DNA from: Paeniglutamicibacter quisquiliarum
GTDB lineage: Bacteria; Actinomycetota; Actinomycetes; Actinomycetales; Micrococcaceae
Assembly: GCF_019084045.1 (NCBI RefSeq)
Contig: NZ_JAHRED010000001.1
Span: 620,001-684,000 of the forward strand
Direction of reading: 5' to 3'
DNA length: 64,000 nt
The notes beneath the pieces were generated by a model, which did no database searches, was not told where the DNA came from, and saw only the letters and a program-made list of their open reading frames with translations. The translations under genes and the position numbers were made by a program. Positions 1 to 64,000 of the stretch are shown here, piece after piece (within the stretch, counting starts at the first letter, position 1; each line of letters opens with the position of its first letter).

Positions 1-307
1 CCAGGACACGGACGGAGTGGCGGACCCATTCCTTGATGCCGTATTCGATGCCCTCGGGCACGACGGTCTGGCCGTAGCCGACGGAGTCGATGGCGATGCA
101 GCGGCCGGACTCGGCCAGTTCGGGGAGGTTCAGCCACCAGTTGGCGGCGGCGGTGACGCCGGTGCCGGAGCCGTGGAGGAAGAGGATCGGGGTGCCCTCG
201 CCGAGCTCGTGGTAGTGGGTGATTTCGCCCGGGGCCGTTTCCAGCCACTTGTCTTCGAGGCCGAAGAAGGCGTCGGTCGTGTAGTCGGGGATCTGGGTGA
301 CGGTCAT
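1..307 (-). CDS. alpha/beta hydrolase, N-terminal part (cut by window edge)
   Basis: Only the first 102 codons are inside the window; the gene continues past position 1. It starts at ATG 307 with an AGGAG ribosome binding site about 8 nt upstream. The translation contains the oxyanion-hole strand LFLHGSGTG near residue 45 and AIDSVGYGQT near residue 72, as in meta-cleavage-product hydrolases (MhpC/BphD/HsaD type) that cleave C-C bonds of ring-fission products. The nucleophile elbow lies outside the window, so substrate class is inferred from the N-terminus only. Other small-ester hydrolases of the same fold remain possible. Confidence 0.75.
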   Translation of the reverse strand, partial: MTVTQIPDYTTDAFFGLEDKWLETAPGEITHYHELGEGTPILFLHGSGTGVTAAANWWLNLPELAESGRCIAIDSVGYGQTVVPEGIEYGIKEWVRHSVRVL

Positions 308-919
308 CGTGGAACTCCTGAGTCAGTCGGTGAGCCTTAAGGCGGTTTAGCTCCACCCTAGACGCGGGCCCGGGGACCGCGGGATGGCCTGTGCCGACCA
401 GCGGCACGAAATCGGAGGTCGCGGGAACCGTAGTCTCCACAAAACTTGACCATCGTCCACCAAGACTTGCATTGGTGCAACTATTTTCCACTGGCCGGTG
501 GGGCTTCCCCGCGGCGAAAGCGCGTGGGAAACGGTGCGAATGCCGCAAGGGCCGCGGGAGGACTCCGGGGTGGTGGAGCGTCGGGCGGCTACGCTGTTTC
601 GGTTGCCGGACCAATCGTGGCAGATTACGAGGAAACTCCGCGCATCACCCGCCCACGTCGGATGGCGGATTCTCCGCCGGAGAATTGCGCTGGTACTTCG
701 GCAGGAAGCCAGCCGTTGCACCGGTCCCAGACATTGCCGCCCATTGCGTGGAGCCAGTACCCGTTGGCCGGTCTTAGCGGGCGGCCGAATCGCTGGCCCC
801 GCGCCGCGGTGTGGCTTTGTGTCCCGCGGTGCCCGCGCGGGATGATGGGAGGGTGAAGCGGCGCTCCGGGAGACCTGCGGCTTCCCTGGCCACTGACCTC
901 CGACCGAACGGCAGCACCC
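308..919. other. 612-bp non-coding interval with two inverted-repeat clusters
   Basis: No reading frame here has convincing protein character; the open frames are arginine-rich artefacts of high GC. The interval separates the leftward hydrolase from the rightward ferredoxin-reductase gene, so it should hold two divergent promoters. It contains CACCAA-N8-TTGGTG (458-477) overlapping TTGCA-TTGG-TGCAA (467-480), and a pair of mutually exclusive stems at 664-685. No clear -10/-35 pair could be assigned. Confidence 0.5.
458..480. promoter_or_regulatory. overlapping inverted repeats, possible operator
   Basis: Two perfect short inverted repeats overlap: CACCAA-N8-TTGGTG (458-477) and TTGCA-N4-TGCAA (467-480). 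They lie about 150 bp upstream of the leftward hydrolase start. This is the geometry of a transcription-factor site. The regulator is not identifiable from the window. Confidence 0.35.
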
Positions 920-2131
920 ATGAGCATTGAATCCATCCTGATCGTTGGAGGCGGCCTGGCCGGGTTCACCGTGGCACAGAACCTGCGCGCCCGCGGCTAC
1001 GCGGGGAGCCTGCAGATCATCGACCCGGCCGGGATCCCGTATGACCGCCCGCCGCTGAGCAAGGGCTACCTGCTGGGGGACAAGGACGCCGCGGCCATCG
1101 AGTTGGCCCCCGCTTCCTGGTTCGCCGAACACCGCATTGGGCTCGTCCCGGCCACGGTCCGTGCCCTGGCGCTCGAGCCCCTGGGGGTGGAGCTGGAGGA
1201 CGGCGCAGTGTTGCAAGCGGACCGCCTGGTGCTGGCCACCGGCGGCTCCGCACGCCCGCTGCCGATCCCGGGCGGTGAGCTTGACTCGGTGCTGGTGCTG
1301 CGCGACCGCCAGGACGCGGACCGGCTGCGGGCAAGCATCGCCCCGGGGACGCGGTTGGCCATCGTCGGGGCGGGTCTCATCGGCGCGGAGGTCGCCTCCT
1401 CGGCGCTCGCGCTGGGTGCCGAGGTCACGCTGATCGACCCCGTCGAGACGCCGCTGGTCCCCGCCGTGGGCCCGGAGCTGGCCCGGCGCCTGCACGCCAT
1501 GCACGCCGGCGCCGGCATCACCGTCATCCACGGCACGCCCGCGGGCATCACGCGGACCGGGACGGGCCACCGGATCGAGCTGGCCGATGGCCGGGTGATC
1601 GAGTGCGACGAGGTGCTGGTGGGCATCGGCATCACCCCCAACACCGCCCTGGCCGAGGCGGCAGGGCTGCAGACCGACAACGGGGTGCTGGTGGATGAAA
1701 ACCAGCGCACCTCCCGCCCCGGCGTCTACGCGGTGGGGGACATGGCCCGCACCCGAAGGCCCGACGGGACGCTGGCCCGGCGCGGCGAGCACTGGGAACA
1801 CGCCATGAACACCGGGGCAACCGCGGCTGCCGCGATACTCGCCCAGGAGCCGCCGGTGCACGGCGCCTCCTGGTTCTGGTCGGATCGGCACGGCACCCAC
1901 GTCGAGGGCGTGGGGGACATGAACGCGGACGGCACCACGATCCTGCGGATCCACGACGGCGAGCCGGTGGCCGCCTTCCGCGTGGCCGCCGACGGGACGA
2001 TGCTGGGGGCCGCGGCCCTCGACGGCGGGCTGACCATCAAGGCGGCGCGGCGCATCATCGACCGGGGCATCATCGTCCCGGCCGAGGCGCTCGCCGATCC
2101 CGGGGTGCCGCTGCGCAAGCTCGCCCGCTAG
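920..2131 (+). CDS. FAD-dependent ferredoxin reductase (Rieske-partner type)
   Basis: 403 residues. The N-terminus ILIVGGGLAGFTVAQNL is the FAD-binding Rossmann motif. YDRPPLSKGYLLG is typical of oxygenase-coupled ferredoxin reductases, and LAIVGAGLIGAEVA near residue 150 is the NAD(P)H-binding motif. GVYAVGDMA near residue 270 contacts the flavin, and the C-terminal reductase domain is complete. Such enzymes pass electrons from NAD(P)H to a small ferredoxin serving a monooxygenase or ring-hydroxylating dioxygenase. The next gene, 78 bp downstream, is a Rieske ferredoxin, so the two probably form one electron-transfer chain. No terminal oxygenase is visible in the window. Confidence 0.88.
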   Translation: MSIESILIVGGGLAGFTVAQNLRARGYAGSLQIIDPAGIPYDRPPLSKGYLLGDKDAAAIELAPASWFAEHRIGLVPATVRALALEPLGVELEDGAVLQADRLVLATGGSARPLPIPGGELDSVLVLRDRQDADRLRASIAPGTRLAIVGAGLIGAEVASSALALGAEVTLIDPVETPLVPAVGPELARRLHAMHAGAGITVIHGTPAGITRTGTGHRIELADGRVIECDEVLVGIGITPNTALAEAAGLQTDNGVLVDENQRTSRPGVYAVGDMARTRRPDGTLARRGEHWEHAMNTGATAAAAILAQEPPVHGASWFWSDRHGTHVEGVGDMNADGTTILRIHDGEPVAAFRVAADGTMLGAAALDGGLTIKAARRIIDRGIIVPAEALADPGVPLRKLAR

Positions 2132-2209
2132 CGGCCTCTGCCCCTTGCCCCGCCGCCCCGGGCAGGGCCAGACTGGAGAAGCACGCAACCGGACAGGGCG
2201 GGGGAAGGC

Positions 2210-2575
2210 ATGGATTCCACGGGCGGCGCAGCTGCAACGGGCCGGCGCGCGGTGGACCTGGGGGACACGGAGATGCTCGAACCGGGCACCGCGCTGCTTA
2301 TCGGGAGCGAAACCAGCGGGCACCCCGATGACATCGGCCTCTTTCGCACCGAGAACGGGGACTACTTCGCGCTTGACGACGAATGCCCGCACGAGGTTGC
2401 TTCGCTGTCCGAGGGGTGGATCGAGGGGGAGGAGATCGAGTGCCCGCTGCATTCCTCCCGCTTTGGACTACGCGACGGCAAGGTGCTGTGCCTCCCGGCG
2501 ACCAGTGACGCCCGCACCCACCGGGTCGAGGTGGCAAACGGCCGGGTGCTCCTCTACCCGGGAACCCCTGCCTGA
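2210..2575 (+). CDS. Rieske [2Fe-2S] ferredoxin
   Basis: 121 residues. A C-x-H pair (CPH) followed after 16 residues by C-x2-H (CPLH) gives the complete four-ligand Rieske cluster site. The short soluble length fits a bacterial dioxygenase or monooxygenase-type ferredoxin. The ATG is preceded by a GGGGGAAGG ribosome binding site. It probably accepts electrons from the reductase encoded just upstream. The final acceptor is unknown; the neighbouring ring-fission-type hydrolase hints at aromatic catabolism, but that is inference. Confidence 0.88.
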   Translation: MDSTGGAAATGRRAVDLGDTEMLEPGTALLIGSETSGHPDDIGLFRTENGDYFALDDECPHEVASLSEGWIEGEEIECPLHSSRFGLRDGKVLCLPATSDARTHRVEVANGRVLLYPGTPA

Positions 2576-2617
2576 GGAATCCGCGACCGCGGAATGCCCG
2601 CCGCCGCCATCCCGCGG

Positions 2618-3460
2618 TCAGGAACCCGGACGGAACTTCGCCACGCGCACCAGGGCCTCATCGGTGCCCAGCTCGGCCCGGTCCGCGGCGTGGGTCCAAT
2701 AGTGTTCGAGGGTGTGCAGCAGCAGATCCGGGTTGGCCGTGAGCTCGTGGACCAGGATCACCATCCGCCCGGCCTTTTCCCGCCCGGGGTTCGGGGCCGT
2801 CCGGGGGTGCACCACGATCCAGGCCGGTCCGCGCCTGCCCAGGGGCCGGCGCCGCGCCGGATCGGTCGCCTCGATGCCCGCGACATCGTTCCAGTAGATC
2901 TCCCGCGGGCCGCGCGAGGAGTGGAGCACAATGCGGCTGCGGGTGAGGTAGACGCCGGGTTCCTGGGCGGTCGCGGCAATGCGCGCCAGCCGGATCCCGC
3001 GGTTGAGCACGTAGACGCCCACGCCCAGCAGGAAGATCGTCAGCAGGACGATGAGCACCATCGGGTCGTAGTTGTGCATGATCAGCAGCCTGGCGCCCAG
3101 CGCCACGGTGGCCACCAGGATCACCACCGCCAGCCCCATCACCACCGCAGCCCACTGCGCCGAGGTCCGGAATATCGGGAACAGGGTCGCGGCGCGCTGC
3201 CCCGTGGAGGTCAGCACCGCCTCGGTGGCCGCGGCACGATCCGCCGCGGGGCGGCGGAAGGCCGCGGCGACTCCCAGCAGCACCGCCAGTGCGCTGGCCA
3301 CCAGGGCGGTGGCCAGCACCGGGCTGGCATGCAGCGCCGCATAGACCCCCGTGCCGGCCAGGAAGGCAAACAACACAAATGACGGCAGGAGGTGGTGCGC
3401 CAGCTTCCAGCCGCTGTGGCGCGGCGCCCACAGTGCTGCCCTGGAACCGGTTTCGCTCAT
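2618..3460 (-). CDS. membrane protein with PH-like C-terminal domain, function unknown
   Basis: 280 residues. Two N-terminal hydrophobic segments (about residues 22-42 and 46-68) are followed by a basic stretch and a second pair (about 95-145). A soluble tail follows from about residue 155. The tail pattern (YLTRSRIVLHSS, EIYWNDVAGIEA, WIVVHPR) resembles bacterial PH-like modules that follow membrane helices, but the resemblance is weak. It is convergent with the Rieske gene. No enzymatic motif is visible. Confidence 0.7.
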   Translation of the reverse strand: MSETGSRAALWAPRHSGWKLAHHLLPSFVLFAFLAGTGVYAALHASPVLATALVASALAVLLGVAAAFRRPAADRAAATEAVLTSTGQRAATLFPIFRTSAQWAAVVMGLAVVILVATVALGARLLIMHNYDPMVLIVLLTIFLLGVGVYVLNRGIRLARIAATAQEPGVYLTRSRIVLHSSRGPREIYWNDVAGIEATDPARRRPLGRRGPAWIVVHPRTAPNPGREKAGRMVILVHELTANPDLLLHTLEHYWTHAADRAELGTDEALVRVAKFRPGS

Positions 3461-3565
3461 GCTCCCAGCCTAAGCCGCGCGCAGGGTGAAAGCCGCTACA
3501 CACCGCGGCAAGCCGCCTTCTTCAAGGGGGCACCGCGGCCAATTCTGGCCTACGATAAACGCATC

Positions 3566-3664
3566 ATGGAATCGATTCGCAAACGTGTAAAACTGATCAC
3601 CTGGCTGCTTATTGCCTCCCTGGTCGTCGGCACCGGTGCCGGCATGCTGTCGGGCGTGCTCTAG
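3566..3664 (+). CDS. 32-residue single-helix leader protein
   Basis: The frame encodes MESIRKRVKLITWLLIASLV followed by a short Gly-rich hydrophobic end: a basic N-terminus and one transmembrane helix. Its TAG stop is immediately followed by the ATG of the MFS transporter, with no base between. A TACGAT -10-like hexamer (3551-3556) ends 9 nt before this ATG and no ribosome binding site is seen, so the transcript may be leaderless. Stop-start contact suggests translational coupling or a small membrane partner of the transporter. No known family is recognised. Confidence 0.55.
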   Translation: MESIRKRVKLITWLLIASLVVGTGAGMLSGVL

Positions 3665-4951
3665 ATGGCCGCCGACTCACAGGACCCCACGGCCGTGGCC
3701 GGCGGCGGCGAGGCCGGGCTTCCCGAGGCCCTGCGCGCGCCGAGCGTCGACGTCAAGCGCGGCTGGGTCGCCTCGGTTGTCGCCATCAACATCGGCATCA
3801 ACATTGTCTTCTTTGCCCCCATCAACGTGCTGCTCGGGCTGCAGGCAACGTCCATCGACCCCGGGTCGAAGGAAGCCATCCTGTCGCTGGTCACCGCCTG
3901 CGGCGCGTCGGTGGCGCTGGTGGCCAACCCGCTCTTCGGGGCGCTCTCCGACCGCACTGTCTCGAAGATGGGGCGCCGCTCGCCGTGGATCCTGGCCGGG
4001 GCCATCCTGGGCGCCGCCTCGCTGCTGATGCTCTCCGGGGCCACGACCGTCGCGCTGATGCTGCTGGGCTGGTGCGGCCTGCAGGCCGGCGCCAACGCCG
4101 CCTATTCGGCCGTCACCGCCACCATCCCGGACCGCGTGCCGGAGCGCCGGCGCGGGGGCATCGGCGGGCTGGCCGCCATGGGCCAGACCGTGGGCATCCT
4201 GCTGGGCGCGGTGGTCGGCTTCGCCATCACCGGCAACATCGCCGTCGGCTACATCATCTGCGCCGCGGCCCTGCTGGTTTCCGTGATCCCCTACCTGCTG
4301 CGGTCCAACGACCCGCAGTTGCCGCGCGAGTTCCGCCCCGCCTTCAACCTGCTGGAGTTCGCGAAGGGGTTCTGGATCAACCCGCTGACCCACCGCGACT
4401 TCGGGTGGGCCTGGCTGACCCGGTTCATGATGAACACCGGCAACCAGATGACGATCGTGTATCTGCTCTTCTTCCTTACCGACGTGGTCAAGCACCCCGA
4501 CCCCGCCGGCGGGGTGTTGGTGCTGACCGGCATCTACGCGGTCATGGTCATCATCAGCGCCGTCATCCTGGGGCCGATCAGCGACAGGTCCGGGAAGCGG
4601 AAGATCTTCGTGATCGTCTCCTCCATCGTCGTCGCCTGCTCCGCATTGATCATCGCGGTGTCGCAAAACTTCACCGGCGCGATCATTGGCGCCGGTGTGC
4701 TGGGGCTGGGCTTCGGCGCCTACCTGGCAGTGGACTTCGCGCTGTTGACCCAGGTGCTGCCCTCGGCCAAGTCCCGCGGCAAGGACATGGGCGTGATCAA
4801 CGTGGCCAACTCGCTGCCGCAGGTCATCGCCCCGGCGCTGGCCTTCTTCGCGGTGAAGGTGCTCGGCGGCTACACGGCACTGTTCGTCGTTGCCGCGATC
4901 ATCGGCATCTTCGGGGCGATGCTCGTGCGGAACATCCGCTCCGTGCCCTAG
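3665..4951 (+). CDS. MFS transporter, 12-TM
   Basis: 428 residues with two six-helix halves. The cytoplasmic loop FGALSDRTVSKMGRRSPW near residues 97-114 is the MFS signature between TM2 and TM3, and ISDRSGKRK repeats it in the second half. The GRRSPW variant is common in the SLC45/glycoside-like branch, so a sugar or glycoside substrate is possible but not demonstrated. No own ribosome binding site is seen other than inside the preceding 32-codon ORF, whose stop codon abuts this start. Confidence 0.82.
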   Translation: MAADSQDPTAVAGGGEAGLPEALRAPSVDVKRGWVASVVAINIGINIVFFAPINVLLGLQATSIDPGSKEAILSLVTACGASVALVANPLFGALSDRTVSKMGRRSPWILAGAILGAASLLMLSGATTVALMLLGWCGLQAGANAAYSAVTATIPDRVPERRRGGIGGLAAMGQTVGILLGAVVGFAITGNIAVGYIICAAALLVSVIPYLLRSNDPQLPREFRPAFNLLEFAKGFWINPLTHRDFGWAWLTRFMMNTGNQMTIVYLLFFLTDVVKHPDPAGGVLVLTGIYAVMVIISAVILGPISDRSGKRKIFVIVSSIVVACSALIIAVSQNFTGAIIGAGVLGLGFGAYLAVDFALLTQVLPSAKSRGKDMGVINVANSLPQVIAPALAFFAVKVLGGYTALFVVAAIIGIFGAMLVRNIRSVP

Positions 4952-5035
4952 CCGAAAATCTGTGACGGTGCCGGGTCCTGTCTGCTGGCTCACCAATGCC
5001 CTGGCGGCCGGGCCCGCGCGGCTAGGCTGTTTCCC

Positions 5036-5488
5036 ATGGATTGGTTACGCGACGCTTCGTTTGGATGGGCCTTTGCGTTCCTTTTCCTGCTGGCCATGGC
5101 ACGGGCAAACATCACCTACTGGATCGGGCGGGGCATTGCCGCCGGGGTGGAACACACCCGCTTCCAGCACCTACTCAGGGGCCCGATCTACCAACGCGCC
5201 GAGCGCTTCATCCAGCGCTGGGGCGTGTTTGCCGTTCCGCTCTCGTTCATGACCGTGGGCATCCAGACGGCCGTCAACGCCAGCGCCGGCGTCGCCCGGA
5301 TGCCGCTGCTGCGCTACCTTCCGGCGGTGGTGGCCGGGTGCCTGATCTGGGCGACCATCTATTCCACCGTGGGCATGGCCGTGATCTATGCCTGGCTGGC
5401 CCTGGGCTGGCAATGGATTGCCGCCGGGGCACTGCTGCTTCTCGTCGCGACCCTGGCGTGGATCCGCCACCGCCGCAAGGACTCCTGA
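5036..5488 (+). CDS. small VTT/DedA-type membrane protein
   Basis: 150 residues with four predicted membrane segments. The stretch QTAVNASAGVARMPLLRYL followed by GCLIWATIY matches the conserved core of VTT (SNARE-associated/DedA) proteins, where the segment after the re-entrant loop carries AGxARMPxxRF. DedA proteins take part in lipid handling and membrane homeostasis. A TAGGCT hexamer lies 7 nt before the ATG and there is no ribosome binding site, so the mRNA may be leaderless. Confidence 0.75.
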   Translation: MDWLRDASFGWAFAFLFLLAMARANITYWIGRGIAAGVEHTRFQHLLRGPIYQRAERFIQRWGVFAVPLSFMTVGIQTAVNASAGVARMPLLRYLPAVVAGCLIWATIYSTVGMAVIYAWLALGWQWIAAGALLLLVATLAWIRHRRKDS

Positions 5489-5585
5489 AAACCGGCCCCG
5501 GGCAGCGGGACCGCCGTGCCGCTGGCAATTCCGACGGGGCTCCGGGCTTCGACTCTGCCCTTCCTGCAGCGCGTCGGGAAGCGGG

Positions 5586-5629
5586 GCAAATATTCATCGG
5601 TAGGATTCAGGAAACCAATGAATTATTGC
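5586..5629. promoter_or_regulatory. imperfect inverted repeat flanking a -10-like box upstream of lrp-type gene
   Basis: GCAAATATTCAT (5586-5597) and ATGAATTATTGC (5618-5629) match in 10 of 12 positions as an inverted repeat. Their centres are 32 bp apart, about three helical turns. A TAGGAT -10-like box lies between them. AT-rich symmetric sites next to their own gene are typical of Lrp/AsnC autoregulation. Confidence 0.4.
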
Positions 5630-5646
5630 GAAAGACGGGTATCGAC

Positions 5647-6141
5647 GTGGCCATCACGACCAGGACTCCTCGCCAGGGCGGCCCCGTGGAGCTCGATGAC
5701 ATCGACCGCGGGTTGCTGCGCATGCTCACGGAGAACGCCCGCCGCACCAACAACTCGCTGGCCGAGGAACTGGGCATCGCCCCCTCGACCTGCCTGGCGC
5801 GGCTCAACGCCCTGCGCTCGGCCGGGGTCATCCGCCGCTTCACCCTGGAAATCGACCCCGAGGTCCTGGGCCATGCACTCGAGGCCCTGATCTTCGTGAA
5901 GATCCGCCCGGGCGCCCGCCACCTCATGTCGAGCTTTGCCGAGGAAATGCGCGCCAAGCCCGGGGTCACCCAGCTCTTCTTCCTGGGCGGCGCCGACGAC
6001 TTCCTGATCCACGTCGCGGTGCGCGACTCCAAGGACGTGCGCCAGTTCGTGCTCGACAACCTCTCGGCAAACCCCGCGGTGGCCACCACCCAGACGTCGC
6101 TGGTCTTCGAGCACAGCCAGGGCGCGGTGCCCTGGCTGTAG
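5647..6141 (+). CDS. Lrp/AsnC family transcriptional regulator
   Basis: 164 residues from GTG 5647. The frame is open far upstream, but that part reads as antisense-type sequence of the VTT gene, and the regulator domain begins at ELDDIDRGLLRMLTENARR. The N-terminal winged helix-turn-helix includes NSLAEELGIAPSTCLARLNALRSAG. The C-terminal RAM domain (ALIFVKIRPGARH to TQTSLVFEH) mediates oligomerisation and amino-acid sensing. An inverted repeat upstream suggests autoregulation. The target is unknown; it is convergent with guaB1, 7 bp away. Confidence 0.87.
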   Translation: MAITTRTPRQGGPVELDDIDRGLLRMLTENARRTNNSLAEELGIAPSTCLARLNALRSAGVIRRFTLEIDPEVLGHALEALIFVKIRPGARHLMSSFAEEMRAKPGVTQLFFLGGADDFLIHVAVRDSKDVRQFVLDNLSANPAVATTQTSLVFEHSQGAVPWL

Positions 6142-6148
6142 CCCGGAT

Positions 6149-7615
<1,467 letters not shown>

Positions 7616-7848
7616 CTACAGCCGCGCGGACATCGCGCGCGTGAGGCACGTCACCGCGGGCGGGGTGCGCGACCGGGATTCGGGCATGTTCAGCGCACGG
7701 AATTGCGCCCCCGCAATCGTGTACCCGTGGGTAGCAAGCCTCCCGATTAGGGCCCATAAACAGCACTAATTTCCGGGTGGGGTTTGGGGTTACCGTGGTA
7801 CCCAGAGCGGTTCGAAATCCGCGAGACCGCCGGTTCGAGGAGTGCATC

Positions 7849-8142
7849 ATGACAGTCACCGTGCCCGTTACCGAATGTTCCGTATCCAATTGCTCATTCA
7901 ATGACCACACCCATTGCGGGGCCTCCGGCATCACCATTGGCGGAAATGCCGACCACGCGCAATGCGCGACGTTCATCGACACCGGCGTGCACGGCGGCCT
8001 GCCCAAGATCCTGGCCTCGGTGGGTGCCTGCCAGCGCATGGAATGCACCCACAATGACCACCTGATGTGTGCCGCGGACTCGGTGCGCGTGGGGCCCGGC
8101 GCAGACAATGCGGACTGTCTCACGTACGAACACGGCGCCTGA
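7849..8142 (+). CDS. tandem DUF1540 cysteine-rich protein
   Basis: 97 residues from ATG 7849, preceded by GAGGAG. It has two half-repeats with identical cysteine spacing, C-x4-C-x7-C-x15-C: Cys 10/15/23/39 and Cys 61/66/74/90. His20, His22, His70 and His71 lie between the second and third cysteines of each half. DUF1540 proteins are thought to bind metal through these cysteines. No hydrophobic segment is present, so it should be cytoplasmic. It stands alone between guaB1 and the pyroglutamate transporter unit and has its own terminator. Confidence 0.8.
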   Translation: MTVTVPVTECSVSNCSFNDHTHCGASGITIGGNADHAQCATFIDTGVHGGLPKILASVGACQRMECTHNDHLMCAADSVRVGPGADNADCLTYEHGA

Positions 8143-8156
8143 GCCGCGACTGTTTG

Positions 8157-8200
8157 GGCCCTTCCCGGCGCTGGCGAACCACGGCGCCGGGGAGGGCCTT
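8157..8200 (+). terminator. intrinsic terminator after the DUF1540 gene
   Basis: A 15-bp stem (8157-8171 with 8184-8198, one G-U pair) and a 12-nt loop lie 15 bp after the stop codon. Only two T residues follow, as is usual in high-GC actinobacteria. Confidence 0.6.
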
Positions 8201-8269
8201 GTCGTGCCCGGGTCCGGGGGCAATCCGCGGGTTTCCTTCGGCGTCGGGGGAGGAGGCGCCCGAAATAAA

Positions 8270-8314
8270 TTGTTGAACAACCTCTTGTCAAGATTGTTCA
8301 ACAACCTGTAGTGT
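8270..8314 (+). promoter_or_regulatory. promoter with two GntR-type operators, pyroglutamate transport unit
   Basis: The -35 TTGTCA (8285-8290) and -10 TAGTGT (8309-8314) are separated by 18 bp. The palindrome TTGTTGAACAA occurs just upstream of the -35 (8270-8280), and its reverse orientation TTGTTCAACAA lies between -35 and -10 (8294-8304). The centres are 24 bp apart. The same 11-mer occurs before pxpA (19071-19081). Occupation would block RNA polymerase, so repression by the FCD-type GntR protein encoded at 14146-14820 is the simplest reading. Confidence 0.7.
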
Positions 8315-8370
8315 ACTTCTCATCGCTCCCACTTGTGACAGCAGTCACCCGCAACCCGATGGATGGAATC

Positions 8371-9588
8371 ATGGCCACTCCTAGCACGAAACCGAAGCTC
8401 AGCACTTCAGCCAGGCGCACCGCAATGCTGGGCGCCATGTTCCTCATGGCAACCAGCGCCATCGGGCCCGGCTTCATCACCCAGACCACCGAATTCACGG
8501 TCCAGATCGGCGCCTCGTTCGCCTTTGCGATCGTCGTCTCCATCCTGGTGGACATCGCCGTCCAGCTGAACGTGTGGCGCATCATCGGCGTTTCGGGCCT
8601 GCGTGCCCAGGAACTCGGCAACAAGGTGCTCCCAGGCATCGGCTGGGTCCTGGCGGGGCTGGTCTTCATCGGCGGCATGGTCTTCAACATCGGCAACATC
8701 GCCGGTACCGGTCTGGGCTTCAACGCCATGATGGGGCTCGACCCCAAGGTCGGCGGCATCATTTCCGCCGTCGTGGCGATCCTGATCTTCCTCTCCAAGC
8801 GCGCGGGCATGGCCCTGGACAAGATCGTGGTCCTGCTCGGCGCGATCATGATCCTGCTGATGCTCTACGTGGCCATCGTCGCCGCACCTCCGGTGGGCGA
8901 GGCCCTGAAGAATGCGGTGCTTCCGGAGAACATCAACTTCCTGATCATCACCACGCTGATCGGCGGCACCGTCGGCGGCTACATCACGTATGCCGGTGCC
9001 CACCGCATGCTCGACTCCGGCGCCGCCGGCATCGAGAACGTCGGCGACATCACCAAGACCTCCATCTTGAGCATTATCGTCACCGGCATCATGCGCGTTC
9101 TCCTCTTCCTGGCCATCCTCGGCGTCGTCGCCGGCGGAGCCGTGCTGACCACGAACAACAAGGCGGCCGAGGCCTTTGGCATCGCCGCCGGCGACATCGG
9201 CATGCGGTCCTTCGGCGTGATCCTCTGGGCCGCCGCCCTGACCAGCGTCATCGGTGCCGCTTACACCTCGGTTTCCTTCATCACGAAGTCCACCACCCCG
9301 GAACGCACCCGCAACCTGCTCACCGTCGCGTTCATCGGCGTATGCGCGGTCATCTACATGTTCCTGGGCCAGGCGCCGCAGACGCTGCTGATCTTCGCCG
9401 GCGCCTTCAACGGTCTGATCCTGCCCGTCGGCTTCGCGGTCCTGCTCTATGCCGCCTGGCGCCGCCGCGACCTGCTGCAGGGCTACGTGTACCCCAAGTG
9501 GCTGCTGATCATCGGTGTCGTGACCTGGCTGCTGACGCTCTTCCTCGGCTGGAACTCCCTGGCCGGCCTGTCCAAGCTCTGGGCCTGA
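8371..9588 (+). CDS. NRAMP-fold transporter lacking the metal-binding motif, candidate 5-oxoproline importer
   Basis: 405 residues from ATG 8371 (GGATGGA upstream; an in-frame ATG at 8359 lacks a site). About 11 membrane segments with the NRAMP layout. In true metal transporters TM1 carries DPGN, whose Asp and Asn bind the ion. Here the same place reads GPGF (residues 32-35). The TM6 metal-binding Met region is replaced by GGYITYAGAHRM (residues 202-213). The protein therefore probably does not carry Mn/Fe. Being co-controlled with the pxp operon and next to a DUF1445 gene, it is a good candidate for importing 5-oxoproline or a related acid. That substrate is inference. Confidence 0.8.
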   Translation: MATPSTKPKLSTSARRTAMLGAMFLMATSAIGPGFITQTTEFTVQIGASFAFAIVVSILVDIAVQLNVWRIIGVSGLRAQELGNKVLPGIGWVLAGLVFIGGMVFNIGNIAGTGLGFNAMMGLDPKVGGIISAVVAILIFLSKRAGMALDKIVVLLGAIMILLMLYVAIVAAPPVGEALKNAVLPENINFLIITTLIGGTVGGYITYAGAHRMLDSGAAGIENVGDITKTSILSIIVTGIMRVLLFLAILGVVAGGAVLTTNNKAAEAFGIAAGDIGMRSFGVILWAAALTSVIGAAYTSVSFITKSTTPERTRNLLTVAFIGVCAVIYMFLGQAPQTLLIFAGAFNGLILPVGFAVLLYAAWRRRDLLQGYVYPKWLLIIGVVTWLLTLFLGWNSLAGLSKLWA

Positions 9589-9657
9589 CCCGCGTACCCC
9601 ACCCTCCCCGGCAACACCTTGCCCTTCAATCCGCCCTTCGAAAGGACGCCAGCAGCC

Positions 9658-10473
9658 ATGACACCCGCCAATTCGCCATCGACCGGGGCAGGGGAGCGCG
9701 CAACGCTGTCACCGGCCCAGGCACGTGAACTGTTCCGCAACGGATTGGCGGTTCCGACCGCCGGCTTCTCCCTCGGCTACGCCCAGGCCAACCTGATCAT
9801 CGTGCCCAGGGACCAGGCCTTTGACGTGTTGCTCTTCGCCCAGCGCAACCCCAAGTCCTGCCCGATCCTGGGCGTGCTGGACGCGGGGGAGACCAGCGGG
9901 GACCTGCTGAAGGGCGGGGACATCCGCACCGACGTGCCGAAGTACATGGTCTACGAAAACGGCGTGAAGGTCGCCGAACCCACGGACCTGTCCGAGTACT
10001 GGCGCGATGACCTGGTGACGTTCATCGTCGGCTGCTCGTTCACCTTCGAGACCGCCCTGATGGAGGGCGGCATCAAAATCGCCCACATCGACCAGGGCGT
10101 GAATGTGCCGATGTTCAAGACGAACATCCGCAGCGCCTCGGCCGGCTCCATGTCAGGGCCCATGGTGGTGTCGATGCGCCCCATCCCCGCCTCGCAGGTC
10201 GCCGACGCCGTGCGCATCACCTCGCGCTACCCGGCGGTGCACGGGGCACCGGTGCACATCGGCAACCCCGGGGAGCTGGGCATCACCGACCTCTCCGCAC
10301 CGGACTTCGGGGACGCCGTGGAAATCCCGGCCGGGCACATCCCGGTGTTCTGGGCCTGCGGGGTCACGCCGCAGGCGGCGGTCATGGAGTCCAGGCCCGC
10401 GCTGGCCATCGGCCACGCGCCGGGGCACATGCTCATCACCGACGCCCGCGACAGCAACTACCTGGTTCCCTAG
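9658..10473 (+). CDS. DUF1445 (UPF0317) hydro-lyase-like protein
   Basis: 271 residues from ATG 9658, with AAAGGAC upstream. Conserved blocks include GYAQANLIIVP, VGCSFTFETALMEGGI (residues near 130), YPAVHGAPVHIG and FWACGVTPQAAV near the end. DUF1445 genes often sit beside pxpABC. In the mammalian D-glutamate cyclase a UPF0317 domain is joined to another domain, so a role in interconverting D-glutamate and 5-oxo-D-proline is plausible. It follows the transporter by 69 bp and shares its operator-controlled promoter. The enzyme activity is not proved for this family. Confidence 0.85.
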   Translation: MTPANSPSTGAGERATLSPAQARELFRNGLAVPTAGFSLGYAQANLIIVPRDQAFDVLLFAQRNPKSCPILGVLDAGETSGDLLKGGDIRTDVPKYMVYENGVKVAEPTDLSEYWRDDLVTFIVGCSFTFETALMEGGIKIAHIDQGVNVPMFKTNIRSASAGSMSGPMVVSMRPIPASQVADAVRITSRYPAVHGAPVHIGNPGELGITDLSAPDFGDAVEIPAGHIPVFWACGVTPQAAVMESRPALAIGHAPGHMLITDARDSNYLVP

Positions 10474-10488
10474 GAACCCCCATCCCCT

Positions 10489-10521
10489 CCACGAGCCTGG
10501 TCCCGCGGGACCGGTTCGTGG
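10489..10521 (+). terminator. GC-rich hairpin after the DUF1445 gene
   Basis: CCACGAGCC and GGTTCGTGG pair around the self-complementary core GGTCCCGCGGGACC, 16 bp after the stop codon. The structure ends the transporter-DUF1445 transcript. Confidence 0.45.
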
Positions 10522-10668
10522 ACCTCGATCCGCCTGGGAATATCCTCCTCCCCCATGCAGGGACTTCCCTGGCGCCCAAAAGGGCCGTTGCCGGGAGTAC
10601 CATCCCATCGTCGACGCCCGTGAGAATCGCGTCCTGGTTCGCCCCCCGAACCCCGGCGTGATCCTCCG

Positions 10669-10710
10669 CCAAGGAAGTGCCCGTTCCCCCCAAAACGGGC
10701 GCTTCCTTGG
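10669..10710. terminator. bidirectional intrinsic terminator
   Basis: A 17-bp stem (CCAAGGAAG... with ...CTTCCTTGG, one G-U pair) lies between the convergent DUF1445 and adenine deaminase genes and can serve either strand. Confidence 0.6.
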
Positions 10711-10726
10711 CTCCTCTAACGGTTGC

Positions 10727-11728
10727 CTACAGGTCCCGTCCCTCGGCCGACAGCCAGAGGTCCACCTCGGCGCACAAGCGCGACTTGGCCGGCTCCTCCA
10801 GGAAGGACGACTCGATCGAGTTCCGCGCCAGCACCGCCTGCTCCTCTCGGCTCAGCTCGAACTGCCCGATGACGGCGGCGAAATTCGCGTCCAGGTACCC
10901 GCCGAAGTAGGCGGGGTCATCCGAGTGGATCGATACCTTCAGGCCCGCCTCCAGCATCTGCCGCAGCGGATGGTCGGCCATGGTGTCCACGGTGCGCAGC
11001 CGCACATTTGAGAGCGGGCAGACGGTCAGCGGCATCTGCTCCGCCACCAGCCGTTCGACCAGGGTAGGGTCCTCCAGACAGCGGATACCGTGGTCGATGC
11101 GTTCAACCTTGAGCAGGTCAAGGGCCTGGACGATGTATTCCGGCGGTCCCTCCTCCCCGGCGTGGGCCACCACATGCAGTCCGTGGTCGCGCGCATAGTC
11201 AAAGACCTCCCGGAACAGGGCGGGCGGATAGCCCAGTTCCGAGGAATCCAGCCCGATGCCGTCGACATCGTGTCCCTCGGCGATAAGCGTGCGCAGGATC
11301 TCCATGGCCGAGGCGGCCGGCGCGTGGCGCCAGAAGCAGGCGATGAGCTTGTGCGTGATGCCGAAGCGTTTCTCGCCCTCGTGCAGTGCCTCGCGGATGC
11401 CACCGACGACCTCGCCCAGACCGATCCCGCGTTCCAGGTGTGCCTGCGGGTCGAAGAACAACTCGACATGCCGCACTCCGGCGGCCTCGGCCCGGCGCAG
11501 GTAGGCGAGCGTGATCTCGTGGAAATCGGCCCGGGTCCGCAGCACCGCAAGGTTGGTGTAGAACAGGTCGAGGAACGACTGGAGATTGCTGAAGTCGTAC
11601 TGCTCCCTCAGCTGTTCCAGGGATGGCCACGGCAGCGTGACGCCGTTCTGCGCGGCCAGGCGCAGGATGGCCTCGGGCTCCAGCGTCCCTTCGAGGTGGA
11701 TGTGCAATTCGGCAACGGGCAACTTCAT
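10727..11728 (-). CDS. adenine deaminase (adenosine deaminase superfamily)
   Basis: 333 residues from ATG 11728, with an AGGAG site. The frame stays open upstream but without homologous character. Metal ligands are visible: HIHLEG at the N-terminus, HAGEEGP in the middle, and SDDP near residue 285. SDDPAYFGGYL is the version seen in adenine deaminases (Aah1 type), whereas adenosine deaminases usually have TDDP followed by a different loop. The expected reaction is adenine to hypoxanthine in purine salvage. Adenosine cannot be excluded. It is divergent from the MFS gene, with 210 bp between. Confidence 0.82.
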   Translation of the reverse strand: MKLPVAELHIHLEGTLEPEAILRLAAQNGVTLPWPSLEQLREQYDFSNLQSFLDLFYTNLAVLRTRADFHEITLAYLRRAEAAGVRHVELFFDPQAHLERGIGLGEVVGGIREALHEGEKRFGITHKLIACFWRHAPAASAMEILRTLIAEGHDVDGIGLDSSELGYPPALFREVFDYARDHGLHVVAHAGEEGPPEYIVQALDLLKVERIDHGIRCLEDPTLVERLVAEQMPLTVCPLSNVRLRTVDTMADHPLRQMLEAGLKVSIHSDDPAYFGGYLDANFAAVIGQFELSREEQAVLARNSIESSFLEEPAKSRLCAEVDLWLSAEGRDL

Positions 11729-11938
11729 GGTCTTGGCTCCTGTCGGTGGTCGATCAAGAATAGTCTCCCGGGCCCCTGCCTCCCCGCGTGCACGCCGGGG
11801 CGGTTGCCGCGTTGAGTGGCAAGTCACGGATCGGTCACCGCCTCCGGAGCCGTGGCAGACTGGTCGTTGAAGCGCTCGCGATCGAGTGCCGGAGGCCCGC
11901 GCGAGACGCAGCCAATGAATGATCAGAAGGACAGGAAC

Positions 11939-13198
11939 GTGAGCGTCACAACCGACCAGCGGAAGCATTGGTTCCCCGCTGCCCTGAGCCTGATGATGGT
12001 GGGCTGGGGCGCCAACCAATTCGTTTCCCTGCTGGTGTTCTACCGTCAGGAACACGGCTTCTCCGAGGTCATGGTCACCTCGATGCTCGGCATCTATGTC
12101 GTGGGACTGGTTCCGGCGCTGCTCTGGGGCGGCCGGCACTCGGACAGGATCGGCCGCAAGCCCGTCACGCTCTTTGCCGTCGCCCTGTCCATGACCGCCA
12201 ACGTGGCCATGATGGGGTCGGTCATCGGCACCGCGCCGCTGTTCGCCGGAAGGTTCATGGCAGGCATTGCCACGGGGCTGGCCATGGCGGCGGCCACCAG
12301 CTGGGTCAAGGAACTCTCCCAGGCGCCGTGGGACCTGCACTCCGCTGCGGGATCGGGTGCCCGACGCGCCTCGCTGCTCACCAGCGCCGGCTTCTGGCTT
12401 GGGCCGGTCGCCGGCGGGTTGCTGGCCGGACATGCCCCCGCCCCGGCGATCCTGCCCTACGCGCTGCATATTCTCTTGTGCATCCCGCTGCTCGTCGTGG
12501 TGTCCAGACTGCCCGAGACCCGCCCCGGGGCCCCTGCCCAGGGTATGCCCGTTGCCTCACCGCCTCCGCGTCCGGAGGCAGGCAAGCGCTTCCGGAGGGT
12601 GGTAGCCCCGGCAGCCCTGTGGGTTTTTGCCGCGGGCACCACCGGCTTTGCCGTCGTCCCGGCGGTCATCCCCGGCTTGGGGGAGGGGCGGCTCGCGTAC
12701 GCCACCGCGGCCGTCGCCGTCACCCTGGGCTGCAGCGTGCTGATCCAGCCGCTGGCCCGCAGGCTGGACACCGTCCGCAATGCGCGCTCGCTGCTGACCG
12801 GAACGATCACCGCGTTTCTGGGGCTGGCGACCGTGCTCGTTGCGATCCTCGCGGCCAGCCCCGCGCTGGGCCTGGTCGCCTCCGCAATCCTGGGCTCGGC
12901 CAATGGATTGCTCATGGTCGGAGGGCTCCTGGAAATCCAGCGCCTGGCCGCGGCACACGAACTGGGCAAGCTCACGGGGTTCTTCTACACCCTGGCCTAC
13001 GTGGGATTCCTGGCCCCCACGGTGGTGGCCGTCGCCGCGCAGTGGATCCAGACCGCCTGGATCATGGCAGGGATGCTGGCCTTGTGTCTGGCGTCGTTGG
13101 CCTTCATCGTGGTGAACTCACGCAAGTACCTGCCGCCGTTGCTCGAGCGGGTCGAATCGGATCCGGCCGTGAAGGTTCGCGGGCACAAGACCAGCTAG
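11939..13198 (+). CDS. MFS transporter, 12-TM
   Basis: 419 residues from GTG 11939, chosen because AAGGACAGGAAC precedes it; ATG 11915 is an in-frame alternative with a weaker site. The MFS loop motif appears as GGRHSDRIGRKP between TM2 and TM3. A cytoplasmic, proline-rich linker near residue 205 separates the two halves. This looks like a drug/H+ or metabolite exporter-type MFS. The substrate is unknown; divergence from adenine deaminase makes a purine-related substrate possible but weakly supported. Confidence 0.78.
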   Translation: MSVTTDQRKHWFPAALSLMMVGWGANQFVSLLVFYRQEHGFSEVMVTSMLGIYVVGLVPALLWGGRHSDRIGRKPVTLFAVALSMTANVAMMGSVIGTAPLFAGRFMAGIATGLAMAAATSWVKELSQAPWDLHSAAGSGARRASLLTSAGFWLGPVAGGLLAGHAPAPAILPYALHILLCIPLLVVVSRLPETRPGAPAQGMPVASPPPRPEAGKRFRRVVAPAALWVFAAGTTGFAVVPAVIPGLGEGRLAYATAAVAVTLGCSVLIQPLARRLDTVRNARSLLTGTITAFLGLATVLVAILAASPALGLVASAILGSANGLLMVGGLLEIQRLAAAHELGKLTGFFYTLAYVGFLAPTVVAVAAQWIQTAWIMAGMLALCLASLAFIVVNSRKYLPPLLERVESDPAVKVRGHKTS

Positions 13199-13240
13199 CC
13201 TCGGCGGGCAGCTCCGGCCACAGGTCAGCCCAGCCATCGC

Positions 13241-13283
13241 CTTGGGGTGCGTGTGCCGGCCATATCGCCGCACGCACCCCAAG
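13241..13283 (+). terminator. intrinsic terminator after the MFS gene
   Basis: CTTGGGGTGCGTG (13241-13253) and CACGCACCCCAAG (13271-13283) form a perfect 13-bp stem, 43 bp after the stop codon. Confidence 0.65.
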
Positions 13284-13351
13284 GGGATGTCCAGCGGCCG
13301 CCCGGTTTCGCCTGTTAGGGTTCCAAGGGTTGTTTCAATCGCTGGGAGTTT

Positions 13352-14116
13352 ATGTTGCAGAAGAAGTGGATCGTTTCCATGTCCCTGATCGCCTCGCTGG
13401 CGCTCATGACCGGCTGTAGTGCAGCGGACGAACCCGGGGCCCCGGCCGAAGCCAGCGCCCCTGCCGCCGAAGGGGCACCTTCGGAAGCCGCGGACCCGAC
13501 GCCGGATGTCTCCGGGATCCCGGAGATCATTGCCGAGGTCAACGGCGAGAAGATCACCAAGGCCGATTTCATCCGGATCTATGAGGGCCAGTTCCCCCAG
13601 ATGGTGCAGCAGGCGCAACTTTCCGGCCAGGAACTGGACCAGGCGCAGCTGCGCGCGCAGACGGCCGAAGGCCTGGTGAACACCGAGCTGCTGATTCAGC
13701 AGGCGAAGAAGAAAAAGATCTTCGCCACGGCCAAGGACCTCGACCAGGCACTGGCCGACGTGGCCAAGACCAATGGCATGAATTCCAAGGAATTCCTGGC
13801 CTCCATGGACAAGCAGGGCCTGAACGAGGATGCGGTGCGCATCCAACTGAAGACCCAGCTTGAGGTGGGGCGGCTGATCTCCCGGGAAGTCGGGGACTTC
13901 AAGCCCACAGACAAGGAACTCAAGGACGCCTACCAAGTCGTGCTTGAGCAGTACAAGGGCCAGGGAACCGCCGAAGCCAAGGCGCCGGAGGCTCCCACCT
14001 TCAAGAAGATCAAGCCCGAGCTCGAACAGCAGCTCAAGCTCCAAAAGGAAGGCGCCGCCGTGAAGGACTACGTCGCGGTGCTGCGCAAGGACGCCAAGGT
14101 CACCACGAACATGTAG
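13352..14116 (+). CDS. SurA/PrsA-like chaperone lipoprotein
   Basis: 254 residues from ATG 13352 with GGGAG upstream. A signal peptide ends in the lipobox LMTGC, so Cys22 would be lipidated and the protein anchored outside the membrane. An Ala/Pro/Glu-rich linker (about 25-55) leads to a SurA_N-like helical domain (VNGEKITKADFIRIYEGQF and following). No parvulin catalytic domain is evident, so it is probably a chaperone without isomerase activity. It is convergent with the GntR gene. Confidence 0.82.
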   Translation: MLQKKWIVSMSLIASLALMTGCSAADEPGAPAEASAPAAEGAPSEAADPTPDVSGIPEIIAEVNGEKITKADFIRIYEGQFPQMVQQAQLSGQELDQAQLRAQTAEGLVNTELLIQQAKKKKIFATAKDLDQALADVAKTNGMNSKEFLASMDKQGLNEDAVRIQLKTQLEVGRLISREVGDFKPTDKELKDAYQVVLEQYKGQGTAEAKAPEAPTFKKIKPELEQQLKLQKEGAAVKDYVAVLRKDAKVTTNM

Positions 14117-14145
14117 CTCCGCCCGGCCGGCGGAGTGGCTTGGCT

Positions 14146-14820
14146 TTACTCGTCGTCGGCCAGGTGGGCCAGCAATTCGGCCTCGGCCCGGTCAAGGTAG
14201 CCGCGCAGGGACTCCGCAGCCTCCTCGCGCTTGCCCTCGGCCAGGAGCCGGACTAGGCCGGCATTCAGTTCCACATAGTGCGAGTGGAAATCCGGCGCAT
14301 CGCCCATGGCGTGGAAGACCAGGCGCATCTGCGCCAGGACCTTGGTCATGAGTTCCTGCAGGTGCTGGCTGCCGGTGGCGCGGACCAGTTGCTCATGGAA
14401 GCACTGGTTGGCATCGGCCATCCGGGCAATGTCGCCGGCCGCCAGGGCCTTGCGCGCGTCCACGATGACCGCGGCCAGGGCCTCGACGTCCAGATCGGGG
14501 CCCCACAGGACGGCCGCGGGCTCGATCATGCGCCGCACCCCGTAAATCTCCCGCACGCCCTCGGGCCCGGGGGAGGTGACGAAGACGCCGCGGTTGGGGA
14601 TCCGGGTGATAACCAGCTCGTGGTCAAGGACCGCGAAGGCCTCGCGCAGGGTGTTGCGCGAAACCCCCAGCGCATCGGAGAGGGCCTGCTCGGAGAGCTT
14701 CGCGCCGGGGAGCAACTGCCCCTCGGCAATGCGTGAGCGGAGCACTGCGGCAACCCACGCGCCGGTGTGTGCGTGGGTTGACCCCTCGGCCAGGGGAAGT
14801 GCGGACATCATGGCGTTCAC
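14146..14820 (-). CDS. GntR/FCD-family regulator of the pyroglutamate regulon
   Basis: 224 residues. AAAGGA abuts ATG 14826, so GTG 14820 with 5-nt spacing is the better start; ATG 14811 is also possible. The N-terminal winged HTH includes LSEQALSDALGVSRNTLREA. The C-terminal FCD domain has the expected Asp/His metal or ligand residues (DANQCFHEQLV, HYVELNAGL). It is the last gene of the pxpA-pxpBC-accC operon (47-bp gap). FCD regulators bind short palindromes such as the TTGTTNAACAA sites found at both promoters of this region, so it probably represses them until the acid ligand appears. Confidence 0.87.
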   Translation of the reverse strand: MNAMMSALPLAEGSTHAHTGAWVAAVLRSRIAEGQLLPGAKLSEQALSDALGVSRNTLREAFAVLDHELVITRIPNRGVFVTSPGPEGVREIYGVRRMIEPAAVLWGPDLDVEALAAVIVDARKALAAGDIARMADANQCFHEQLVRATGSQHLQELMTKVLAQMRLVFHAMGDAPDFHSHYVELNAGLVRLLAEGKREEAAESLRGYLDRAEAELLAHLADDE

Positions 14821-14867
14821 TGGCATCCTTTCAATCTAATCCAAGGCAGTCCCGACAGCCCCAAGCA

Positions 14868-16610
14868 TTAAGCGATGGCCCCGAGTGCTTCGCCGCGGCC
14901 AATGGCGGTTCCCGGCTCCTGGGAGCCGCGGGTGAACGTCCCGGCACGGTGGGCGGTGATGTTCGATTCCATCTTCATGGCCTCCAGCACCGCCACGGTG
15001 TCGCCCTCGGCCACGGCGGCACCGTCGTCGAGCACCCACTTGACCAGGTTTCCGTTCATCGGCGCCAACAGCGAAGCGGCGTCCGAGGCTGCCGCGACGT
15101 TTTCGGCAGCGACATCCATGGCCACGCCGTTTCGGCCGTGTCGGATGGCCTCGACCAGGGATGCCGGCAGGCCGATGTCCATGGCCTTGCCGTCGACCTC
15201 GATGGTCAGGGTCTCACGCTCGGCGTTTGGCTCGGCCGCGGCGATCTCCGGGCTGGAGGCCAGTGCCTCGGCGAACTCGGATTCGATCCAGGTGGTGTAC
15301 ACCCCGTAGCGCTCATTGTTGGTGAAGTCGGCGTTGCGCACCACCGCGCGGTGGAACGGCAGCACGGAAGGCACCCCGGCGATGACCATTTCGTCCAGGG
15401 CCACCTTGGCGCGGCGCAGCGCCTGGGCGCGGGTGGCGCCGGTGACGATCAGCTTGGCCATCAGCGAGTCGTAGTGCGAGGGGATCACCGAGTTGGTGCG
15501 CACCCCCGAGTCCACGCGGATGCCGGCACCGGTCGGGGCCTCGAAGGCGGTGATGCGGCCGGGGCCGGGCAGGAAACCGCGGGCAGGGTCCTCGGCGTTG
15601 AGCCGGAACTCGAAGGAGTGGCCAATCGGGGCAGGATCCTCGGTGAGGCTGATGGGCTCCCCGGCGGCGATCCGGAACTGTTCGGCGACCAGGTCCACGC
15701 CGGTGGTTTCCTCGGTGATGGGGTGCTCGACCTGCAACCGGGTGTTGACCTCGAGGAAGGAAATCAGTCCGTCGGGGGCGACGAGGTATTCGACGGTTCC
15801 GGCGCCATGGTAGCCGGCCTCGCGGCAGATGGCCTTGGCCGAGGCATGGATGGAGGCGCGTTGCGCATCGGTCAGGAACGGGGCAGGGGCCTCCTCGACC
15901 AGCTTCTGGTGGCGGCGCTGCAGCGAGCAGTCGCGGGTGCCCACCACCACGACGTTGCCGTGGGTGTCGGCGAGGACCTGGGCCTCGACGTGGCGGGGCT
16001 TGTCCAGGAAGCGCTCGACGAAGCACTCGCCGCGGCCGAAGGCCACGGTGGCCTCGCGTACGGCCGATTCGAAGGCGTCGTCGATTTCCTCGAAGTTGCG
16101 CACGATCTTGATGCCGCGCCCGCCGCCGCCGAAGGCCGCCTTGATGGCCACCGGCAGGCCGAATTCCTGGGCGAAGGCGCGCACCTCGGCACCCGAGGCA
16201 ACTGGGCCGTCGGTGCCCGGCACCAGCGGGGCGTTGGCCCGCACCGCGATTTCGCGGGCGGTGACCTTGTTGCCCAGCGCGCGGATGGACTCGGGGGAAG
16301 GGCCGATCCAGGTGAGCCCGGCGTCCATGACGGCCTGGGCGAAGTTGGCGTTCTCGGAAAGGAAGCCATAGCCGGGGTGCACCGCATCGGCGCCGGAGCG
16401 GGCGGCGATGTCAAGGATCTTGGCCATGTCCAGGTAGGTCTCGGAACCGCTGGATCCGTGCAGGGCCCATGCCTCGTCGGCGCGGCGCACGTGCAGCGCA
16501 TCCGCGTCCGGGTCGGAGTACACGGCCACGGACACCAGCGAGGCATCCGCGCAGGCGCGGGCGATGCGGACGGCGATTTCCCCGCGGTTGGCGATCAGGA
16601 CTTTCTTCAT
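14868..16610 (-). CDS. biotin carboxylase fused to biotin carrier domain, within pxp operon
   Basis: 580 residues. Biotin carboxylase N-terminal domain ([18 protein letters not shown]), ATP-grasp domain with the glycine-rich loop [13 protein letters not shown], and [19 protein letters not shown] are all present. The C-terminus carries the biotinylation motif EAMKMES, with the acceptor Lys near residue 546. Its ATG overlaps the pxpBC stop by 4 bp (ATGA). No carboxyltransferase gene is nearby. The usual guess would be acetyl- or propionyl-CoA carboxylase, but the operon position suggests a role connected with 5-oxoproline. Confidence 0.9.
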
Positions 16611-18262
16611 GGGGTGTTTCCTTCGTGGCTTGGGGCGCCGGCGGCCCGGGGAGCATGTGGGTTTTGGGTGAGCGGGTCGACCAGTTCAAAGCGAAGCTGC
16701 GAGCCCGGGGGCAGCTGGGCCGCGGCCGGCAGGTCCTCGGCGATGACCCCGGCAATGACCGGGTAGCCGCCGGTGACCGGGTGGTCGGCCAGGAAGAGCA
16801 CGGGCAGGCCGGAGGGGGGAACCTGCAGCGCGCCGATCGCAACCCCTTCGGAAGACAGTTCCCCGGTGCGGATGCGTGTCAGCGGCGAGGAGCCCTCGGG
16901 CAGGGCCAGGCGGACGCCGACGCGGTTGGACTCGGCCGAGACGCTCCAGGTTTGGCCGGTCAGCTGCCGCAGCCCGGCCTCGCCGAACCAGTCCTCGCGG
17001 GGGCCGGAGCTGATGCGCAGCGTGTAGATGCCGTGTGCGTCGGGAACCGGCAGCGTGGAGGGCTCGGGGTTTCCGACCACGTGGGATCCGGTGACGGTGC
17101 CGACCGGCAGCAGGGTCCCGGGTGCGAGCGGGGCGGGGCCGATGCCCGACATGGAGTCGGTGGAGCGCGAGCCGAGCACGGGGTCGACGTCGATGCCGCC
17201 GCGCACGCCCAGGTAGCTGCGCAGCCCGGCGCCCGAGGGGAGAAGCGTGAGCGTTTCCCCGTCGAGCAGGGCAAAGGGCGCGTTCATCTGAGGCGCGCGC
17301 TCCTCGTCGTGGAAGTTGTCCTCCTCCACGGGGGTGATCAACAGCCGCGCGTGCGCGCCGGTGACGGACAGGACCGCGTCGCCACGGGCGCGCAGGACCA
17401 GCGAGCCCAGGAGGTTTTCGATGACCGCCGCCTCCGCGGCGTTGCCCACCAGGCGGTTGGCGGCACGGGCGGAGGAGCTGTCGGCGGCCCCGGCGGCGGA
17501 GACCCCGAGGTTGCCCAGGCCCGGGCGGCCCAGGTCCTGGATGAGGGATTGCAACCCGGGATCCAGGATTTCCAGGTGCCCGGCAGCGGCCTTGGGTGCC
17601 GCGTGCGCGGGGGCGGCGGCGGTGCGGGAGGAAAGCTTCAGCGCGGTGTGCGAGGCGGTGAATTGCACGCGGTCCTGCGGGCGGATCAGCGCGGGGTTCT
17701 CCCGATCCAGGTCCCAGAGCACCGCGTCGGTGTGCCCGATCAGCTGCCAGCCGCCGGGGGATTGGCGGGGGTAGACGGCCGAATAGTCCCCGGCCAGGGC
17801 CACGGCGCCCGAGGGCACGACCTTGCGCGGGGTGTCGCGCCGCGGCACGTTCAGGGTACGGTTCTCGCCGAGCAGGTAGGCGAAGCCAGGGGCGAAGCCG
17901 CCAAAGGCCGCGCGCCAGGTCTGCGAGGTGTGGGCATTGATGACCGACTCGATGCTCAGGCCGGTGAGCTTGGCGACCTCTGCCAGGTCCTCGCCGTCGT
18001 AGTGCACGTCGACGGTGACCAGGGAACCGGCGTTTTCCGGCGCCGTGCCCAGCTCGAGGGCGGGAATGGCGGCGGCGATCCTCCGGGCGCTGGCCCAGGA
18101 ATCGGCCTTGATGAAGACGGTGGAGGCCGCTGCAAGCACGTCAAGTTGTCCGGGCAGCGGAGAAGCCTCCAGCAGGGCGTCGAGGGCCAGCACGGAGTCG
18201 AGGTCGGAGAGCTCGACAAGCACCGACCGGGTTCCGGCAAAGCGCGTCGCTGTCACGCTCAT
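16607..18262 (-). CDS. pxpBC: 5-oxoprolinase subunits B and C, fused
   Basis: 551 residues. Residues 1 to about 205 are PxpB (AHS1/KipI-like: [42 protein letters not shown]). Residues from about 220 are PxpC (AHS2/KipA-like: [37 protein letters not shown]). In bacteria PxpA, PxpB and PxpC together hydrolyse 5-oxo-L-proline to glutamate with ATP. The fusion replaces the usual two genes. Start and stop overlap pxpA and the biotin carboxylase gene by 4 bp each, so translation is coupled. Confidence 0.92.
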
Positions 18263-19017
18263 GCGAAGCTCTTGATCGACACGCCGGCGGATTCCAGCCC
18301 TGCACGCACTGCCGCGGCCATGGCAACCGCACCGGCGGTGTCGCCGTGCACGCAGATGCTCTCGGCGTCCATCGGGATCACGGAGCCGTCGACCGCAACG
18401 ATGGTGCCTTCGGTGGCCAGGCGGATCATGTTCGCGGTGACCTGTGCGGGGTCGTGCAGCACGGCGTTCGCCTCGCGGCGCGAAACCAGGGTCCCGTCGG
18501 GGTTGTAGTTCCTGTCGGCAAAGGCCTCGGCAACCGGGCGCAGGCCCGCGGCCTGCGCCTTGGCCAGGGCGACGGAACCGGGCAGCAGCAGCACGGGCAG
18601 GTCCGAGCCGAAGGCGCGGATGGCGTCGACGACTGCCTGGGCGTGGGCCTCGTGGTGCACGATGGTGTTGTAGAGGGCGCCGTGCGGCTTGACGTATTTG
18701 ATGCCCGAGCCTGCAGCGCGGGCCAGGGCCTCGAGGGCACCGAGCTGGTAGAGCACGTCGTCGGCCAGTTCGGTGGGGGAGCAGTCCAGGAAGCGGCGGC
18801 CAAAGCCGGCCAGGTCCCGGTAGCCCACGTGCGCACCGATGGTGACGTTCGCGGCGACGGCGTCGCGGCAGGTCTGGGCTATGACGCTGGGGTCCCCCGC
18901 GTGGAATCCACAGGCAACGTTTGCCGAGGATACGGAGGTGAAGATTGCGGCGTCGTCGCCCATCACCCAGTTGCCGAAGGATTCCCCGACGTCGGAATTC
19001 AGGTCGATGTAAGGCAT
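18259..19017 (-). CDS. pxpA: 5-oxoprolinase subunit A (LamB/YcsF family)
   Basis: 252 residues, the usual family length. The hallmark N-terminus [13 protein letters not shown], then [31 protein letters not shown] and VKPHGALYN are all intact. The C-terminal [14 protein letters not shown] is also typical. It is the first gene of the operon and has a GGGGGT ribosome binding site. The palindrome at 19069-19083 lies about 55 bp upstream of the start, placing the operon under the same control as the NRAMP-like transporter. Product glutamate can feed central nitrogen metabolism. Confidence 0.93.
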
Positions 19018-19068
19018 TTGTGACCCCCGTCTCGTGTTGTTGTCCCTTAAGAATGCACTATGAACGCA

Positions 19069-19083
19069 GATTGTTCAACAATC
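19069..19083 (-). promoter_or_regulatory. GntR-type operator of the pxpA operon
   Basis: GATTGTT-C-AACAATC is a perfect 15-bp palindrome. Its core TTGTTCAACAA is identical to the two sites at 8270-8280 and 8294-8304. It lies upstream of pxpA, about 25-40 bp before a TAGTGC -10-like box on the minus strand. Confidence 0.7.
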
Positions 19084-19223
19084 TTTCGCAACGGGTTTTC
19101 CCGCGCGTTGTTTCCCGGCCGCGCGGTTCGCCGTGGCACATCGGATCGCCGCGAGCCTAGGATGGGAAAACTACAGGGCGTGGCGCCACGGGATGGCGTC
19201 GCACTGAGCAAGGGATGTGGGAC

Positions 19224-19412
19224 ATGAGATTCATTTTCGAAGTCGACATGAACACCGAGGCGATGAAGCTGGACCCCGAGGCCGAGCTCGGACGGGCGTT
19301 GCGCTACTGGGCCGGAAACCTCAAGAACTACCCCATGGAACCCGGCGCCGGGGAAGACATCTTCGACAGCGAATACAAACCCGCCGGCAGCTGGGCCATT
19401 GTCGACGACTGA
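19224..19412 (+). CDS. small acidic hypothetical protein
   Basis: 62 residues from ATG 19224, chosen because AAGGGATGTGGGAC precedes it (an in-frame ATG at 19215 touches the site). It is rich in Glu and Asp with no membrane segment: MRFIFEVDMNTEAM, then ELGRALRYWAGNLKNY. No family is recognised with confidence. Coding character is supported by a good ribosome binding site and strong third-position GC. Confidence 0.6.
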   Translation: MRFIFEVDMNTEAMKLDPEAELGRALRYWAGNLKNYPMEPGAGEDIFDSEYKPAGSWAIVDD

Positions 19413-19479
19413 GCCGGCCGCGCACGCTTGACCGGCGCGCCCCGCCCGACGGGGCCAAACGGATGTCAGACTTGCACTC

Positions 19480-19980
19480 GTGGATATCCAAATCATCACC
19501 ACCGTCGTCGCCGGCCTGTTGTTGGCCGTTGCCGTCGTGGGAACCATCGTCCCCGTGCTCCCTGGAAGCCTGCTTGCCATCGGCACGCTGCTGGCCTGGG
19601 GCTGGATCCTGGGCGGCCCTGCCGCCTGGTGGTGCGCCGCCATCGGGATGGCCCTTGCGCTTGCCGGCTGGGGCGCCTCGACGGTGCTGACCGGCAGGAA
19701 CCTCAAGCAGCAGAAGATCCCGCGCGGCTCCATTGCCCTTGCCATCGCGCTGGCGGTCGTGGGCATGTTCCTGATCCCCGTGCTCGGGCTCTTCATCGGC
19801 TTTGCCGTGGGGTTGGTGCTGGGTGAATATGGGCGTCGCAAGGATTTCCGGGCGGCGCTGCGCTCCTCGGGTTCCGCACTCAAGGCCATGGGTCTGGGCG
19901 TCCTCGTCGAATTCGGCTGCGCGGCCATGGCCTCGTCGGTCTGGATGATCGGCGTGATCGTGCACTTCGCCACGCGCTGA
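19480..19980 (+). CDS. DUF456 membrane protein
   Basis: 166 residues from GTG 19480. Hydrophobic throughout, with four to five membrane segments, and the typical DUF456 start VAGLLLAVAVVGTIVPVLPGSLLAIG. GLFIGFAVGLVLGEYGRRKD is the conserved second half. Function is unknown. It stands alone between two small hypothetical genes. Confidence 0.8.
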   Translation: MDIQIITTVVAGLLLAVAVVGTIVPVLPGSLLAIGTLLAWGWILGGPAAWWCAAIGMALALAGWGASTVLTGRNLKQQKIPRGSIALAIALAVVGMFLIPVLGLFIGFAVGLVLGEYGRRKDFRAALRSSGSALKAMGLGVLVEFGCAAMASSVWMIGVIVHFATR

Positions 19981-20048
19981 GCGGCGGATGTGCGCGGCGC
20001 CACGGGAATAGGGCGGCCCAGGCCACAGACCCCTGTGAGCTTGCCAAC

Positions 20049-20072
20049 CGAAAGTGCTTATTAGCGCTTTCG
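20049..20072. repeat. hairpin after the DUF456 gene
   Basis: CGAAAGTGC (20049-20057) and GCGCTTTCG (20064-20072) pair across a TTATTA loop with one G-U. There is no T tract, so it may be a weak terminator or a protein site rather than a strong terminator. Confidence 0.4.
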
Positions 20073-20089
20073 TCGATAATTCGCACGTA

Positions 20090-20114
20090 ATCTCAATGTT
20101 GTAACGATTGAGAT
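20090..20114. promoter_or_regulatory. inverted repeat upstream of hypothetical gene
   Basis: ATCTCAAT (20090-20097) and ATTGAGAT (20107-20114) are perfect inverted copies separated by 9 bp, 49 bp before the next start codon. This is a possible operator. Confidence 0.4.
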
Positions 20115-20162
20115 GATTGCGGGTGTCGGCTTCCCCGCTGGAAGATTATAAAGGGGTAGGCA

Positions 20163-20546
20163 ATGCGGTTGGCGCGTCGAACAATGCCACTTGGCGAAGA
20201 CATCCTGTTGGCCCGCCATGGGTCCAACATTGCTGAAATGACCCAGGACCGCAAGAACAACCTGACCCGCGCCCGCCTGATCGACGGCAGCATCGACACC
20301 GCCTCCAACTTCCTGGTGAGCCTGAACGCCATGGCGGCGATCACCCCGGCTGAGCGCTTCAGCAAGGTCGCCGGCGACTACTCGGCCGACCGCCTGCCCG
20401 TCAGCCGTTCGGAAATCCGCTTCATGGCCAAGCTCTCGGCCGCATGGGGCGTCGCTTCCCTCGCCTTCATCGGCGGAATGAGCTGGGTCGTCTACAACTA
20501 CGGCGATCCGGAAATGCTCATGCAGGTCATGGGCACCTCGCTCTAG
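20163..20546 (+). CDS. hypothetical protein with one C-terminal membrane helix
   Basis: 127 residues from ATG 20163 behind a good AAGGGGTAGG site. The soluble N-terminal part (GEDILLARHGSNIAEMTQDR, RLIDGSIDTASNFLVSLNAM) is followed by one hydrophobic segment near residues 96-113 (LSAAWGVASLAFIGGMSWVV). No known family is recognised. The gene has its own inverted-repeat region upstream and a terminator downstream, so it is a single-gene unit. Confidence 0.7.
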   Translation: MRLARRTMPLGEDILLARHGSNIAEMTQDRKNNLTRARLIDGSIDTASNFLVSLNAMAAITPAERFSKVAGDYSADRLPVSRSEIRFMAKLSAAWGVASLAFIGGMSWVVYNYGDPEMLMQVMGTSL

Positions 20547-20568
20547 GGCCACTCCAACTTTTCCCCTG

Positions 20569-20619
20569 CCGCCCGTCGGGCCGCACCCCACTCTTGGGTG
20601 CTTCCGGCGGGGCGGTTTT
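20569..20619 (+). terminator. intrinsic terminator
   Basis: Outer arms CCGCCC and GGGCGG and inner arms GCACCC and GGGTGC form a long hairpin followed by TTTT (20616-20619). Confidence 0.65.
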
Positions 20620-20641
20620 GCGCTCTGCGGGGCACGCAGGC

Positions 20642-20881
20642 TCAGCGCTTGCGGAACGAGAAGCGTCCCACGACCCAGCCAATGAGCAGCACCGCGCCAA
20701 GGGAGATCCGCAGCGGGGCGTTAAGGTCGAGGAACAAGAATTCTATGCGGACCCGCTGGCGGTTTTGCAGGATGAAGATGACCGCCAGGGCCGCGCCGAG
20801 GATGGCGATCCAGTTCTTGGCCGAGAGCCGCGCGAAGAATTGAAGGACGGGGTTCTTGGTGCTGCCGGGGGTTTCGCTCAT
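20642..20881 (-). CDS. LapA-family small membrane protein
   Basis: 79 residues with two membrane helices (about 24-41 and 55-72). The sequence VIFILQNRQRVRIEFLFLDL between them is the LapA (DUF1049) signature, in which the N-x-x-V-x-x-F pattern follows helix 1. These proteins are involved in envelope lipid assembly in other bacteria. It is convergent with the preceding gene. Confidence 0.8.
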   Translation of the reverse strand: MSETPGSTKNPVLQFFARLSAKNWIAILGAALAVIFILQNRQRVRIEFLFLDLNAPLRISLGAVLLIGWVVGRFSFRKR

Positions 20882-21008
20882 GTCAACAGGTTAGTCGAAT
20901 TCCGCGGCCCGACGCGTGGGCCATTGCGTTGGCTCCTTGCAGCCACCGGAGTGATTCGACGGTGCTGCAGCCGGCTGGAAATCCATTCCGGTGCGGGAAC
21001 GTGATGCC

Positions 21009-21094
21009 TAGGTGCCCTTCACCTGCCAGGAATCGACGGCCGGATGACGAGGGATCCTGCTTCCCCGCAATCCGGCCGTCGCCTGGGGCACCTA
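21009..21094. terminator. nested double-stem structure downstream of SDR gene
   Basis: The outer arms TAGGTGCCC (21009-21017) and GGGCACCTA (21086-21094) enclose a second perfect stem, CGACGGCCGGAT (21034-21045) with ATCCGGCCGTCG (21070-21081). It lies 14 bp past the stop of the leftward SDR gene. It probably terminates that transcript; the two-storey form is unusual. Confidence 0.5.
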
Positions 21095-21107
21095 CAGCTG
21101 GTTCCTG

Positions 21108-21818
21108 CTAATTCTTGACGGCCAGCTGTGGGTAGACCGATTCCAAGGGGGCACTGAGGGCCGCCTTGAGCTGAACCGACGTCTGGTCCGCGAGGACCTC
21201 GTGCTCGCCGCCTTCGAGTGCATCAAAGACCGTAGCCACCAGGTCTGCCGGGTCCACCTTCGGATCGGTGGCGTGTGCGGCCATTGCGGTGTCCACGTAT
21301 CCGACGTGCACGCCCAGGACCTGGACTCCCGCCGGAGCAAGCTCCAGGCGCAGGGAGTTCGTGGCCGACCACAGGGCAGCCTTCGTCGCGGAGTAGATTC
21401 CCGCCACTGCCCACCAGGCCAAGGCCGAGTGGATGTCGATGATCGCCGCGTTGTCCTTGGCTGACAAGACCGGGGCGAAGGCGCGGGCGAGAAAGAGCGG
21501 GCCCAGGAAGTTGGTCTCAACGTTCCGGCGAATCTCCTCGTCGGTGTGGGCAAGGATGCCCGGGGTGGAGATCGAAGCGCCGGCGTTGTTGATCAGTACC
21601 GTCACGTCCCCGGCGGCCGCCAGTGCGGCCCGGATCGATGAAGGATCGGTGACATCCAGGGTGAGCGGCACAATCCGATCGTCGTCCCATTGCCGTGGGG
21701 TGCGGGCGGTGGCGTGGACCTTCGCCGCTCCACGGGCGAGGGCTTCGCGTACGAAGTGGGTGCCGATACCGCCGTTCGCCCCGGTGACGAGGACCACGGC
21801 TCCGTTCAATGAGGTCAT
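21108..21818 (-). CDS. SDR-family oxidoreductase
   Basis: 236 residues. The cofactor motif TGANGGIG lies near residue 13, LDVTDPSSIRAAL marks the second nucleotide-binding strand, and NNAGAS follows. The catalytic pair appears as YSATK near residue 147 with an upstream Ser (DIHSAL). Full length for a classical short-chain dehydrogenase using NAD(P)H. It follows the old yellow enzyme gene by 63 bp in the same direction, so the two are probably co-transcribed. Confidence 0.87.
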   Translation of the reverse strand: MTSLNGAVVLVTGANGGIGTHFVREALARGAAKVHATARTPRQWDDDRIVPLTLDVTDPSSIRAALAAAGDVTVLINNAGASISTPGILAHTDEEIRRNVETNFLGPLFLARAFAPVLSAKDNAAIIDIHSALAWWAVAGIYSATKAALWSATNSLRLELAPAGVQVLGVHVGYVDTAMAAHATDPKVDPADLVATVFDALEGGEHEVLADQTSVQLKAALSAPLESVYPQLAVKN

Positions 21819-21881
21819 GGGGAGGTTCCTTCTCTTGTTGCGTCAGGATTGCGCAGTCGCGCTTTCCCAGGGGTGGTGGGG

Positions 21882-22943
21882 TCAGGATTGGCTGAGTGCT
21901 GGATAGTCGGTGTACCCGGCGGCGCCACCGCCATAAATGGTCGTTGGCACGATCTCGTTCAGCGTTGCGTCGGAGCGCAGGCGCTCAACGATGTCGGGGT
22001 TGGCCAGGGCGAGCCGGCCCAGCGGGGCCACATCGGAGAGCCCTGCGTCGATGTCGGAGGCGATCTGTTCCCGCTCGCGCCCGTAGCGGAGGACCAGCAG
22101 GGCGCTTGGCCACAGCTCGCGGAACGAGCGCAGCAATTCGTCGTCGCCGAGATGATGCACTTGCAGGTACGCCAGGTTCAGCTTCGCAAGTTCACCGACG
22201 AGGTACCGGTACTGGGCACGCACCGCCTCGGTGCCACCCTCGTTGAGCCCGCCCAGCGGGAAGGCGGGGGAGATGCGGATGCCCGTGCGGTCGGCTCCGA
22301 TCTCCTTGGCCACGGCGGCGGCCACCTCGATGACAAAGCGAGCGCGGTTTTCCACCGACCCGCCGTAGGCGTCGGTGCGCTGGTTGGCGTTCGGGGAGAG
22401 GAATTGGTGCAGGAGATAGCCATTGGCGCCATGGATCTCCACGCCGTCTGCCCCGGCTGCGATCGCCGAGGCCGCCGCGTGGCGGAACTCCTCGATGACC
22501 CCGCCGATCTCCCCGCTGCCCAGCTCGCGCGGGACCGGGACCTGCTGGCGGCCGGTGGGGGTGAAGATCTCATCGTCCGGGGCAATCGCCGACGGAGCCA
22601 CAGCCTTCCGACGGTGCGCGGTGTTGTCCGGATGCGATATCCGGCCCACGTGCATCAGCTGGATGAAGATGTGCCCGCCGCGTCCGTGCACCTCATCGGT
22701 GACCTTGCGCCACCCTTCAACCTGCGCGGGGGTGTGGATGCCCGGAGTGTTGAAATACCCTTGTCCGTCCTCCGACGGCTGGGTTCCCTCGGTGATCAGC
22801 AGTCCCAGGGAGGCGCGCTGTCCGTAGTACTCGGCAGCCAGATCACCCGGGGTGCCGTCGGCATTTGCGCGATTTCGGGTCATGGGGGCCAGGGCAAGGC
22901 GGTGATGTAACTGGATGCGGCCCAGGGAGAAGGGCTGCCACAA
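21882..22943 (-). CDS. old yellow enzyme (NemA-like alkene reductase)
   Basis: 353 residues from TTG 22943. The TIM-barrel FMN enzyme has APMTRNRA at the N-terminus, the substrate-binding HGANGY (His, Asn and Tyr all kept), LLHQFLSPNANQRTDAYGG, and GRLALANPDIVERL near the end. These enzymes reduce activated C=C bonds or nitro groups with NADPH. No ribosome binding site precedes the TTG, whereas AAAGGAAA lies 10 nt before an in-frame ATT at 22958, which would add five residues. Its promoter overlaps a TetR-type operator shared with the quinone reductase gene. Confidence 0.9.
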   Translation of the reverse strand: MWQPFSLGRIQLHHRLALAPMTRNRANADGTPGDLAAEYYGQRASLGLLITEGTQPSEDGQGYFNTPGIHTPAQVEGWRKVTDEVHGRGGHIFIQLMHVGRISHPDNTAHRRKAVAPSAIAPDDEIFTPTGRQQVPVPRELGSGEIGGVIEEFRHAAASAIAAGADGVEIHGANGYLLHQFLSPNANQRTDAYGGSVENRARFVIEVAAAVAKEIGADRTGIRISPAFPLGGLNEGGTEAVRAQYRYLVGELAKLNLAYLQVHHLGDDELLRSFRELWPSALLVLRYGREREQIASDIDAGLSDVAPLGRLALANPDIVERLRSDATLNEIVPTTIYGGGAAGYTDYPALSQS

Positions 22944-23052
22944 GGATGAAGTTGTAATGGGGTAAGTGTTTCCTTTACTGGGAGGGCCGGAAGCGGCGGT
23001 CGTGCCTGGTTGCCATCCGATAGAACCGATTCATCGTGGGATAATGATTGCC

Positions 23053-23076
23053 TGATCGGGATGCCGATCCCGATCA
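23053..23076. promoter_or_regulatory. 24-bp palindrome in the OYE/TetR divergent region
   Basis: TGATCGGGAT and ATCCCGATCA are perfect inverted 10-mers around GCCG. The element lies just downstream of the leftward -10 box (TATAGT, 23088-23083), near the predicted transcription start of the old yellow enzyme gene. It is a strong candidate for an operator or an mRNA leader hairpin. Confidence 0.55.
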
Positions 23077-23082
23077 CTAACG

Positions 23083-23112
23083 ACTATACTCATAACTGAG
23101 TGCGGTCATAAT
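23083..23112 (-). promoter_or_regulatory. shared TetR-type operator/promoter, OYE side
   Basis: On the minus strand GCACTCA is followed after 4 bp by TGAGTATAGTCGT; TATAGT serves as -10. The arrangement repeats at 26725-26755 as GCACTCA, 5 bp, TTGAGTATGATCGT. ACTCA-TAAC-TGAGT (23088-23101) is a perfect small palindrome. On the plus strand the same bases give a TATACT box for the tetR gene. Confidence 0.55.
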
Positions 23113-23133
23113 TTATTTCGAGAGGATCACCAC

Positions 23134-23736
23134 ATGTCATCGCCGTCCCAACAGCTCGGTCGGCGCGAACGCAACAAGCTGGAAAAGCTCGAGCGCATCA
23201 CCGCCGCAGCCAGTGAATTGTTCGCCAAGCACGGGATCGAGGACGTCACTACCCAGCAGATTGCCGAGAGTGCAGACATCGGCACCGGAACGTTGTTCCT
23301 GTACGCGAAATCCAAGGGCGAATTGCTGCTGCTAGTCCAGAACGCGCACTATGCCCTCGCGCTGGAGCGCGGGCAGGCAGCGGCCGCGAAAACGCCAGAT
23401 GTGCTTGAGGCGGTGCTGGCAATATTGACGCCAGTAGTTGAATGCAACCGCGTGCAGGTCGAGAACGGGCGCACCTACCTGCGTGAGATGGTCTTCGGTG
23501 ACCCCGCCGAACCGCGCCATGCCGAGGCCCTGGAAATTGTCGCCCAAACCCAGGAGGCACTCGCAGCGGTCCTTGGTCGGCATGAGCGCATCGGTGAAAG
23601 CGAAGCGACCACACTTGCAGGCGTTGTCTCCGCGGTCATGTTCCTCGCGATGGCCGCGAGCATTAATGCGCAACGGAGCACCGTTGAGGTCATCGATGCC
23701 ATCAGGACGCAGGTTTCTGCCATACTTCCGCGCTAG
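23134..23736 (+). CDS. TetR-family regulator
   Basis: 200 residues. The N-terminal HTH is RITAAASELFAKHGIEDVTTQQIAESADIGTGTLFLYAKSKGELL. The all-alpha C-terminal ligand domain is not assigned to a subfamily. AGAGGATCACC precedes the ATG. It is divergent from the old yellow enzyme gene, and the shared operator sequences at 23083-23112 and 26725-26755 make it the likely controller of both leftward units (reductase/SDR and quinone reductase/hydrolase). Confidence 0.87.
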   Translation: MSSPSQQLGRRERNKLEKLERITAAASELFAKHGIEDVTTQQIAESADIGTGTLFLYAKSKGELLLLVQNAHYALALERGQAAAAKTPDVLEAVLAILTPVVECNRVQVENGRTYLREMVFGDPAEPRHAEALEIVAQTQEALAAVLGRHERIGESEATTLAGVVSAVMFLAMAASINAQRSTVEVIDAIRTQVSAILPR

Positions 23737-23799
23737 GCGGTAGCCGAGTCGCCGAGCCCGAGCAACCATTACCCGTATCGAGCATGTGGAGATCCAACG

Positions 23800-24351
23800 A
23801 TGTCAGCAAGGCCCACGCCACCGGCGAACCGTTCGCGGACGATCCATTACCAGGTCCCCGAAGCGGATAAGACAAGGCTGTTCGAGCGGACCGGGCTCGA
23901 GCAGCTGCGCGCCATGGCCGAAGGGCGCATCGCGGCACCGCCGATCAGCAGCCACATCGGTTTGGAGTTCGTGGACGTCACCGACGGGGACGTCGTGATG
24001 ACAGCGCAGCCGGACGAATCGCACTACAACCCGATCGGATCGGTTCACGGCGGTTTCTTCGCCACGGTGCTGGACTCCGTGTGCGGATGTGCCGTGCACA
24101 GCACCCTTCCGGCCGGAGTGGGATACACCAGCCTGGAAATCAAGGTCTCTTTCCTGCGTCCGATCACTGCCGAAACAGGCGCCGTCACCGCGCATGGCTG
24201 GGTCACCCGACGCGGTCAGGCGGTCGCCTTCGCCGATGCCGAGATTCGGGACGCGGAAGGCCGGGTACTGGCCACCGCCTCGAGCACCTGCCTGATCATC
24301 TACCCGGACGGTGCCGTCCCGGACTCCCGGCCCGGTCCGGCGATTCAATAG
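23800..24351 (+). CDS. PaaI-type hotdog thioesterase
   Basis: 183 residues. The hotdog core SHYNPIGSVHGGFFATVLDSVCG includes the catalytic-site pattern HGG. TSLEIKVSFLRPI and VAFADAEIRD are the following conserved strands. Members hydrolyse acyl- or aryl-CoA thioesters. It follows tetR by 63 bp and is probably part of the same transcript. Confidence 0.86.
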   Translation: MSARPTPPANRSRTIHYQVPEADKTRLFERTGLEQLRAMAEGRIAAPPISSHIGLEFVDVTDGDVVMTAQPDESHYNPIGSVHGGFFATVLDSVCGCAVHSTLPAGVGYTSLEIKVSFLRPITAETGAVTAHGWVTRRGQAVAFADAEIRDAEGRVLATASSTCLIIYPDGAVPDSRPGPAIQ

Positions 24352-24365
24352 CGTCTACGCATCGC

Positions 24366-24410
24366 CGGATGGGCCGCACTGCAGAAGAAGTTTGCGGTGC
24401 GGCCCATCCG
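24366..24410. terminator. bidirectional intrinsic terminator
   Basis: A perfect 14-bp stem (24366-24379 with 24397-24410; arms begin CGGATGGGCC and end GGCCCATCCG) lies between the convergent thioesterase and alpha/beta hydrolase genes. Confidence 0.7.
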
Positions 24411-24432
24411 TTTCGAGGGGAAGCACCGCCAT

Positions 24433-25296
24433 TTAGGCGGCCAAGAATTTCGCGGCGATGGGAGCGAAATCCTGGTGAAACTGGAAGATGCCGCCGTGCC
24501 CGGAGTTCGGATAAATGATCAGCTCGCTTCCGGCGATGCGACGGTTTAGTTCCTCGGACAGAACCGTGGGGACCATCCGGTCGTTGTCGCCGTTGGCGAT
24601 CAGCGTGGGCCGGGTGATCACCGAGAGATCCGATGGCTCTGAACGCCCGTACTTTTGGATGGCCTTCAACTGGGTTTGGAGTGCCTTGGTGGAGATGGCG
24701 GCATCGCGGTTGCCTGTGCGTTCCTTGAGACGACCAATGAACGCCTTCCCTGCCCGTTTCCCTGCAGCGTCGCGGTTGAAGAAAAGGAACTCCTTCGGGT
24801 CCGAACGCGCGAGTGCAGCGCGCAGGATGTCGCGGTAGGTCACCCCCGCGACCTTGTCGATGTCCTTGCCGCCGCGTGGTCCGGTGCCGGTCAGCACCAG
24901 CCTGCGCACCAGATCGGGGTGCTTGACGATCAGGTCCTGGGCGATGAATCCACCCATCGAGAAGGAAAAGACATCGATCGTCTCGAACCCGAGGGCGGTG
25001 ATGAATTCATAGGCGTCGTCGGCGGCTTCCTCGAGTGTTTTGCGCACTCGCCCGGAGGACGCGCCGACGCCGAGCTGGTCGAAAGTGATTACATGCCGAC
25101 TCCGAGCAATGGGATCAACGATGCGTGGATCCCAGTTATCCAAGTTGGCGGCCAAATGCACGAAGAAGACGACCGGGATCCCGCCCTTGGGGCCCAGCTC
25201 CCGGTAGGCGAATGTTTCCCGGCCAACGGTGATGCTCTTGGTCGGCGCCATGGCATAGGACTCGATGACCGGTTCCACCTCGTTGCTGGTGGTCAT
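24433..25296 (-). CDS. alpha/beta hydrolase
   Basis: 287 residues from ATG 25296, preceded by AAGGAGAACC; the open frame extends upstream but lacks homologous character. The nucleophile elbow is SFSMGG near residue 116, the acid is probably in NGDNDRMVP, and the His is in NSGHGG. HLAANLDNWDPR takes the place of the usual HG oxyanion loop. Related enzymes include haloperoxidase-like and carboxylesterase-type hydrolases. It follows the quinone reductase gene by 72 bp in the same direction and is probably co-transcribed. Confidence 0.82.
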   Translation of the reverse strand: MTTSNEVEPVIESYAMAPTKSITVGRETFAYRELGPKGGIPVVFFVHLAANLDNWDPRIVDPIARSRHVITFDQLGVGASSGRVRKTLEEAADDAYEFITALGFETIDVFSFSMGGFIAQDLIVKHPDLVRRLVLTGTGPRGGKDIDKVAGVTYRDILRAALARSDPKEFLFFNRDAAGKRAGKAFIGRLKERTGNRDAAISTKALQTQLKAIQKYGRSEPSDLSVITRPTLIANGDNDRMVPTVLSEELNRRIAGSELIIYPNSGHGGIFQFHQDFAPIAAKFLAA

Positions 25297-25368
25297 GGTG
25301 GTTCTCCTTGTTGAAGATGCTGATGGAGGTGGAGATGGTTGCCGGTACCGGATCCGGGCCGGTGGCAC

Positions 25369-26364
25369 TCAGTCGTTGACGACGACGACTTTTCCGCGCA
25401 TTCCGCCCTTGGACAGCGACTGAACCGCCTGCGGCGTCTGGGTGAAGGGGAAGGTCGCACCCACGATTGGGCGCAGGGCGCCGTCATCGATGAGCGCGGA
25501 AATCTTGCGCAGCTGTTCACCGCTGGGGTGCATGAACAAGAATTCATAGGATACGCCGAGCTTCCTGGCCTGTCGGCGGATCTTGCTGCTCAGTCCCGTG
25601 GTGACCAGTCGCAGCAGGGGGTTTAGTCCCGCCTCCTTCGCAAACGCCGGATCCGGTGGACCGGAAATCCCGATCGCCTTTCCTCCGGGCCTCAGGATCC
25701 GCAGCGACTTTTCCAGGTTCTCGCCACCCAGGGAATCAAGGACCAGATCGTAGCCGGAAAGCTCCTTCTCGAAGTCCTGGCTGCGGTAATCAATCACTTC
25801 GTCGGCACCCAGGGAGCGAACGAAGTCTGCATTGGCGGCCGAGGCCGTGGTGGCAACATGGGCGCCGAGGTGCTTGGCCAGCTGGATCGTCAATGACCCG
25901 ACACCTCCGGCGCCTGCGTGAATCAGCACCTTCTGGCCAGCCTTTAGCTTCCCCTTGACTACCAGGGCCTGCCAGGCGGTCAACGCCACCAGCGGGAGGG
26001 ACGCTGCTTCTGCCACGGTAATGGAGGTGGGTCGCAACGCCAGATCCGCCTCGGCGACTGCCACCCGTTCGGCGAACGTCCCCACCTGGTCCTTGGCCAC
26101 CCGGGCGTAGACTTCGTCGCCAATCTTGAATCCGGTGACATTCGCGCCGATGCCGATGACGCTACCCGCCATGTCGTGCCCGATCCCATGAGGCAACGAG
26201 TAGGGCAGGATCGCCTTGAACTCGCCCTCTATGATCTTCGCATCGAGCTGGTTCACGCCGGCGGCGGCTACCCGCACCAGAACATCGTGGTCACCCACGG
26301 CGGGTTCTGGGACATCTACTTGCTGGAGAGGTTGCTTGTACTGGCTGAACACGAACGCTTTCAT
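25369..26364 (-). CDS. zinc-independent quinone oxidoreductase / MDR family
   Basis: 331 residues from ATG 26364 with an AGGAG site. The N-terminal GroES-like domain begins MKAFVFSQYKQPLQQVDVPE. The cofactor motif is GAGGVGSLTIQLAKHLGA near residue 150, and YDLVLDSLGGENL follows. No catalytic-zinc ligands are seen, which fits the QOR branch reducing quinones or enones with NADPH. The promoter with the TetR-type site lies about 365 bp upstream, implying a long 5' leader. Confidence 0.86.
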   Translation of the reverse strand: MKAFVFSQYKQPLQQVDVPEPAVGDHDVLVRVAAAGVNQLDAKIIEGEFKAILPYSLPHGIGHDMAGSVIGIGANVTGFKIGDEVYARVAKDQVGTFAERVAVAEADLALRPTSITVAEAASLPLVALTAWQALVVKGKLKAGQKVLIHAGAGGVGSLTIQLAKHLGAHVATTASAANADFVRSLGADEVIDYRSQDFEKELSGYDLVLDSLGGENLEKSLRILRPGGKAIGISGPPDPAFAKEAGLNPLLRLVTTGLSSKIRRQARKLGVSYEFLFMHPSGEQLRKISALIDDGALRPIVGATFPFTQTPQAVQSLSKGGMRGKVVVVND

Positions 26365-26799
26365 GGCGCATGGGCTCCTGTCTGGGTTGGGTCTTTGGAT
26401 GGTGTTGATGTTGTTCGGCGTTCGGGGAACGTGAGGACCTCGTGGGTGAGGATCATGTGCTTTTGAACCACGGCGCCGTGCCCGGAGCCGAGAAGCATTC
26501 GCACCGAGCAAGTTCGCAAATGTCTTGCCGCTGCGTCGATAACGGAGGTAGGGGCCCTAACGTCATTCTCTCCAGGAGCGATCCTTGGCTCATCTGGGAG
26601 GCGACGGCCAGCGGGCCTTGCCGTCGAGCCTCGGGCAGTTGTGCGGGGGAGTGCCCCGGGGATTGCCGTTGATCGAGCTGGCCGCCATGTTTCCTCACAC
26701 CTTGTGTTACCCGAAATCGGACAATACGATCATACTCAATTATGAGTGCACTCATTTATTAAGTCAAGAGCGAGAAACTGTCGGGCCCGGGCCGCGGTT
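26365..26799. other. 435-bp intergenic leader with TetR-type operator at its far end
   Basis: This interval upstream of the quinone reductase gene has no convincing coding frame. The only recognisable element is the operator/promoter at 26725-26755. If transcription starts there, the mRNA carries roughly 360 nt of untranslated leader. No riboswitch fold was recognised. Confidence 0.5.
26725..26755 (-). promoter_or_regulatory. shared TetR-type operator/promoter, quinone reductase side
   Basis: ATGAGTGCACTCAT (26742-26755) is a perfect 14-bp palindrome. It overlaps ACTCA-ATTA-TGAGT (26734-26747), and TATGAT on the minus strand (26735-26730) is a good -10. The same string of elements occurs in front of the old yellow enzyme gene at 23083-23112. 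Confidence 0.6.
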
Positions 26800-27474
26800 C
26801 TAGGTGATCTCCGCCTGGTCCATGAGCCCGGCGATGATGGCCCTGAGTCCGGTCATGAAGGCGGTGTCGGCGCTGTTTCGGCCCGTCGCCCGTTGCGCCT
26901 CCAGGGCGCTTTCGAAGCTTGGCATTTTTCCGGCATTTTCGCCCGCATCGAAGATGTCCAGGGGCGCGGTGGCGTCGAGTGCCGATCCGAAAATAAACGA
27001 TTCGAGCGCCACGATGGCCGGGACGATCTCGGCCTGCTTCCAGCCGGCGCGGGTGAATCCCGCGGCGACCTTTTCATACATTTCCTGCGTACGCGGGGAG
27101 CCGGAGACCGGCAGGACCGCGATCAGTGGAATCAGCGGCGCGTGTCCGGCGAAGATGTCCCGGTAGGTCACCGCCCATTCCGCCAGGGCCTCGTCCAATG
27201 GCAGTGTTTCAAAGACCGAGGAATCGACCCCGTCCATCACGATTTCCTGGATCCACTGCATGAGTTCCTGCTTGGATTCCACGTGGTTGTACAAGGCTGA
27301 CGGGGAGACGCCCAGCGACTTTGCCACCGAGGACATGGTCAGGGTGGAATAGCCCCCCGCCACAACGAGCTTCAGGGCGGCCCGGGCAATGAGGTCCCGG
27401 TCGAGCACCACCGACCGCGGACGGCCGGCGCGGCGACGGGGCGCCCCGGCCTGTGCTGCTGCTTCCTGGTTCAA
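26800..27474 (-). CDS. TetR-family regulator of the amine oxidase unit
   Basis: 224 residues. A basic N-terminal tail (RRRAGRPR) precedes the HTH: IARAALKLVVAGGYSTLTM, then SVAKSLGVSPSALYNHVESK. The C-terminal half resembles the tetracycline-repressor-type ligand domain. It is transcribed divergently from the amine oxidase gene, with the 21-bp palindrome 27541-27561 between them, so it probably represses that unit and responds to an amine or its breakdown product. Confidence 0.87.
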   Translation of the reverse strand: MNQEAAAQAGAPRRRAGRPRSVVLDRDLIARAALKLVVAGGYSTLTMSSVAKSLGVSPSALYNHVESKQELMQWIQEIVMDGVDSSVFETLPLDEALAEWAVTYRDIFAGHAPLIPLIAVLPVSGSPRTQEMYEKVAAGFTRAGWKQAEIVPAIVALESFIFGSALDATAPLDIFDAGENAGKMPSFESALEAQRATGRNSADTAFMTGLRAIIAGLMDQAEIT

Positions 27475-27540
27475 AGTCCGCTCCTGACGTGGCCTACTTC
27501 ACAATACTGCACTTTATGGCCTACCATGGAACCAGTCTAG

Positions 27541-27561
27541 TAAATGAATGCCATTCATTTA
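27541..27561. promoter_or_regulatory. 21-bp perfect palindrome, operator of the amine oxidase unit
   Basis: TAAATGAATG-C-CATTCATTTA lies 23 bp before the amine oxidase start. Its size and symmetry are those of a TetR dimer site. Confidence 0.7.
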
Positions 27562-27583
27562 AAAACCGAAAGAAGTGGAAACC

Positions 27584-29008
27584 ATGACAACCCTGGATCG
27601 CGACGTCGTCATCATCGGAGCGGGTCCCTCAGGCCTGACCGCAGCCTACGAACTGCGTAAGGCCGGCAAGACCGTCGCAGTGCTTGAGGCACGCGACCGC
27701 GTCGGCGGCCGCACCTGGAGCCAGAACATGGACGGTGCCACCATCGAGATCGGCGGCCAGTGGATCTCCCCGGACCAGACCGGCCTGTACTCGCTGATCG
27801 AGGAACTGGGCATCGAGACCTTCGAACGCCACAAGGAAGGCGCCTCCGTCTACCTGGCCGAAGACGGCACCCGCACCGTCTATTCCGGGGAAGACTTTCC
27901 GGTGGCCGAGTCCACCGTGGCCGAGATGAACAGGCTCATTGCCGAAATGGATCGCCTCACCACCGAGGTCGACCCGGACGCCCCGTGGGAACACCCGCAG
28001 GCCGAAGAACTCGACAAGATCTCCTTCCACCACTGGCTGCGCAACATTTCCGGCGACGAGGTTGCCTGCAACAACGTCGGGCTGTTCATCGCCGGCGGCA
28101 TGCTCACCAAGCCCGCCCACACATTCTCCGCGCTGCAGGCGTTGCTGATGTCCGCCTCCGCCGGATCCTTCTCCAACCTCGTCGACGAGGACTTCATCCT
28201 CGACCGCCGCATCGTCGGCACCATGCAGGGCGTCTCGATCGCCGTGGCCGAACGGCTGGGCGAAGACGTCTTCCTGAACAACCCGGTGCTCAAGCTCGAC
28301 TGGTCCGATTCGGGCGTGACCGCCCACGGCGCGGACGTGAGCGTCAACGCCAAGAAGGTCATCGTTGCCGTTCCGCCGAACCTGTACTCGCGCATTTCCT
28401 ACAACCCGCCGCTGCCGCGCCGCCAGCACGTGACCCACCAGCACCAGTCCATGGGCCTGGTCATCAAGGTCCATGCCGTATATGAGACTCCGTTTTGGCG
28501 CGAGGAGGGGCTCTCGGGCACCTGCTTCGGTCCGTCCTCGATCGTGCAGGAGGTCTACGACAACACCTACCACGGGGAATCCACCGGCACCCTGGTCGGG
28601 TTCATCTCCGACACCCAGGCCGACGCCATGTTTGCCCTGGACGAGGCCGCGCGCAGGGAAGCCATTCTCCAGGGCATCGCCGGGTTCCTGGGGGACAAGG
28701 CGCTGGATCCGGAAGTGTTCTACCTTTCCGACTTCGCTGCCGAGGAATGGACCCGCGGGGCGTACGCCACCAGCTACGACCTGGGCGGCCTGTTCCGCTT
28801 CGGACCGGACCAGAACAAGAACGTCGGCCCGATCTACTTCTCCTCCTCGGATTTGGCCGGCGAGGGGTACCAGCACGTCGACGGCGCGGTGCGCATGGGG
28901 CGGCGAACTGCCGCGCGCATCGTCGCCGCGGTGGACGGCACGGAGTGCGACAAGGACTACGACGGTGTCGTCTCCAAGTTCGGCACCCTCGCGGCATTGG
29001 ACGCCTAA
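27584..29008 (+). CDS. flavin monoamine oxidase
   Basis: 474 residues from ATG 27584 (an in-frame GTG lies at 27575; the AGAAGTGG site fits the ATG). The FAD-binding motif VVIIGAGPSGLTAAYEL is followed by EARDRVGGRTWS. IEIGGQWISPDQ and the C-terminal flavin contact EGYQHVDGAVRMGRR are intact. These enzymes oxidise amines such as putrescine to aldehydes with release of ammonia and hydrogen peroxide. With the downstream universal stress protein and APC permease it forms an uptake-and-oxidation unit for a polyamine or aromatic amine; putrescine is the likeliest guess. Confidence 0.88.
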   Translation: MTTLDRDVVIIGAGPSGLTAAYELRKAGKTVAVLEARDRVGGRTWSQNMDGATIEIGGQWISPDQTGLYSLIEELGIETFERHKEGASVYLAEDGTRTVYSGEDFPVAESTVAEMNRLIAEMDRLTTEVDPDAPWEHPQAEELDKISFHHWLRNISGDEVACNNVGLFIAGGMLTKPAHTFSALQALLMSASAGSFSNLVDEDFILDRRIVGTMQGVSIAVAERLGEDVFLNNPVLKLDWSDSGVTAHGADVSVNAKKVIVAVPPNLYSRISYNPPLPRRQHVTHQHQSMGLVIKVHAVYETPFWREEGLSGTCFGPSSIVQEVYDNTYHGESTGTLVGFISDTQADAMFALDEAARREAILQGIAGFLGDKALDPEVFYLSDFAAEEWTRGAYATSYDLGGLFRFGPDQNKNVGPIYFSSSDLAGEGYQHVDGAVRMGRRTAARIVAAVDGTECDKDYDGVVSKFGTLAALDA

Positions 29009-29013
29009 GCACC

Positions 29014-29892
29014 ATGCGCCTCCTTGTTGGATACACCGCGGATGCCCGAGGCGCCGAGGCGATTGCCCTGGCCGCCGCGCTGGGCGGCCCCGCTGCCCAC
29101 CTTGACCTTGCCATCGTCCTGCCCGAAAGCACGCCGTTCTCCGCGGTGTACCCGGGCGGCGACCACGGGTATTGCTCCATCCTGGCCGAGAAGGTCGACC
29201 TGTGGGCGAAGGAAGCGCTCGCCCTGGTCCCTCCGGGCATCAGCGCCCGCGTGATTGCCCGGGCGGTAGGCTCCCCAGCCCAGGGCCTGATTTCCATGGC
29301 CACGGAGACCGGCGCACGGGCCATCGTGCTGGGCGGCCGCAAGCGCCACATGGCAGGGTTCTTTGCCCCGGGATCGGTGGCCAGCGCGCTGCTGCACGCC
29401 TCGCCGATCCCCGTGGCCATGGGTTCCCCCGAGGCCGTTGACTCGTTGGAGAGGGCCAACGGCCAGCTGCGCCGGGTCACCGCCCTGGTGGGCACCCGCC
29501 CCGGGGCCAAGGGGGTGGTGCAGGCGGCCGCTGCCGCCGCGCACCACCAGGACCTGCAGCTTCGGGTCGTGTCCCTTGTGGCCCAGGACGACAATAACGA
29601 ACGCGGCGCGGACCTGGACGAGTCCATCTCCCGGGCCCGGGCAAGCGTCGCCGAGGTCGTGGCGGAACTGGGCGTCGCAGCCGAGATCTCCATTGCCTCC
29701 GGCACCGGCATCGACGATGCCATTGCCGAATTGGGATGGGAAGACGGGGAAATTGCCGTCGTCGGTTCGAGCCGGCTGGCGCGCAAGCGCCGGCTCTTCC
29801 TGGGCTCCACTGCCCAACGCATGTTGCGGACCCTGCCGGTTCCGCTGGTGGTGGTTCCCAAGAACTACAAAACGGGGCCGGCACGGTCCTAG
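29014..29892 (+). CDS. tandem universal stress protein
   Basis: 292 residues containing two UspA folds. Each half ends with the nucleotide-loop type pattern: VLGGRKRHMAGFFAPGSVA near residue 110 and VVGSSRLARKRRLFLGSTA near residue 250. It starts 5 bp after the amine oxidase stop, so the two are co-translated. Usp proteins in such operons may buffer stress from peroxide formed by the oxidase; this is inference. Confidence 0.85.
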   Translation: MRLLVGYTADARGAEAIALAAALGGPAAHLDLAIVLPESTPFSAVYPGGDHGYCSILAEKVDLWAKEALALVPPGISARVIARAVGSPAQGLISMATETGARAIVLGGRKRHMAGFFAPGSVASALLHASPIPVAMGSPEAVDSLERANGQLRRVTALVGTRPGAKGVVQAAAAAAHHQDLQLRVVSLVAQDDNNERGADLDESISRARASVAEVVAELGVAAEISIASGTGIDDAIAELGWEDGEIAVVGSSRLARKRRLFLGSTAQRMLRTLPVPLVVVPKNYKTGPARS

Positions 29893-29910
29893 CACCAATC
29901 ACCGCATGAT

Positions 29911-29948
29911 GGTGCGGCGCGTTCCCCTTCGGGGTCGTTTGCCGCACC
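29911..29948 (+). terminator. hairpin between usp and permease genes
   Basis: GGTGCGGC (29911-29918) and GCCGCACC (29941-29948) enclose an inner CCCC-TTC-GGGG stem. It lies inside a probable operon and may lower expression of the permease relative to the oxidase. Confidence 0.45.
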
Positions 29949-29970
29949 GCCTGGATGAAGGAAACCAATC

Positions 29971-31497
29971 ATGAGTCGTGAAACAACGACCGAAACCCGC
30001 CCCGCGCAGGATGCCGCATCGGGCCTGGGCGCCAAGGGACTGTCAAAGGGCACCGTCGGGGTGCTCGGCGCCGTCGTCATCGGGATTTCGTCCATTGCCC
30101 CCGCCTACACGTTGACCGCGGCGCTGGGGCCAACGGTCGCAGAGGTGGGCACCCAGCTCCCGGCGATCTTCATCGCCGGGTTCCTGCCCATGCTCCTGGT
30201 GGCCCTGGGGTACCGCGAGCTCAACAGCGCCATGCCCGACTCCGGCACCTCGTTCACCTGGGCGACCCGCGCGTTCGGGCCCTGGATCGGCTGGATGGGT
30301 GGCTGGGGCCTGGTCGCCGCCACCATCATCGTGCTCTCCAACCTGGCGGCGGTCGCGGTCGACTTCTTCTACATTCTGCTCGCCCAGCTCACCGGCAACG
30401 ACGCCATCGCCGAGCTGACGACGAACCTATGGGTCAACATCCCCACGACCCTGGTGTTCATCGCCGCCGCGTGCTGGATTTCCTATCGCGGCATGCAGAC
30501 CACCAAGGCCTTCCAGTACTGGCTCGTCGCCTTCCAGCTCATCGTGTTGGCCTGGTTCGCAATCGCGGCCTTCGGCCACGTGAAAAACGGCACGGCCTTC
30601 GACCCGACACCCATCTCGCTGGACTGGTTCAACCCCCTCGCGGTGGAATCCTTCGGCGCCTTCGCCGCCGGCATCTCCCTGTCGATCTTCATCTTCTGGG
30701 GCTGGGACGTCACCCTGACCATGAACGAGGAGACCAAGAATCCGGCCAAGGTGCCGGGCCGCGCCGCGACGATCACGGTGCTTGTCATCATGGGCATCTA
30801 CATGGTCATTTCCCTTGCGGTGATCGCCTATGCGGGGGTCGGCGAGACCGGGCTCGGCGCCGGCAACCCGGAGAACCAGGAATCGATCTTCGCCGTCCTG
30901 GCCGGACCCGTCATGGGCCCGTTTGCGATCCTGATGTCCCTGGCCATCCTTTCCTCCTCGGCCGCCTCGCTGCAATCGACCCTGGTGTCCCCGGCCCGCA
31001 CCTTGCTGGCCATGGGCTACTACAAGGCACTGCCGGAGACCTTCGGCAGGATCTCCCCGCGCTTTATGTCCCCGTCGGTGGCGACGATCACCGCCGGCGC
31101 GGCCGCCGCGGGCTTCTACGTCATCACCCGACTGCTCAGCGAAAACGCGTTGTGGGACACCATCACCGCCCTGGGCCTGATGATCTGCTTCTACTACGGC
31201 GTCACGGCGCTTGCCTGCGTCTGGTACTTCCGCCGCGAGGCCTTCGACTCGGTGCGCAACTTCTTCTTCAGGTTCCTGGCCCCCCTGCTGGGCGGGCTGA
31301 TCCTGTTGGTGATGTTCGTGAGCACCGCGCGCGACTCGATGGACCCGGACTACGGTTCGGGCTCCAACATCGGCGGCTTGGGCATGGTGTTCATCCTGGG
31401 GGTGGGCGTGCTGCTGCTGGGCGTGGCAATCATGTTCTGGATGCGCGTGCGCAGCCCCGGATTCTTCAGGGGGGAAACGCTCAAGCGCCTGAGGTGA
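29971..31497 (+). CDS. APC-family amino acid/polyamine permease
   Basis: 508 residues with about 12 membrane segments. The TM1 sequence GAVVIGISSIAPAYTLTAALGP contains the unwound glycine-rich stretch of APC transporters. PDSGTSFTWATRAFGPWIGWMGG is the conserved TM2-3 region. It is the third gene of the amine oxidase unit, so it probably imports the amine that is oxidised. A strong terminator follows. Confidence 0.87.
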   Translation: MSRETTTETRPAQDAASGLGAKGLSKGTVGVLGAVVIGISSIAPAYTLTAALGPTVAEVGTQLPAIFIAGFLPMLLVALGYRELNSAMPDSGTSFTWATRAFGPWIGWMGGWGLVAATIIVLSNLAAVAVDFFYILLAQLTGNDAIAELTTNLWVNIPTTLVFIAAACWISYRGMQTTKAFQYWLVAFQLIVLAWFAIAAFGHVKNGTAFDPTPISLDWFNPLAVESFGAFAAGISLSIFIFWGWDVTLTMNEETKNPAKVPGRAATITVLVIMGIYMVISLAVIAYAGVGETGLGAGNPENQESIFAVLAGPVMGPFAILMSLAILSSSAASLQSTLVSPARTLLAMGYYKALPETFGRISPRFMSPSVATITAGAAAAGFYVITRLLSENALWDTITALGLMICFYYGVTALACVWYFRREAFDSVRNFFFRFLAPLLGGLILLVMFVSTARDSMDPDYGSGSNIGGLGMVFILGVGVLLLGVAIMFWMRVRSPGFFRGETLKRLR

Positions 31498-31523
31498 CCC
31501 GTGACCCCCGGGACCAGGCAAGA

Positions 31524-31575
31524 CGGCTGCCCGCCGGATCGCGACTTCACGTCGCGGGCGGGCAGCCGCCTTCAT
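31524..31575 (+). terminator. intrinsic terminator after the permease gene
   Basis: The perfect 12-bp stem CGGCTGCCCGCC / GGCGGGCAGCCG encloses a second stem, GCGAC / GTCGC. Confidence 0.75.
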
Positions 31576-31683
31576 TAAGCCCCCAAGGAATCCCCTCACC
31601 CGCCCCCCCAACGGCATGGGAGAATTGGGGGTGGCGGCAGGGAAGTCTCCCGCCCCGAACCCATTCTTTGATGAAAGAGAGTC

Positions 31684-32214
31684 ATGAGCGAGGAACTTGT
31701 GGTGCTGTTGGCGGCCGACGGCACCCGCATCGGCACCGAGCCCAAGGCGAGCGTGCACACCGCGAACACCCCGTTGCACCTGGCGTTTTCCTGCTACCTC
31801 TATGACCCGGAGGGCAGGATCCTGATGACCCGGCGCGCCCTGGGCAAGAAGACCTGGCCGGGTGTGTGGACCAATTCGTTTTGCGGGCACCCCGGTGCGG
31901 ACGAATCCTTCGAGGATGCAATGGTCCGCCGTGCCGGTCAGGAACTGGGCACCGCCATCGGCGGGATCCGACCGCTGCTCCCTGACTTTGCCTACCGGGC
32001 AGTTGACGCCTCGGGCATTGTGGAAAACGAGGTCTGCCCCGTTTTCGCGGCCCGGATAGTCGGGGACCTCGAGCCCAATCCGGAGGAGGTTGCCGAATAC
32101 GCGTGGGTTGCCCCCGCTGACCTGTTGGCGGCAGCCAGGGCAACGCCCTTCGCATTCTCCCCGTGGCTGCTCGAACAAATCGCCCAGGGCTCGCTGGATG
32201 TACCCCTGCCATAG
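31684..32214 (+). CDS. idi: isopentenyl-diphosphate isomerase, type I
   Basis: 176 residues, usual for bacterial type I Idi. The catalytic Cys is in TNSFCGHP and the catalytic Glu in ENEVCPVF. Nudix-like hydrolase fold residues (RRAGQELG) are present. It interconverts isopentenyl and dimethylallyl diphosphate for isoprenoid synthesis, in the cytoplasm. It is a single-gene unit with its own terminator. Confidence 0.95.
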   Translation: MSEELVVLLAADGTRIGTEPKASVHTANTPLHLAFSCYLYDPEGRILMTRRALGKKTWPGVWTNSFCGHPGADESFEDAMVRRAGQELGTAIGGIRPLLPDFAYRAVDASGIVENEVCPVFAARIVGDLEPNPEEVAEYAWVAPADLLAAARATPFAFSPWLLEQIAQGSLDVPLP

Positions 32215-32226
32215 GACGGGTTGCGG

Positions 32227-32269
32227 GCCGAAGCCTCCCTGCCCGGTTCACGGGCAGGGAGGCTTCGGC
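32227..32269 (+). terminator. intrinsic terminator after idi
   Basis: A perfect 19-bp stem (32227-32245 with 32251-32269) with the loop GTTCA lies 12 bp after the stop codon. Confidence 0.8.
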
Positions 32270-32345
32270 ATTCCCGGAGCCCTTGGGGTCGGCACAGCCT
32301 TGCACGATGGCAGAAGCGGGATCCCACACGGGTGTTTCATGGGCA

Positions 32346-32373
32346 AAATTTAGTAGGAAGACCTAGTAAATTT
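32346..32373 (+). promoter_or_regulatory. 28-bp near-perfect palindrome upstream of etfB
   Basis: AAATTTAGTAGG and CCTAGTAAATTT are inverted copies with one mismatch, separated by AAGA. A further half-site, CTTCCTAGTA, follows at 32379-32388. The element lies 60-90 bp before etfB and is the likely control site of the etf operon. Confidence 0.55.
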
Positions 32374-32433
32374 CGATGCTTCCTAGTAGTCTCGCGAATG
32401 AGTGCAAAGCCCAGCATCACAAGGAGAACTCGG

Positions 32434-33198
32434 ATGAAGATCGTGGTTTTGATCAAGCAGGTTCCGGACACCGCGGAGGAACGCAGGCTGTCTCCCGACA
32501 CCGGGAAGGTCGACCGCGAGGCCGCCGACCCGGTAATTGACGAAATCACCGAACGCGCCCTGGAACTTGCCCTCACGGTCAAGGACAGGGACAAATCCAC
32601 CGAGGTCGTGGTCGCCACCATGGGACCGACAGAGGCCTCCAAGTCCATCCGCAAGGCACTGTCCATGGGCGCCGATTCCGGCATCCACATCCTGGACGAC
32701 TCCCTGGCCGGGGCCGACACGGTCCTCACCGGCGCGGCGCTGGCAGGTGCGCTGCGCGGGACCGGGGCAGACCTGGTCATCGCCGGCAACGAGTCCACCG
32801 ACGGCCGCGCCGGAATGATCCCGGCGATGATCGCCGAACACCTGGACCTGCCGTTGCTCGGTTCACTGGTGTCCGCCGACATCGGAAGCGACGCCGTCAC
32901 CGGGGTGCGGGTCTCCGAGCTCGGCACCCAGGAGGTCGTCGCGTCCTATCCCGCGATCCTCACCGTCACCGAACGCTTCGAGGAGGCGCGCTTCCCCAAC
33001 TTCAAGGGCATCATGGGCGCCAAGCGCAAGCCGGTGGCAACGATCTCCGCCTCCGAGCTCGGCATCGCTGCCGAGGTGCGCAGCACCGTGCTGGACCTTG
33101 CGCAGCGACCCCCGCGCAACGCCGGCCGCAAGATCGTCGATGACGGGAATGCCGCCGCCGAACTCGTCGACTTCCTCGCCGCCCGGCGCCTGATCTAG
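32434..33198 (+). CDS. etfB: electron transfer flavoprotein subunit beta
   Basis: 254 residues from ATG 32434, preceded by AAGGAGAAC. It begins [18 protein letters not shown], with the AMP-binding pattern VAT MGP followed by [27 protein letters not shown] and [20 protein letters not shown] are the expected conserved blocks. The beta subunit binds AMP and holds the alpha subunit's FAD domain. It starts an operon with etfA, a cytochrome b and an acyl-CoA dehydrogenase. Confidence 0.94.
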
Positions 33199-33212
33199 CA
33201 AAGGTTCCCACC

Positions 33213-34181
33213 ATGCCCAGCATCCTTGCCCTCATTGAACTGACCCACGCCGGACACGCCACCGCCTCGGCGCGCGGCCTGCTGGCAGTCGCCGCCCGGC
33301 TCGGCACCCCCGTCGCCGTCACCGTTTCCGCGACCGCGCTGCCGCCGGAAACCGTGGCCAGGCTCGGCGAGCTCGGCGCCGCGAAGATCCACGCCGTGGA
33401 AATGGCCGACGCTGACACCACCCTGCTCACCCCGCTGGTCGACGCGCTTGCCGACGCCGTGGCGGCCCATGCACCGGCGGCAGTGCTTGCCGCTGCATCC
33501 GTCGATGGCCGGGAAGCGGCGGCGCGCCTGGCCGTGCGCACCGGAGGGGGAGTGCTGGTGGACGTCGTGGACGCCACCTTGTCCGACTCCGGGATCGTCA
33601 CCGAGCACTCGGTCTTTGGCGGCAGCTACACCGTGCACGCTGCGGTGCCCGACTCCCTGCCGATCATCACCCTGCGCTCGGGCGCCATCGACGAGCAGGC
33701 CGCGCCCGCCACCCCCGAGCTCATTGCGGTGAAGCTCGAGCCGGGAACCGCCCGCACGGCGAGCATCACCTCCCATGCCGACGTTCCGGAAAACTCGTCC
33801 CGGCCCGAACTGCGCGGGGCCGCCACCGTGGTCTCCGGCGGCCGCGGACTGGGCTCCGCCGAGAACTTTGAGCTGGTCGAACAGCTGGCCGACGCCCTCG
33901 GCGGGGCCGTCGGAGCCTCCCGCGCCGCGGTCGACGCCGGATACATTGCCCAGGGGGCGCAGGTCGGGCAAACCGGCGTGAGCGTCTCCCCACAGCTCTA
34001 CCTCGCCCTGGGCATCTCCGGTGCCATCCAGCACCGCGCCGGCATGCAAACGGCCAAGACCATCGTGGCAATCAACCGTGACGAAGACGCACCGATCTTC
34101 GAGATCGCCGACTTGGGTATCGTGGGGGATGTGTTCACGGTGGTTCCGCAGGTGGTCGAACTGCTCAAGTCCCGCTCCTGA
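33213..34181 (+). CDS. etfA: electron transfer flavoprotein subunit alpha
   Basis: 322 residues. The C-terminal FAD-binding domain shows [34 protein letters not shown] and [13 protein letters not shown], all canonical. It starts 14 bp after etfB. The heterodimer takes electrons from acyl-CoA dehydrogenases; here such an enzyme is encoded two genes downstream. Confidence 0.94.
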
Positions 34182-34228
34182 GCCACACCCCCCATGCACC
34201 AACCAACCACTAGCACGAGGTACCAGAG

Positions 34229-35161
34229 ATGACCGCACGGTCCACCCCCAAGAAACAATCCGCCAACAAGTGGGTGCGCGCCGGCATCATCGCGGGATCG
34301 CTGATCGTCCTGCTGCTCATCGCGGTCTTCGTCGCCCGCTGGCTGGTCACCCTTGAGGGCGTCAAGACCTGGATGGCGACCTACCCCGGGCACTCCGAGC
34401 TGCCAGCCGGCACACCCGTCGGATTCCCCGCCTGGCTGGGCTGGCAGCACTTCCTGAACGTGTTCTTCCTGGTGCTGATCGTGCGCACCGGCTGGCAGGT
34501 GCGCACAGTCACCCGCCCGGCAGCACACTGGGTGCGCAACAACAAGGGCCTGATCCGCACCAAGGGCGCCCCCAACCGCATCAGCCTGGACCTCTGGTTC
34601 CACCTCACCCTCGATGCCCTGTGGGTGCTCAACGGCATCATCTTCGTCATCGTGCTCTTTGCCACCGGCCAGTGGGCGCGCATCGTGCCCACCAGCTGGG
34701 ACATCATCCCCAACGCCCTGTCCGCAGGGCTCCAGTACCTCTCGCTGAACTGGCCGACCGAGCACGGCTGGGTCAACTACAACGCCCTGCAGGTGCTGAC
34801 CTACTTCGTGACCGTCTTCATCGCGGCCCCGCTGGCGATCATCACCGGCCTGCGGATGTCCGGGGCCTGGCCCAAGAAGGCTGTTGCGCTCAACAAGGCC
34901 TACCCCATGGAACTCGCCCGGGCGCTGCACTTCCCGGTCATGATCTACTTTGTCGCCTTCACCGTGGTGCACGTGGCCCTGGTGCTGGCCACCGGCGTGC
35001 TGCGCAACCTGAACCACATGTACGCGGCCAACGATTCGGCCGGTCCCGCCGGGCTCATCATCTTCGCGGTGTCCATCGTGGTGATCGTGGGCGTTTGGTT
35101 CCTGGCCCAGCCGGTCTTCCTGCGCCCCCTGGCCTCGCTGACCGGGAAGGTCGGCAAGTAG
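34229..35161 (+). CDS. cytochrome b/b6-domain membrane protein in etf operon
   Basis: 310 residues with six predicted membrane helices (about 18-42, 67-87, 124-148, 183-205, 228-252 and 270-295). Histidines within or next to helices (WQHFLNVFF, WFHLTLDALW, ALHFPVMIYF, TVVHVALVL) are placed as heme ligands in Ni-hydrogenase/formate-dehydrogenase-type cytochromes b. No hydrogenase or formate dehydrogenase lies nearby. Its place between etfA and the acyl-CoA dehydrogenase suggests it passes electrons from ETF towards quinone; this is inference. Confidence 0.82.
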   Translation: MTARSTPKKQSANKWVRAGIIAGSLIVLLLIAVFVARWLVTLEGVKTWMATYPGHSELPAGTPVGFPAWLGWQHFLNVFFLVLIVRTGWQVRTVTRPAAHWVRNNKGLIRTKGAPNRISLDLWFHLTLDALWVLNGIIFVIVLFATGQWARIVPTSWDIIPNALSAGLQYLSLNWPTEHGWVNYNALQVLTYFVTVFIAAPLAIITGLRMSGAWPKKAVALNKAYPMELARALHFPVMIYFVAFTVVHVALVLATGVLRNLNHMYAANDSAGPAGLIIFAVSIVVIVGVWFLAQPVFLRPLASLTGKVGK

Positions 35162-35231
35162 CCGAGCCCCCGGTCCGGCCCCCACTCCGTGAACCCGACA
35201 TCCGCCCACCGCACAGACCCAGGAGCCGAGC

Positions 35232-36368
35232 ATGTTTGAACCCACCGAGGACCAGTTGGCCATCATCGAGATGGTGGCCGACTTCGCCACCGAACAAATC
35301 GCGCCCCATGCGGCGGCCTGGGACCGGGACCACCATTTCCCCGTCGACGTCCTGGCCGAGGCAGGGGCCCTGGGCATGGGCGGGATCTACGTGCGGGAGG
35401 ACTTCGGGGGCTCGGGGATGAGCCGGCTGGATGCTGCCCTGATCTTCGAGGAGCTGGCCAAGGCCGACCCGACCATCGCCGCCTACATCTCCATCCACAA
35501 CATGGTGGTGTGGATGATCGACAAGTTCGGCAACGACGAGCAGCGCGCGGCCTGGGTTCCGCAGCTGTGCACCATGGAGATGCTGGGCAGCTATTGCCTC
35601 ACCGAGCCCGGAGTCGGATCCGACGCCGCTGCGCTGAGCACCCGGGCGGTGCTGGACGGGGACTCCTACGTGCTCAACGGGACCAAGCAATTCATTTCCG
35701 GCGCCGGGTCCTCGGGCGTCTACCTCGTGATGGCCCGGACCGCTGACACCGGCAGCGCCGGCATCACCGCCTTCCTTGTGCCGGACGGGACCCCGGGACT
35801 GTCCTTCGGGGCGCTGGAGGCGAAGATGGGCTGGAACGCCCAGCCCACCCGCCAGGTGGTCATGGACAACGTCAGGATTCCCGCGGGCAACCGCCTGGGG
35901 GAGGAGGGGACAGGGTTCGGGATCGCCATGAAGGGCCTGAACGGCGGCCGCGTGAACATCGGCGCCTGCTCGGTCGGTGGCGGCCAGGCGGCGCTGGAGA
36001 AGTCCATTGCCTACCTGAAGGAACGCGAGGCCTTCGGAAAGCCGCTCATCGGCCAGCAGGCCCTGCTCTTCGAGATCGCCGACATGGAGACCGAACTGGA
36101 AACGGCGCGGACCATGATCTGGCGTGCCGCCGACGCCCTGGAACGGGGGACGGCGGACGCCGTGCGCCTGTGCGCCATGGCCAAGCGCGTGGCCACGGAT
36201 GCCGGGTTCAACGCCGCCAACACGGCATTACAGCTGCACGGCGGCTACGGCTACCTCTCCGAATACGGGATCGAGAAGATCGTGCGCGACCTGCGGGTGC
36301 ACCAGATCCTGGAGGGCAGCAACGAGATCATGCGCCTGGTCATCGGCCGCTTGGCCGTGGAGCGCTAA
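35232..36368 (+). CDS. acyl-CoA dehydrogenase
   Basis: 378 residues, normal for the family. Signature 1 is ATG-like SYCLTEPGVGSDAAALSTRA near residue 120, with TKQFISGAG following. The C-terminal LHGGYGYLSEY and QILEGSNEIMRL hold the catalytic Glu (in EGSNE). It is an FAD enzyme that makes 2,3-enoyl-CoA; the short-chain or branched-chain type is likely from the motif version. ETF encoded in the same operon is the probable acceptor. The specific acyl chain is not readable from sequence. Confidence 0.9.
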   Translation: MFEPTEDQLAIIEMVADFATEQIAPHAAAWDRDHHFPVDVLAEAGALGMGGIYVREDFGGSGMSRLDAALIFEELAKADPTIAAYISIHNMVVWMIDKFGNDEQRAAWVPQLCTMEMLGSYCLTEPGVGSDAAALSTRAVLDGDSYVLNGTKQFISGAGSSGVYLVMARTADTGSAGITAFLVPDGTPGLSFGALEAKMGWNAQPTRQVVMDNVRIPAGNRLGEEGTGFGIAMKGLNGGRVNIGACSVGGGQAALEKSIAYLKEREAFGKPLIGQQALLFEIADMETELETARTMIWRAADALERGTADAVRLCAMAKRVATDAGFNAANTALQLHGGYGYLSEYGIEKIVRDLRVHQILEGSNEIMRLVIGRLAVER

Positions 36369-36376
36369 TGCCGGGT

Positions 36377-36393
36377 TGCCCCGTGGCGGGGCA
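36377..36393. terminator. short GC-rich terminator hairpin
   Basis: TGCCCCG-TGG-CGGGGCA lies between the convergent acyl-CoA dehydrogenase and RidA genes and is followed on the minus strand by the RidA stop region. Confidence 0.5.
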
Positions 36394-36405
36394 CCGCCGG
36401 ATCGG

Positions 36406-36801
36406 CTAGTTTCCGGCCCAGGCGGTGGCCTGGACCTCAACCAGAAGCTCTGGCGCCAGCAGTGGTGCGACGATGGTTGCACGCGAGGGGCGGTGGCCAC
36501 CGAAGGTGTCGACCCAGGCGCGGTTGTATTCGCCGGCCATGGAAGCGTCGTTGATGTAAACGGTGGTGGTGGCCACGGCATCGAGCCCCAGATCGAAGCC
36601 GGCCAGGACGGTCTGCAGGTTCTTGAGGGTCTGGACAGTTTGCGCGTAGATGTCGCCCTCGCCGACCAGGACCTTGTTTTCGTCCTTGGAGACCATGCCC
36701 GAAACGAAGACGAAGTCGCCGGCGCGGGTGGCGCTGGGGAACGGGCTTGCCTCGGTGGTGATGCCCGCAACGTCGATATTGGTAAGTCCTGTGGTGCCCA
36801 T
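36406..36801 (-). CDS. RidA-family protein
   Basis: 131 residues from ATG 36801, with an AGGAG site. FPSATRAGDFVFVSGMVSKD at the N-terminus and the C-terminal RATIVAPLLAPELLVEVQATA are typical of the Rid (YjgF/YER057c) fold. The Arg of SRATIV matches the residue needed for imine deaminase activity in RidA. The protein probably clears reactive enamine/imine intermediates. It is encoded opposite the etf operon and upstream of nothing obvious; the Lrp gene next to it faces the same way. Confidence 0.86.
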   Translation of the reverse strand: MGTTGLTNIDVAGITTEASPFPSATRAGDFVFVSGMVSKDENKVLVGEGDIYAQTVQTLKNLQTVLAGFDLGLDAVATTTVYINDASMAGEYNRAWVDTFGGHRPSRATIVAPLLAPELLVEVQATAWAGN

Positions 36802-36904
36802 GGTGCTCCTCAAATGGAAGTGGTCCGGTGGCAAGTCGCCGCCCAGAACAGACTAGGGCATCTGGCGGGCAGGCACCGGGACATGGGGCACGGGTGCGGG
36901 ACTC

Positions 36905-37381
36905 TTAGCCCAGGTGATTGAGCAGGGCCGTGGTGCGGTACGGGATCACGTCGCGCAGGATCATCGACGTGGAGGTCCGGGTGATGCCCGGGCAGAGGCG
37001 GATCTCCTCGCTGACCCGGTACAGGTCATCCGGGTCCTTGGCGACGGCGCGAATCAGCAGGTCGGTGTCTCCGGCCGGGGCGACACATTCGAGGACCTCC
37101 GGAATGAGACTCAACGCCGCGATGGCTTCTTCCAAATGTGACTGGTCGAGCTCCGCGCTGACAACGGCCGAGACCCCGCGGCCAACCGATGCAGGCTTCA
37201 CGCGGCTGGAGTTCGGGCGCAAGGCGCCGGAGTTCGCGAGCCGCTCCATGCGGGTCTGGACGGTGCCGCGGGCCAGGCCCAAGCGTTGCGCCAGCATCAT
37301 GGTGGGAACCCGGGGATCCTCGTCCAGGGCCAAGAGAATGCGCCTATCCGTATCATCCAGTTGGTACGATTCCGGCGTCAT
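36905..37381 (-). CDS. Lrp/AsnC family regulator
   Basis: 158 residues. The N-terminal HTH (LDDTDRRILLALDEDPRVP, MLAQRLGLARGTVQTRMERL) precedes a RAM domain with the ligand-loop GDTDLLIRAV. It is the second Lrp protein in the window. The palindromes GGTCAGACTGACC (37404-37416) and CGGTAGCTACCG (37425-37436) lie just upstream and may be its own control sites. It reads toward ridA with a 103-bp gap. Confidence 0.87.
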   Translation of the reverse strand: MTPESYQLDDTDRRILLALDEDPRVPTMMLAQRLGLARGTVQTRMERLANSGALRPNSSRVKPASVGRGVSAVVSAELDQSHLEEAIAALSLIPEVLECVAPAGDTDLLIRAVAKDPDDLYRVSEEIRLCPGITRTSTSMILRDVIPYRTTALLNHLG

Positions 37382-37403
37382 TCTGGCTCCTTCGCCTAGG
37401 TTC

Positions 37404-37436
37404 GGTCAGACTGACCAAGTTGTTCGGTAGCTACCG
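37404..37436. promoter_or_regulatory. two adjacent perfect palindromes upstream of lrp-type gene
   Basis: GGTCAG-A-CTGACC (37404-37416) and CGGTAGCTACCG (37425-37436), centres about 20 bp apart, lie directly upstream of the regulator's start. They may be operator sites for the regulator. Confidence 0.45.
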
Positions 37437-37511
37437 CTCCATGTTAGTCAAAATGATCAGTGATTCCCAACTGTGTTGCACGGTATGCCCGGTTGTTGCT
37501 TTAGTAGTTGT

Positions 37512-37673
37512 TAGAAGCTCATCCAAGGTCACAAGCTACGGCGAGCAGACCCCCGTAGCGGGACCGGATCCAGGCCGCGCTACGGGCCGGCCCACAAGGC
37601 CGCAGGTCGAACATTAAGAGTGGTCCGCAAAGATTCCAAGCATCTGGAGTCATCGCGGACCACTCTTGTTTTC
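37512..37673 (+). ncRNA. possible structured small RNA ending in an intrinsic terminator
   Basis: No coding frame is credible here. TTGCAC (37476-37481) and TTTAGT (37500-37505) with 18-bp spacing form a possible promoter. Downstream are two perfect hairpins: CCCGTAGCG / CGCTACGGG (37552-37586), then a 13-bp stem, AAGAGTGGTCCGC / GCGGACCACTCTT (37616-37667), followed by TGTTTT. The layout is that of a small RNA of about 160 nt. No known RNA family was recognised, and the start is a prediction. Confidence 0.35.
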
Positions 37674-37774
37674 GCCGCTCCTCCCCGCGTCGCCGCCCTC
37701 GTGACGCGTAGCAGTTATCCACAAAAGTGCTTCGGAGAGTTTCGCCGGATCGGGAAACGGGTAGCCTTCAATGC

Positions 37775-37993
37775 ATGAGGTTCATGCGCCTAGAAGATGT
37801 CGCCGACGAGTTGAACGTAAACCTGCCGCAGGTGCGGTCCCTGGTGCGCAGCGGGGACTTGCCGGCAATCAAGATCGGCGGACGCGGCGTCTGGCGCGTG
37901 GAGCGCAGCGAACTTGAGGCTTACATCCAGCGCCAATACACGGCGGCGCGGGAATCCATCGAAGCCGGGGCCGCCGACGGCGACGAAGACTAG
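37775..37993 (+). CDS. small helix-turn-helix (excisionase/MerR-fold) DNA-binding protein
   Basis: 72 residues from ATG 37775. RLEDVADELNVNLPQVRSLVRSGDLPAIKIGGRGVWRVERSELEAY is a complete winged HTH of the excisionase/BldC-like fold, followed by an acidic tail. A TAGCCT hexamer ends 7 nt before the ATG, so the transcript may be leaderless. No integrase or phage gene is nearby, which argues for a chromosomal regulator rather than an excisionase. It is immediately followed by a hairpin and tRNA-Ala. Confidence 0.82.
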   Translation: MRFMRLEDVADELNVNLPQVRSLVRSGDLPAIKIGGRGVWRVERSELEAYIQRQYTAARESIEAGAADGDED

Positions 37994-38050
37994 ATACTCG
38001 GTGGTGCGCCGATTTTGCGTGTGGCCCACCACGGGTTTAGGCTAACAACA

Positions 38051-38069
38051 TTGCGGCTCCAAGCCGCAA
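38051..38069 (+). terminator. hairpin between HTH gene and tRNA-Ala
   Basis: TTGCGGCT-CCA-AGCCGCAA is a perfect 8-bp stem ending 3 bp before the tRNA. It may terminate the HTH gene or be part of a common precursor. Confidence 0.45.
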
Positions 38070-38072
38070 AAC

Positions 38073-38145
38073 GGGGCATTAGCTCAGTTGGTAGAGCGCT
38101 TCGTTCGCATCGAAGAGGTCAGCGGTTCGATTCCGCTATGCTCCA
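38073..38145 (+). tRNA. tRNA-Ala (anticodon CGC)
   Basis: The cloverleaf is complete over 73 nt: acceptor GGGGCAT with ATGCTCC, D arm GCTC-AGTTGGTA-GAGC, anticodon arm CTTCG-TTCGCAT-CGAAG and T arm AGCGG-TTCGATT-CCGCT. The loop TTCGCAT places CGC at the anticodon, reading GCG. The G3-U70 wobble pair, the alanyl-tRNA synthetase identity element, is present. Confidence 0.95.
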
Positions 38146-38166
38146 CAAATGGCACCCGCAGGAACC

Positions 38167-39333
38167 TTACGGTTTCGGGCGGGTGCTCTTGTTTGGACCG
38201 GCTGGTTCCGGGACGGGCTCCCATGCGGTGACCGATACGGCACCGCCGTCAATGATGTCCAGGTCCACCGGCGAACTGTGGCGCAACGATCCTGCATAGG
38301 GTGCAACCAGCATGGTTCCGGTGCGGATATCCCCGGCCGCCGCCATCGCGTTCCAGCCCAGATATGCCCGTGCGCTCTTGCCGGGCGGTAGGGTGATGGC
38401 CGAGACCCCGGGGTCGTCGGTCATGAAGGATCCGCCATGGACCACCAACACCTCTATGGCCCATCCGTCGGCGTTGTTGAAGGCGATGTCGGGGTAGGAC
38501 TCCACGACGCAAGGCCCGGTCCCGGTATTCGTCAGGTCAAAACCCATGCCTCGGTGCCCCGTCGCACCCTCGGGTTCGTGCCAAGAGATCGACACGTCTT
38601 CGCCCCGGCACCAGTTGTCCTTGGCCGGCTGAAAGGCGTCCGACCGGTTCGGCCAGCCGTATGGTGTCGGCGAGGGAGTGGCCTGCGGCGGCGGCGCAGC
38701 CTGCGGGGCCTGGGTTTCTTCGGTGTAGGTGTAGGCGGCGGGGATCGTGACGACCAGTATCACCGCGAGGAGCCCTGCGATCAGCAGCGGCATGGCATCG
38801 GCGGGTCGCCGCACGGTCTTCGGGTCGGCTAGCGGCTTGGCGGATTTCATGGCGAGGGCTCCCGCCAAAGCCGGCAGCCAGCCCCAGACGATTCCCCAGT
38901 AACCGGCCGCCAGCAAAGCGGGCTGGATACCGTCCAGCAACCAGGCAAGGCGCGCCGGAGGCCAAGAGGCAACGACGTAGCCAAGGGAGGACACGGTCGC
39001 CGTGGCGAAGCCGGCAAGGACGATGGCCATCCACGTGGCAAGGAATCCGAGAGGTTGCCGACCGGCACGCAAGCCAGCTCCCCGCAGCAGCAGGAGCGTA
39101 AACGCCATCACTGCCAGGACTGAAAAGAGGGAAAGCAGGATCGGCCACGGCTGGGCCGATTGCCAGGTTCGCATTGAAATTGTCTCGGGAAACAACATGC
39201 GGGTGAATTGGGTCGGGAGGCGGACCTGGTGGGCGAGCGTCAAGCCGCTCAGCGCGCCGCTGAACAGCCAGCCAATTCCTGCCCCGGCGACGATCCAAGC
39301 GGTGCCGATCGTTGTTTTTTCGTGTCGTCCCAT
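38167..39333 (-). CDS. membrane-anchored DUF4232 protein
   Basis: 388 residues. Five hydrophobic segments lie in the first 205 residues (about 10-32, 63-83, 98-120, 134-158 and 183-203). A Pro-rich linker (APPPQATPSPTPYGWP) follows, then a globular DUF4232 domain, probably extracytoplasmic, with Cys in NWCRGED and GPCVVESYPDIAF and the motif FDLTNTGTGPC. These domains are found in secreted or lipoproteins of actinobacteria; function unknown. It is convergent with the tRNA and stands alone. Confidence 0.78.
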   Translation of the reverse strand: MGRHEKTTIGTAWIVAGAGIGWLFSGALSGLTLAHQVRLPTQFTRMLFPETISMRTWQSAQPWPILLSLFSVLAVMAFTLLLLRGAGLRAGRQPLGFLATWMAIVLAGFATATVSSLGYVVASWPPARLAWLLDGIQPALLAAGYWGIVWGWLPALAGALAMKSAKPLADPKTVRRPADAMPLLIAGLLAVILVVTIPAAYTYTEETQAPQAAPPPQATPSPTPYGWPNRSDAFQPAKDNWCRGEDVSISWHEPEGATGHRGMGFDLTNTGTGPCVVESYPDIAFNNADGWAIEVLVVHGGSFMTDDPGVSAITLPPGKSARAYLGWNAMAAAGDIRTGTMLVAPYAGSLRHSSPVDLDIIDGGAVSVTAWEPVPEPAGPNKSTRPKP

Positions 39334-39757
39334 GCCATGGAGCCTATCCGAGCCGACTCGCGGTTCGGATGCCCCCTCGACGCTGACACGTGTGGATCTG
39401 TCACCAATGAACTACCGATCTGCCGAAGGATACTCGTGCGACGTGCGGGCAGGCGGAGCCCATCATCTTCGACCTCGACTGGCGCCGACGGGCTTCATGT
39501 CGCCGGACATGGCCACGCGCCTTGCCGAGTCACATAGGGACGTGGCGGGGCGCCGACGGCAGGAACCCGGCAGTCCACTCACGGCCATGTCGGCCGCGGG
39601 AATTTCCCCCTCATCGATGGAGACGACGCCCAACGATGCGGAGGCGCAGGGGCCCGGTGCAAGGACTTTTCGGACTGCGGAGAAGCCATCCCGTGTACCG
39701 TGAGCCCTATGGGGCGGGCCATTTTGGCCTGCTCCACCTAGGAAGAGAACAAGACGC
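39334..39757. other. 424-bp intergenic interval, no gene seen
   Basis: The interval lies between divergently placed DUF4232 and carboxyethylornithine synthase genes. The open frames are GC artefacts. A TAGGAAGAGAAC site precedes the downstream start; no operator or RNA structure was recognised. Confidence 0.5.
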
Positions 39758-40906
39758 ATGGGCTTTACGAACGAACTTACACTTGGTGTCATTGCCACTT
39801 CCAACAAGGTTGACGAGCGGCGTTTGCCGATCCATCCTTCGCACTTTGAACGTATTGACGAGCGCTTCCGCAGCCGTATCACGGTCGAATCCGGCTATGG
39901 GCGTGCCTGCGGAATTGACGATGAAGAGCTTGCGCCCTTCGTCTCAAAATTTGCCACCCGCCAGGAAGTAATCGCCGGTAGTGACATCGTACTTTTGCCC
40001 AAGCCCCAGGTCTCGGATCTGATGGAAATGCATGAGGGGCAGACGCTGTGGGGCTGGCCGCACTGTGTCCAGGACACTGCGCTGACGCAGCTGGCCATTG
40101 ACAAGAAACTGAACGTGATTGCCTTCGAGGCCATGAACCACTGGGGCACGGACGGCAGCTTCGGGCTTCATGTGTTCCACAAGAACAATGAGCTGGCAGG
40201 CTACTCGTCCGTCATCCACGCCCTACAGCTCTGCGGCATGACGGGTGACTATGGGCGCAGGCTATCGGCAACCGTCATTGGGTTTGGAGCCACCGCCCGT
40301 GGAGCGGTCACGGCCTTGCGCGCCCACGGGATCCACGACGTGCGTGTCCTCACGGGTCGCTCCGTCGCCGCGGTCGCTTCACCCATCCACTCGGTCCAGA
40401 TGGTGCAGTTCGACCACGACGGCGGACCGAATCTGAGCGAGGTCATCACTGACGAGGGACGATTGCCGCTGGCGCCGTTCCTGGCCGAAAGCGACATCGT
40501 GGTGAACTGCACGCTGCAGGACCCGAACGCCCCGTTGATGTATCTGCAGACCGAGGACCTTGCGGCGTTTTATCCGGGCAGCCTGATCATCGATGTTTCG
40601 TGTGACGAGGGAATGGGTTTTGAATGGGCCAAGCCCACGACCTTCGCCCAGCCGATGTTCACCGTTGGCCGGAACATCAACTACTACGCGGTTGATCACA
40701 GCCCCTCTTATTTGTGGAATTCCGCAAGCTGGGAAATAAGCGAAGGCCTGTTGCCGTTCCTGAATTCGGTCATGGACGGACCGACGGCCTGGGAAAAAAA
40801 CGAAACGATTGCCCGGGCCATCGAGATACGTGACGGCGTCATCCAGAACCCGGCCATCCTGGAGTTCCAAAACAGGTCTGCGGAATACCCGCATAAGATG
40901 GCATAG
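39758..40906 (+). CDS. N5-(carboxyethyl)ornithine synthase-like dehydrogenase
   Basis: 382 residues. The alanine dehydrogenase/PNT fold is visible: NKVDERRLPIHPSHFERI at the N-terminus, the Rossmann stretch ATVIGFGATARGAVTALRAHG near residue 170, and IIDVSCDEGMGFEWAKPTTF. The sequence matches the carboxyethylornithine synthase branch, which joins pyruvate to ornithine with NADPH, better than alanine or saccharopine dehydrogenase. No ornithine or opine gene is adjacent. Another amino-acid dehydrogenase activity is possible. Confidence 0.75.
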   Translation: MGFTNELTLGVIATSNKVDERRLPIHPSHFERIDERFRSRITVESGYGRACGIDDEELAPFVSKFATRQEVIAGSDIVLLPKPQVSDLMEMHEGQTLWGWPHCVQDTALTQLAIDKKLNVIAFEAMNHWGTDGSFGLHVFHKNNELAGYSSVIHALQLCGMTGDYGRRLSATVIGFGATARGAVTALRAHGIHDVRVLTGRSVAAVASPIHSVQMVQFDHDGGPNLSEVITDEGRLPLAPFLAESDIVVNCTLQDPNAPLMYLQTEDLAAFYPGSLIIDVSCDEGMGFEWAKPTTFAQPMFTVGRNINYYAVDHSPSYLWNSASWEISEGLLPFLNSVMDGPTAWEKNETIARAIEIRDGVIQNPAILEFQNRSAEYPHKMA

Positions 40907-41002
40907 AGCTGATTCCCGGAGCAGGTTCGGGAACGCGGCAGCAGCGGTAACCATGCGGCGGGAAGTTCCCGCACCGCCGCCATGGCAACGGGAGGCGATG
41001 AC

Positions 41003-41674
41003 ATGGGCACCCTCTTCTCCGAGAGCTTTCTGGGCCGGCCCAGACGGGAACTTGCGCCCGGTGCCCATTGGGTTCCCGACTGGCTGGACCCGGAGGAACA
41101 ACGCTGGTTGGTTGCGCGGTTCCGAGAATGGGGACGGGGCCCGGTGCCACCACGTGCGGCGAAGATTGGCGGCCACGAAATGTCGGTCCAGACCGTCTGC
41201 CTGGGGTGGCACTGGCGTCCCTACGCCTATTCGCGCGCGGCCATCGATGTCAACGGCAACCGCGTCCTGGACTTCCCCGAGTGGATGGTGCGGCTTGGCC
41301 GCAAGGCACTCTTCGCCGCCACCCAGGACGCGGCAGCCGCCGAAAGCTACACCCCGGACACGGCCCTGGTGAACTACTACGGGGCGGAATCCAGGATGGG
41401 CATGCACCAAGACCGCGACGAACGGTCGGTCGCCCCGGTGGTCTCGATCTCCATCGGGGACACCTGCCAATTCCGGTTCGGCAATACGCAGAACCGCAAC
41501 AAGCCCTACGAGGACATCCTGCTGGCCTCGGGGGACCTGTTCGTGTTCGGGGGACCTGCTCGTCTTGCCTTCCACGGGGTCACCAAGGTCCTTCCCGGAA
41601 CGGCACCCGCCGATTGCGGGCTCGAAACGGGACGAATCAACATCACCATGCGTGTTACGGGCCTGGCCGACTGA
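41003..41674 (+). CDS. alkB: AlkB-type Fe(II)/2-oxoglutarate DNA repair dioxygenase
   Basis: 223 residues from ATG 41003, preceded by GGGAGG; an in-frame ATG at 40982 is an alternative. Fe ligands are His and Asp in GMHQDRDE and the distal His in AFHGVTK; 2-oxoglutarate binding Arg is in GRINITMR. YYGAESRMG and GDLFVFGGPARL are typical of AlkB. It repairs 1-methyladenine and 3-methylcytosine by oxidative demethylation. It is convergent with the next gene. Confidence 0.92.
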   Translation: MGTLFSESFLGRPRRELAPGAHWVPDWLDPEEQRWLVARFREWGRGPVPPRAAKIGGHEMSVQTVCLGWHWRPYAYSRAAIDVNGNRVLDFPEWMVRLGRKALFAATQDAAAAESYTPDTALVNYYGAESRMGMHQDRDERSVAPVVSISIGDTCQFRFGNTQNRNKPYEDILLASGDLFVFGGPARLAFHGVTKVLPGTAPADCGLETGRINITMRVTGLAD

Positions 41675-41695
41675 GCGGGCCCGTCAACATCCTGC

Positions 41696-42682
41696 CTATT
41701 TCCCGGGAAGGTTCAACTCTGCCCGAACGGCAAAATGGTCGCTGATCCCGGCTTCGACATTGGTGTTCGAGGTGACCTCCAGGCCGCGCACCAAAACATG
41801 GTCAAGGCGCATCATGGTAAAAGGCGACCGCGGCCAGGTGAAGCCAAGTAAGCCGCCATCCTGGTTGGGTTCTTCAAGGATCGTTGAGATCTTCTTGAAG
41901 GCGCGGTCGGTGCTGGTTGCATTGAAGTCACCCACGGCAACCATGTTTTCATGGGGATCGGTTCGCACCGCGGCTGCCAACTGGGCCAGCATTTCGTCAC
42001 GATCGACGTGGTCGTTCGGACGGGCCGAGGCAGCATGGATGACATAAAGCCGGACACGTCCGGAGTCTGTGTCGACGTCCGTGGACAGTGCACGCTTCCA
42101 GCCGAGTCCGAGCTCGAGCGGCTGGGAATTCATGAGTGGATACTTGCTCCAAACCCCCACCGTGCCCACCACGAAATGATGGGGATAACGCTCCTCCAGG
42201 GCGGCGGTGACGCGCTGGGCGCTGCCGGCGTCGAGTTCCTGCAGGGCAATGACGTCGCTTCCGCCGGCGGCCAGCTCAAGCGCCGATTGCGCGGCGGCCC
42301 CGGTACCCGCCTTGATGTTCTGGCTGCTGAGCACCATCGTGTGGGCACTGCGTTGGGGCGCCGACCAAGACAACGGGACAATGGCCGGGCCGAAGATGAA
42401 AAGCCACGTCAACGTCGGGACCAGCAGCACCACCAAGGAGGTTCGGCTCCGCGACGCCAAGGCCAGCAGGAGCAGCGCCGGAACCACCAAACCCAGCCAC
42501 GGCGCGGCATTGTCCAGGAGCAAGCCAAGACCCAGGACATCGGGAACCCTTGAGTGGAATGCCATCAGAAGGGCACCGGCCAGAGACCCGATAAGCACCA
42601 GGAAACGCAGGAAGCGGTGGGCGCGCGCTCGCCGGCGCGGCGGATTTTTCGCAGCGTGAGACCGGGCAGAATATACAGACAT
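41696..42682 (-). CDS. membrane-anchored endonuclease/exonuclease/phosphatase (EEP) family protein
   Basis: 328 residues. Two to three N-terminal membrane helices (about 24-43, 50-65 and 70-95) are followed by an EEP domain: metal-binding Asn in SSQNIKAG, Glu in ALQELDAG, then VAVGDFNATSTDRAF and the final SDHFAVRAEL. The layout (anchored, exported catalytic part) is usual for this widespread actinobacterial family, which probably hydrolyses phosphodiester bonds outside the cell. The substrate is unknown. Confidence 0.85.
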   Translation of the reverse strand: MSVYSARSHAAKNPPRRRARAHRFLRFLVLIGSLAGALLMAFHSRVPDVLGLGLLLDNAAPWLGLVVPALLLLALASRSRTSLVVLLVPTLTWLFIFGPAIVPLSWSAPQRSAHTMVLSSQNIKAGTGAAAQSALELAAGGSDVIALQELDAGSAQRVTAALEERYPHHFVVGTVGVWSKYPLMNSQPLELGLGWKRALSTDVDTDSGRVRLYVIHAASARPNDHVDRDEMLAQLAAAVRTDPHENMVAVGDFNATSTDRAFKKISTILEEPNQDGGLLGFTWPRSPFTMMRLDHVLVRGLEVTSNTNVEAGISDHFAVRAELNLPGK

Positions 42683-42930
42683 CGCTACCTAGGGTCGCAC
42701 ACTGTCCTGAGCGGCACATGAACCGCGGCTGTGATTCCGCCATGGATTGCCAGTGTGCAACCCGGAAGGGTTTGGAATCGGCCGGCGCGTGCCGGTGGGC
42801 GGCTGCCCATCTTCCCTCGACTCTGGCGGTGCAAGGTGAGATTCTAAAACTAGGAATATTAACCGCTACAAGGACTCTCCGGACCTGGCCGGATTGTTCG
42901 GTGGCACCATTCTGACGGGAAACGAACACC

Positions 42931-44184
42931 ATGAGCGAATCGGCGACGAAGGAACCGGCAGCCCAAGAAGAATTGGGGACCGTGGTGATTGGCGGCGGAC
43001 TTGCCGCGGCCCACTGCGTCCACGCACTGCGTGAGGGCGGCTATGCCAAGCCCATTACGCTCATCGCCTCCGAGAACGAAGTCCCCTATGAGCGGCCCCC
43101 GTTGTCCAAGGAGTTCCTCCAGGGCAACAAGCCCGCGCAGGAACTCGAACCCTTCCCCGCCGGCTGGTATGCCGACGCCGGTGTCGAGCTGCGCTTGGGC
43201 ACAACGGCCGAATCCATCGACGTCGCCGCCCGGCAGGTCACGCTGCGCGGCTCGGCAACCGTGGGCTACGAAAATCTCGTCATCGCCACCGGTTGCCGTT
43301 CGCGGCTGGGCGGTCGCAACGCCAACATGGACGGATGGGACCTGCCCGGCGTCTACACGTTGAGGTCGCTGGAGGACTCCAGGAAGCTCAAGGAGCAATT
43401 GGTTTCCGGCAAGAATCTGGTCATCATCGGCGCAGGGTGGATTGGCATGGAGGTCGCCGCCTCGGCGCGCGCGGCCGGAGTGGAAGTCACCGTTATCACC
43501 CCCGACGGGGTCCCACTCGCGACTGCCATGGGCACCGAATTCGGTGCCCACGTAGCGCAGCTGCACGTTGCCAACGGAGTCAAGTGCCGCTTCGGGACCG
43601 CAGTCAGCGGGATCGGCTCGGACCCCCGGAAGGGTTTGGTGGTGCAGACGCCAACCGGGGACGTCCCCGCGGATTTCGTCTTGTTGGCCATCGGTGCGGT
43701 GCCCAACAACGAACTGGCCGAAGCCGCCGGACTTGAAATCGGCACCGGCGTCGTTGTCGATGAACACCTGCGCAGCAGCGACCCGAATATCCTGGCCATC
43801 GGCGACATCGCAGAGGCATACAACACCACCTTGGGCCGGGCCATGCGCGTCGAACACTGGGACAACGCCATCCGACAGGGCAAGCTCGCCGCGGCCACCA
43901 TCCTGGGACGCGACGAATCCTACGACTGGTTGCCATACTTCTTTACCGACCAATTTGATTTGGGCATGGAATACGTGGGTGACCGGGCCGCAGACGACGA
44001 AGTGGTCGTGCGCGGCGACATGTCCGCGGGGGAGTTCATCATCTTCTGGCTGCGCCATGGCGTGATCACCGCAGCCATGAACGTGAACATCTGGGACGTC
44101 AACGACCACCTGCGCAGCATGATCGGCAAGAACATCCCCGTCTCCACGCTGCAGGACTCCGACAACGAATTGACGGCGCTGTAG
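42931..44184 (+). CDS. FAD-dependent NAD(P)H-ferredoxin reductase family protein
   Basis: 417 residues. FAD motif TVVIGGGLAAAHCVHAL, YERPPLSKEFLQGN, NAD(P) motif LVIIGAGWIGMEVAASARAAG and ILAIGDIAEAYN are all present; the C-terminal reductase domain ends normally. It is the second such enzyme in the window but has no ferredoxin next to it, so its partner is unknown. Divergent from the EEP gene. Confidence 0.86.
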   Translation: MSESATKEPAAQEELGTVVIGGGLAAAHCVHALREGGYAKPITLIASENEVPYERPPLSKEFLQGNKPAQELEPFPAGWYADAGVELRLGTTAESIDVAARQVTLRGSATVGYENLVIATGCRSRLGGRNANMDGWDLPGVYTLRSLEDSRKLKEQLVSGKNLVIIGAGWIGMEVAASARAAGVEVTVITPDGVPLATAMGTEFGAHVAQLHVANGVKCRFGTAVSGIGSDPRKGLVVQTPTGDVPADFVLLAIGAVPNNELAEAAGLEIGTGVVVDEHLRSSDPNILAIGDIAEAYNTTLGRAMRVEHWDNAIRQGKLAAATILGRDESYDWLPYFFTDQFDLGMEYVGDRAADDEVVVRGDMSAGEFIIFWLRHGVITAAMNVNIWDVNDHLRSMIGKNIPVSTLQDSDNELTAL

Positions 44185-44395
44185 CGCCATGCGAGGGCGT
44201 GCCGGGTCCGGCATTCAGGAAGCCGGCCTGCTCGGCATGGCCAGTGCCGGATTCGATGTGACGGTCGGGGCCGTGGGCGTGCTCACGATCGTTCCTGCCA
44301 ACACCGGTGGCCACGTAGGCTTGAGGTGGCGGCGACGAGGCCAGATGCACTTCACCCTGCCGCCTACCCACCGCTGAACCATTGAAAAGGTACCC

Positions 44396-45625
44396 GTGAA
44401 TTCCGACGCAACTGTCCTGGGCAACAGCAAGCAGGCCCACAGCACCCAACTATCCGGAAGGGCACTGTTCCTGGCGGTGGTGGCACTTGCCATGGGCGGG
44501 TTCGGGATTGGCACCACGGAATTCTCCATCATGGGACTGCTCCAGGAAGGTGCCGCGGACCTGGGCGTCAGCAATGCCCGGATGGGCCTGCTGATCTCCG
44601 CCTACGCGCTTGGCGTGGTCGTCGGCGCCCCGATCCTGACCGCGTTGGGTGCCAAGGTCGCCCGCAAGACCATGGTGCTGTGGCTCATGGCGTTCTTCAC
44701 GCTTGCCAACCTCAGTTCGCTCTTCGCCGCGAACTATGAATGGATGCTCGTCTCCCGGTTCCTGGCGGGTCTCCCGCACGGAGCGTACTTCGGCATCGCG
44801 GCCATCCTGGCGGGCACCCTGGTGCCGGCATCGATGCGCGGCCGTGCCATCGCGTGGGTGATGCTGGGCCTCGCAGTCGCCAACGTCATTGGCGTACCAC
44901 TGGTGACCTTCCTGGGCCAGAGCCTTGGCTGGCGCTGGATGTTCGCGGTGGTCGGGATAGTGGGTGCGTTGACCTGGGTCGCCATCCGCGTGTTTGTGCC
45001 GTTTTCCCCTGCTCACGCCGGCGCAAGCATCCGCAGGGAACTTTCGGCCCTGCGCAGCGGACAGGTCTGGATGGCCATGCTGACCGGCATTGTCGGCTTT
45101 GGCGGGTTCTTCGCCGTGTATTCCTACATCAGCCCAATCCTGACCGACGTCACGGGGCTGCCAATCTCGGCCGTGCCGCTGGTGTTGGGACTTTACGGAA
45201 TCGGCATGGTCGTCGGTTCATTGATCGGCGGGCGCCTGGCCGACTGGTCGGTCCTCGGTGCCATTTACGTTGCGACCACCGCCATGGTCGTCTTCATGAC
45301 CTTGTTCGGCCTGGTCTCCACCCACGCGGTCCCCGCTCTCATCCTGGTCTTCATCCTCGGTGGCACCGGGTCGCTTCTGGTGCCCGCCCTCCAGGCGCTG
45401 CTCATGGACTCCGCGCCGCACGCCCAATCCCTGGCCGCGTCGCTGAACCACTCTGCACTGAACGTGGCAAACGCCCTGGGTGCCGGGCTGGGTGCCGCCG
45501 TGATCACCGCCGGCTTGGGGTATCGGGCACCCTCGTTCCTGGGCGCCGGCCTCGCCTTGGTCGGCCTGCTGCTGGCCCTGGCCACGGGCTGGCGTGCCAA
45601 GCGACTTGCGGCGGCAGGGAAGTAG
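44396..45625 (+). CDS. MFS transporter, DHA1 (AraJ/PbuE-like) type
   Basis: 409 residues from GTG 44396 with AAAAGG upstream. The TM1 sequence FGIGTTEFSIMGLLQEGAADL is the DHA1-family signature. GLLISAYALGVVVGAPILTAL is TM2, and the motif-A region is GAKVARKTM. Such proteins export drugs, sugars or nucleosides. It is convergent with a TetR gene, whose stop is 19 bp away. Confidence 0.84.
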   Translation: MNSDATVLGNSKQAHSTQLSGRALFLAVVALAMGGFGIGTTEFSIMGLLQEGAADLGVSNARMGLLISAYALGVVVGAPILTALGAKVARKTMVLWLMAFFTLANLSSLFAANYEWMLVSRFLAGLPHGAYFGIAAILAGTLVPASMRGRAIAWVMLGLAVANVIGVPLVTFLGQSLGWRWMFAVVGIVGALTWVAIRVFVPFSPAHAGASIRRELSALRSGQVWMAMLTGIVGFGGFFAVYSYISPILTDVTGLPISAVPLVLGLYGIGMVVGSLIGGRLADWSVLGAIYVATTAMVVFMTLFGLVSTHAVPALILVFILGGTGSLLVPALQALLMDSAPHAQSLAASLNHSALNVANALGAGLGAAVITAGLGYRAPSFLGAGLALVGLLLALATGWRAKRLAAAGK

Positions 45626-45644
45626 CCTCGCAGTAGTTGCCGGG

Positions 45645-46259
45645 CTATGCGTTGCCCGGCGTGGCCCGGATGGACGCCAGCTTGCGATCCATCGCTTCGT
45701 GGGTCTGTTCCATCAGCAGCTTCATGGTGCCAACGACATCGAGGGATCGATCCACCAGCCACTGCTGCTGCAGCCCGTCCGCCGTCGCCAGGACCATCCG
45801 GGTCATCGCACGGAAGTACTCGAGCTCTTCTTCCGAGGGCCGCGGCTTGTCGCGGTAGTAGGACTCCTCGGAAATCTGCATCAGCCGGGCATTTCGCTCC
45901 TGGAAGTATGCAGCGGCGGGATGCTCCGGGTCCGCGGCGGCGGCGGCCATGGTGACAAAGAGTGCAATCAGGCCGGGCTCGCTGTGCCCCTGCCCCAGGA
46001 CATCGGCCAGGCGCCCCTCCTGCTCCTCGATGGTGCCGTCGATCTCGTTGCGGGCGTCGCGCTCGCGCAGGATCTGTACGAGAAGGTCTTCCTTGGATTC
46101 GAAGTAGTGCATCACCCCGGCCAGGGACAGGTCGCAAAGGCTTGCGACCTTGCGCAGCGATGTTCCCCGGTAACCCTCGACGGCGAACACCTCCAGTGCG
46201 ACGTCTAGAATCTCGGCGCGCTTAGCGATGCCCTTTGCGTATGATCCACGTATTGCCAT
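45645..46259 (-). CDS. TetR-family regulator
   Basis: 204 residues from ATG 46259. HTH: AEILDVALEVFAVEGYRGTS, then LRKVASLCDLSLAGVMHYFESKEDLL. TACTCT lies 6 nt before the ATG and no ribosome binding site is visible, so the mRNA is probably leaderless. The longer upstream frame has no homologous character. It ends beside the MFS gene, which may be its target, though the two do not share a promoter region. Confidence 0.85.
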   Translation of the reverse strand: MAIRGSYAKGIAKRAEILDVALEVFAVEGYRGTSLRKVASLCDLSLAGVMHYFESKEDLLVQILRERDARNEIDGTIEEQEGRLADVLGQGHSEPGLIALFVTMAAAAADPEHPAAAYFQERNARLMQISEESYYRDKPRPSEEELEYFRAMTRMVLATADGLQQQWLVDRSLDVVGTMKLLMEQTHEAMDRKLASIRATPGNA

Positions 46260-46691
46260 GTTGCTAGAGTAGCGAGATTCTGGGCCATTTCTTACTAACC
46301 TGTCATGCGTCGGTATTTGGTGCGGGGCCTGACCTGTAAAGACTCGGCGAAATCCATTCCCCGGCACTCGGGGTGGGGCACCCGGAAATCGTCCTCGTTC
46401 CGGAGGCACAGGACGACGCGGCAGGCATCGCCCCGCCGCCCTCGCCTCACCGAGATGTCGGCATATCCGCGGCTCCAGGCACTGCGCGGCGGGCTGTGAT
46501 TGACGTCATGTTACGATGGCGGGCGGGTGATTTTTCCGCGCGTTTTAGCCCTTCGGGTACGTTCCCGGATGGGATTTCGGCCGTGAGAAATGCCAGCGGC
46601 CCGCGATCGATTGGCGTTGGGGTGCCATCGTGCTGTAGATTATTATCTCGGTTCGGCAGCCCTTCGGGAAAGCCTGAAACCAATCCTTTTC
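46260..46691. other. 432-bp interval before tRNA-Ala, no gene seen
   Basis: No credible reading frame. TGACGTCA (46501-46508) is a perfect 8-bp palindrome. TAGATTATTATC about 40 bp before the tRNA is a candidate -10 region for the tRNA. Confidence 0.45.
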
Positions 46692-46764
46692 GGGGGTATG
46701 GCGCAGTTGGTAGCGCGTCTGCATGGCATGCAGAAGGTCAGGGGTTCGAATCCCCTTACCTCCA
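46692..46764 (+). tRNA. tRNA-Ala (anticodon GGC)
   Basis: Complete cloverleaf over 73 nt: acceptor GGGGGTA with TACCTCC (including G3-U70), D arm GCGC-AGTTGGTA-GCGC, anticodon arm TCTGC-ATGGCAT-GCAGA and T arm AGGGG-TTCGAAT-CCCCT. The loop ATGGCAT gives GGC, reading GCC/GCU. Confidence 0.95.
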
Positions 46765-46772
46765 CGAAATAC

Positions 46773-46805
46773 AAAAGGTCCCAGACATTGCGTCTGGGAC
46801 TTTTT
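46773..46805 (+). terminator. intrinsic terminator of tRNA-Ala
   Basis: GTCCCAGAC-ATTGC-GTCTGGGAC is followed directly by TTTTT. Confidence 0.88.
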
Positions 46806-46826
46806 GCGTTGTCCGAGTCGGGCGGC

Positions 46827-47243
46827 TCAGCCGACCGCCCGGTATCCGGAGTAGCCAATCATGGCCCGGAGCCACGTCACCAGGGGATCGATCCCGGTGT
46901 GCGGACGGCCATCATCCCCGACGGTAAAGACCGGGACCTCGCCGCGCATGCGCCTGGGCAGCTGGCGAAGAATGCGGTCGGTGTCGCCGGTTCCGGTCAG
47001 AAGCAGTGCAACGGGCCGGAATCCGAAGACGGCATTGGCCAACGCCAGCCCATGCATGCGGGAAAAGCGCAGCGGACCGACCAGGACCGTTGCGTCAAAG
47101 TACACCAGCTCGTGGGCAGAGGAGCTGGCGACCTCGAGAATTTCGCTGTGCAGCTCGTGGGTGTGCAGTTTTTCCGCCAGTTCGGCGGCCCGCTGCCTGG
47201 CCAGTGCATCACGCTGGTAATAGACGATTGCAACGCGATCCAT
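46827..47243 (-). CDS. hypothetical protein, possible flavodoxin-like fold
   Basis: 138 residues from ATG 47243 with GAGGGA upstream. It begins VAIVYYQRDALARQRAAELAEKL and contains ATVLVGPLRFSRMHGLALANAV and VALLLTGTGD. The strand-helix order and the loop after strand 1 recall flavodoxin-like proteins such as HemG, but the phosphate-binding loop is not canonical. No partner genes are evident. It is convergent with the tRNA. Confidence 0.6.
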   Translation of the reverse strand: MDRVAIVYYQRDALARQRAAELAEKLHTHELHSEILEVASSSAHELVYFDATVLVGPLRFSRMHGLALANAVFGFRPVALLLTGTGDTDRILRQLPRRMRGEVPVFTVGDDGRPHTGIDPLVTWLRAMIGYSGYRAVG

Positions 47244-47505
47244 GTGAATCCCTCATCCCTGCGACAAATGCATGCTCCGGGTCGAATGCCCGCGGACCAT
47301 CCCACTTCACGCTAGGCCCAAAAGCCGTGAAATGGCTGGGAAACCATTGCCTGCACGCATGGCCAAGCCGTAACCGTTCGTCGGTGCAGACGCGGCGTTC
47401 TGCACGATTTGGGAACGAATTGGCACATCGATTGCGCGGGCGGCCCGCTGGCCGCATACTTGCCGCAAGAGTCTTCTTGGGGAAGCAAATTGAGGGTGAA
47501 TAGAG

Positions 47506-48741
47506 ATGCTGTGGCATTGGGGACAAAGCAATCTTGCTTGGGGCGCCTGCGGAATTTTCTTGGCAGCAGGACTGGTCATTTCAGCGGGGTCGATAGCGGA
47601 AACCGGAGCGCCTCATGCGCCCGGATCCCCGGGCGTGATTCAGGTACAGGGCGCAGCTTCGACTTCGGTGATGGTGGCTACCGCGTTGCCGTCCAAGGTC
47701 AAGACCACCGCGAACCTGAACCTGCGGACGGGGCCGAGCACGGCGTATCGGATCCTGGTGACCATCCCGCAGGGGACCACGGTCAACGTATTGGCCCAGG
47801 CGTCCACCGGTTGGTACAAGGTCAGCTACGCCGGATACATCGGCTGGGTCAGCAACAGCTACGTGAGCATCGTGAGTTCATCGACACCGAGCACGCTGCC
47901 TGCCACGGTGAGAACAACCGCCAACCTCAACCTGCGCACGGGCCCAAGCACCGCCTACTGGATCCTGGCGACCATTCCACAGGGCACCACCGTGAAGGTG
48001 TTGGCCCGCGCAGCCAATGGCTGGTACAAAGTCAGCTATGCGGGACTCACCGGATGGGTCAGCAACGCCTACGTCACCACCAGTACCGGTACATCGGCAC
48101 CCTCGGCGCCGCAGTCCACGGGCCCAAACCGCACCTCGCGGGTGGTATTGACCTTTGACGACTGTCCGCGCACGCTCAGCTCCTTCACCTCCACGATCAA
48201 GTACGCCGCGGACCACAACATGGGCCTGGTGCTCGCCCCCACGGGCAATTGCCTCTCATCCTTCCGGTCACGTTATGGCGTGGATCTGGCTTCACTGGCC
48301 CGCGCCAAGGGGCAATGGGTCATCAACCATTCGGTGAGCCATCCCGACTTGCGTCCGCTGAGCTGCTCGGCCGCCGCCGCCGAACTTGGCGGATCCGGGG
48401 TGCACACCAACTTCGGACGCCCGCCCTATGGCGCCATTGATGCGAGTGTGCGGTGCGCCTACGACCGGGTCGGCATGGCGATCTGGACTTGGTCGCGCGA
48501 CACCCTGGACTGGAGCACGAAGTCCAAGTCCATCACGGTGGCCCGCGCATCGGCGGCCAGGCCGGGGGACACCGTCCTGATGCACATGCAGTGGCAGGGC
48601 TTTGCGCCGGACTCGCTCCGGCAGATCAAGGCCAACCTGGCCAACCGCGGCGTCGGGGTCTGCCGCGCCTACCACGGGTCCGACGGAGCCGGGGCGGTGG
48701 CCAGGACCCCGGTCCTGCTGCCCTCCTCGCTGCCTTGCTAG
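47506..48741 (+). CDS. secreted SH3-SH3-polysaccharide deacetylase
   Basis: 411 residues. An N-terminal signal segment (about 10-30) is followed by two SH3_3 domains (residues 64-120 and 134-190) that are nearly identical and exactly 70 residues apart. The NodB domain starts near 212. Its motif 1 is LTFDDCP, motif 2 is NHSVSHPD, motif 3 is GRPPYG and motif 5 is VLMHMQW. The SH3 pair probably binds peptidoglycan and the catalytic domain removes N- or O-acetyl groups from wall glycans. The extra Cys residues may form disulphides outside the cell. Confidence 0.87.
   Translation: MLWHWGQSNLAWGACGIFLAAGLVISAGSIAETGAPHAPGSPGVIQVQGAASTSVMVATALPSKVKTTANLNLRTGPSTAYRILVTIPQGTTVNVLAQASTGWYKVSYAGYIGWVSNSYVSIVSSSTPSTLPATVRTTANLNLRTGPSTAYWILATIPQGTTVKVLARAANGWYKVSYAGLTGWVSNAYVTTSTGTSAPSAPQSTGPNRTSRVVLTFDDCPRTLSSFTSTIKYAADHNMGLVLAPTGNCLSSFRSRYGVDLASLARAKGQWVINHSVSHPDLRPLSCSAAAAELGGSGVHTNFGRPPYGAIDASVRCAYDRVGMAIWTWSRDTLDWSTKSKSITVARASAARPGDTVLMHMQWQGFAPDSLRQIKANLANRGVGVCRAYHGSDGAGAVARTPVLLPSSLPC
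47698..48075 (+). repeat. two 168-bp direct repeats encoding SH3 domains
   Basis: Copies at 47698-47865 and 47908-48075 are offset by exactly 210 bp. The encoded peptides differ at only about a dozen positions, so the duplication looks fairly recent or under strong selection. Confidence 0.75.
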
Positions 48742-48775
48742 AGCGGGCACCCGGAGCCTGATGCGGGGTGCGGCA

Positions 48776-49921
48776 TCACAGGCGCCGTGCCCCGGGGCCG
48801 GGGACCACGGAGAAGATTTCCGGGGTGATGTATCCGGCCTCGGCAAAGGCGCGCCGCACCGCTGCCGAAACGCCCTCCGCATGCGATGCCTCGATCAGCG
48901 CGATCGCGGATCCGCCGAATCCGCCGCCGGTCATGCGTGCGCCGATGGCGCCCGCGGCCATGGACGTGTCAACGGCCAGGTCCAATTCGACGCAGGAGAT
49001 TCCGAAGTCGTCGCGCATCGAGGCGTGGCTGGCCAGCAGGAGCCCGCCGATGGCGGCAGGTCCACGGCTCTCGAGCAGTTCGACGGTGTCCAGCACCCGC
49101 TGGTTCTCGGTGACGATGTGCTTGACCCTGCGATAGATCTCCGGTGCCAGCGTTTCCCGGGCCTCGTCCAGGCGCTCGGTCCCGACATCGCGCAGGGCGG
49201 CGACGCCCAGTTCCCGGGCACCCCGCGTGCAGGCGAGCACCAGTTCCCGGTAGCCGCCCGAATCGTGTGAATGGCTGACCCTGGTGTCAATGACCAAGAC
49301 CTGGAGGCCGCTGGCCGCCAGCGGCAGATCGACCTGGCGGGCATCCCGGGTGCGGCAGTCCAGGAACAGGGCATGGTCGGGGGTGCTCAGCAGCGACGCC
49401 GACTGGTCAAGGATGCCGGTGGGCGCCCCGACGAACTCGTTTTCCGCCAACTGGCAGATCAGCACGAGTTCCTCGCGCGACAGGCCCAACCCCAGGTGTT
49501 CGTTCAGGCCCAACGCCACTGCGCATTCGATGGCGGCCGAGGACGAGAGGCCGGCACCGACCGGCACCGTCGAATCCAGCAGGATGTCGGCGCCGGGCAG
49601 CGCGAAGCCGCGCTGTTCCATCGCCCAGAAGACCCCGGCGACGTAGCGGGCCCAGGGGGCCACCATCGAGGGAACCAACCCGTTGGCCTGGGCCTCGACC
49701 ACCTGTCCGCCGCGGGTCGAGGCGATGCGCAGCAGCCGCCCGGACTCCCTGGGACGGATCCTCAGCCCGATGCCTGCCACCTTGTCGATGGCGAAGGGCA
49801 ACACGAACCCCTCGTTGTAGTCGGTGTGCTCGCCAATGAGGTTCACCCGTCCCGGCGCGGCGAAGCAGGCCTCGGGGGCGTTTCCGTAAAGGGCGGTGAA
49901 TGCGTCGGCCAAGGTGGTCAT
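48776..49921 (-). CDS. galK: galactokinase
   Basis: 381 residues from ATG 49921, with AAGGAC upstream. The galactokinase signature GRVNLIGEHTDYNEG and the GHMP ATP-loop PVGAGLSSSAAIE are intact. TGGGFGGSAIALIE near the C-terminus completes the family. It phosphorylates galactose in the Leloir pathway. It lies 11 bp after galT in the same operon. Confidence 0.95.
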   Translation of the reverse strand: MTTLADAFTALYGNAPEACFAAPGRVNLIGEHTDYNEGFVLPFAIDKVAGIGLRIRPRESGRLLRIASTRGGQVVEAQANGLVPSMVAPWARYVAGVFWAMEQRGFALPGADILLDSTVPVGAGLSSSAAIECAVALGLNEHLGLGLSREELVLICQLAENEFVGAPTGILDQSASLLSTPDHALFLDCRTRDARQVDLPLAASGLQVLVIDTRVSHSHDSGGYRELVLACTRGARELGVAALRDVGTERLDEARETLAPEIYRRVKHIVTENQRVLDTVELLESRGPAAIGGLLLASHASMRDDFGISCVELDLAVDTSMAAGAIGARMTGGGFGGSAIALIEASHAEGVSAAVRRAFAEAGYITPEIFSVVPGPGARRL

Positions 49922-49932
49922 TGCGCGGTCCT

Positions 49933-51069
49933 TCACAGGGCTGGGGCGTGGGATTCGAGGCGGGCGGCGGCCTCGCGCAGGGACTCGGCGGTGGCTTCGG
50001 GCGTGACGTCCCCGATGAAGGCCCCCATGGCGGCCTCGGACCCGGCCAGGTACTTGAGCTTGTTTTCGGCCCGCCGCGGGGAGGTCAACTGCAGGTGCAG
50101 CCACGCCTCGGCCCGCTGCTCGTGGTGCCTCGGTGCCTGGAACCAGCCGGCGATGTAGGGCGTGGGTGTGGGGTAGAGAGCATCCACGCTGGAGAGCAGC
50201 CGGTGGTACATCGATGCGAGTTCGTCGCGTTCGGCCCCGGTGAGCTCCCCGAGGTCGGCCACCTGGCGGTGCGGCACCAGATGGATCTCGACCGGCATGC
50301 GGGAGGCATAGGGGACGAAGGTGGTGAAATGGGTGCCGCGTTCAAGGACGCGACGGCCGTCGGCGACCTCGAAGTCCAGGACGTCGGCCATGAGGTTGCG
50401 CCCCGTGCGTGTTCGGTGTGCGGCAGCCCGCGCCAGGTGGTTTTCGGTGCGCGGGGTGACGTAGGGGTAGGCGTAGAGCTGCCCGTGCGGATGGTGCAGG
50501 GTCACGCCGATGTCGGCACCGCGGTTTTCAAAGGGGAAGACCTGTGCGACACCCTCGAGCCGGCCCAGCTCCCGCGTGCGGTGGGCCCATGCCTCGATCA
50601 CGGTGCGGATGCGCTGGGCTCCGAGGGAGGCCAGCGAATCGGTGTGCCCGGGCCCGAAGGAGATGACCTCGCAGCGGCCGTGGGAGGGGCGCGCCGCGCC
50701 GAGCTCGACCGGGGCGTCCACTGCATGCTGTTCGGGCCCGAAGGACGGGAATCGGTTTTCAAAGACCACGACGTCGTAGGAGCCGGCCGGGATTTCACTG
50801 GCCATTTCCGGGCGCGTGGGACACAGCGGGCATTGGCTCGCCGCGGGCAGGTGAGTGCGGGTTTGGCGGTGTGCGGCAAAGGAAATCCATTCACCGCTCA
50901 GGGCGTCGTAGCGCAGCTGCGATGTCGCCGGGCGGTCCGGCAGCTCACGGGTGTCCAGGGGGGCCAGGAAGCCGGCGGGAGCGTGACCGCCGTCGAAGAA
51001 GTAGAGGAGCTCACGCCCGTCGGCAAGCTCGGCGCGTACGGGGCTCGCAGGACTAGTCTTCTGTTCCAC
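49933..51069 (-). CDS. galT: galactose-1-phosphate uridylyltransferase
   Basis: 378 residues from GTG 51069, chosen because AGGAGA precedes it. The catalytic HPHGQ follows the conserved ENRGADIGVTL. Zn ligands include the Cys pair CPLCP and further His residues; FVPYASRMPVEIHLVPHR is typical of the second half. It exchanges UDP-glucose and galactose-1-phosphate. It is the first gene of galT-galK and is divergent from the DeoR gene. Confidence 0.94.
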   Translation of the reverse strand: MEQKTSPASPVRAELADGRELLYFFDGGHAPAGFLAPLDTRELPDRPATSQLRYDALSGEWISFAAHRQTRTHLPAASQCPLCPTRPEMASEIPAGSYDVVVFENRFPSFGPEQHAVDAPVELGAARPSHGRCEVISFGPGHTDSLASLGAQRIRTVIEAWAHRTRELGRLEGVAQVFPFENRGADIGVTLHHPHGQLYAYPYVTPRTENHLARAAAHRTRTGRNLMADVLDFEVADGRRVLERGTHFTTFVPYASRMPVEIHLVPHRQVADLGELTGAERDELASMYHRLLSSVDALYPTPTPYIAGWFQAPRHHEQRAEAWLHLQLTSPRRAENKLKYLAGSEAAMGAFIGDVTPEATAESLREAAARLESHAPAL

Positions 51070-51258
51070 GGCGTCTCCTGGGTGATGTGCGAAAAGAGTC
51101 AAATTCAAACAAATTCGATCACATTCTATCGGAGAGTGGCGTCGCGCGAAAGGCCCGATCGTTCCGCCGTTGGCGATCCGTGCTGGTCAGCCTTCAACTC
51201 AACCGTCGGTCGCCAGGGAAGCCCGCGGACGGTCGGCGGGACATATTTCGCGCAACTT

Positions 51259-51299
51259 CGAACAAATCTCCCCGAAATGTGTTCGTTTTTCGCTACCAT
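51259..51299 (+). promoter_or_regulatory. operator and promoter of the deoR-type gene
   Basis: CGAACA (51259-51264) and TGTTCG (51280-51285) are perfect inverted copies 15 bp apart, just upstream of a TACCAT -10-like box (51294-51299). AT-rich CAAATTCAAACAAATTCGATC sequences near 51100 on the galT side may be a further site. This is the layout of an autoregulated DeoR operator. Confidence 0.45.
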
Positions 51300-51334
51300 G
51301 GAGGGCGAACAGACGCCCGAACGAACGGATCGCC

Positions 51335-52111
51335 ATGACAGAGATGCTGGCCGGTGCCCGGCAGCAGCGCATCCTTGATGCCCTGCGCGAACGCGAGCAG
51401 GTTCGCGTCACCTCCCTGGCATCGGAGCTGGGCGTCTCGGAAATGACGGTGCGCCGCGACCTCAATGCCCTGGCCGCCCGCGGCGCGCTGGTCAAGGTGC
51501 ACGGAGGTGCCACGCTGGATGCCGCCCCGACGAGCAACGAGCCGGGATTCACGCACAAGTTGTCGCTGGAGTCAGGGGAAAAACAGGCCATTGCCCGCGC
51601 CGCGGCCGGCCTCATCAAGCCCGGCATGTCCATTGCGCTGAACTCCGGCACCACCACCTTTGCGCTGGCCGCCCAATGCACCGGCATCAAGGACCTGACC
51701 GTGGTGACCAATTCGCCGCGGATCGCCGAGGTCTTCCACGCCGCGGCGAACCCGACCCAAAACATCATCCTGACCGGCGGGACCCGGACAGTTTCCGATG
51801 CCCTGGTGGGACCGCTGGCCCTCTCTGCCCTGGGCCAACTGCACGTGGACCTGCTCTTTCTGGGCGTTCACGGCATGACTGTCGAGGACGGGTTCACCAC
51901 GCCGAACATGCTCGAGGCGCAGACCAACCAGGCCTTCATCAAGGCTGCGGCACGGCAGGTCATCGTGGCCGACCACACCAAGTGGGGAGTGACGGGGCTG
52001 TGCCAGATCGTCCCGCTCTCCCAGGTCGATGCGCTGATCACCGGACCCCGGCTGGATGCCGAGGCCCAGGAAATCCTGCGCCAGTCCCTGGACACGCTGA
52101 TCCTCGCCTGA
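51335..52111 (+). CDS. DeoR-family regulator, probable gal operon repressor
   Basis: 258 residues from ATG 51335. HTH QQRILDALREREQVRVTSLA, then SELGVSEMTVRRDL. The sugar-phosphate-binding DeoRC domain shows LNSGTTTFALAAQ, VVTNSPRIAEVF, DLLFLGVHGM, and VIVADHTKWG. It is divergent from galT with 265 bp between, so it probably represses galTK until a sugar phosphate is present. Confidence 0.9.
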   Translation: MTEMLAGARQQRILDALREREQVRVTSLASELGVSEMTVRRDLNALAARGALVKVHGGATLDAAPTSNEPGFTHKLSLESGEKQAIARAAAGLIKPGMSIALNSGTTTFALAAQCTGIKDLTVVTNSPRIAEVFHAAANPTQNIILTGGTRTVSDALVGPLALSALGQLHVDLLFLGVHGMTVEDGFTTPNMLEAQTNQAFIKAAARQVIVADHTKWGVTGLCQIVPLSQVDALITGPRLDAEAQEILRQSLDTLILA

Positions 52112-52132
52112 GCCGGGCCTGCGGGTCCCTCC

Positions 52133-52645
52133 TTAGAAGAGGGTTGCCTCGGCCTCTGGCAGGATGCCCTCGTGGCGCAGCAGGAATTCCTTGGCGCCCA
52201 GCCCTCCGGCGTAGCCGGTCAAAGCGCCGTCCGCGCCAATGACCCGGTGGCACGGAACCACGATCGCAATCGGGTTGCGCCCGTTGGCCGTGCCCACGGC
52301 CCGGGTCAGCTTTTCGTCTCCCAGCTCCAGGGCCAGCTGGCCGTAGCTGCGGGATTCACCAAAGGGGATCCGGGCCAGTTGGGCCCACACCCGCTGCTGG
52401 AACGCGGTTCCCTGCGCGTCGCACGGCACACCAAATGACGTCCTGGTCCCGGCAAAGTACTCGGCAAGCTCGGCGGCGCATTGGGCAATGAACGGGTCGG
52501 CCTCCACCGCGGCCAGAGGCTCGCCCAGGACCTCGGGGGCCAGCGGGTGGGCGTGGTTTTCCATGTAGATCCCGGCGATCCCGTGCCCTGAGGCCACGAT
52601 TCGCAGCTGGCCGACGGGGGAGTCCATCACTGCATGGCGCAACAC
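52133..52645 (-). CDS. ogt: methylated-DNA--protein-cysteine methyltransferase
   Basis: 170 residues from GTG 52645, giving the usual start LRHAVMDSPVG; TTG 52660 and ATG 52627 are alternatives. The active-site IVVPCHRVIG and the preceding FGESRSYGQLA are intact. It repairs O6-alkylguanine by transfer to its own Cys. Its start overlaps the end of the TIGR01777 gene, so the two are coupled. Confidence 0.92.
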   Translation of the reverse strand: MLRHAVMDSPVGQLRIVASGHGIAGIYMENHAHPLAPEVLGEPLAAVEADPFIAQCAAELAEYFAGTRTSFGVPCDAQGTAFQQRVWAQLARIPFGESRSYGQLALELGDEKLTRAVGTANGRNPIAIVVPCHRVIGADGALTGYAGGLGAKEFLLRHEGILPEAEATLF

Positions 52646-52652
52646 GCGCCCG

Positions 52653-54054
52653 CTAGCCAAGGATCCGCCCCAATGCGTCCTCGAAGTCGGGGAACTCGAA
52701 CTCGAACCCGGCCTCCGCCAGCACCTTGGAGGTCACGTGCCGGCCGGAGGTGCCCAGCGCCGGGTCGGTGTGCAGCACCACGGCACCGGCGGCCAGCACG
52801 GGCCTGGGTGTCGGCAAGGAAAATCTGCGCAGGGGACCCGGTGCGATCTTCTCCCGCAATGCCGCCATCATCTCCCGGTTGCGCACCGGGTGCGGTGCCG
52901 CCAGGTGGATCACGCCGCCGGGGAGGGACAATTCCCCCTCCAGGCCCAGGGCCGCGCGGACGATGCGCAGCCAGTCTGCGAGGTGGATCCAGCTGACCCA
53001 CTGTTCCCCGCCGGCCACAGGGCCGCCCAGACCGACGCCGGCCAGCAGTGACAGCCGGTCAACCAGGGGGCTTTCCTGTTCGAAGACCAGTGAGGTGCGC
53101 AGGATGTTCAGCCGTTCGGTGTTGGCGCCCGCGGCTGCCTCCTCCCATGGCCTGGCCACGCCCGTCATCTGGGGCAGTGCCGCGGCGCCGGTTGGCAGCG
53201 CGGAATCCTCGGTGATCCGGCGTTCCCCGGCATCGGCGAAAATCGCGGTGGTGCTGGCCTGCAGAAATGCCGCCAGCGGGGCGGGCGCGGCACGGGAGGC
53301 ATCCACCAGCGCGCGCGTGGAATCGACGCGGGAGCTGCGCAGGCGGGCGATGTTGGCCGCGGTGGGAGGCAGGTCCACCAATTCCCCGGCCAGGTTTCAG
53401 CACCGCGGTCTCGCGCCCGGCGCGGTACAGGGTCGTGGACCAGGGGCCCTGGTTCTTCCCGTCCCACAGGACCTGGGTGAACGGGCTGCCGGCGCGAATG
53501 CCCCGGGTGAGGACCACGACCTCGTGCCCGCGGCACACCAGGTCCGCCGCTGCCCGGGAACCCAGGAACCCGTGGCCCCCGGTTATCACGACGCGCAACT
53601 GCCGGGTGACGCCGCCGCCCGCCAGCGCATAGAGCCGGACGCAATTTTCGGCGAAGTTCTCGGCGATCGGCCGGCCGCCGAAGCGCGCGAAAACCGCGGA
53701 TGCCGATCCGGCGACAGACACCCGTTGGGTGAGCTCGGTTCCGCCCTCCACCTCGCGCAGCGACCAGCGAACCTCCAGGTGGCCGCCGGGCTGGGGCTGG
53801 CGCCAGCCGATGGCGGTGCCTTCCTCGACGTCCGTGACCACGGCGGGAGGCGCGGTGGCACCGTGGATCCTGCCCATGATGTTCCCGGCGGGCAGCAGGT
53901 CCAGCAAGGTCCCTGCGCGTGCGGGCACCGCGTGGGGGCGCAGGCGTGCGATGGAACCGTGCCACTCGGGAGCCCGGGCCGGATCGCGCAACACCTCCCA
54001 CACGGTCGCGGGGGGAAGTGCGAGGAAATGGGTTTGCGTGCGCTGCCATGCCAT
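52653..54054 (-). pseudogene. TIGR01777 epimerase with N-terminal SRPBCC domain, single-base frameshift
   Basis: An intact gene would encode about 466 residues: an SRPBCC/START domain (1 to about 150), then an SDR-type NAD-binding domain from VVITGGHGFLG. The reading frame breaks at TTT 53395-53397 (AAA on the coding strand). Removing one A turns LKPGRGIGG into LNLAGELVDLPP and joins the two halves in their expected order (TAVLNLAGEL is the family motif). The second half is otherwise intact to its stop. This is either a recent null mutation or a sequencing error in a short A run. Confidence 0.85.
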
Positions 54055-54148
54055 GGTCCCAGCTTAGCCACCCCGCGCGGTGCGGCCCATTGTCCCGCCA
54101 CGCACGCCTCGTGGCCACCGGGGTGCTGCGCCCGGGCGGGGCGGGAAG

Positions 54149-54994
54149 CTATGCGCCCGGTGCCCCGGCCATCAGCTTGCGCATCCGTTCCCGGGTCGGG
54201 GTGTCGGCCACCGGCGCGTACATCACCAGGTGAAGCTCCGGGGCATCCGAGGGCACCAGCCGGTGCTGCTCAAAGACCAGTTCGCCGGCGAGCGGGTGCA
54301 GGAAGACGCGCTGCCGGGAGGCGAACCGCTCCACGCCGCGGTCCGCCCAGAGCTTGGCGAATTGCCCGCTGGCCTCGCCCAGCCGCTGCAGGAGCGTCGT
54401 GTGGGCGGCGGAGCCCAGCCGGGCGCCGGCCTCGGCGCGGAACTCGGCCACGAAGTGCCGCGAGGTCTCTTCCCAGTCGGGCAGCATCTGGCGCAGGTGG
54501 GGGTCGGTGAAGATCAGCCAAAGCAGGTTCCGCTCGGCCGGGTCGACGTCCGCGATCCGCGCGTAGAGGCCCGCGTAGGCGCGGTTCCAGCCCGCAATGC
54601 CCCAGTCGGGGGCGACGGCGAAGGCCGGGAAGTCGAAGGTGTCGAGCAGGCGCTGCAGGTGGTCCGGCGCCTGTTCGATGCGGGTGACCTCGGTCGCCGG
54701 CACGGGGGTGTAGCCGCCCATGGCCAGCAGGTAGGACTTCTCCGCCGTGGTCAGGCCGAGCACGCGGGCGATGGATTCAAGCACCTGCCGGGAGGCGTTG
54801 ATGTCCCTGCCCTGCTCAAGCCAGGTGTACCAGGTGATGCTCACCGCGGCGAAGGCCGCGATCTCCTCCCGGCGCAGTCCCAGCGTGCGGTTGCGTCCGA
54901 TCGGCGGCAGCCCGAGTTCCGCGCGGACCAGGTTGCCGCGCCGATCGCGCAGGAACTGCCCCAATTCCCGTCTGCGTTCATCGCTCATTGTCAT
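54149..54994 (-). CDS. XRE-family regulator with MmyB-like ligand domain
   Basis: 281 residues from ATG 54994 (ATG 54988 is an alternative). The N-terminal HTH has LGQFLRDRRGNL, then GLRREEIAAFAAVSITWYTWLEQGRD. The C-terminal half (AFAVAPDWGIAGWNRAYAGL onward) resembles MmyB-like PAS/ligand domains that sense fatty-acid or antibiotic-like ligands. It is divergent from ilvD, 71 bp away, but such regulators generally control an adjacent SDR or oxidoreductase; here the frameshifted epimerase is behind it. Confidence 0.85.
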   Translation of the reverse strand: MTMSDERRRELGQFLRDRRGNLVRAELGLPPIGRNRTLGLRREEIAAFAAVSITWYTWLEQGRDINASRQVLESIARVLGLTTAEKSYLLAMGGYTPVPATEVTRIEQAPDHLQRLLDTFDFPAFAVAPDWGIAGWNRAYAGLYARIADVDPAERNLLWLIFTDPHLRQMLPDWEETSRHFVAEFRAEAGARLGSAAHTTLLQRLGEASGQFAKLWADRGVERFASRQRVFLHPLAGELVFEQHRLVPSDAPELHLVMYAPVADTPTRERMRKLMAGAPGA

Positions 54995-55065
54995 AAATCT
55001 ATCACTGCCACTACTAGTATTGGCACCGTCTTCCGCCCCGCCCGGGTTGCTGGTTGACTGGTCCA

Positions 55066-56934
55066 ATGCCTGAATTACGTTCACGAACAGTCACCCACGG
55101 CCGCAACATGGTCGGCGCCCGCGCCCTGCTCCGCGCCGCCGGAGTCAAGGGCTCCGACTTCGGCAAGCCGATCATTGCCGTCGCCAACAGCTTCACCGAA
55201 TTCGTCCCCGGCCACACCCACCTGCAGCCGGTGGGGCGCATCGTCTCCGACGCGATCATCGAGGCCGGCGGAATCCCGCGCGAGTTCAACACCATCGCCG
55301 TGGACGACGGGATCGCCATGGGCCACGGCGGCATGCTCTACTCGCTGCCCTCGCGCGACCTCATCGCCGACTCCGTCGAATACATGGTCAACGCGCACTG
55401 CGCCGACGCGCTGATCTGCATCTCCAACTGCGACAAGATCACCCCCGGCATGATGATGGCCGCGATGCGCCTGAACATCCCCGTCGTGTTTGTTTCCGGC
55501 GGGCCCATGGAGGGCGGCACCGCGGTGCTGGTCGACGGCACCGTGCGCAAGCGCCTGAACCTGATTTCCGCCATCGCGGACGCCGTGAACGACTCGGTCT
55601 CCGACGAGGACCTGCTGAGCATCGAGGAGGCCGCGTGCCCCACCTGTGGTTCCTGCTCGGGGATGTTCACCGCCAACTCGATGAACTGCCTCACCGAGGC
55701 CCTGGGCCTGGCGCTGCCGGGCAACGGCACCACGCTGGCCACGCACACCGCCCGCAAGGACCTGTACGAGGACGCCGGCCGCGCCATCGTGGAGATCACG
55801 AAGGCCTACTACTTCGACGGCGACGAGTCGGTGCTGCCGCGCGCCATCGCCGGCCGCGAGGCGTTCGAGAACGCCATGACCATGGACATCGCCATGGGCG
55901 GGTCCTCCAACACGATCCTGCACCTGCTGGCCGCTGCGCAGGAGGCGGAGCTGGACTTCACCCTCGATGACATCGACGAGATCTCCCGCCGCACCCCCTG
56001 CCTGACCAAGGTCGCTCCCAACGGCGAATACCTGGTGGAGGACGTCCACCGCGCCGGCGGCATCCCCGCCATCCTGGGCGAGCTGGACCGCGGCGGGCGG
56101 CTGAACCACAACGTCCGCTCCGTGCACAGCACCGACCTGCGCTCCTGGCTCGACGACTGGGACATCCGCGGAGGCAAGGCCACCGAGACCGCCACCGAGC
56201 TCTTCCACGCGGCCCCCGGCTGCGTGCGCTCCGCCGAGGCCTTCTCCCAGTCCGAGCGCTGGGACACCCTTGACCTGGACGCCAAGAACGGCTGCATCCA
56301 CTCGATGGAGCACGCCCACTCCGTCGAGGGCGGCCTGGCCGTGCTGCGCGGGAACATCTCGCTGGACGGGTGCGTGGTGAAGACCGCCGGCGTGGACGAG
56401 TCGATCTTCAAGTTCACCGGCCCCGCGGTGGTCTTCGAATCCCAGGACGATGCCGTCACCGCGATCCTGAGCAAGACCGTGGTCGCCGGCGATGTCGTGG
56501 TGATCCGCTACGAGGGTCCGCGCGGGGGACCGGGCATGCAGGAAATGCTCTACCCCACCTCGTTCCTCAAGGGCCTGGGCCTCGGCGCCAAGTGCGCGCT
56601 GATCACCGACGGGCGCTTCTCCGGCGGCACCTCGGGACTCTCGATCGGGCACGTTTCGCCCGAGGCCGCCGCGGGCGGCGCGATCGCGCTGGTGGAGAAC
56701 GGCGACACCATCTCCATCGACATCCCGGCCCGCTCCATCACCCTGGAGGTCACCGAGGACGAGCTGGCCCGGCGCCGCGCGGTGCTGGAATCCACCATCG
56801 GCTACCAGCCGCGGGACCGCGACCGCGTGGTCTCCCCGGCGCTGCGGGCCTACGCGGCCTTCGCGCAGTCGGCGGACAAGGGCGCGGTGCGCCACGTGCC
56901 GCAGATCGTGCAGCAGCAGGCAGTCCTGTCCTAG
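55066..56934 (+). CDS. ilvD: dihydroxy-acid dehydratase
   Basis: 622 residues, the E. coli-like long form. ATG 55066 is preferred over TTG 55054. Cluster-ligand region [18 protein letters not shown] and [19 protein letters not shown] are intact, as is [14 protein letters not shown] near the C-terminus. It makes 2-oxoisovalerate and 2-oxo-3-methylvalerate in valine/isoleucine synthesis. No other ilv gene is near. Confidence 0.95.
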
Positions 56935-56943
56935 AAGGTCGGC

Positions 56944-56978
56944 GCGGCCCGAGGCCCCCTTGCGGGGCCGCGGGCCGC
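56944..56978. terminator. bidirectional GC hairpin
   Basis: GCGGCCCG (56944-56951) and CGGGCCGC (56971-56978) enclose GGCCCC / GGGGCC. It lies between convergent ilvD and the S10 peptidase gene. Confidence 0.55.
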
Positions 56979-56982
56979 TCGG

Positions 56983-58503
56983 CTAGGCCTTGGCGACGAA
57001 CTCGGCCAGGGCTGCGAGCTGGGTGGAACGCACGGCCGGGTCCAGGTACATCATGTGCCCGGCCGCGTGGTAGTGGTGCGTGAAGCGGGTCCGGGCCGCG
57101 GCCGGGACCTCCAGGTGCGCCCACACGTACTCGGCGGCGAAGTGCGGGGTGGCCCCGTCGTGGTAGCCGTAGTCGACGTGCACGCGCAGGTCGGGGATGT
57201 CGATGAGCAGGCGCTCCAGGTCCCGGGTCACGTCGATCGGCCTGCCCTCGAACCCGCCGTAGCTCCAGGGGTGCACCCGGCCGGTGAGCACCTCGTAGGG
57301 CAGGTCGGATTCGTAGCCCAGCTCCGCGCGCACATAGTGGTTGATGGCCGCGGCGTAGGCCGGGGTGATGGCGCGCAGCGACGGGTCGTCCCAGGTGTGC
57401 GATTCCTGCAGGCGCGGCGGGACGCCGGTGAAGCGCCCGTCGATGCGCCCGACCATCAGGCCGTTTTCGCGCAGCAGCTCGGTGGCGAATTCCATGTACT
57501 CCCAGCGCAGGTTGGTGCGCCGGATGAAGGACTCGGAGAGCGTGGTGAGCTCGGCCAGGTGCTTGACCACGGAGTCGAACTTGCGCTTGGAGAGCCGGTT
57601 GCCCAGGTGCAGCGCCACCACGTAGTCGCCCGAGGCGTAGTCCTCGGCGTCGCGCACGACCTCCTCAAGCGGGCGGTTGCCGTGGCGCCCGTGGTAGTGC
57701 GCGATCGCCGCATAGGTGGGCAGGTGCAGCGCGTAGGGGGTGTCGTTGCCCGGGGCGAAATCCAGGGTGGAGAGGTTCAGCACCGTGGAAATCAGGCCCA
57801 GCCCGTTCACGGCCAGCCCGTGTGCCTCCTGCAGGCGCCTGGCCACCGCCACCGCGCGCATGGTCCCGTAGGACTCGCCGACGAGGTACTTGGGGGAGAG
57901 CCAGCGCTGGTTGCGGGTGATCCAGAGCCGGATGACCTCGGCGACCAGGTCGCGGTCGGCCTCGAAGGCGTGGAACTCGTCGGTGGTGCCGCCTGCCACC
58001 ACGCGGGAGAACCCGGTGTTCACCGGGTCGATCATCACGACGTCAGCGTGTTCGAGCAGCGACTCGGGGTTGTCGATGACGCCGTAGGGCGCCGCGGCCA
58101 TGTTTCCCACGTCCCCGGAATCGACAATGCGCGGACCGAGCAACCCCATGTGCAGCCACAGGCTGGCGGAGCCGGGGCCGCCGTTGAAGGCGAACACCAC
58201 CGGGCGGCGGTTGGCCGCGACGGGGCCGGCAGGCTTCTTGGCGCGTGACTTGGCGACCTGCCCGGCGGCGGGGGCCTCCTCGGTGTCGGCGGTGTAGGAG
58301 ACCAGGAAGATCTCGGCCTTGGCGTTGAATCCGTTGGTCTTCCCCTCGGCGTCCTCTTCCCGGCGCAGCACCATGCGGCCGGTGGTGCTGGTGTAGCGCA
58401 GGCCGGAGGCGGTGCGGTGGCTCCGGGTGACAAAGTCGTCCACCACCTCGGGCTTGGGCGTGGTTTCGGGCGCGGCAGGGGAGGTTGCGGAAGCTTCAGG
58501 CAT
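56983..58503 (-). CDS. S10-family serine carboxypeptidase-like protein, cytoplasmic
   Basis: 506 residues. NGGPGSASLWLH holds the oxyanion region; the nucleophile is in VGESYGT; the Asp is in YGYHDGATP; the His is in YHAAGHMMY. All three triad residues are in place. No signal peptide is seen, unlike most S10 enzymes, so it may act in the cytoplasm. An Ala/Pro-rich N-terminus precedes the catalytic part. The substrate is unknown. Confidence 0.84.
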   Translation of the reverse strand: MPEASATSPAAPETTPKPEVVDDFVTRSHRTASGLRYTSTTGRMVLRREEDAEGKTNGFNAKAEIFLVSYTADTEEAPAAGQVAKSRAKKPAGPVAANRRPVVFAFNGGPGSASLWLHMGLLGPRIVDSGDVGNMAAAPYGVIDNPESLLEHADVVMIDPVNTGFSRVVAGGTTDEFHAFEADRDLVAEVIRLWITRNQRWLSPKYLVGESYGTMRAVAVARRLQEAHGLAVNGLGLISTVLNLSTLDFAPGNDTPYALHLPTYAAIAHYHGRHGNRPLEEVVRDAEDYASGDYVVALHLGNRLSKRKFDSVVKHLAELTTLSESFIRRTNLRWEYMEFATELLRENGLMVGRIDGRFTGVPPRLQESHTWDDPSLRAITPAYAAAINHYVRAELGYESDLPYEVLTGRVHPWSYGGFEGRPIDVTRDLERLLIDIPDLRVHVDYGYHDGATPHFAAEYVWAHLEVPAAARTRFTHHYHAAGHMMYLDPAVRSTQLAALAEFVAKA

Positions 58504-58664
58504 GCCAAGATCCTACCGCCGAAGGACCGTCGTTTTGCAGTGTGTCCCGGGCGGCCGTGGCCGGGATGGGCGTTGGTGCACGGGGCAAGACAAGGGCGGT
58601 GGATCGGCCGGCGCCTGAGCGCCCTCCCGATCCACCGCCCCTGGGCGAGGTGGTTTGCCCGAAT

Positions 58665-59042
58665 CTAGGCCTGCGGGCCGTTCCCGTACGGGTTTGCCGG
58701 GGGAGCGGCCGGGCCGCCCGGGTAGGCGCCGCCGGCCTGCGGTGCGGCCCCCGGTGCGTTGCCGCCGGAGAGGCGGACCAGTTCACCGGTGTTTTCGGCG
58801 GTGCGGATCGTGGCGATCAGCGATTCCAGGCCCATGCGTGCCAGGGCCAGGTAGATCAGGACCACCAGCGGGCCCACGATGATCATCACGAAGAAGCCCG
58901 CGGCAAGCTGCTCGGTGGCGAAGGCGGCGATCACGAAGCCCAGGTACATGATGCCCAGGCCGATGGTGATCAGGATGTAGACGATCTTGACGAGCTTCGG
59001 GGTGACAAAGCTGTTGAAGTTGAAATCAAAAAGTGCCTTCAC
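58665..59042 (-). CDS. DUF4282 membrane protein
   Basis: 125 residues from GTG 59042, with AGAGGGAGCC upstream. A GTG at 59102 lies in the putP terminator and an ATG at 59069 has no site. It begins KALFDFNFNSFVTPKLVKIVYIL, the DUF4282 signature, with two membrane helices (about 18-45 and 50-70) and a Gly/Pro/Ala-rich tail. Function unknown. Confidence 0.78.
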   Translation of the reverse strand: MKALFDFNFNSFVTPKLVKIVYILITIGLGIMYLGFVIAAFATEQLAAGFFVMIIVGPLVVLIYLALARMGLESLIATIRTAENTGELVRLSGGNAPGAAPQAGGAYPGGPAAPPANPYGNGPQA

Positions 59043-59105
59043 GGGTTGAGGCTCCCTCTCTTTGTACATGCGATTGATGATCTGTCGTTCCCAGTCAAAC
59101 ACAAG

Positions 59106-59139
59106 GAACCCCCCGCACCGAAACAGGTGAAGGGGGTCC
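59106..59139 (-). terminator. intrinsic terminator of putP
   Basis: Outer arms ACCCCC / GGGGGT and inner arms CACC / GGTG lie just past the putP stop on the minus strand. Confidence 0.6.
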
Positions 59140-59159
59140 GTGTCGCAGTTTGGCGATGG

Positions 59160-60677
59160 CTAGGAAACGACGTAGGGAGCGTTTTCCTCAATTTCATTTT
59201 CCATTGCGGTGAACTCTTCCTCGATGGTCGCGTTGTGCTTGTAGGTGGCACGCGAAACCAGCACGGCGACGACGAGGTTCAGCACGAAGCCCGGAACGAT
59301 TTCGTACATTGCCGAGGAGAGCACATCGATGTTGCCCCAGACGAAGACCGTGACGGCACCGGTGAGCATGCCCGCAAGCGCGCCGGTGGAGGTGAGCTTG
59401 CGCCAGTAGAGGCTCAGCAGCACGATCGGGCCGAAGGCGGCGCCGAAGCCTGCCCAGGCGAAGGACACCAGATCCAGGATGCTGGAGTCCCGGTTCAGGG
59501 CCAGCGCCGCGGCGACGATTGCCACGACGAGCACGCCGGAGCGGCCGAGCATGACCTCGCGCTGGGGGCTCAGCTTCTTGCCCGCAATGTTGTACAGGTC
59601 CTCGACCAGGGCCGAGGAGCACACGATCAGCTGCGAGGACATGGTGGACATGATGGCAGCGAGCACCGCCGCCAGCACCAGGCCGGCGACGAAGGGGTGG
59701 AAGAAGATCTGGCTCAGCAGCAGGAAGACGGTCTCCGGGTCGGTGATTTCCTTCTCCGGGCTGTCTGCGAAGTAGGCGATGCCGACCAGTGCGGTGACGA
59801 TGGCGCCGATCGCGGTGAGCACCATCCAGCCGATGCCGATGCGGCGGGCGGTCTTGGCCTCGGACGGGGAGCGCAGGGCCATGAAGCGCACGATGATGTG
59901 CGGCTGGCCGAAGTAGCCCAGGCCCCAGGCCGCGGTGGAGAAGATGGCCACTGCCGCCAGGAACCCGTTGGTGGTGTTGAAGCTGGAGAACAGGTTCAGC
60001 GCCTCGGGGTTCACGTCCTTGATCTTGGAGCCGAGGTCCCCGATGTTGCCCATCTGGAAGATTGCGACAATCGGGACGGCTATCAGTGCCGCGAACATCA
60101 GCAGGCCCTGGGCGACGTCGGTGAGGGTTGCGCCGAGGAATCCGCCGAAGAGCGTGTAGAGCAGGGTGACGCCGGCGACCACGAACAGGCCGGTGAAGTA
60201 GTTCCAGCCGAAGGAGGACTCGAAGAACTTGCCCGCCGCCACCATGCCGGAGGAGACGTAGAAGGTGAAGAACGCCAGGATGATGACCGATGCGGCGATG
60301 CGCAGGAAGTGGCTGTTGTCCTTCAGCCGCTTTTCAAAGAAGCTCGGGATGGTGATCGCGTTCTGCGCCACGGCCGTGTAGGAGCGCAGCCGCGGGGCGA
60401 CGAACTTCCAGTTCAACCACGCGCCGATGGTCAGGCCGATGGCGATCCAGGCCTCGATGAGCCCGTTGAGGTAGATCGCGCCGGGCAGGCCCATCAGGAG
60501 CCAGCCGGACATGTCCGAGGCACCGGCAGACAATGCCGCGACCCCCGGCTTGAGCCCGCGGCCGGCGAGCATGTAATCGTCGATGTCGTTGGTTCGCTTG
60601 AAGGCAAAGTAGCCGATGGCCAGCATTGCTGCGAGATACACCGCAATGGCTATCAGCTGGAATGTTGAGTCGGACAT
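59160..60677 (-). CDS. putP: sodium/proline symporter
   Basis: 505 residues, about 13 membrane segments. SAGASDMSGWLLMGLPGAIY and GWNYFTGLFVVAGVTLLYTLF GGF-type loop are the SSS-family hallmarks; FKRTNDIDDYMLAGRGLKPG is typical of PutP. It imports proline with sodium. It is encoded beside the LysR regulator and putA, forming a proline uptake-and-oxidation module. Confidence 0.92.
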   Translation of the reverse strand: MSDSTFQLIAIAVYLAAMLAIGYFAFKRTNDIDDYMLAGRGLKPGVAALSAGASDMSGWLLMGLPGAIYLNGLIEAWIAIGLTIGAWLNWKFVAPRLRSYTAVAQNAITIPSFFEKRLKDNSHFLRIAASVIILAFFTFYVSSGMVAAGKFFESSFGWNYFTGLFVVAGVTLLYTLFGGFLGATLTDVAQGLLMFAALIAVPIVAIFQMGNIGDLGSKIKDVNPEALNLFSSFNTTNGFLAAVAIFSTAAWGLGYFGQPHIIVRFMALRSPSEAKTARRIGIGWMVLTAIGAIVTALVGIAYFADSPEKEITDPETVFLLLSQIFFHPFVAGLVLAAVLAAIMSTMSSQLIVCSSALVEDLYNIAGKKLSPQREVMLGRSGVLVVAIVAAALALNRDSSILDLVSFAWAGFGAAFGPIVLLSLYWRKLTSTGALAGMLTGAVTVFVWGNIDVLSSAMYEIVPGFVLNLVVAVLVSRATYKHNATIEEEFTAMENEIEENAPYVVS

Positions 60678-60857
60678 GGTGTGGACCTCATGAAGGTTGG
60701 GCGAGCCGGGGAAGGGTGATCCTCGGCGTATTTTGCTGCCAGGGGCATGGTTGCACTGCCCCGTGGCACGTGCCGTTCGTTCGCAACCGACCTCGAGTAT
60801 GACAGGAAAATTCGATGCCGTGTGGCCGCTCTCACCACGGCGTTACCTGTTTGTGAC

Positions 60858-61802
60858 CTAACTTACAGCCTCCGGGTCGACGTCCGTCGGCGCCGGAAGA
60901 GTGGCAGCCTGCGCGTGCAGGGCGCTGCGGACCGCGACCAGCCCGGGGTGTTGGGTCGAGGAGTGGCGCACGGAGGTGAAGATGGTGCGCCGCGGCGCCC
61001 CGGGCAGATCGACGATGCGCAGCTCGCGCTTGCGGGCGGCCCAGACCAGGTCCGGCAGCAGGGCCACGGCGTTGCCGGATTCGACCAGCCTGACGTGGGC
61101 CTGCAGGTCGGCTGTTTCGTAGCGCACATCGGGTTCGAACCCGGCCATGCGGCAGGCCTGTTCGGCCCAGTGCCGCGAGGCCGCGCCACGCGGTTCCATG
61201 ACCCAGGGCAGGCCGGCGGCGGCCTCGATGGCAGTGACATGGTGGAACTCGGCCGGCATCGCCTCGTCCCGGGCCGGCAGCGCCAGGCGGATCGCGTCGT
61301 GGGCCAGGATCTTGCGGTCCAGGGTGGCATAGTGCGGGGCCGCATGGCCGGGGTACTGCTCCGCCACGACCAGGTCGAAATCCCGCGCCCACGTCTCATG
61401 AAGCGCGGTTTCCGGTTCGTGCTGCACCATTTCCACGCGCAGGTGGGGGAAGTCCTGGCGCAGCTCGCGCAGCACCGAGGGGATCAGTGAAAGCACCGCG
61501 GTCTGGAACACTGCCAGGCGCACCGTGCCGGCCACGGCCTGCTGGGTGGAGGCGAGGTCCGCCTCGGCCCGTTCCATGGAATCAAGCAATTCGTCGGTGT
61601 GTGCCACCAGCACCTCGGCCTGCGGGGTCAGTTGCAGGCGCCGCCCGACCTTGCGCAGCAGTTTCACGCCGGTCTCCTTTTCGAGCAGCGAAAGCTGCTG
61701 GGAGATCGAGGAGGGGCTGTAGCTAAGCGCGTCGGAGACCTCGGCGATGGTGCCGCGGATGCTCAGTTCGCGCAGCAGCCGCAGGCGTCGGATTTCCAGC
61801 AT
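60858..61802 (-). CDS. LysR-family regulator of the proline module
   Basis: 314 residues. HTH RLRLLRELSIRGTIAEVSDALSY, then SPSSISQQLSLLEKETGVKLL. A LysR substrate domain follows to the end. It is divergent from putA (228 bp) and lies behind putP, so it probably controls both. Within the 228 bp are a GTGATCC-CTGC-GGATCAC palindrome and a CCGAA-N8-TTCGG repeat. Confidence 0.87.
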   Translation of the reverse strand: MLEIRRLRLLRELSIRGTIAEVSDALSYSPSSISQQLSLLEKETGVKLLRKVGRRLQLTPQAEVLVAHTDELLDSMERAEADLASTQQAVAGTVRLAVFQTAVLSLIPSVLRELRQDFPHLRVEMVQHEPETALHETWARDFDLVVAEQYPGHAAPHYATLDRKILAHDAIRLALPARDEAMPAEFHHVTAIEAAAGLPWVMEPRGAASRHWAEQACRMAGFEPDVRYETADLQAHVRLVESGNAVALLPDLVWAARKRELRIVDLPGAPRRTIFTSVRHSSTQHPGLVAVRSALHAQAATLPAPTDVDPEAVS

Positions 61803-61824
61803 GGTCGGCTCCCTGGTGGGCCGG

Positions 61825-61842
61825 GTGATCCCTGCGGATCAC
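61825..61842. promoter_or_regulatory. palindrome upstream of lysR start
   Basis: GTGATCC-CTGC-GGATCAC is a perfect 7-bp-arm repeat 23 bp before the LysR start. It may be a control site or leader hairpin. Confidence 0.45.
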
Positions 61843-61871
61843 GGTGGTTGGTGACACCCCAGGATACATTG

Positions 61872-61937
61872 GGAAAACCGAAGGAAAACATTCGGCTTTG
61901 TTCACTTTTGCTGAAGGGATGAAAAGGGTCATACTGT
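61872..61937 (+). promoter_or_regulatory. putA promoter with upstream repeats
   Basis: -35 TTGCTG (61908-61913) and -10 TACTGT (61932-61937) are 18 bp apart. Just upstream, GGAAAAC occurs twice at an 11-bp interval (61872-61878 and 61883-61889), and CCGAA-N8-TTCGG spans 61878-61895. These fit a LysR activator site close to the -35. Confidence 0.5.
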
Positions 61938-62030
61938 CTGGTGAACCCCGCCTATCAATGCGACACCATACGTGTGCAAGATGGGTAGTGGTAGCTCCCC
62001 AGCCACCCTTTCTTCCTAGGAGAAGCAGCC

Positions 62031-64000
62031 GTGTCCCAATCGACTTCGCACGTGCGTGTAGTCCCACCGGCCCAAGCCGCCGATGGCACCCCCCTGGTCC
62101 GCCCCCAGGACCTGGCCGACGAGACCATCAAGCTGGTGCGCCATTGGCTCACCGAGGGCTCGAAGGTCCCGGTTGACGCCTCCGCCGCACAGCTCGCCGG
62201 CGTGTTGAAGGACCCCAACGGCCTGGACTTCACCGTTGGCTTCGTCGACGGCGTGATCCGCCCCGAGGACCTGAAGGTCGCGGCCCGCAACCTCAAGTCG
62301 CTGGCCCCGAAGGTTCCCTCCTTCCTGCCCTGGTACATGAAGTCCGCGGTGGCACTCGGCGGCACCATGGCCCCGATCCTGCCCGGCATCGTCGTGCCGA
62401 TCGCCCGCAAGGTGCTGCGCGAGATGGTCGGCCACCTGATCATCGACGCGACCGACGCGAAGCTCGGTGCCTCGATCTCCAAGATCCGCAAGGAAGGCAT
62501 CGACCTCAACGTCAACCTCCTGGGCGAGGCCATCCTCGGCGAGGGCGAGGCCGCCCGCCGCCTCGAAGGCACCCACAAGCTGCTGGCCCGCGACGATGTC
62601 GACTACGTGTCCATCAAGGTGTCCTCCACCGTGGCCCCGCACAACCACTGGGCCTTCGACGAGGCCGTCGGGCACATCATCGAGAAGCTCGTCCCGCTGT
62701 ACCGCCTGGCCGCCACCTCCGCGCCCAAGAAGAAGTTCATCAACCTGGACATGGAGGAGTACAAGGACCTGGACCTGACCATCGCGGTCTTCACCCAGAT
62801 CCTTGACCGCGAAGAATTCCGCGACCTCGAGGCCGGCATCGTGCTGCAGGCCTACCTGCCCGACGCCCTCTCGGCGATGATCCACCTGCAGGAATGGTCC
62901 GCCAAGCGCGTGGGCGCCGGCGGGGCCCCGATCAAGGTGCGCGTCGTGAAGGGCGCCAACCTGCCGATGGAGCAGGTCGAAGCGAACCTGCACGGCTGGC
63001 CGGTCGCCACCTGGAACACCAAGCAGGACTCGGACACCTCCTACAAGTCGGTGCTGGACTACGCGCTGCGCCCGGGACACGTGGAGAACGTGCGCATCGG
63101 CATCGCCGGCCACAACCTCTTCGACGTCGCCCTGGCCTGGCTGCTGGCCCAGGGCCGCGGCGTCACCGCCGGCATCGAATTCGAGATGCTGCTGGGCATG
63201 GCCACCGGCCAGGCCGAGGCCGTGCGCAAGGACGTCGGACGCCTGCTGCTCTACACGCCGGTCGTGCACCCGGGTGAATTCGACGTGGCCATCGCCTACC
63301 TGATCCGCCGCCTCGAAGAAGGCGCCAGCCAGGAAAACTTCATGTCCGCCGTCTTCGAGCTGGACAAGAACGAGGCCCTGTTCGAACGCGAAAAGAACCG
63401 CTTCCTGGCTTCCCTGGCTGACCTGGATGACAGCATCCCGGCCCCGCACCGCATCCAGGACCGCAACGTGGTCGACGCCGCCGCCATCGAGGCCAAGCTG
63501 GCCGGCCTGGCCGACGGCACGCTCGACTTCGAGAACACCCCCGACACCGACCCCGACCTGCCGGGCAACCGCGCCTGGGGCCGGGAGATCGTGAACAAGA
63601 TGGTCGGCTCGACCCTCGGAAACGACTCCGTCGCCCAGTCCATGATCCACACCGAGGACGAGCTGGAAAAGGTCGTCCAGACCGCGGTCGCCGCCTCCGA
63701 CTCGTGGGTTGCAATGGGTGCCAAGGCCCGCGCCGCCATTCTGCACCGCGCCGGTGCCGCCCTCGAGGCCCGCCGCGCGGACCTCCTCGAGGTCATGGGT
63801 TCCGAATGCGGCAAGACCCTGGACCAGGGCGACCCCGAGGTCTCCGAGGCCATCGACTTCGCCCACTACTACGCCCAGCGCGGCCTGGACCTGGAAAACG
63901 TCGACGGCGCCACCTTCGTTCCCTCGAAGCTGACCGTTGTCACCCCGCCGTGGAACTTCCCCGTTGCCATCCCGGCAGGCTCCACCCTGTCGGCGCTGGC
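62031..64000 (+). CDS. putA: bifunctional proline dehydrogenase / P5C dehydrogenase, N-terminal part
   Basis: The gene starts at GTG 62031 with TAGGAGAAG upstream and runs off the window (656 codons seen, no stop). The proline dehydrogenase domain is nearly complete: VNLLGEAILGEGEA, SIKVSSTVAPHN, VLQAYLPDAL, VRVVKGANLPME and the C-terminal EFEMLLGMA. From about residue 500 the aldehyde dehydrogenase domain begins and reaches VVTPPWNFPVAIPAG; its catalytic Cys is beyond the edge. The enzyme converts proline to glutamate. It is divergent from lysR. Confidence 0.93.
   Translation, partial: MSQSTSHVRVVPPAQAADGTPLVRPQDLADETIKLVRHWLTEGSKVPVDASAAQLAGVLKDPNGLDFTVGFVDGVIRPEDLKVAARNLKSLAPKVPSFLPWYMKSAVALGGTMAPILPGIVVPIARKVLREMVGHLIIDATDAKLGASISKIRKEGIDLNVNLLGEAILGEGEAARRLEGTHKLLARDDVDYVSIKVSSTVAPHNHWAFDEAVGHIIEKLVPLYRLAATSAPKKKFINLDMEEYKDLDLTIAVFTQILDREEFRDLEAGIVLQAYLPDALSAMIHLQEWSAKRVGAGGAPIKVRVVKGANLPMEQVEANLHGWPVATWNTKQDSDTSYKSVLDYALRPGHVENVRIGIAGHNLFDVALAWLLAQGRGVTAGIEFEMLLGMATGQAEAVRKDVGRLLLYTPVVHPGEFDVAIAYLIRRLEEGASQENFMSAVFELDKNEALFEREKNRFLASLADLDDSIPAPHRIQDRNVVDAAAIEAKLAGLADGTLDFENTPDTDPDLPGNRAWGREIVNKMVGSTLGNDSVAQSMIHTEDELEKVVQTAVAASDSWVAMGAKARAAILHRAGAALEARRADLLEVMGSECGKTLDQGDPEVSEAIDFAHYYAQRGLDLENVDGATFVPSKLTVVTPPWNFPVAIPAGSTLSAL

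Follow-up and report, generated by a model that had tools for sequence, protein, structure and literature searches.

The forward-strand gene at positions 8371–9588 of the analysed stretch of DNA (64,000 nucleotides, hereafter the window) encodes a relative of the Nramp proteins, the textbook metal carriers of the LeuT fold, and raises the question of what is carried by a family member that lacks the metal-binding residues. Annotation software would name it a manganese/iron transporter. We conclude that the gene is pxpT, the orthologue of Corynebacterium glutamicum PxpT and Bacillus subtilis YcsG, and that it very probably encodes a secondary importer of 5-oxo-L-proline (pyroglutamate) that feeds PxpA/PxpBC.

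The reading frame codes for 405 amino acids without an internal stop; a second in-frame ATG at 8359 would give 409 amino acids, and the start is either 8371 or 8359. When 63 family members were aligned, the canonical DPGN of TM1 corresponded to GPGF in the window protein (residues 32–35, 8464–8475, in the context S-A-I-G-P-G-F), the canonical TM6 sequence G-A-T-V-M-P-H is G-G-T-V-G-G-Y (with GGY, residues 202–204, 8974–8982, in place of MPH), and the canonical TM3 sequence T-D-L-A-E is F-N-I-G-N, where Asn109 aligns with the conserved glutamate (E134 in DraNramp numbering). The window protein has none of the three metal-site side chains (Gly replaces the TM1 Asp, Phe the TM1 Asn, and Gly the TM6 Met), and the acidic residue of TM3 is also absent. 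The alignment revealed none of the canonical Nramp/SLC11 features (DPGN, MPH, and the TM3 glutamate) in the window protein, in agreement with the initial annotation, which had described the metal site as lost. The protein matched the Pfam Nramp family (PF01566) with 78 bits and stayed far under the cut-offs of the NCBIfam Mn/Nramp models (31 of 430 and 21.3 of 50 bits).

A structure model was built from the window protein and 72 relatives (mean pLDDT 86.7, pTM 0.85). The predicted fold is the Nramp (LeuT) fold, and the helix breaks of the model at residues 31–32 (TM1) and 201–202 (TM6) fall at the GPGF and GGY motifs. The top PDB match in the fold search was YcsG (9a52, an integrative model), with 48% identity over 397 columns. 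The comparison with Nramp structures that had been proposed at the outset gave TM-scores of 0.79 for DraNramp (8e5s) and 0.80 for EleNRMT (7qji), and amino-acid carriers such as AdiC and ApcT came next, near 0.6. The window protein therefore has the same fold as canonical Nramp/MntH (DraNramp, 8e5s/8e60) and EleNRMT (7qji), to which it is 18–20% identical, but differs from canonical Nramp in the three features named above. A phmmer search of the PDB sequences with the window protein gave no match at E values up to 1, whereas the fold search did find relatives.

Two PxpR-type operators, TTGTTGAACAA at 8270–8280 and TTGTTCAACAA at 8294–8304, lie 67–101 bp upstream of pxpT, and a further operator, AGATTGTTCAACAATCT at 19068–19084 upstream of pxpA, is identical at 17 of 17 positions to the C. 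glutamicum PxpR site. No paired operator occurred in any of 100 shuffles of the window. The pxp operon (14146–19017) is on the opposite strand to pxpT and contains, in this order, pxpA (LamB/YcsF, 18259–19017), a pxpB-pxpC fusion (CT_C_D and CT_A_B, 16607–18262), a biotin carboxylase gene with a fused biotin carrier domain (14868–16610), and a GntR/FCD-family regulator gene, the candidate pxpR (14146–14826), all assigned by profile matches. Thus pxpT and pxpA are approximately 10 kb apart and have the operator in common, as the initial annotation had claimed for the gene and the 5-oxoprolinase operon. The match between the operator and the proven site, together with the GntR/FCD gene in the pxp operon, suggests that PxpR may control pxpT of the window. 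The gene next after pxpT was also recognized correctly as DUF1445 (PF07286, D-glutamate cyclase family; 9658–10473, forward strand, 219.6 bits); its frame is open from 9619, and the gap to pxpT is 69 bp counted from the ATG at 9658.

C. glutamicum PxpT (cg1142) resembles the window protein in that it is a Nramp-family protein tied to pxpABC, with a GntR-type regulator and the identical 17-bp operator, which is supported by reporter mutants (PMC13274462). According to the same paper, published in May 2026, C. glutamicum cannot grow on 5-oxoproline once pxpT is deleted, a defect that was complemented. The repressor PxpR, which acts through this operator sequence, binds 5-oxoproline with a KD of 726 nM and does not bind L-Glu. 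A deletion of B. subtilis ycsG, cited there, blocks the use of 5-oxoproline as a nitrogen source. The proposal that the window gene encodes a 5-oxoproline importer is upheld in its core by the growth requirement for C. glutamicum PxpT, but it was already in print, and transport itself is deduced from such evidence. We found no direct measurement of 5-oxoproline transport, including by a word search of the accessible text of PMC13274462, whose authors leave metal transport by PxpT possible. The window differs from C. glutamicum in that its pxpT lies approximately 10 kb from pxpA, with a doubled operator of its own and an adjoining DUF1445 gene, and in that its pxp operon has the fused PxpBC and the biotin carboxylase-carrier gene. 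Corynebacterium relatives among the best 80 of at least 579 matches, a comparison without cg1142 itself, were 62–73% identical to the window protein.

These matches came from a scan of genome contigs in which at least 579 of 596 GPGF stretches were confirmed; we studied the best 80 as orthologues, which according to their titles all come from actinobacteria and which are 61–94% identical to the window protein. Genes at each locus were counted at matches above 60 bits, and contig ends cut some of the 80 loci. PxpBC was found at 69, PxpA at 64, and either at 71 of these best 80 loci; DUF1445 was found at 64, and 16 had no DUF1445 match above 60 bits. At least one of pxpA, pxpBC, and DUF1445 was present at 79 of the 80 loci, the exception being L073. 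These counts show the clustering with pxp genes across genomes for which the initial annotation had proposed a check, and the opposite outcome, homologues mostly away from pxp genes, does not hold. A biotin carboxylase-carrier match was found at 34 of the same 80 loci. GPGF was present in all 80 orthologues, partly by construction because one of the two search patterns held GPGF, and the TM6 sequence GG[TS]xGGY was likewise present in all 80 (one reads GGSVGGY). The exact operator core TTGTTSAACAA occurred within 450 bp upstream of pxpT at 62 of the 80 loci and with at most one mismatch at 66, and the other 14 had none that good. Across these 80 loci, 83 sites were found in 35,963 upstream positions versus 37 in 1,505,641 positions elsewhere, and those elsewhere may include operators of a pxpA that stands apart from pxpT. 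One Arthrobacter locus (L039) carries a tandem pair of pxpT-like frames, at 8355 and 9896.

Eight relatives found by whole-protein search of a plasmid collection were studied, from Rhizobium, Klebsiella, Acinetobacter baumannii, Fusobacterium, Lactiplantibacillus, Proteus, Bartonella, and Deinococcus (Proteobacteria, Fusobacteriota, Bacillota, and Deinococcota); GPGF was present in 8/8, and pxpA adjoined the gene in 8/8. On a Klebsiella quasipneumoniae plasmid (L022), the entire pxpT-pxpA-DUF1445-pxpBC-biotin carboxylase set is flanked by insertion sequences, and 93 Klebsiella plasmid records matched the transporter. A phylum-wide search with the window protein covered 296 genomes and met no further GPGF gene, which indicates that the GPGF family is thinly spread in this sample; 16 of the 296 genomes contained distant relatives with 22–28% identity. 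Judged by its sequence, the window gene belongs to the PxpT/YcsG ('G-motif 3') group, on the basis of the TM1 GPGF, the TM6 GGxVGGY, and the pxp linkage. A preprint places MntG (YcsG) in this group and calls the other Nramp-related groups, except the NRMT-like one, uncharacterised (PMC12873925), and a second describes its aligned set as likely metal transporters and the specificity of most Nramp-related proteins as unknown (PMC13060092). No mention of 5-oxoproline for Nramp-related proteins was seen in the accessible text of these two or of PMC4072509.

The genome that contains the window has three Nramp-family genes, with GPGF, VGAAD (G000:C1:734984-736039, L001/L125), and VGSGE (G000:C23:91162-92289, L003/L126) in TM1, and none of them is a DPGN Nramp. 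The VGAAD and VGSGE proteins, as well as one haloarchaeal GPGT protein, exceed the cut-off of the NCBI model named 'Nramp family divalent metal transporter'. The genome also encodes two metal-binding proteins of the ZnuA/MntC type (G000:C1:454596-455387, L222; G000:C35:52225-53184, L223), which are candidates for Mn/Zn uptake; one of the two genes adjoins a frame read by eye as an ABC ATPase.

The specificity of the oxoprolinase linkage was examined within the Nramp family. The survey covered the over-cut-off Nramp-family matches in 148 genomes of the phylum of the window (103 of 109, leaving out the fragmentary or broken genes of G064, G127, G090, and G028, the window gene, and L118) and six genes from the phylum-wide protein search. 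Approximately 20 kb around each gene was read, less at contig ends, for frames of at least 330 codons (n = 109), and a PxpA, PxpBC, HyuA, or HyuB match above 60 bits was taken as an oxoprolinase gene. Such genes were present around 10 of 11 GPGT frames versus 1 of the 98 other Nramp-family frames, with 0/23 for DPGN and 0/34 for DAGG. When the six added genes were left out (103 frames), the values were 8/8 versus 1/95 (Fisher p 3.8e-11, which overstates the significance, as genomes from a single family do not count as independent samples). The sole exception outside GPGT is a VGAGD gene that shares its locus with a GPGT-HyuAB set. As a positive control, an MgtE_N/CBS neighbour within 5 kb was found for 23/34 DAGG (NRMT-like), 3/3 DSGG, and 0/23 DPGN genes; an MgtE-like partner had been reported earlier for NrmT (PMC4072509). 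An NRMT-type Mg importer was rejected for the window protein because its TM1 tetrad has no Asp (the DAGG type has one) and because the contig of pxpT carries no MgtE_N gene; both MgtE_N matches of the genome lie on other contigs. No neighbour of the VGSGE group was common to more than one other surveyed locus. A tie to gamma-glutamyl metabolism was also seen for the VGAGD type, a further group without DPGN: 7 of 15 VGA[GA]D-class genes (L109 4396–5724, L203–L206, L211, and L212) have a gamma-glutamyltranspeptidase gene within 5 kb, matching PF01019 in the two cases scanned.

With regard to the 11 bacterial GPGT genes, five adjoin HyuA-HyuB, four of them in the order DUF1445-GPGT-HyuA-HyuB, and one (L171) is in a pxpB-pxpC-accB-accC-DUF1445-pxpA-GPGT operon (accB and accC named by eye). 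At L112, L113, L115, and L116, pxpA is a neighbour of the GPGT gene rather than an operon mate because it lies 4–7 kb away on the opposite strand, and one gene has no oxoprolinase gene nearby. Half of the linked bacterial cases thus pair with HyuAB, an oxoprolinase family unrelated to Pxp, and DUF1445 is found at 9 of the 11 loci. A further GPGT gene (L118, 2510–3838) is broken by a TAG and lies on an 8.6 kb contig with 0 oxoprolinase matches; its inclusion would change the proportion to 10/12. In haloarchaea, HyuA and then HyuB directly follow the GPGT gene in 6/6 loci read, all six with IGPGT. These plasmid operons (L028, L218, L219, L221, L226, and L227) are preceded by a CopG-type regulator gene, and behind the operon are an Asp/Glu-racemase-family gene in two and a 'maleate cis-trans isomerase' gene in Halocatena. 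A Natrinema gene (L220; 29% identity to GPGT, TM1 FGSGS) belongs to neither the GPGF nor the GPGT group, and no annotated oxoprolinase was found in the 13 kb read around it.

In the phylogenetic tree, GPGF and GPGT each form one side of a branch (support 100/100 and 100/99), and GPGF was placed with a long-branched GPGS pair at weak support (88/45). The identity between GPGF and GPGT proteins is approximately 22–28%. We do not claim two independent origins of the oxoprolinase linkage because a tree in which GPGF and GPGT were constrained to one clade was not rejected (p-AU 0.153). A TM3 Gly-Asn and a TM6 Tyr are common to both groups and missing from the DPGN and DAGG-type consensus. The GPGT clade is apparently the SLC11 'orphan' outgroup, since the residues reported for the latter (h3 Y and N, h6 V-Y, and A228T; PMC10606218) fit the GPGT consensus. 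This outgroup resembles PxpT in the absence of DPGN, in its position beside oxoprolinase genes, and in the TM3 and TM6 residues, but differs in its low identity and in its partner, which is partly the unrelated HyuA/HyuB. In the literature searched we found no paper on the link between GPGT and HyuAB, and none of the matches listed in the literature search treated Nramp and hydantoinase together.

These results suggest how PxpT may work. In APC amino-acid carriers, the backbone of the unwound helices holds the carboxylate of the substrate. The main-chain groups of unwound TM1 and TM6 have been described as the binding elements (PMC5809530). In PxpT, the change of the TM1 Asp to Gly would remove a metal ligand and free the unwound TM1 backbone to hold a carboxylate, so that the backbone amides of the unwound GPG in TM1 might bind that of 5-oxoproline, as in the carriers of the APC superfamily. 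Likely side-chain contacts, to judge by invariance and position, are Q38 and T39 (TM1), N109 (TM3), and Y204 (TM6). The compound carried would be 5-oxoproline itself, imported by a rocking-bundle movement through the LeuT-fold pocket and coupled to H+ or Na+. PxpA/PxpBC would then open the ring to give glutamate, and the candidate PxpR of the window would free both promoters upon entry of 5-oxoproline.

The alternative that survives best overlaps with this reading, namely that PxpT imports a close relative of 5-oxoproline (5-oxo-D-proline, D-glutamate, or several small lactams) on which the DUF1445 enzyme then acts. Going by the Pfam name, we take the DUF1445 proteins of pxp loci to be enzymes that may form 5-oxo-D-proline from D-glutamate. 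The DUF1445 gene adjoins pxpT in the window and accompanies it at 64 of the best 80 of at least 579 loci and its GPGT counterpart at 9/11, and the racemase-family gene of two haloarchaeal GPGT operons points in the same direction. However, C. glutamicum grows on the L form by means of PxpT and its PxpR binds 5-oxoproline and not L-Glu (PMC13274462), and 16 of the same 80 loci lack a DUF1445 match above 60 bits. We consider import of such a relative unlikely, though well ahead of the explanations that follow.

The window protein could instead import a divalent metal (Mn2+), and the linked pxp genes would then give metabolic support, a scheme put forward for YcsG/MntG and MumT. The Nramp fold is consistent with this, and EleNRMT, from another DPGN-less clade, lacks the canonical motif and yet carries Mg/Mn (PMC12873925, PMC13060092), so a missing DPGN alone does not exclude metals. 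The published support is the cell-Mn phenotypes. B. subtilis YcsG ('MntG') resembles the window protein in sequence and in an operon that contains ycsG, pxpA, ycsI, and pxpBC, but differs in that it is described as a Mn importer and that MntR, AhrC, and CcpA are reported to control it. Cells that overexpress ycsG contain more Mn, its promoter is bound by MntR, and a strain lacking mntH, mntA, and ycsG could be made only when ycsG was supplied at an ectopic site (PMC10448178). The authors of that study add that polarity on pxpBC may account for the 5-oxoproline phenotype described earlier for ycsG; polar effects would not explain the triple-mutant result itself, because the ectopic copy rescued the strain (PMC10448178). 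In A. baumannii, cells without mumT contain less Mn, a loss that is reversed when the gene is supplied in trans, and they tolerate more Mn (PMC5050338); MumT is published as a Mn importer in PMC11796373 as well. No purified-transport assay was seen behind either claim in the accessible text of PMC10448178 and PMC5050338, but the phenotypes are genuine experimental results.

The published mumT-L-U-H-C operon combines the Mn transporter with a urea carboxylase and is placed under a LysR regulator (PMC5050338). In the A. baumannii record examined here (L023, NZ_CP104448.1, 7947–14154), five genes are arranged as pxpT-pxpA-DUF1445-pxpBC-biotin carboxylase, and the transporter is 51% identical to the window protein, with MGPGF in TM1. 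This locus appears to be the mum operon, matched by gene content and order and not by accession, and it carries the gene set of a pxp operon. Because L023 shares the five-gene layout, the mum proteins named 'urea carboxylase' and 'allophanate hydrolase' look like pxp members. No connection between MumT and oxoproline was found in the literature searched, a scope outside which most subscription papers fell; the two terms co-occurred in nine papers, all of which were unrelated by title.

Against Mn import stand the sequence of the window protein, in which neither the three side chains that bind the metal nor the acidic residue of TM3 remain, and the behaviour of DraNramp, in which the TM1 Asp is described as 'strictly required' for Mn transport and the D56G variant shows none (PMC13060092). 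The window genome has no DPGN Nramp, but Mn uptake has another candidate in it because of the two ZnuA/MntC-kind binding proteins, presumed components of metal ABC systems, and the operator of pxpT is that of the 5-oxoproline repressor. On motif, neighbours, and operator, we reject an ordinary metal importer as the best reading; it is kept as a rival owing to the published phenotypes, and we regard it as improbable.

CitM-kind citrate carriers couple citrate to a divalent cation. PxpT might similarly couple 5-oxoproline to such a cation, or carry a Mn2+:5-oxoproline chelate, which would account for both the growth defect on 5-oxoproline and the Mn phenotypes; the canonical site of the window protein appears from the sequence to be without any acidic residue, and this reading is still more doubtful than Mn import. 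Export of 5-oxoproline as a detoxification valve is the least credible reading, since, although every cell forms the compound and it builds up both within and outside pxp mutants of B. subtilis, the C. glutamicum pxpT deletion stops growth on external 5-oxoproline and is complemented (PMC13274462).

The proposed import of 5-oxoproline by PxpT also bears on the history of the family. The initial annotation had the transporter evolve from the Nramp fold, and the direction is probably the reverse: in a published rooted tree, the DPGN-less Nramp-related groups are paraphyletic and lie outside the canonical Nramps (PMC12873925), and an older paper already sees the outgroup as bridging the metal carriers and carriers whose substrates are not metals (PMC4072509). 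We tentatively propose, at slightly less than even chances, that the GPG-motif Nramp relatives (GPGF and GPGT) are importers of 5-oxoproline or lactams whose partners, in bacteria and in haloarchaea, come from two oxoprolinase families unrelated to each other, that some VGAGD relatives beside gamma-glutamyltranspeptidase may handle another gamma-glutamyl metabolite, that metal transport by Nramps arose when an amino-acid-like carrier acquired the TM1 Asp, and that the Mn reports on MntG and MumT reflect indirect effects of a 5-oxoproline operon.

The role in 5-oxoproline use was published for the C. glutamicum orthologue, and the present analysis adds the survey of orthologue linkage, the match to the mum operon, and the link between GPGT and HyuAB. 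It exposes a conflict, in that metal claims have been made for proteins without a metal site, one of them encoded in an operon with the gene content of pxp. If the proposal is true, the GPG-type Nramp relatives now named 'divalent metal transporter' are misnamed (at least 579 GPGF stretches), and the two Mn-importer claims (MntG, and MumT, which is tied to fitness in mice) call for a direct test, for which the GPGT/HyuAB pair provides an independent system. The origin of Nramp metal selectivity would then be open to study as a switch at one glycine/aspartate.
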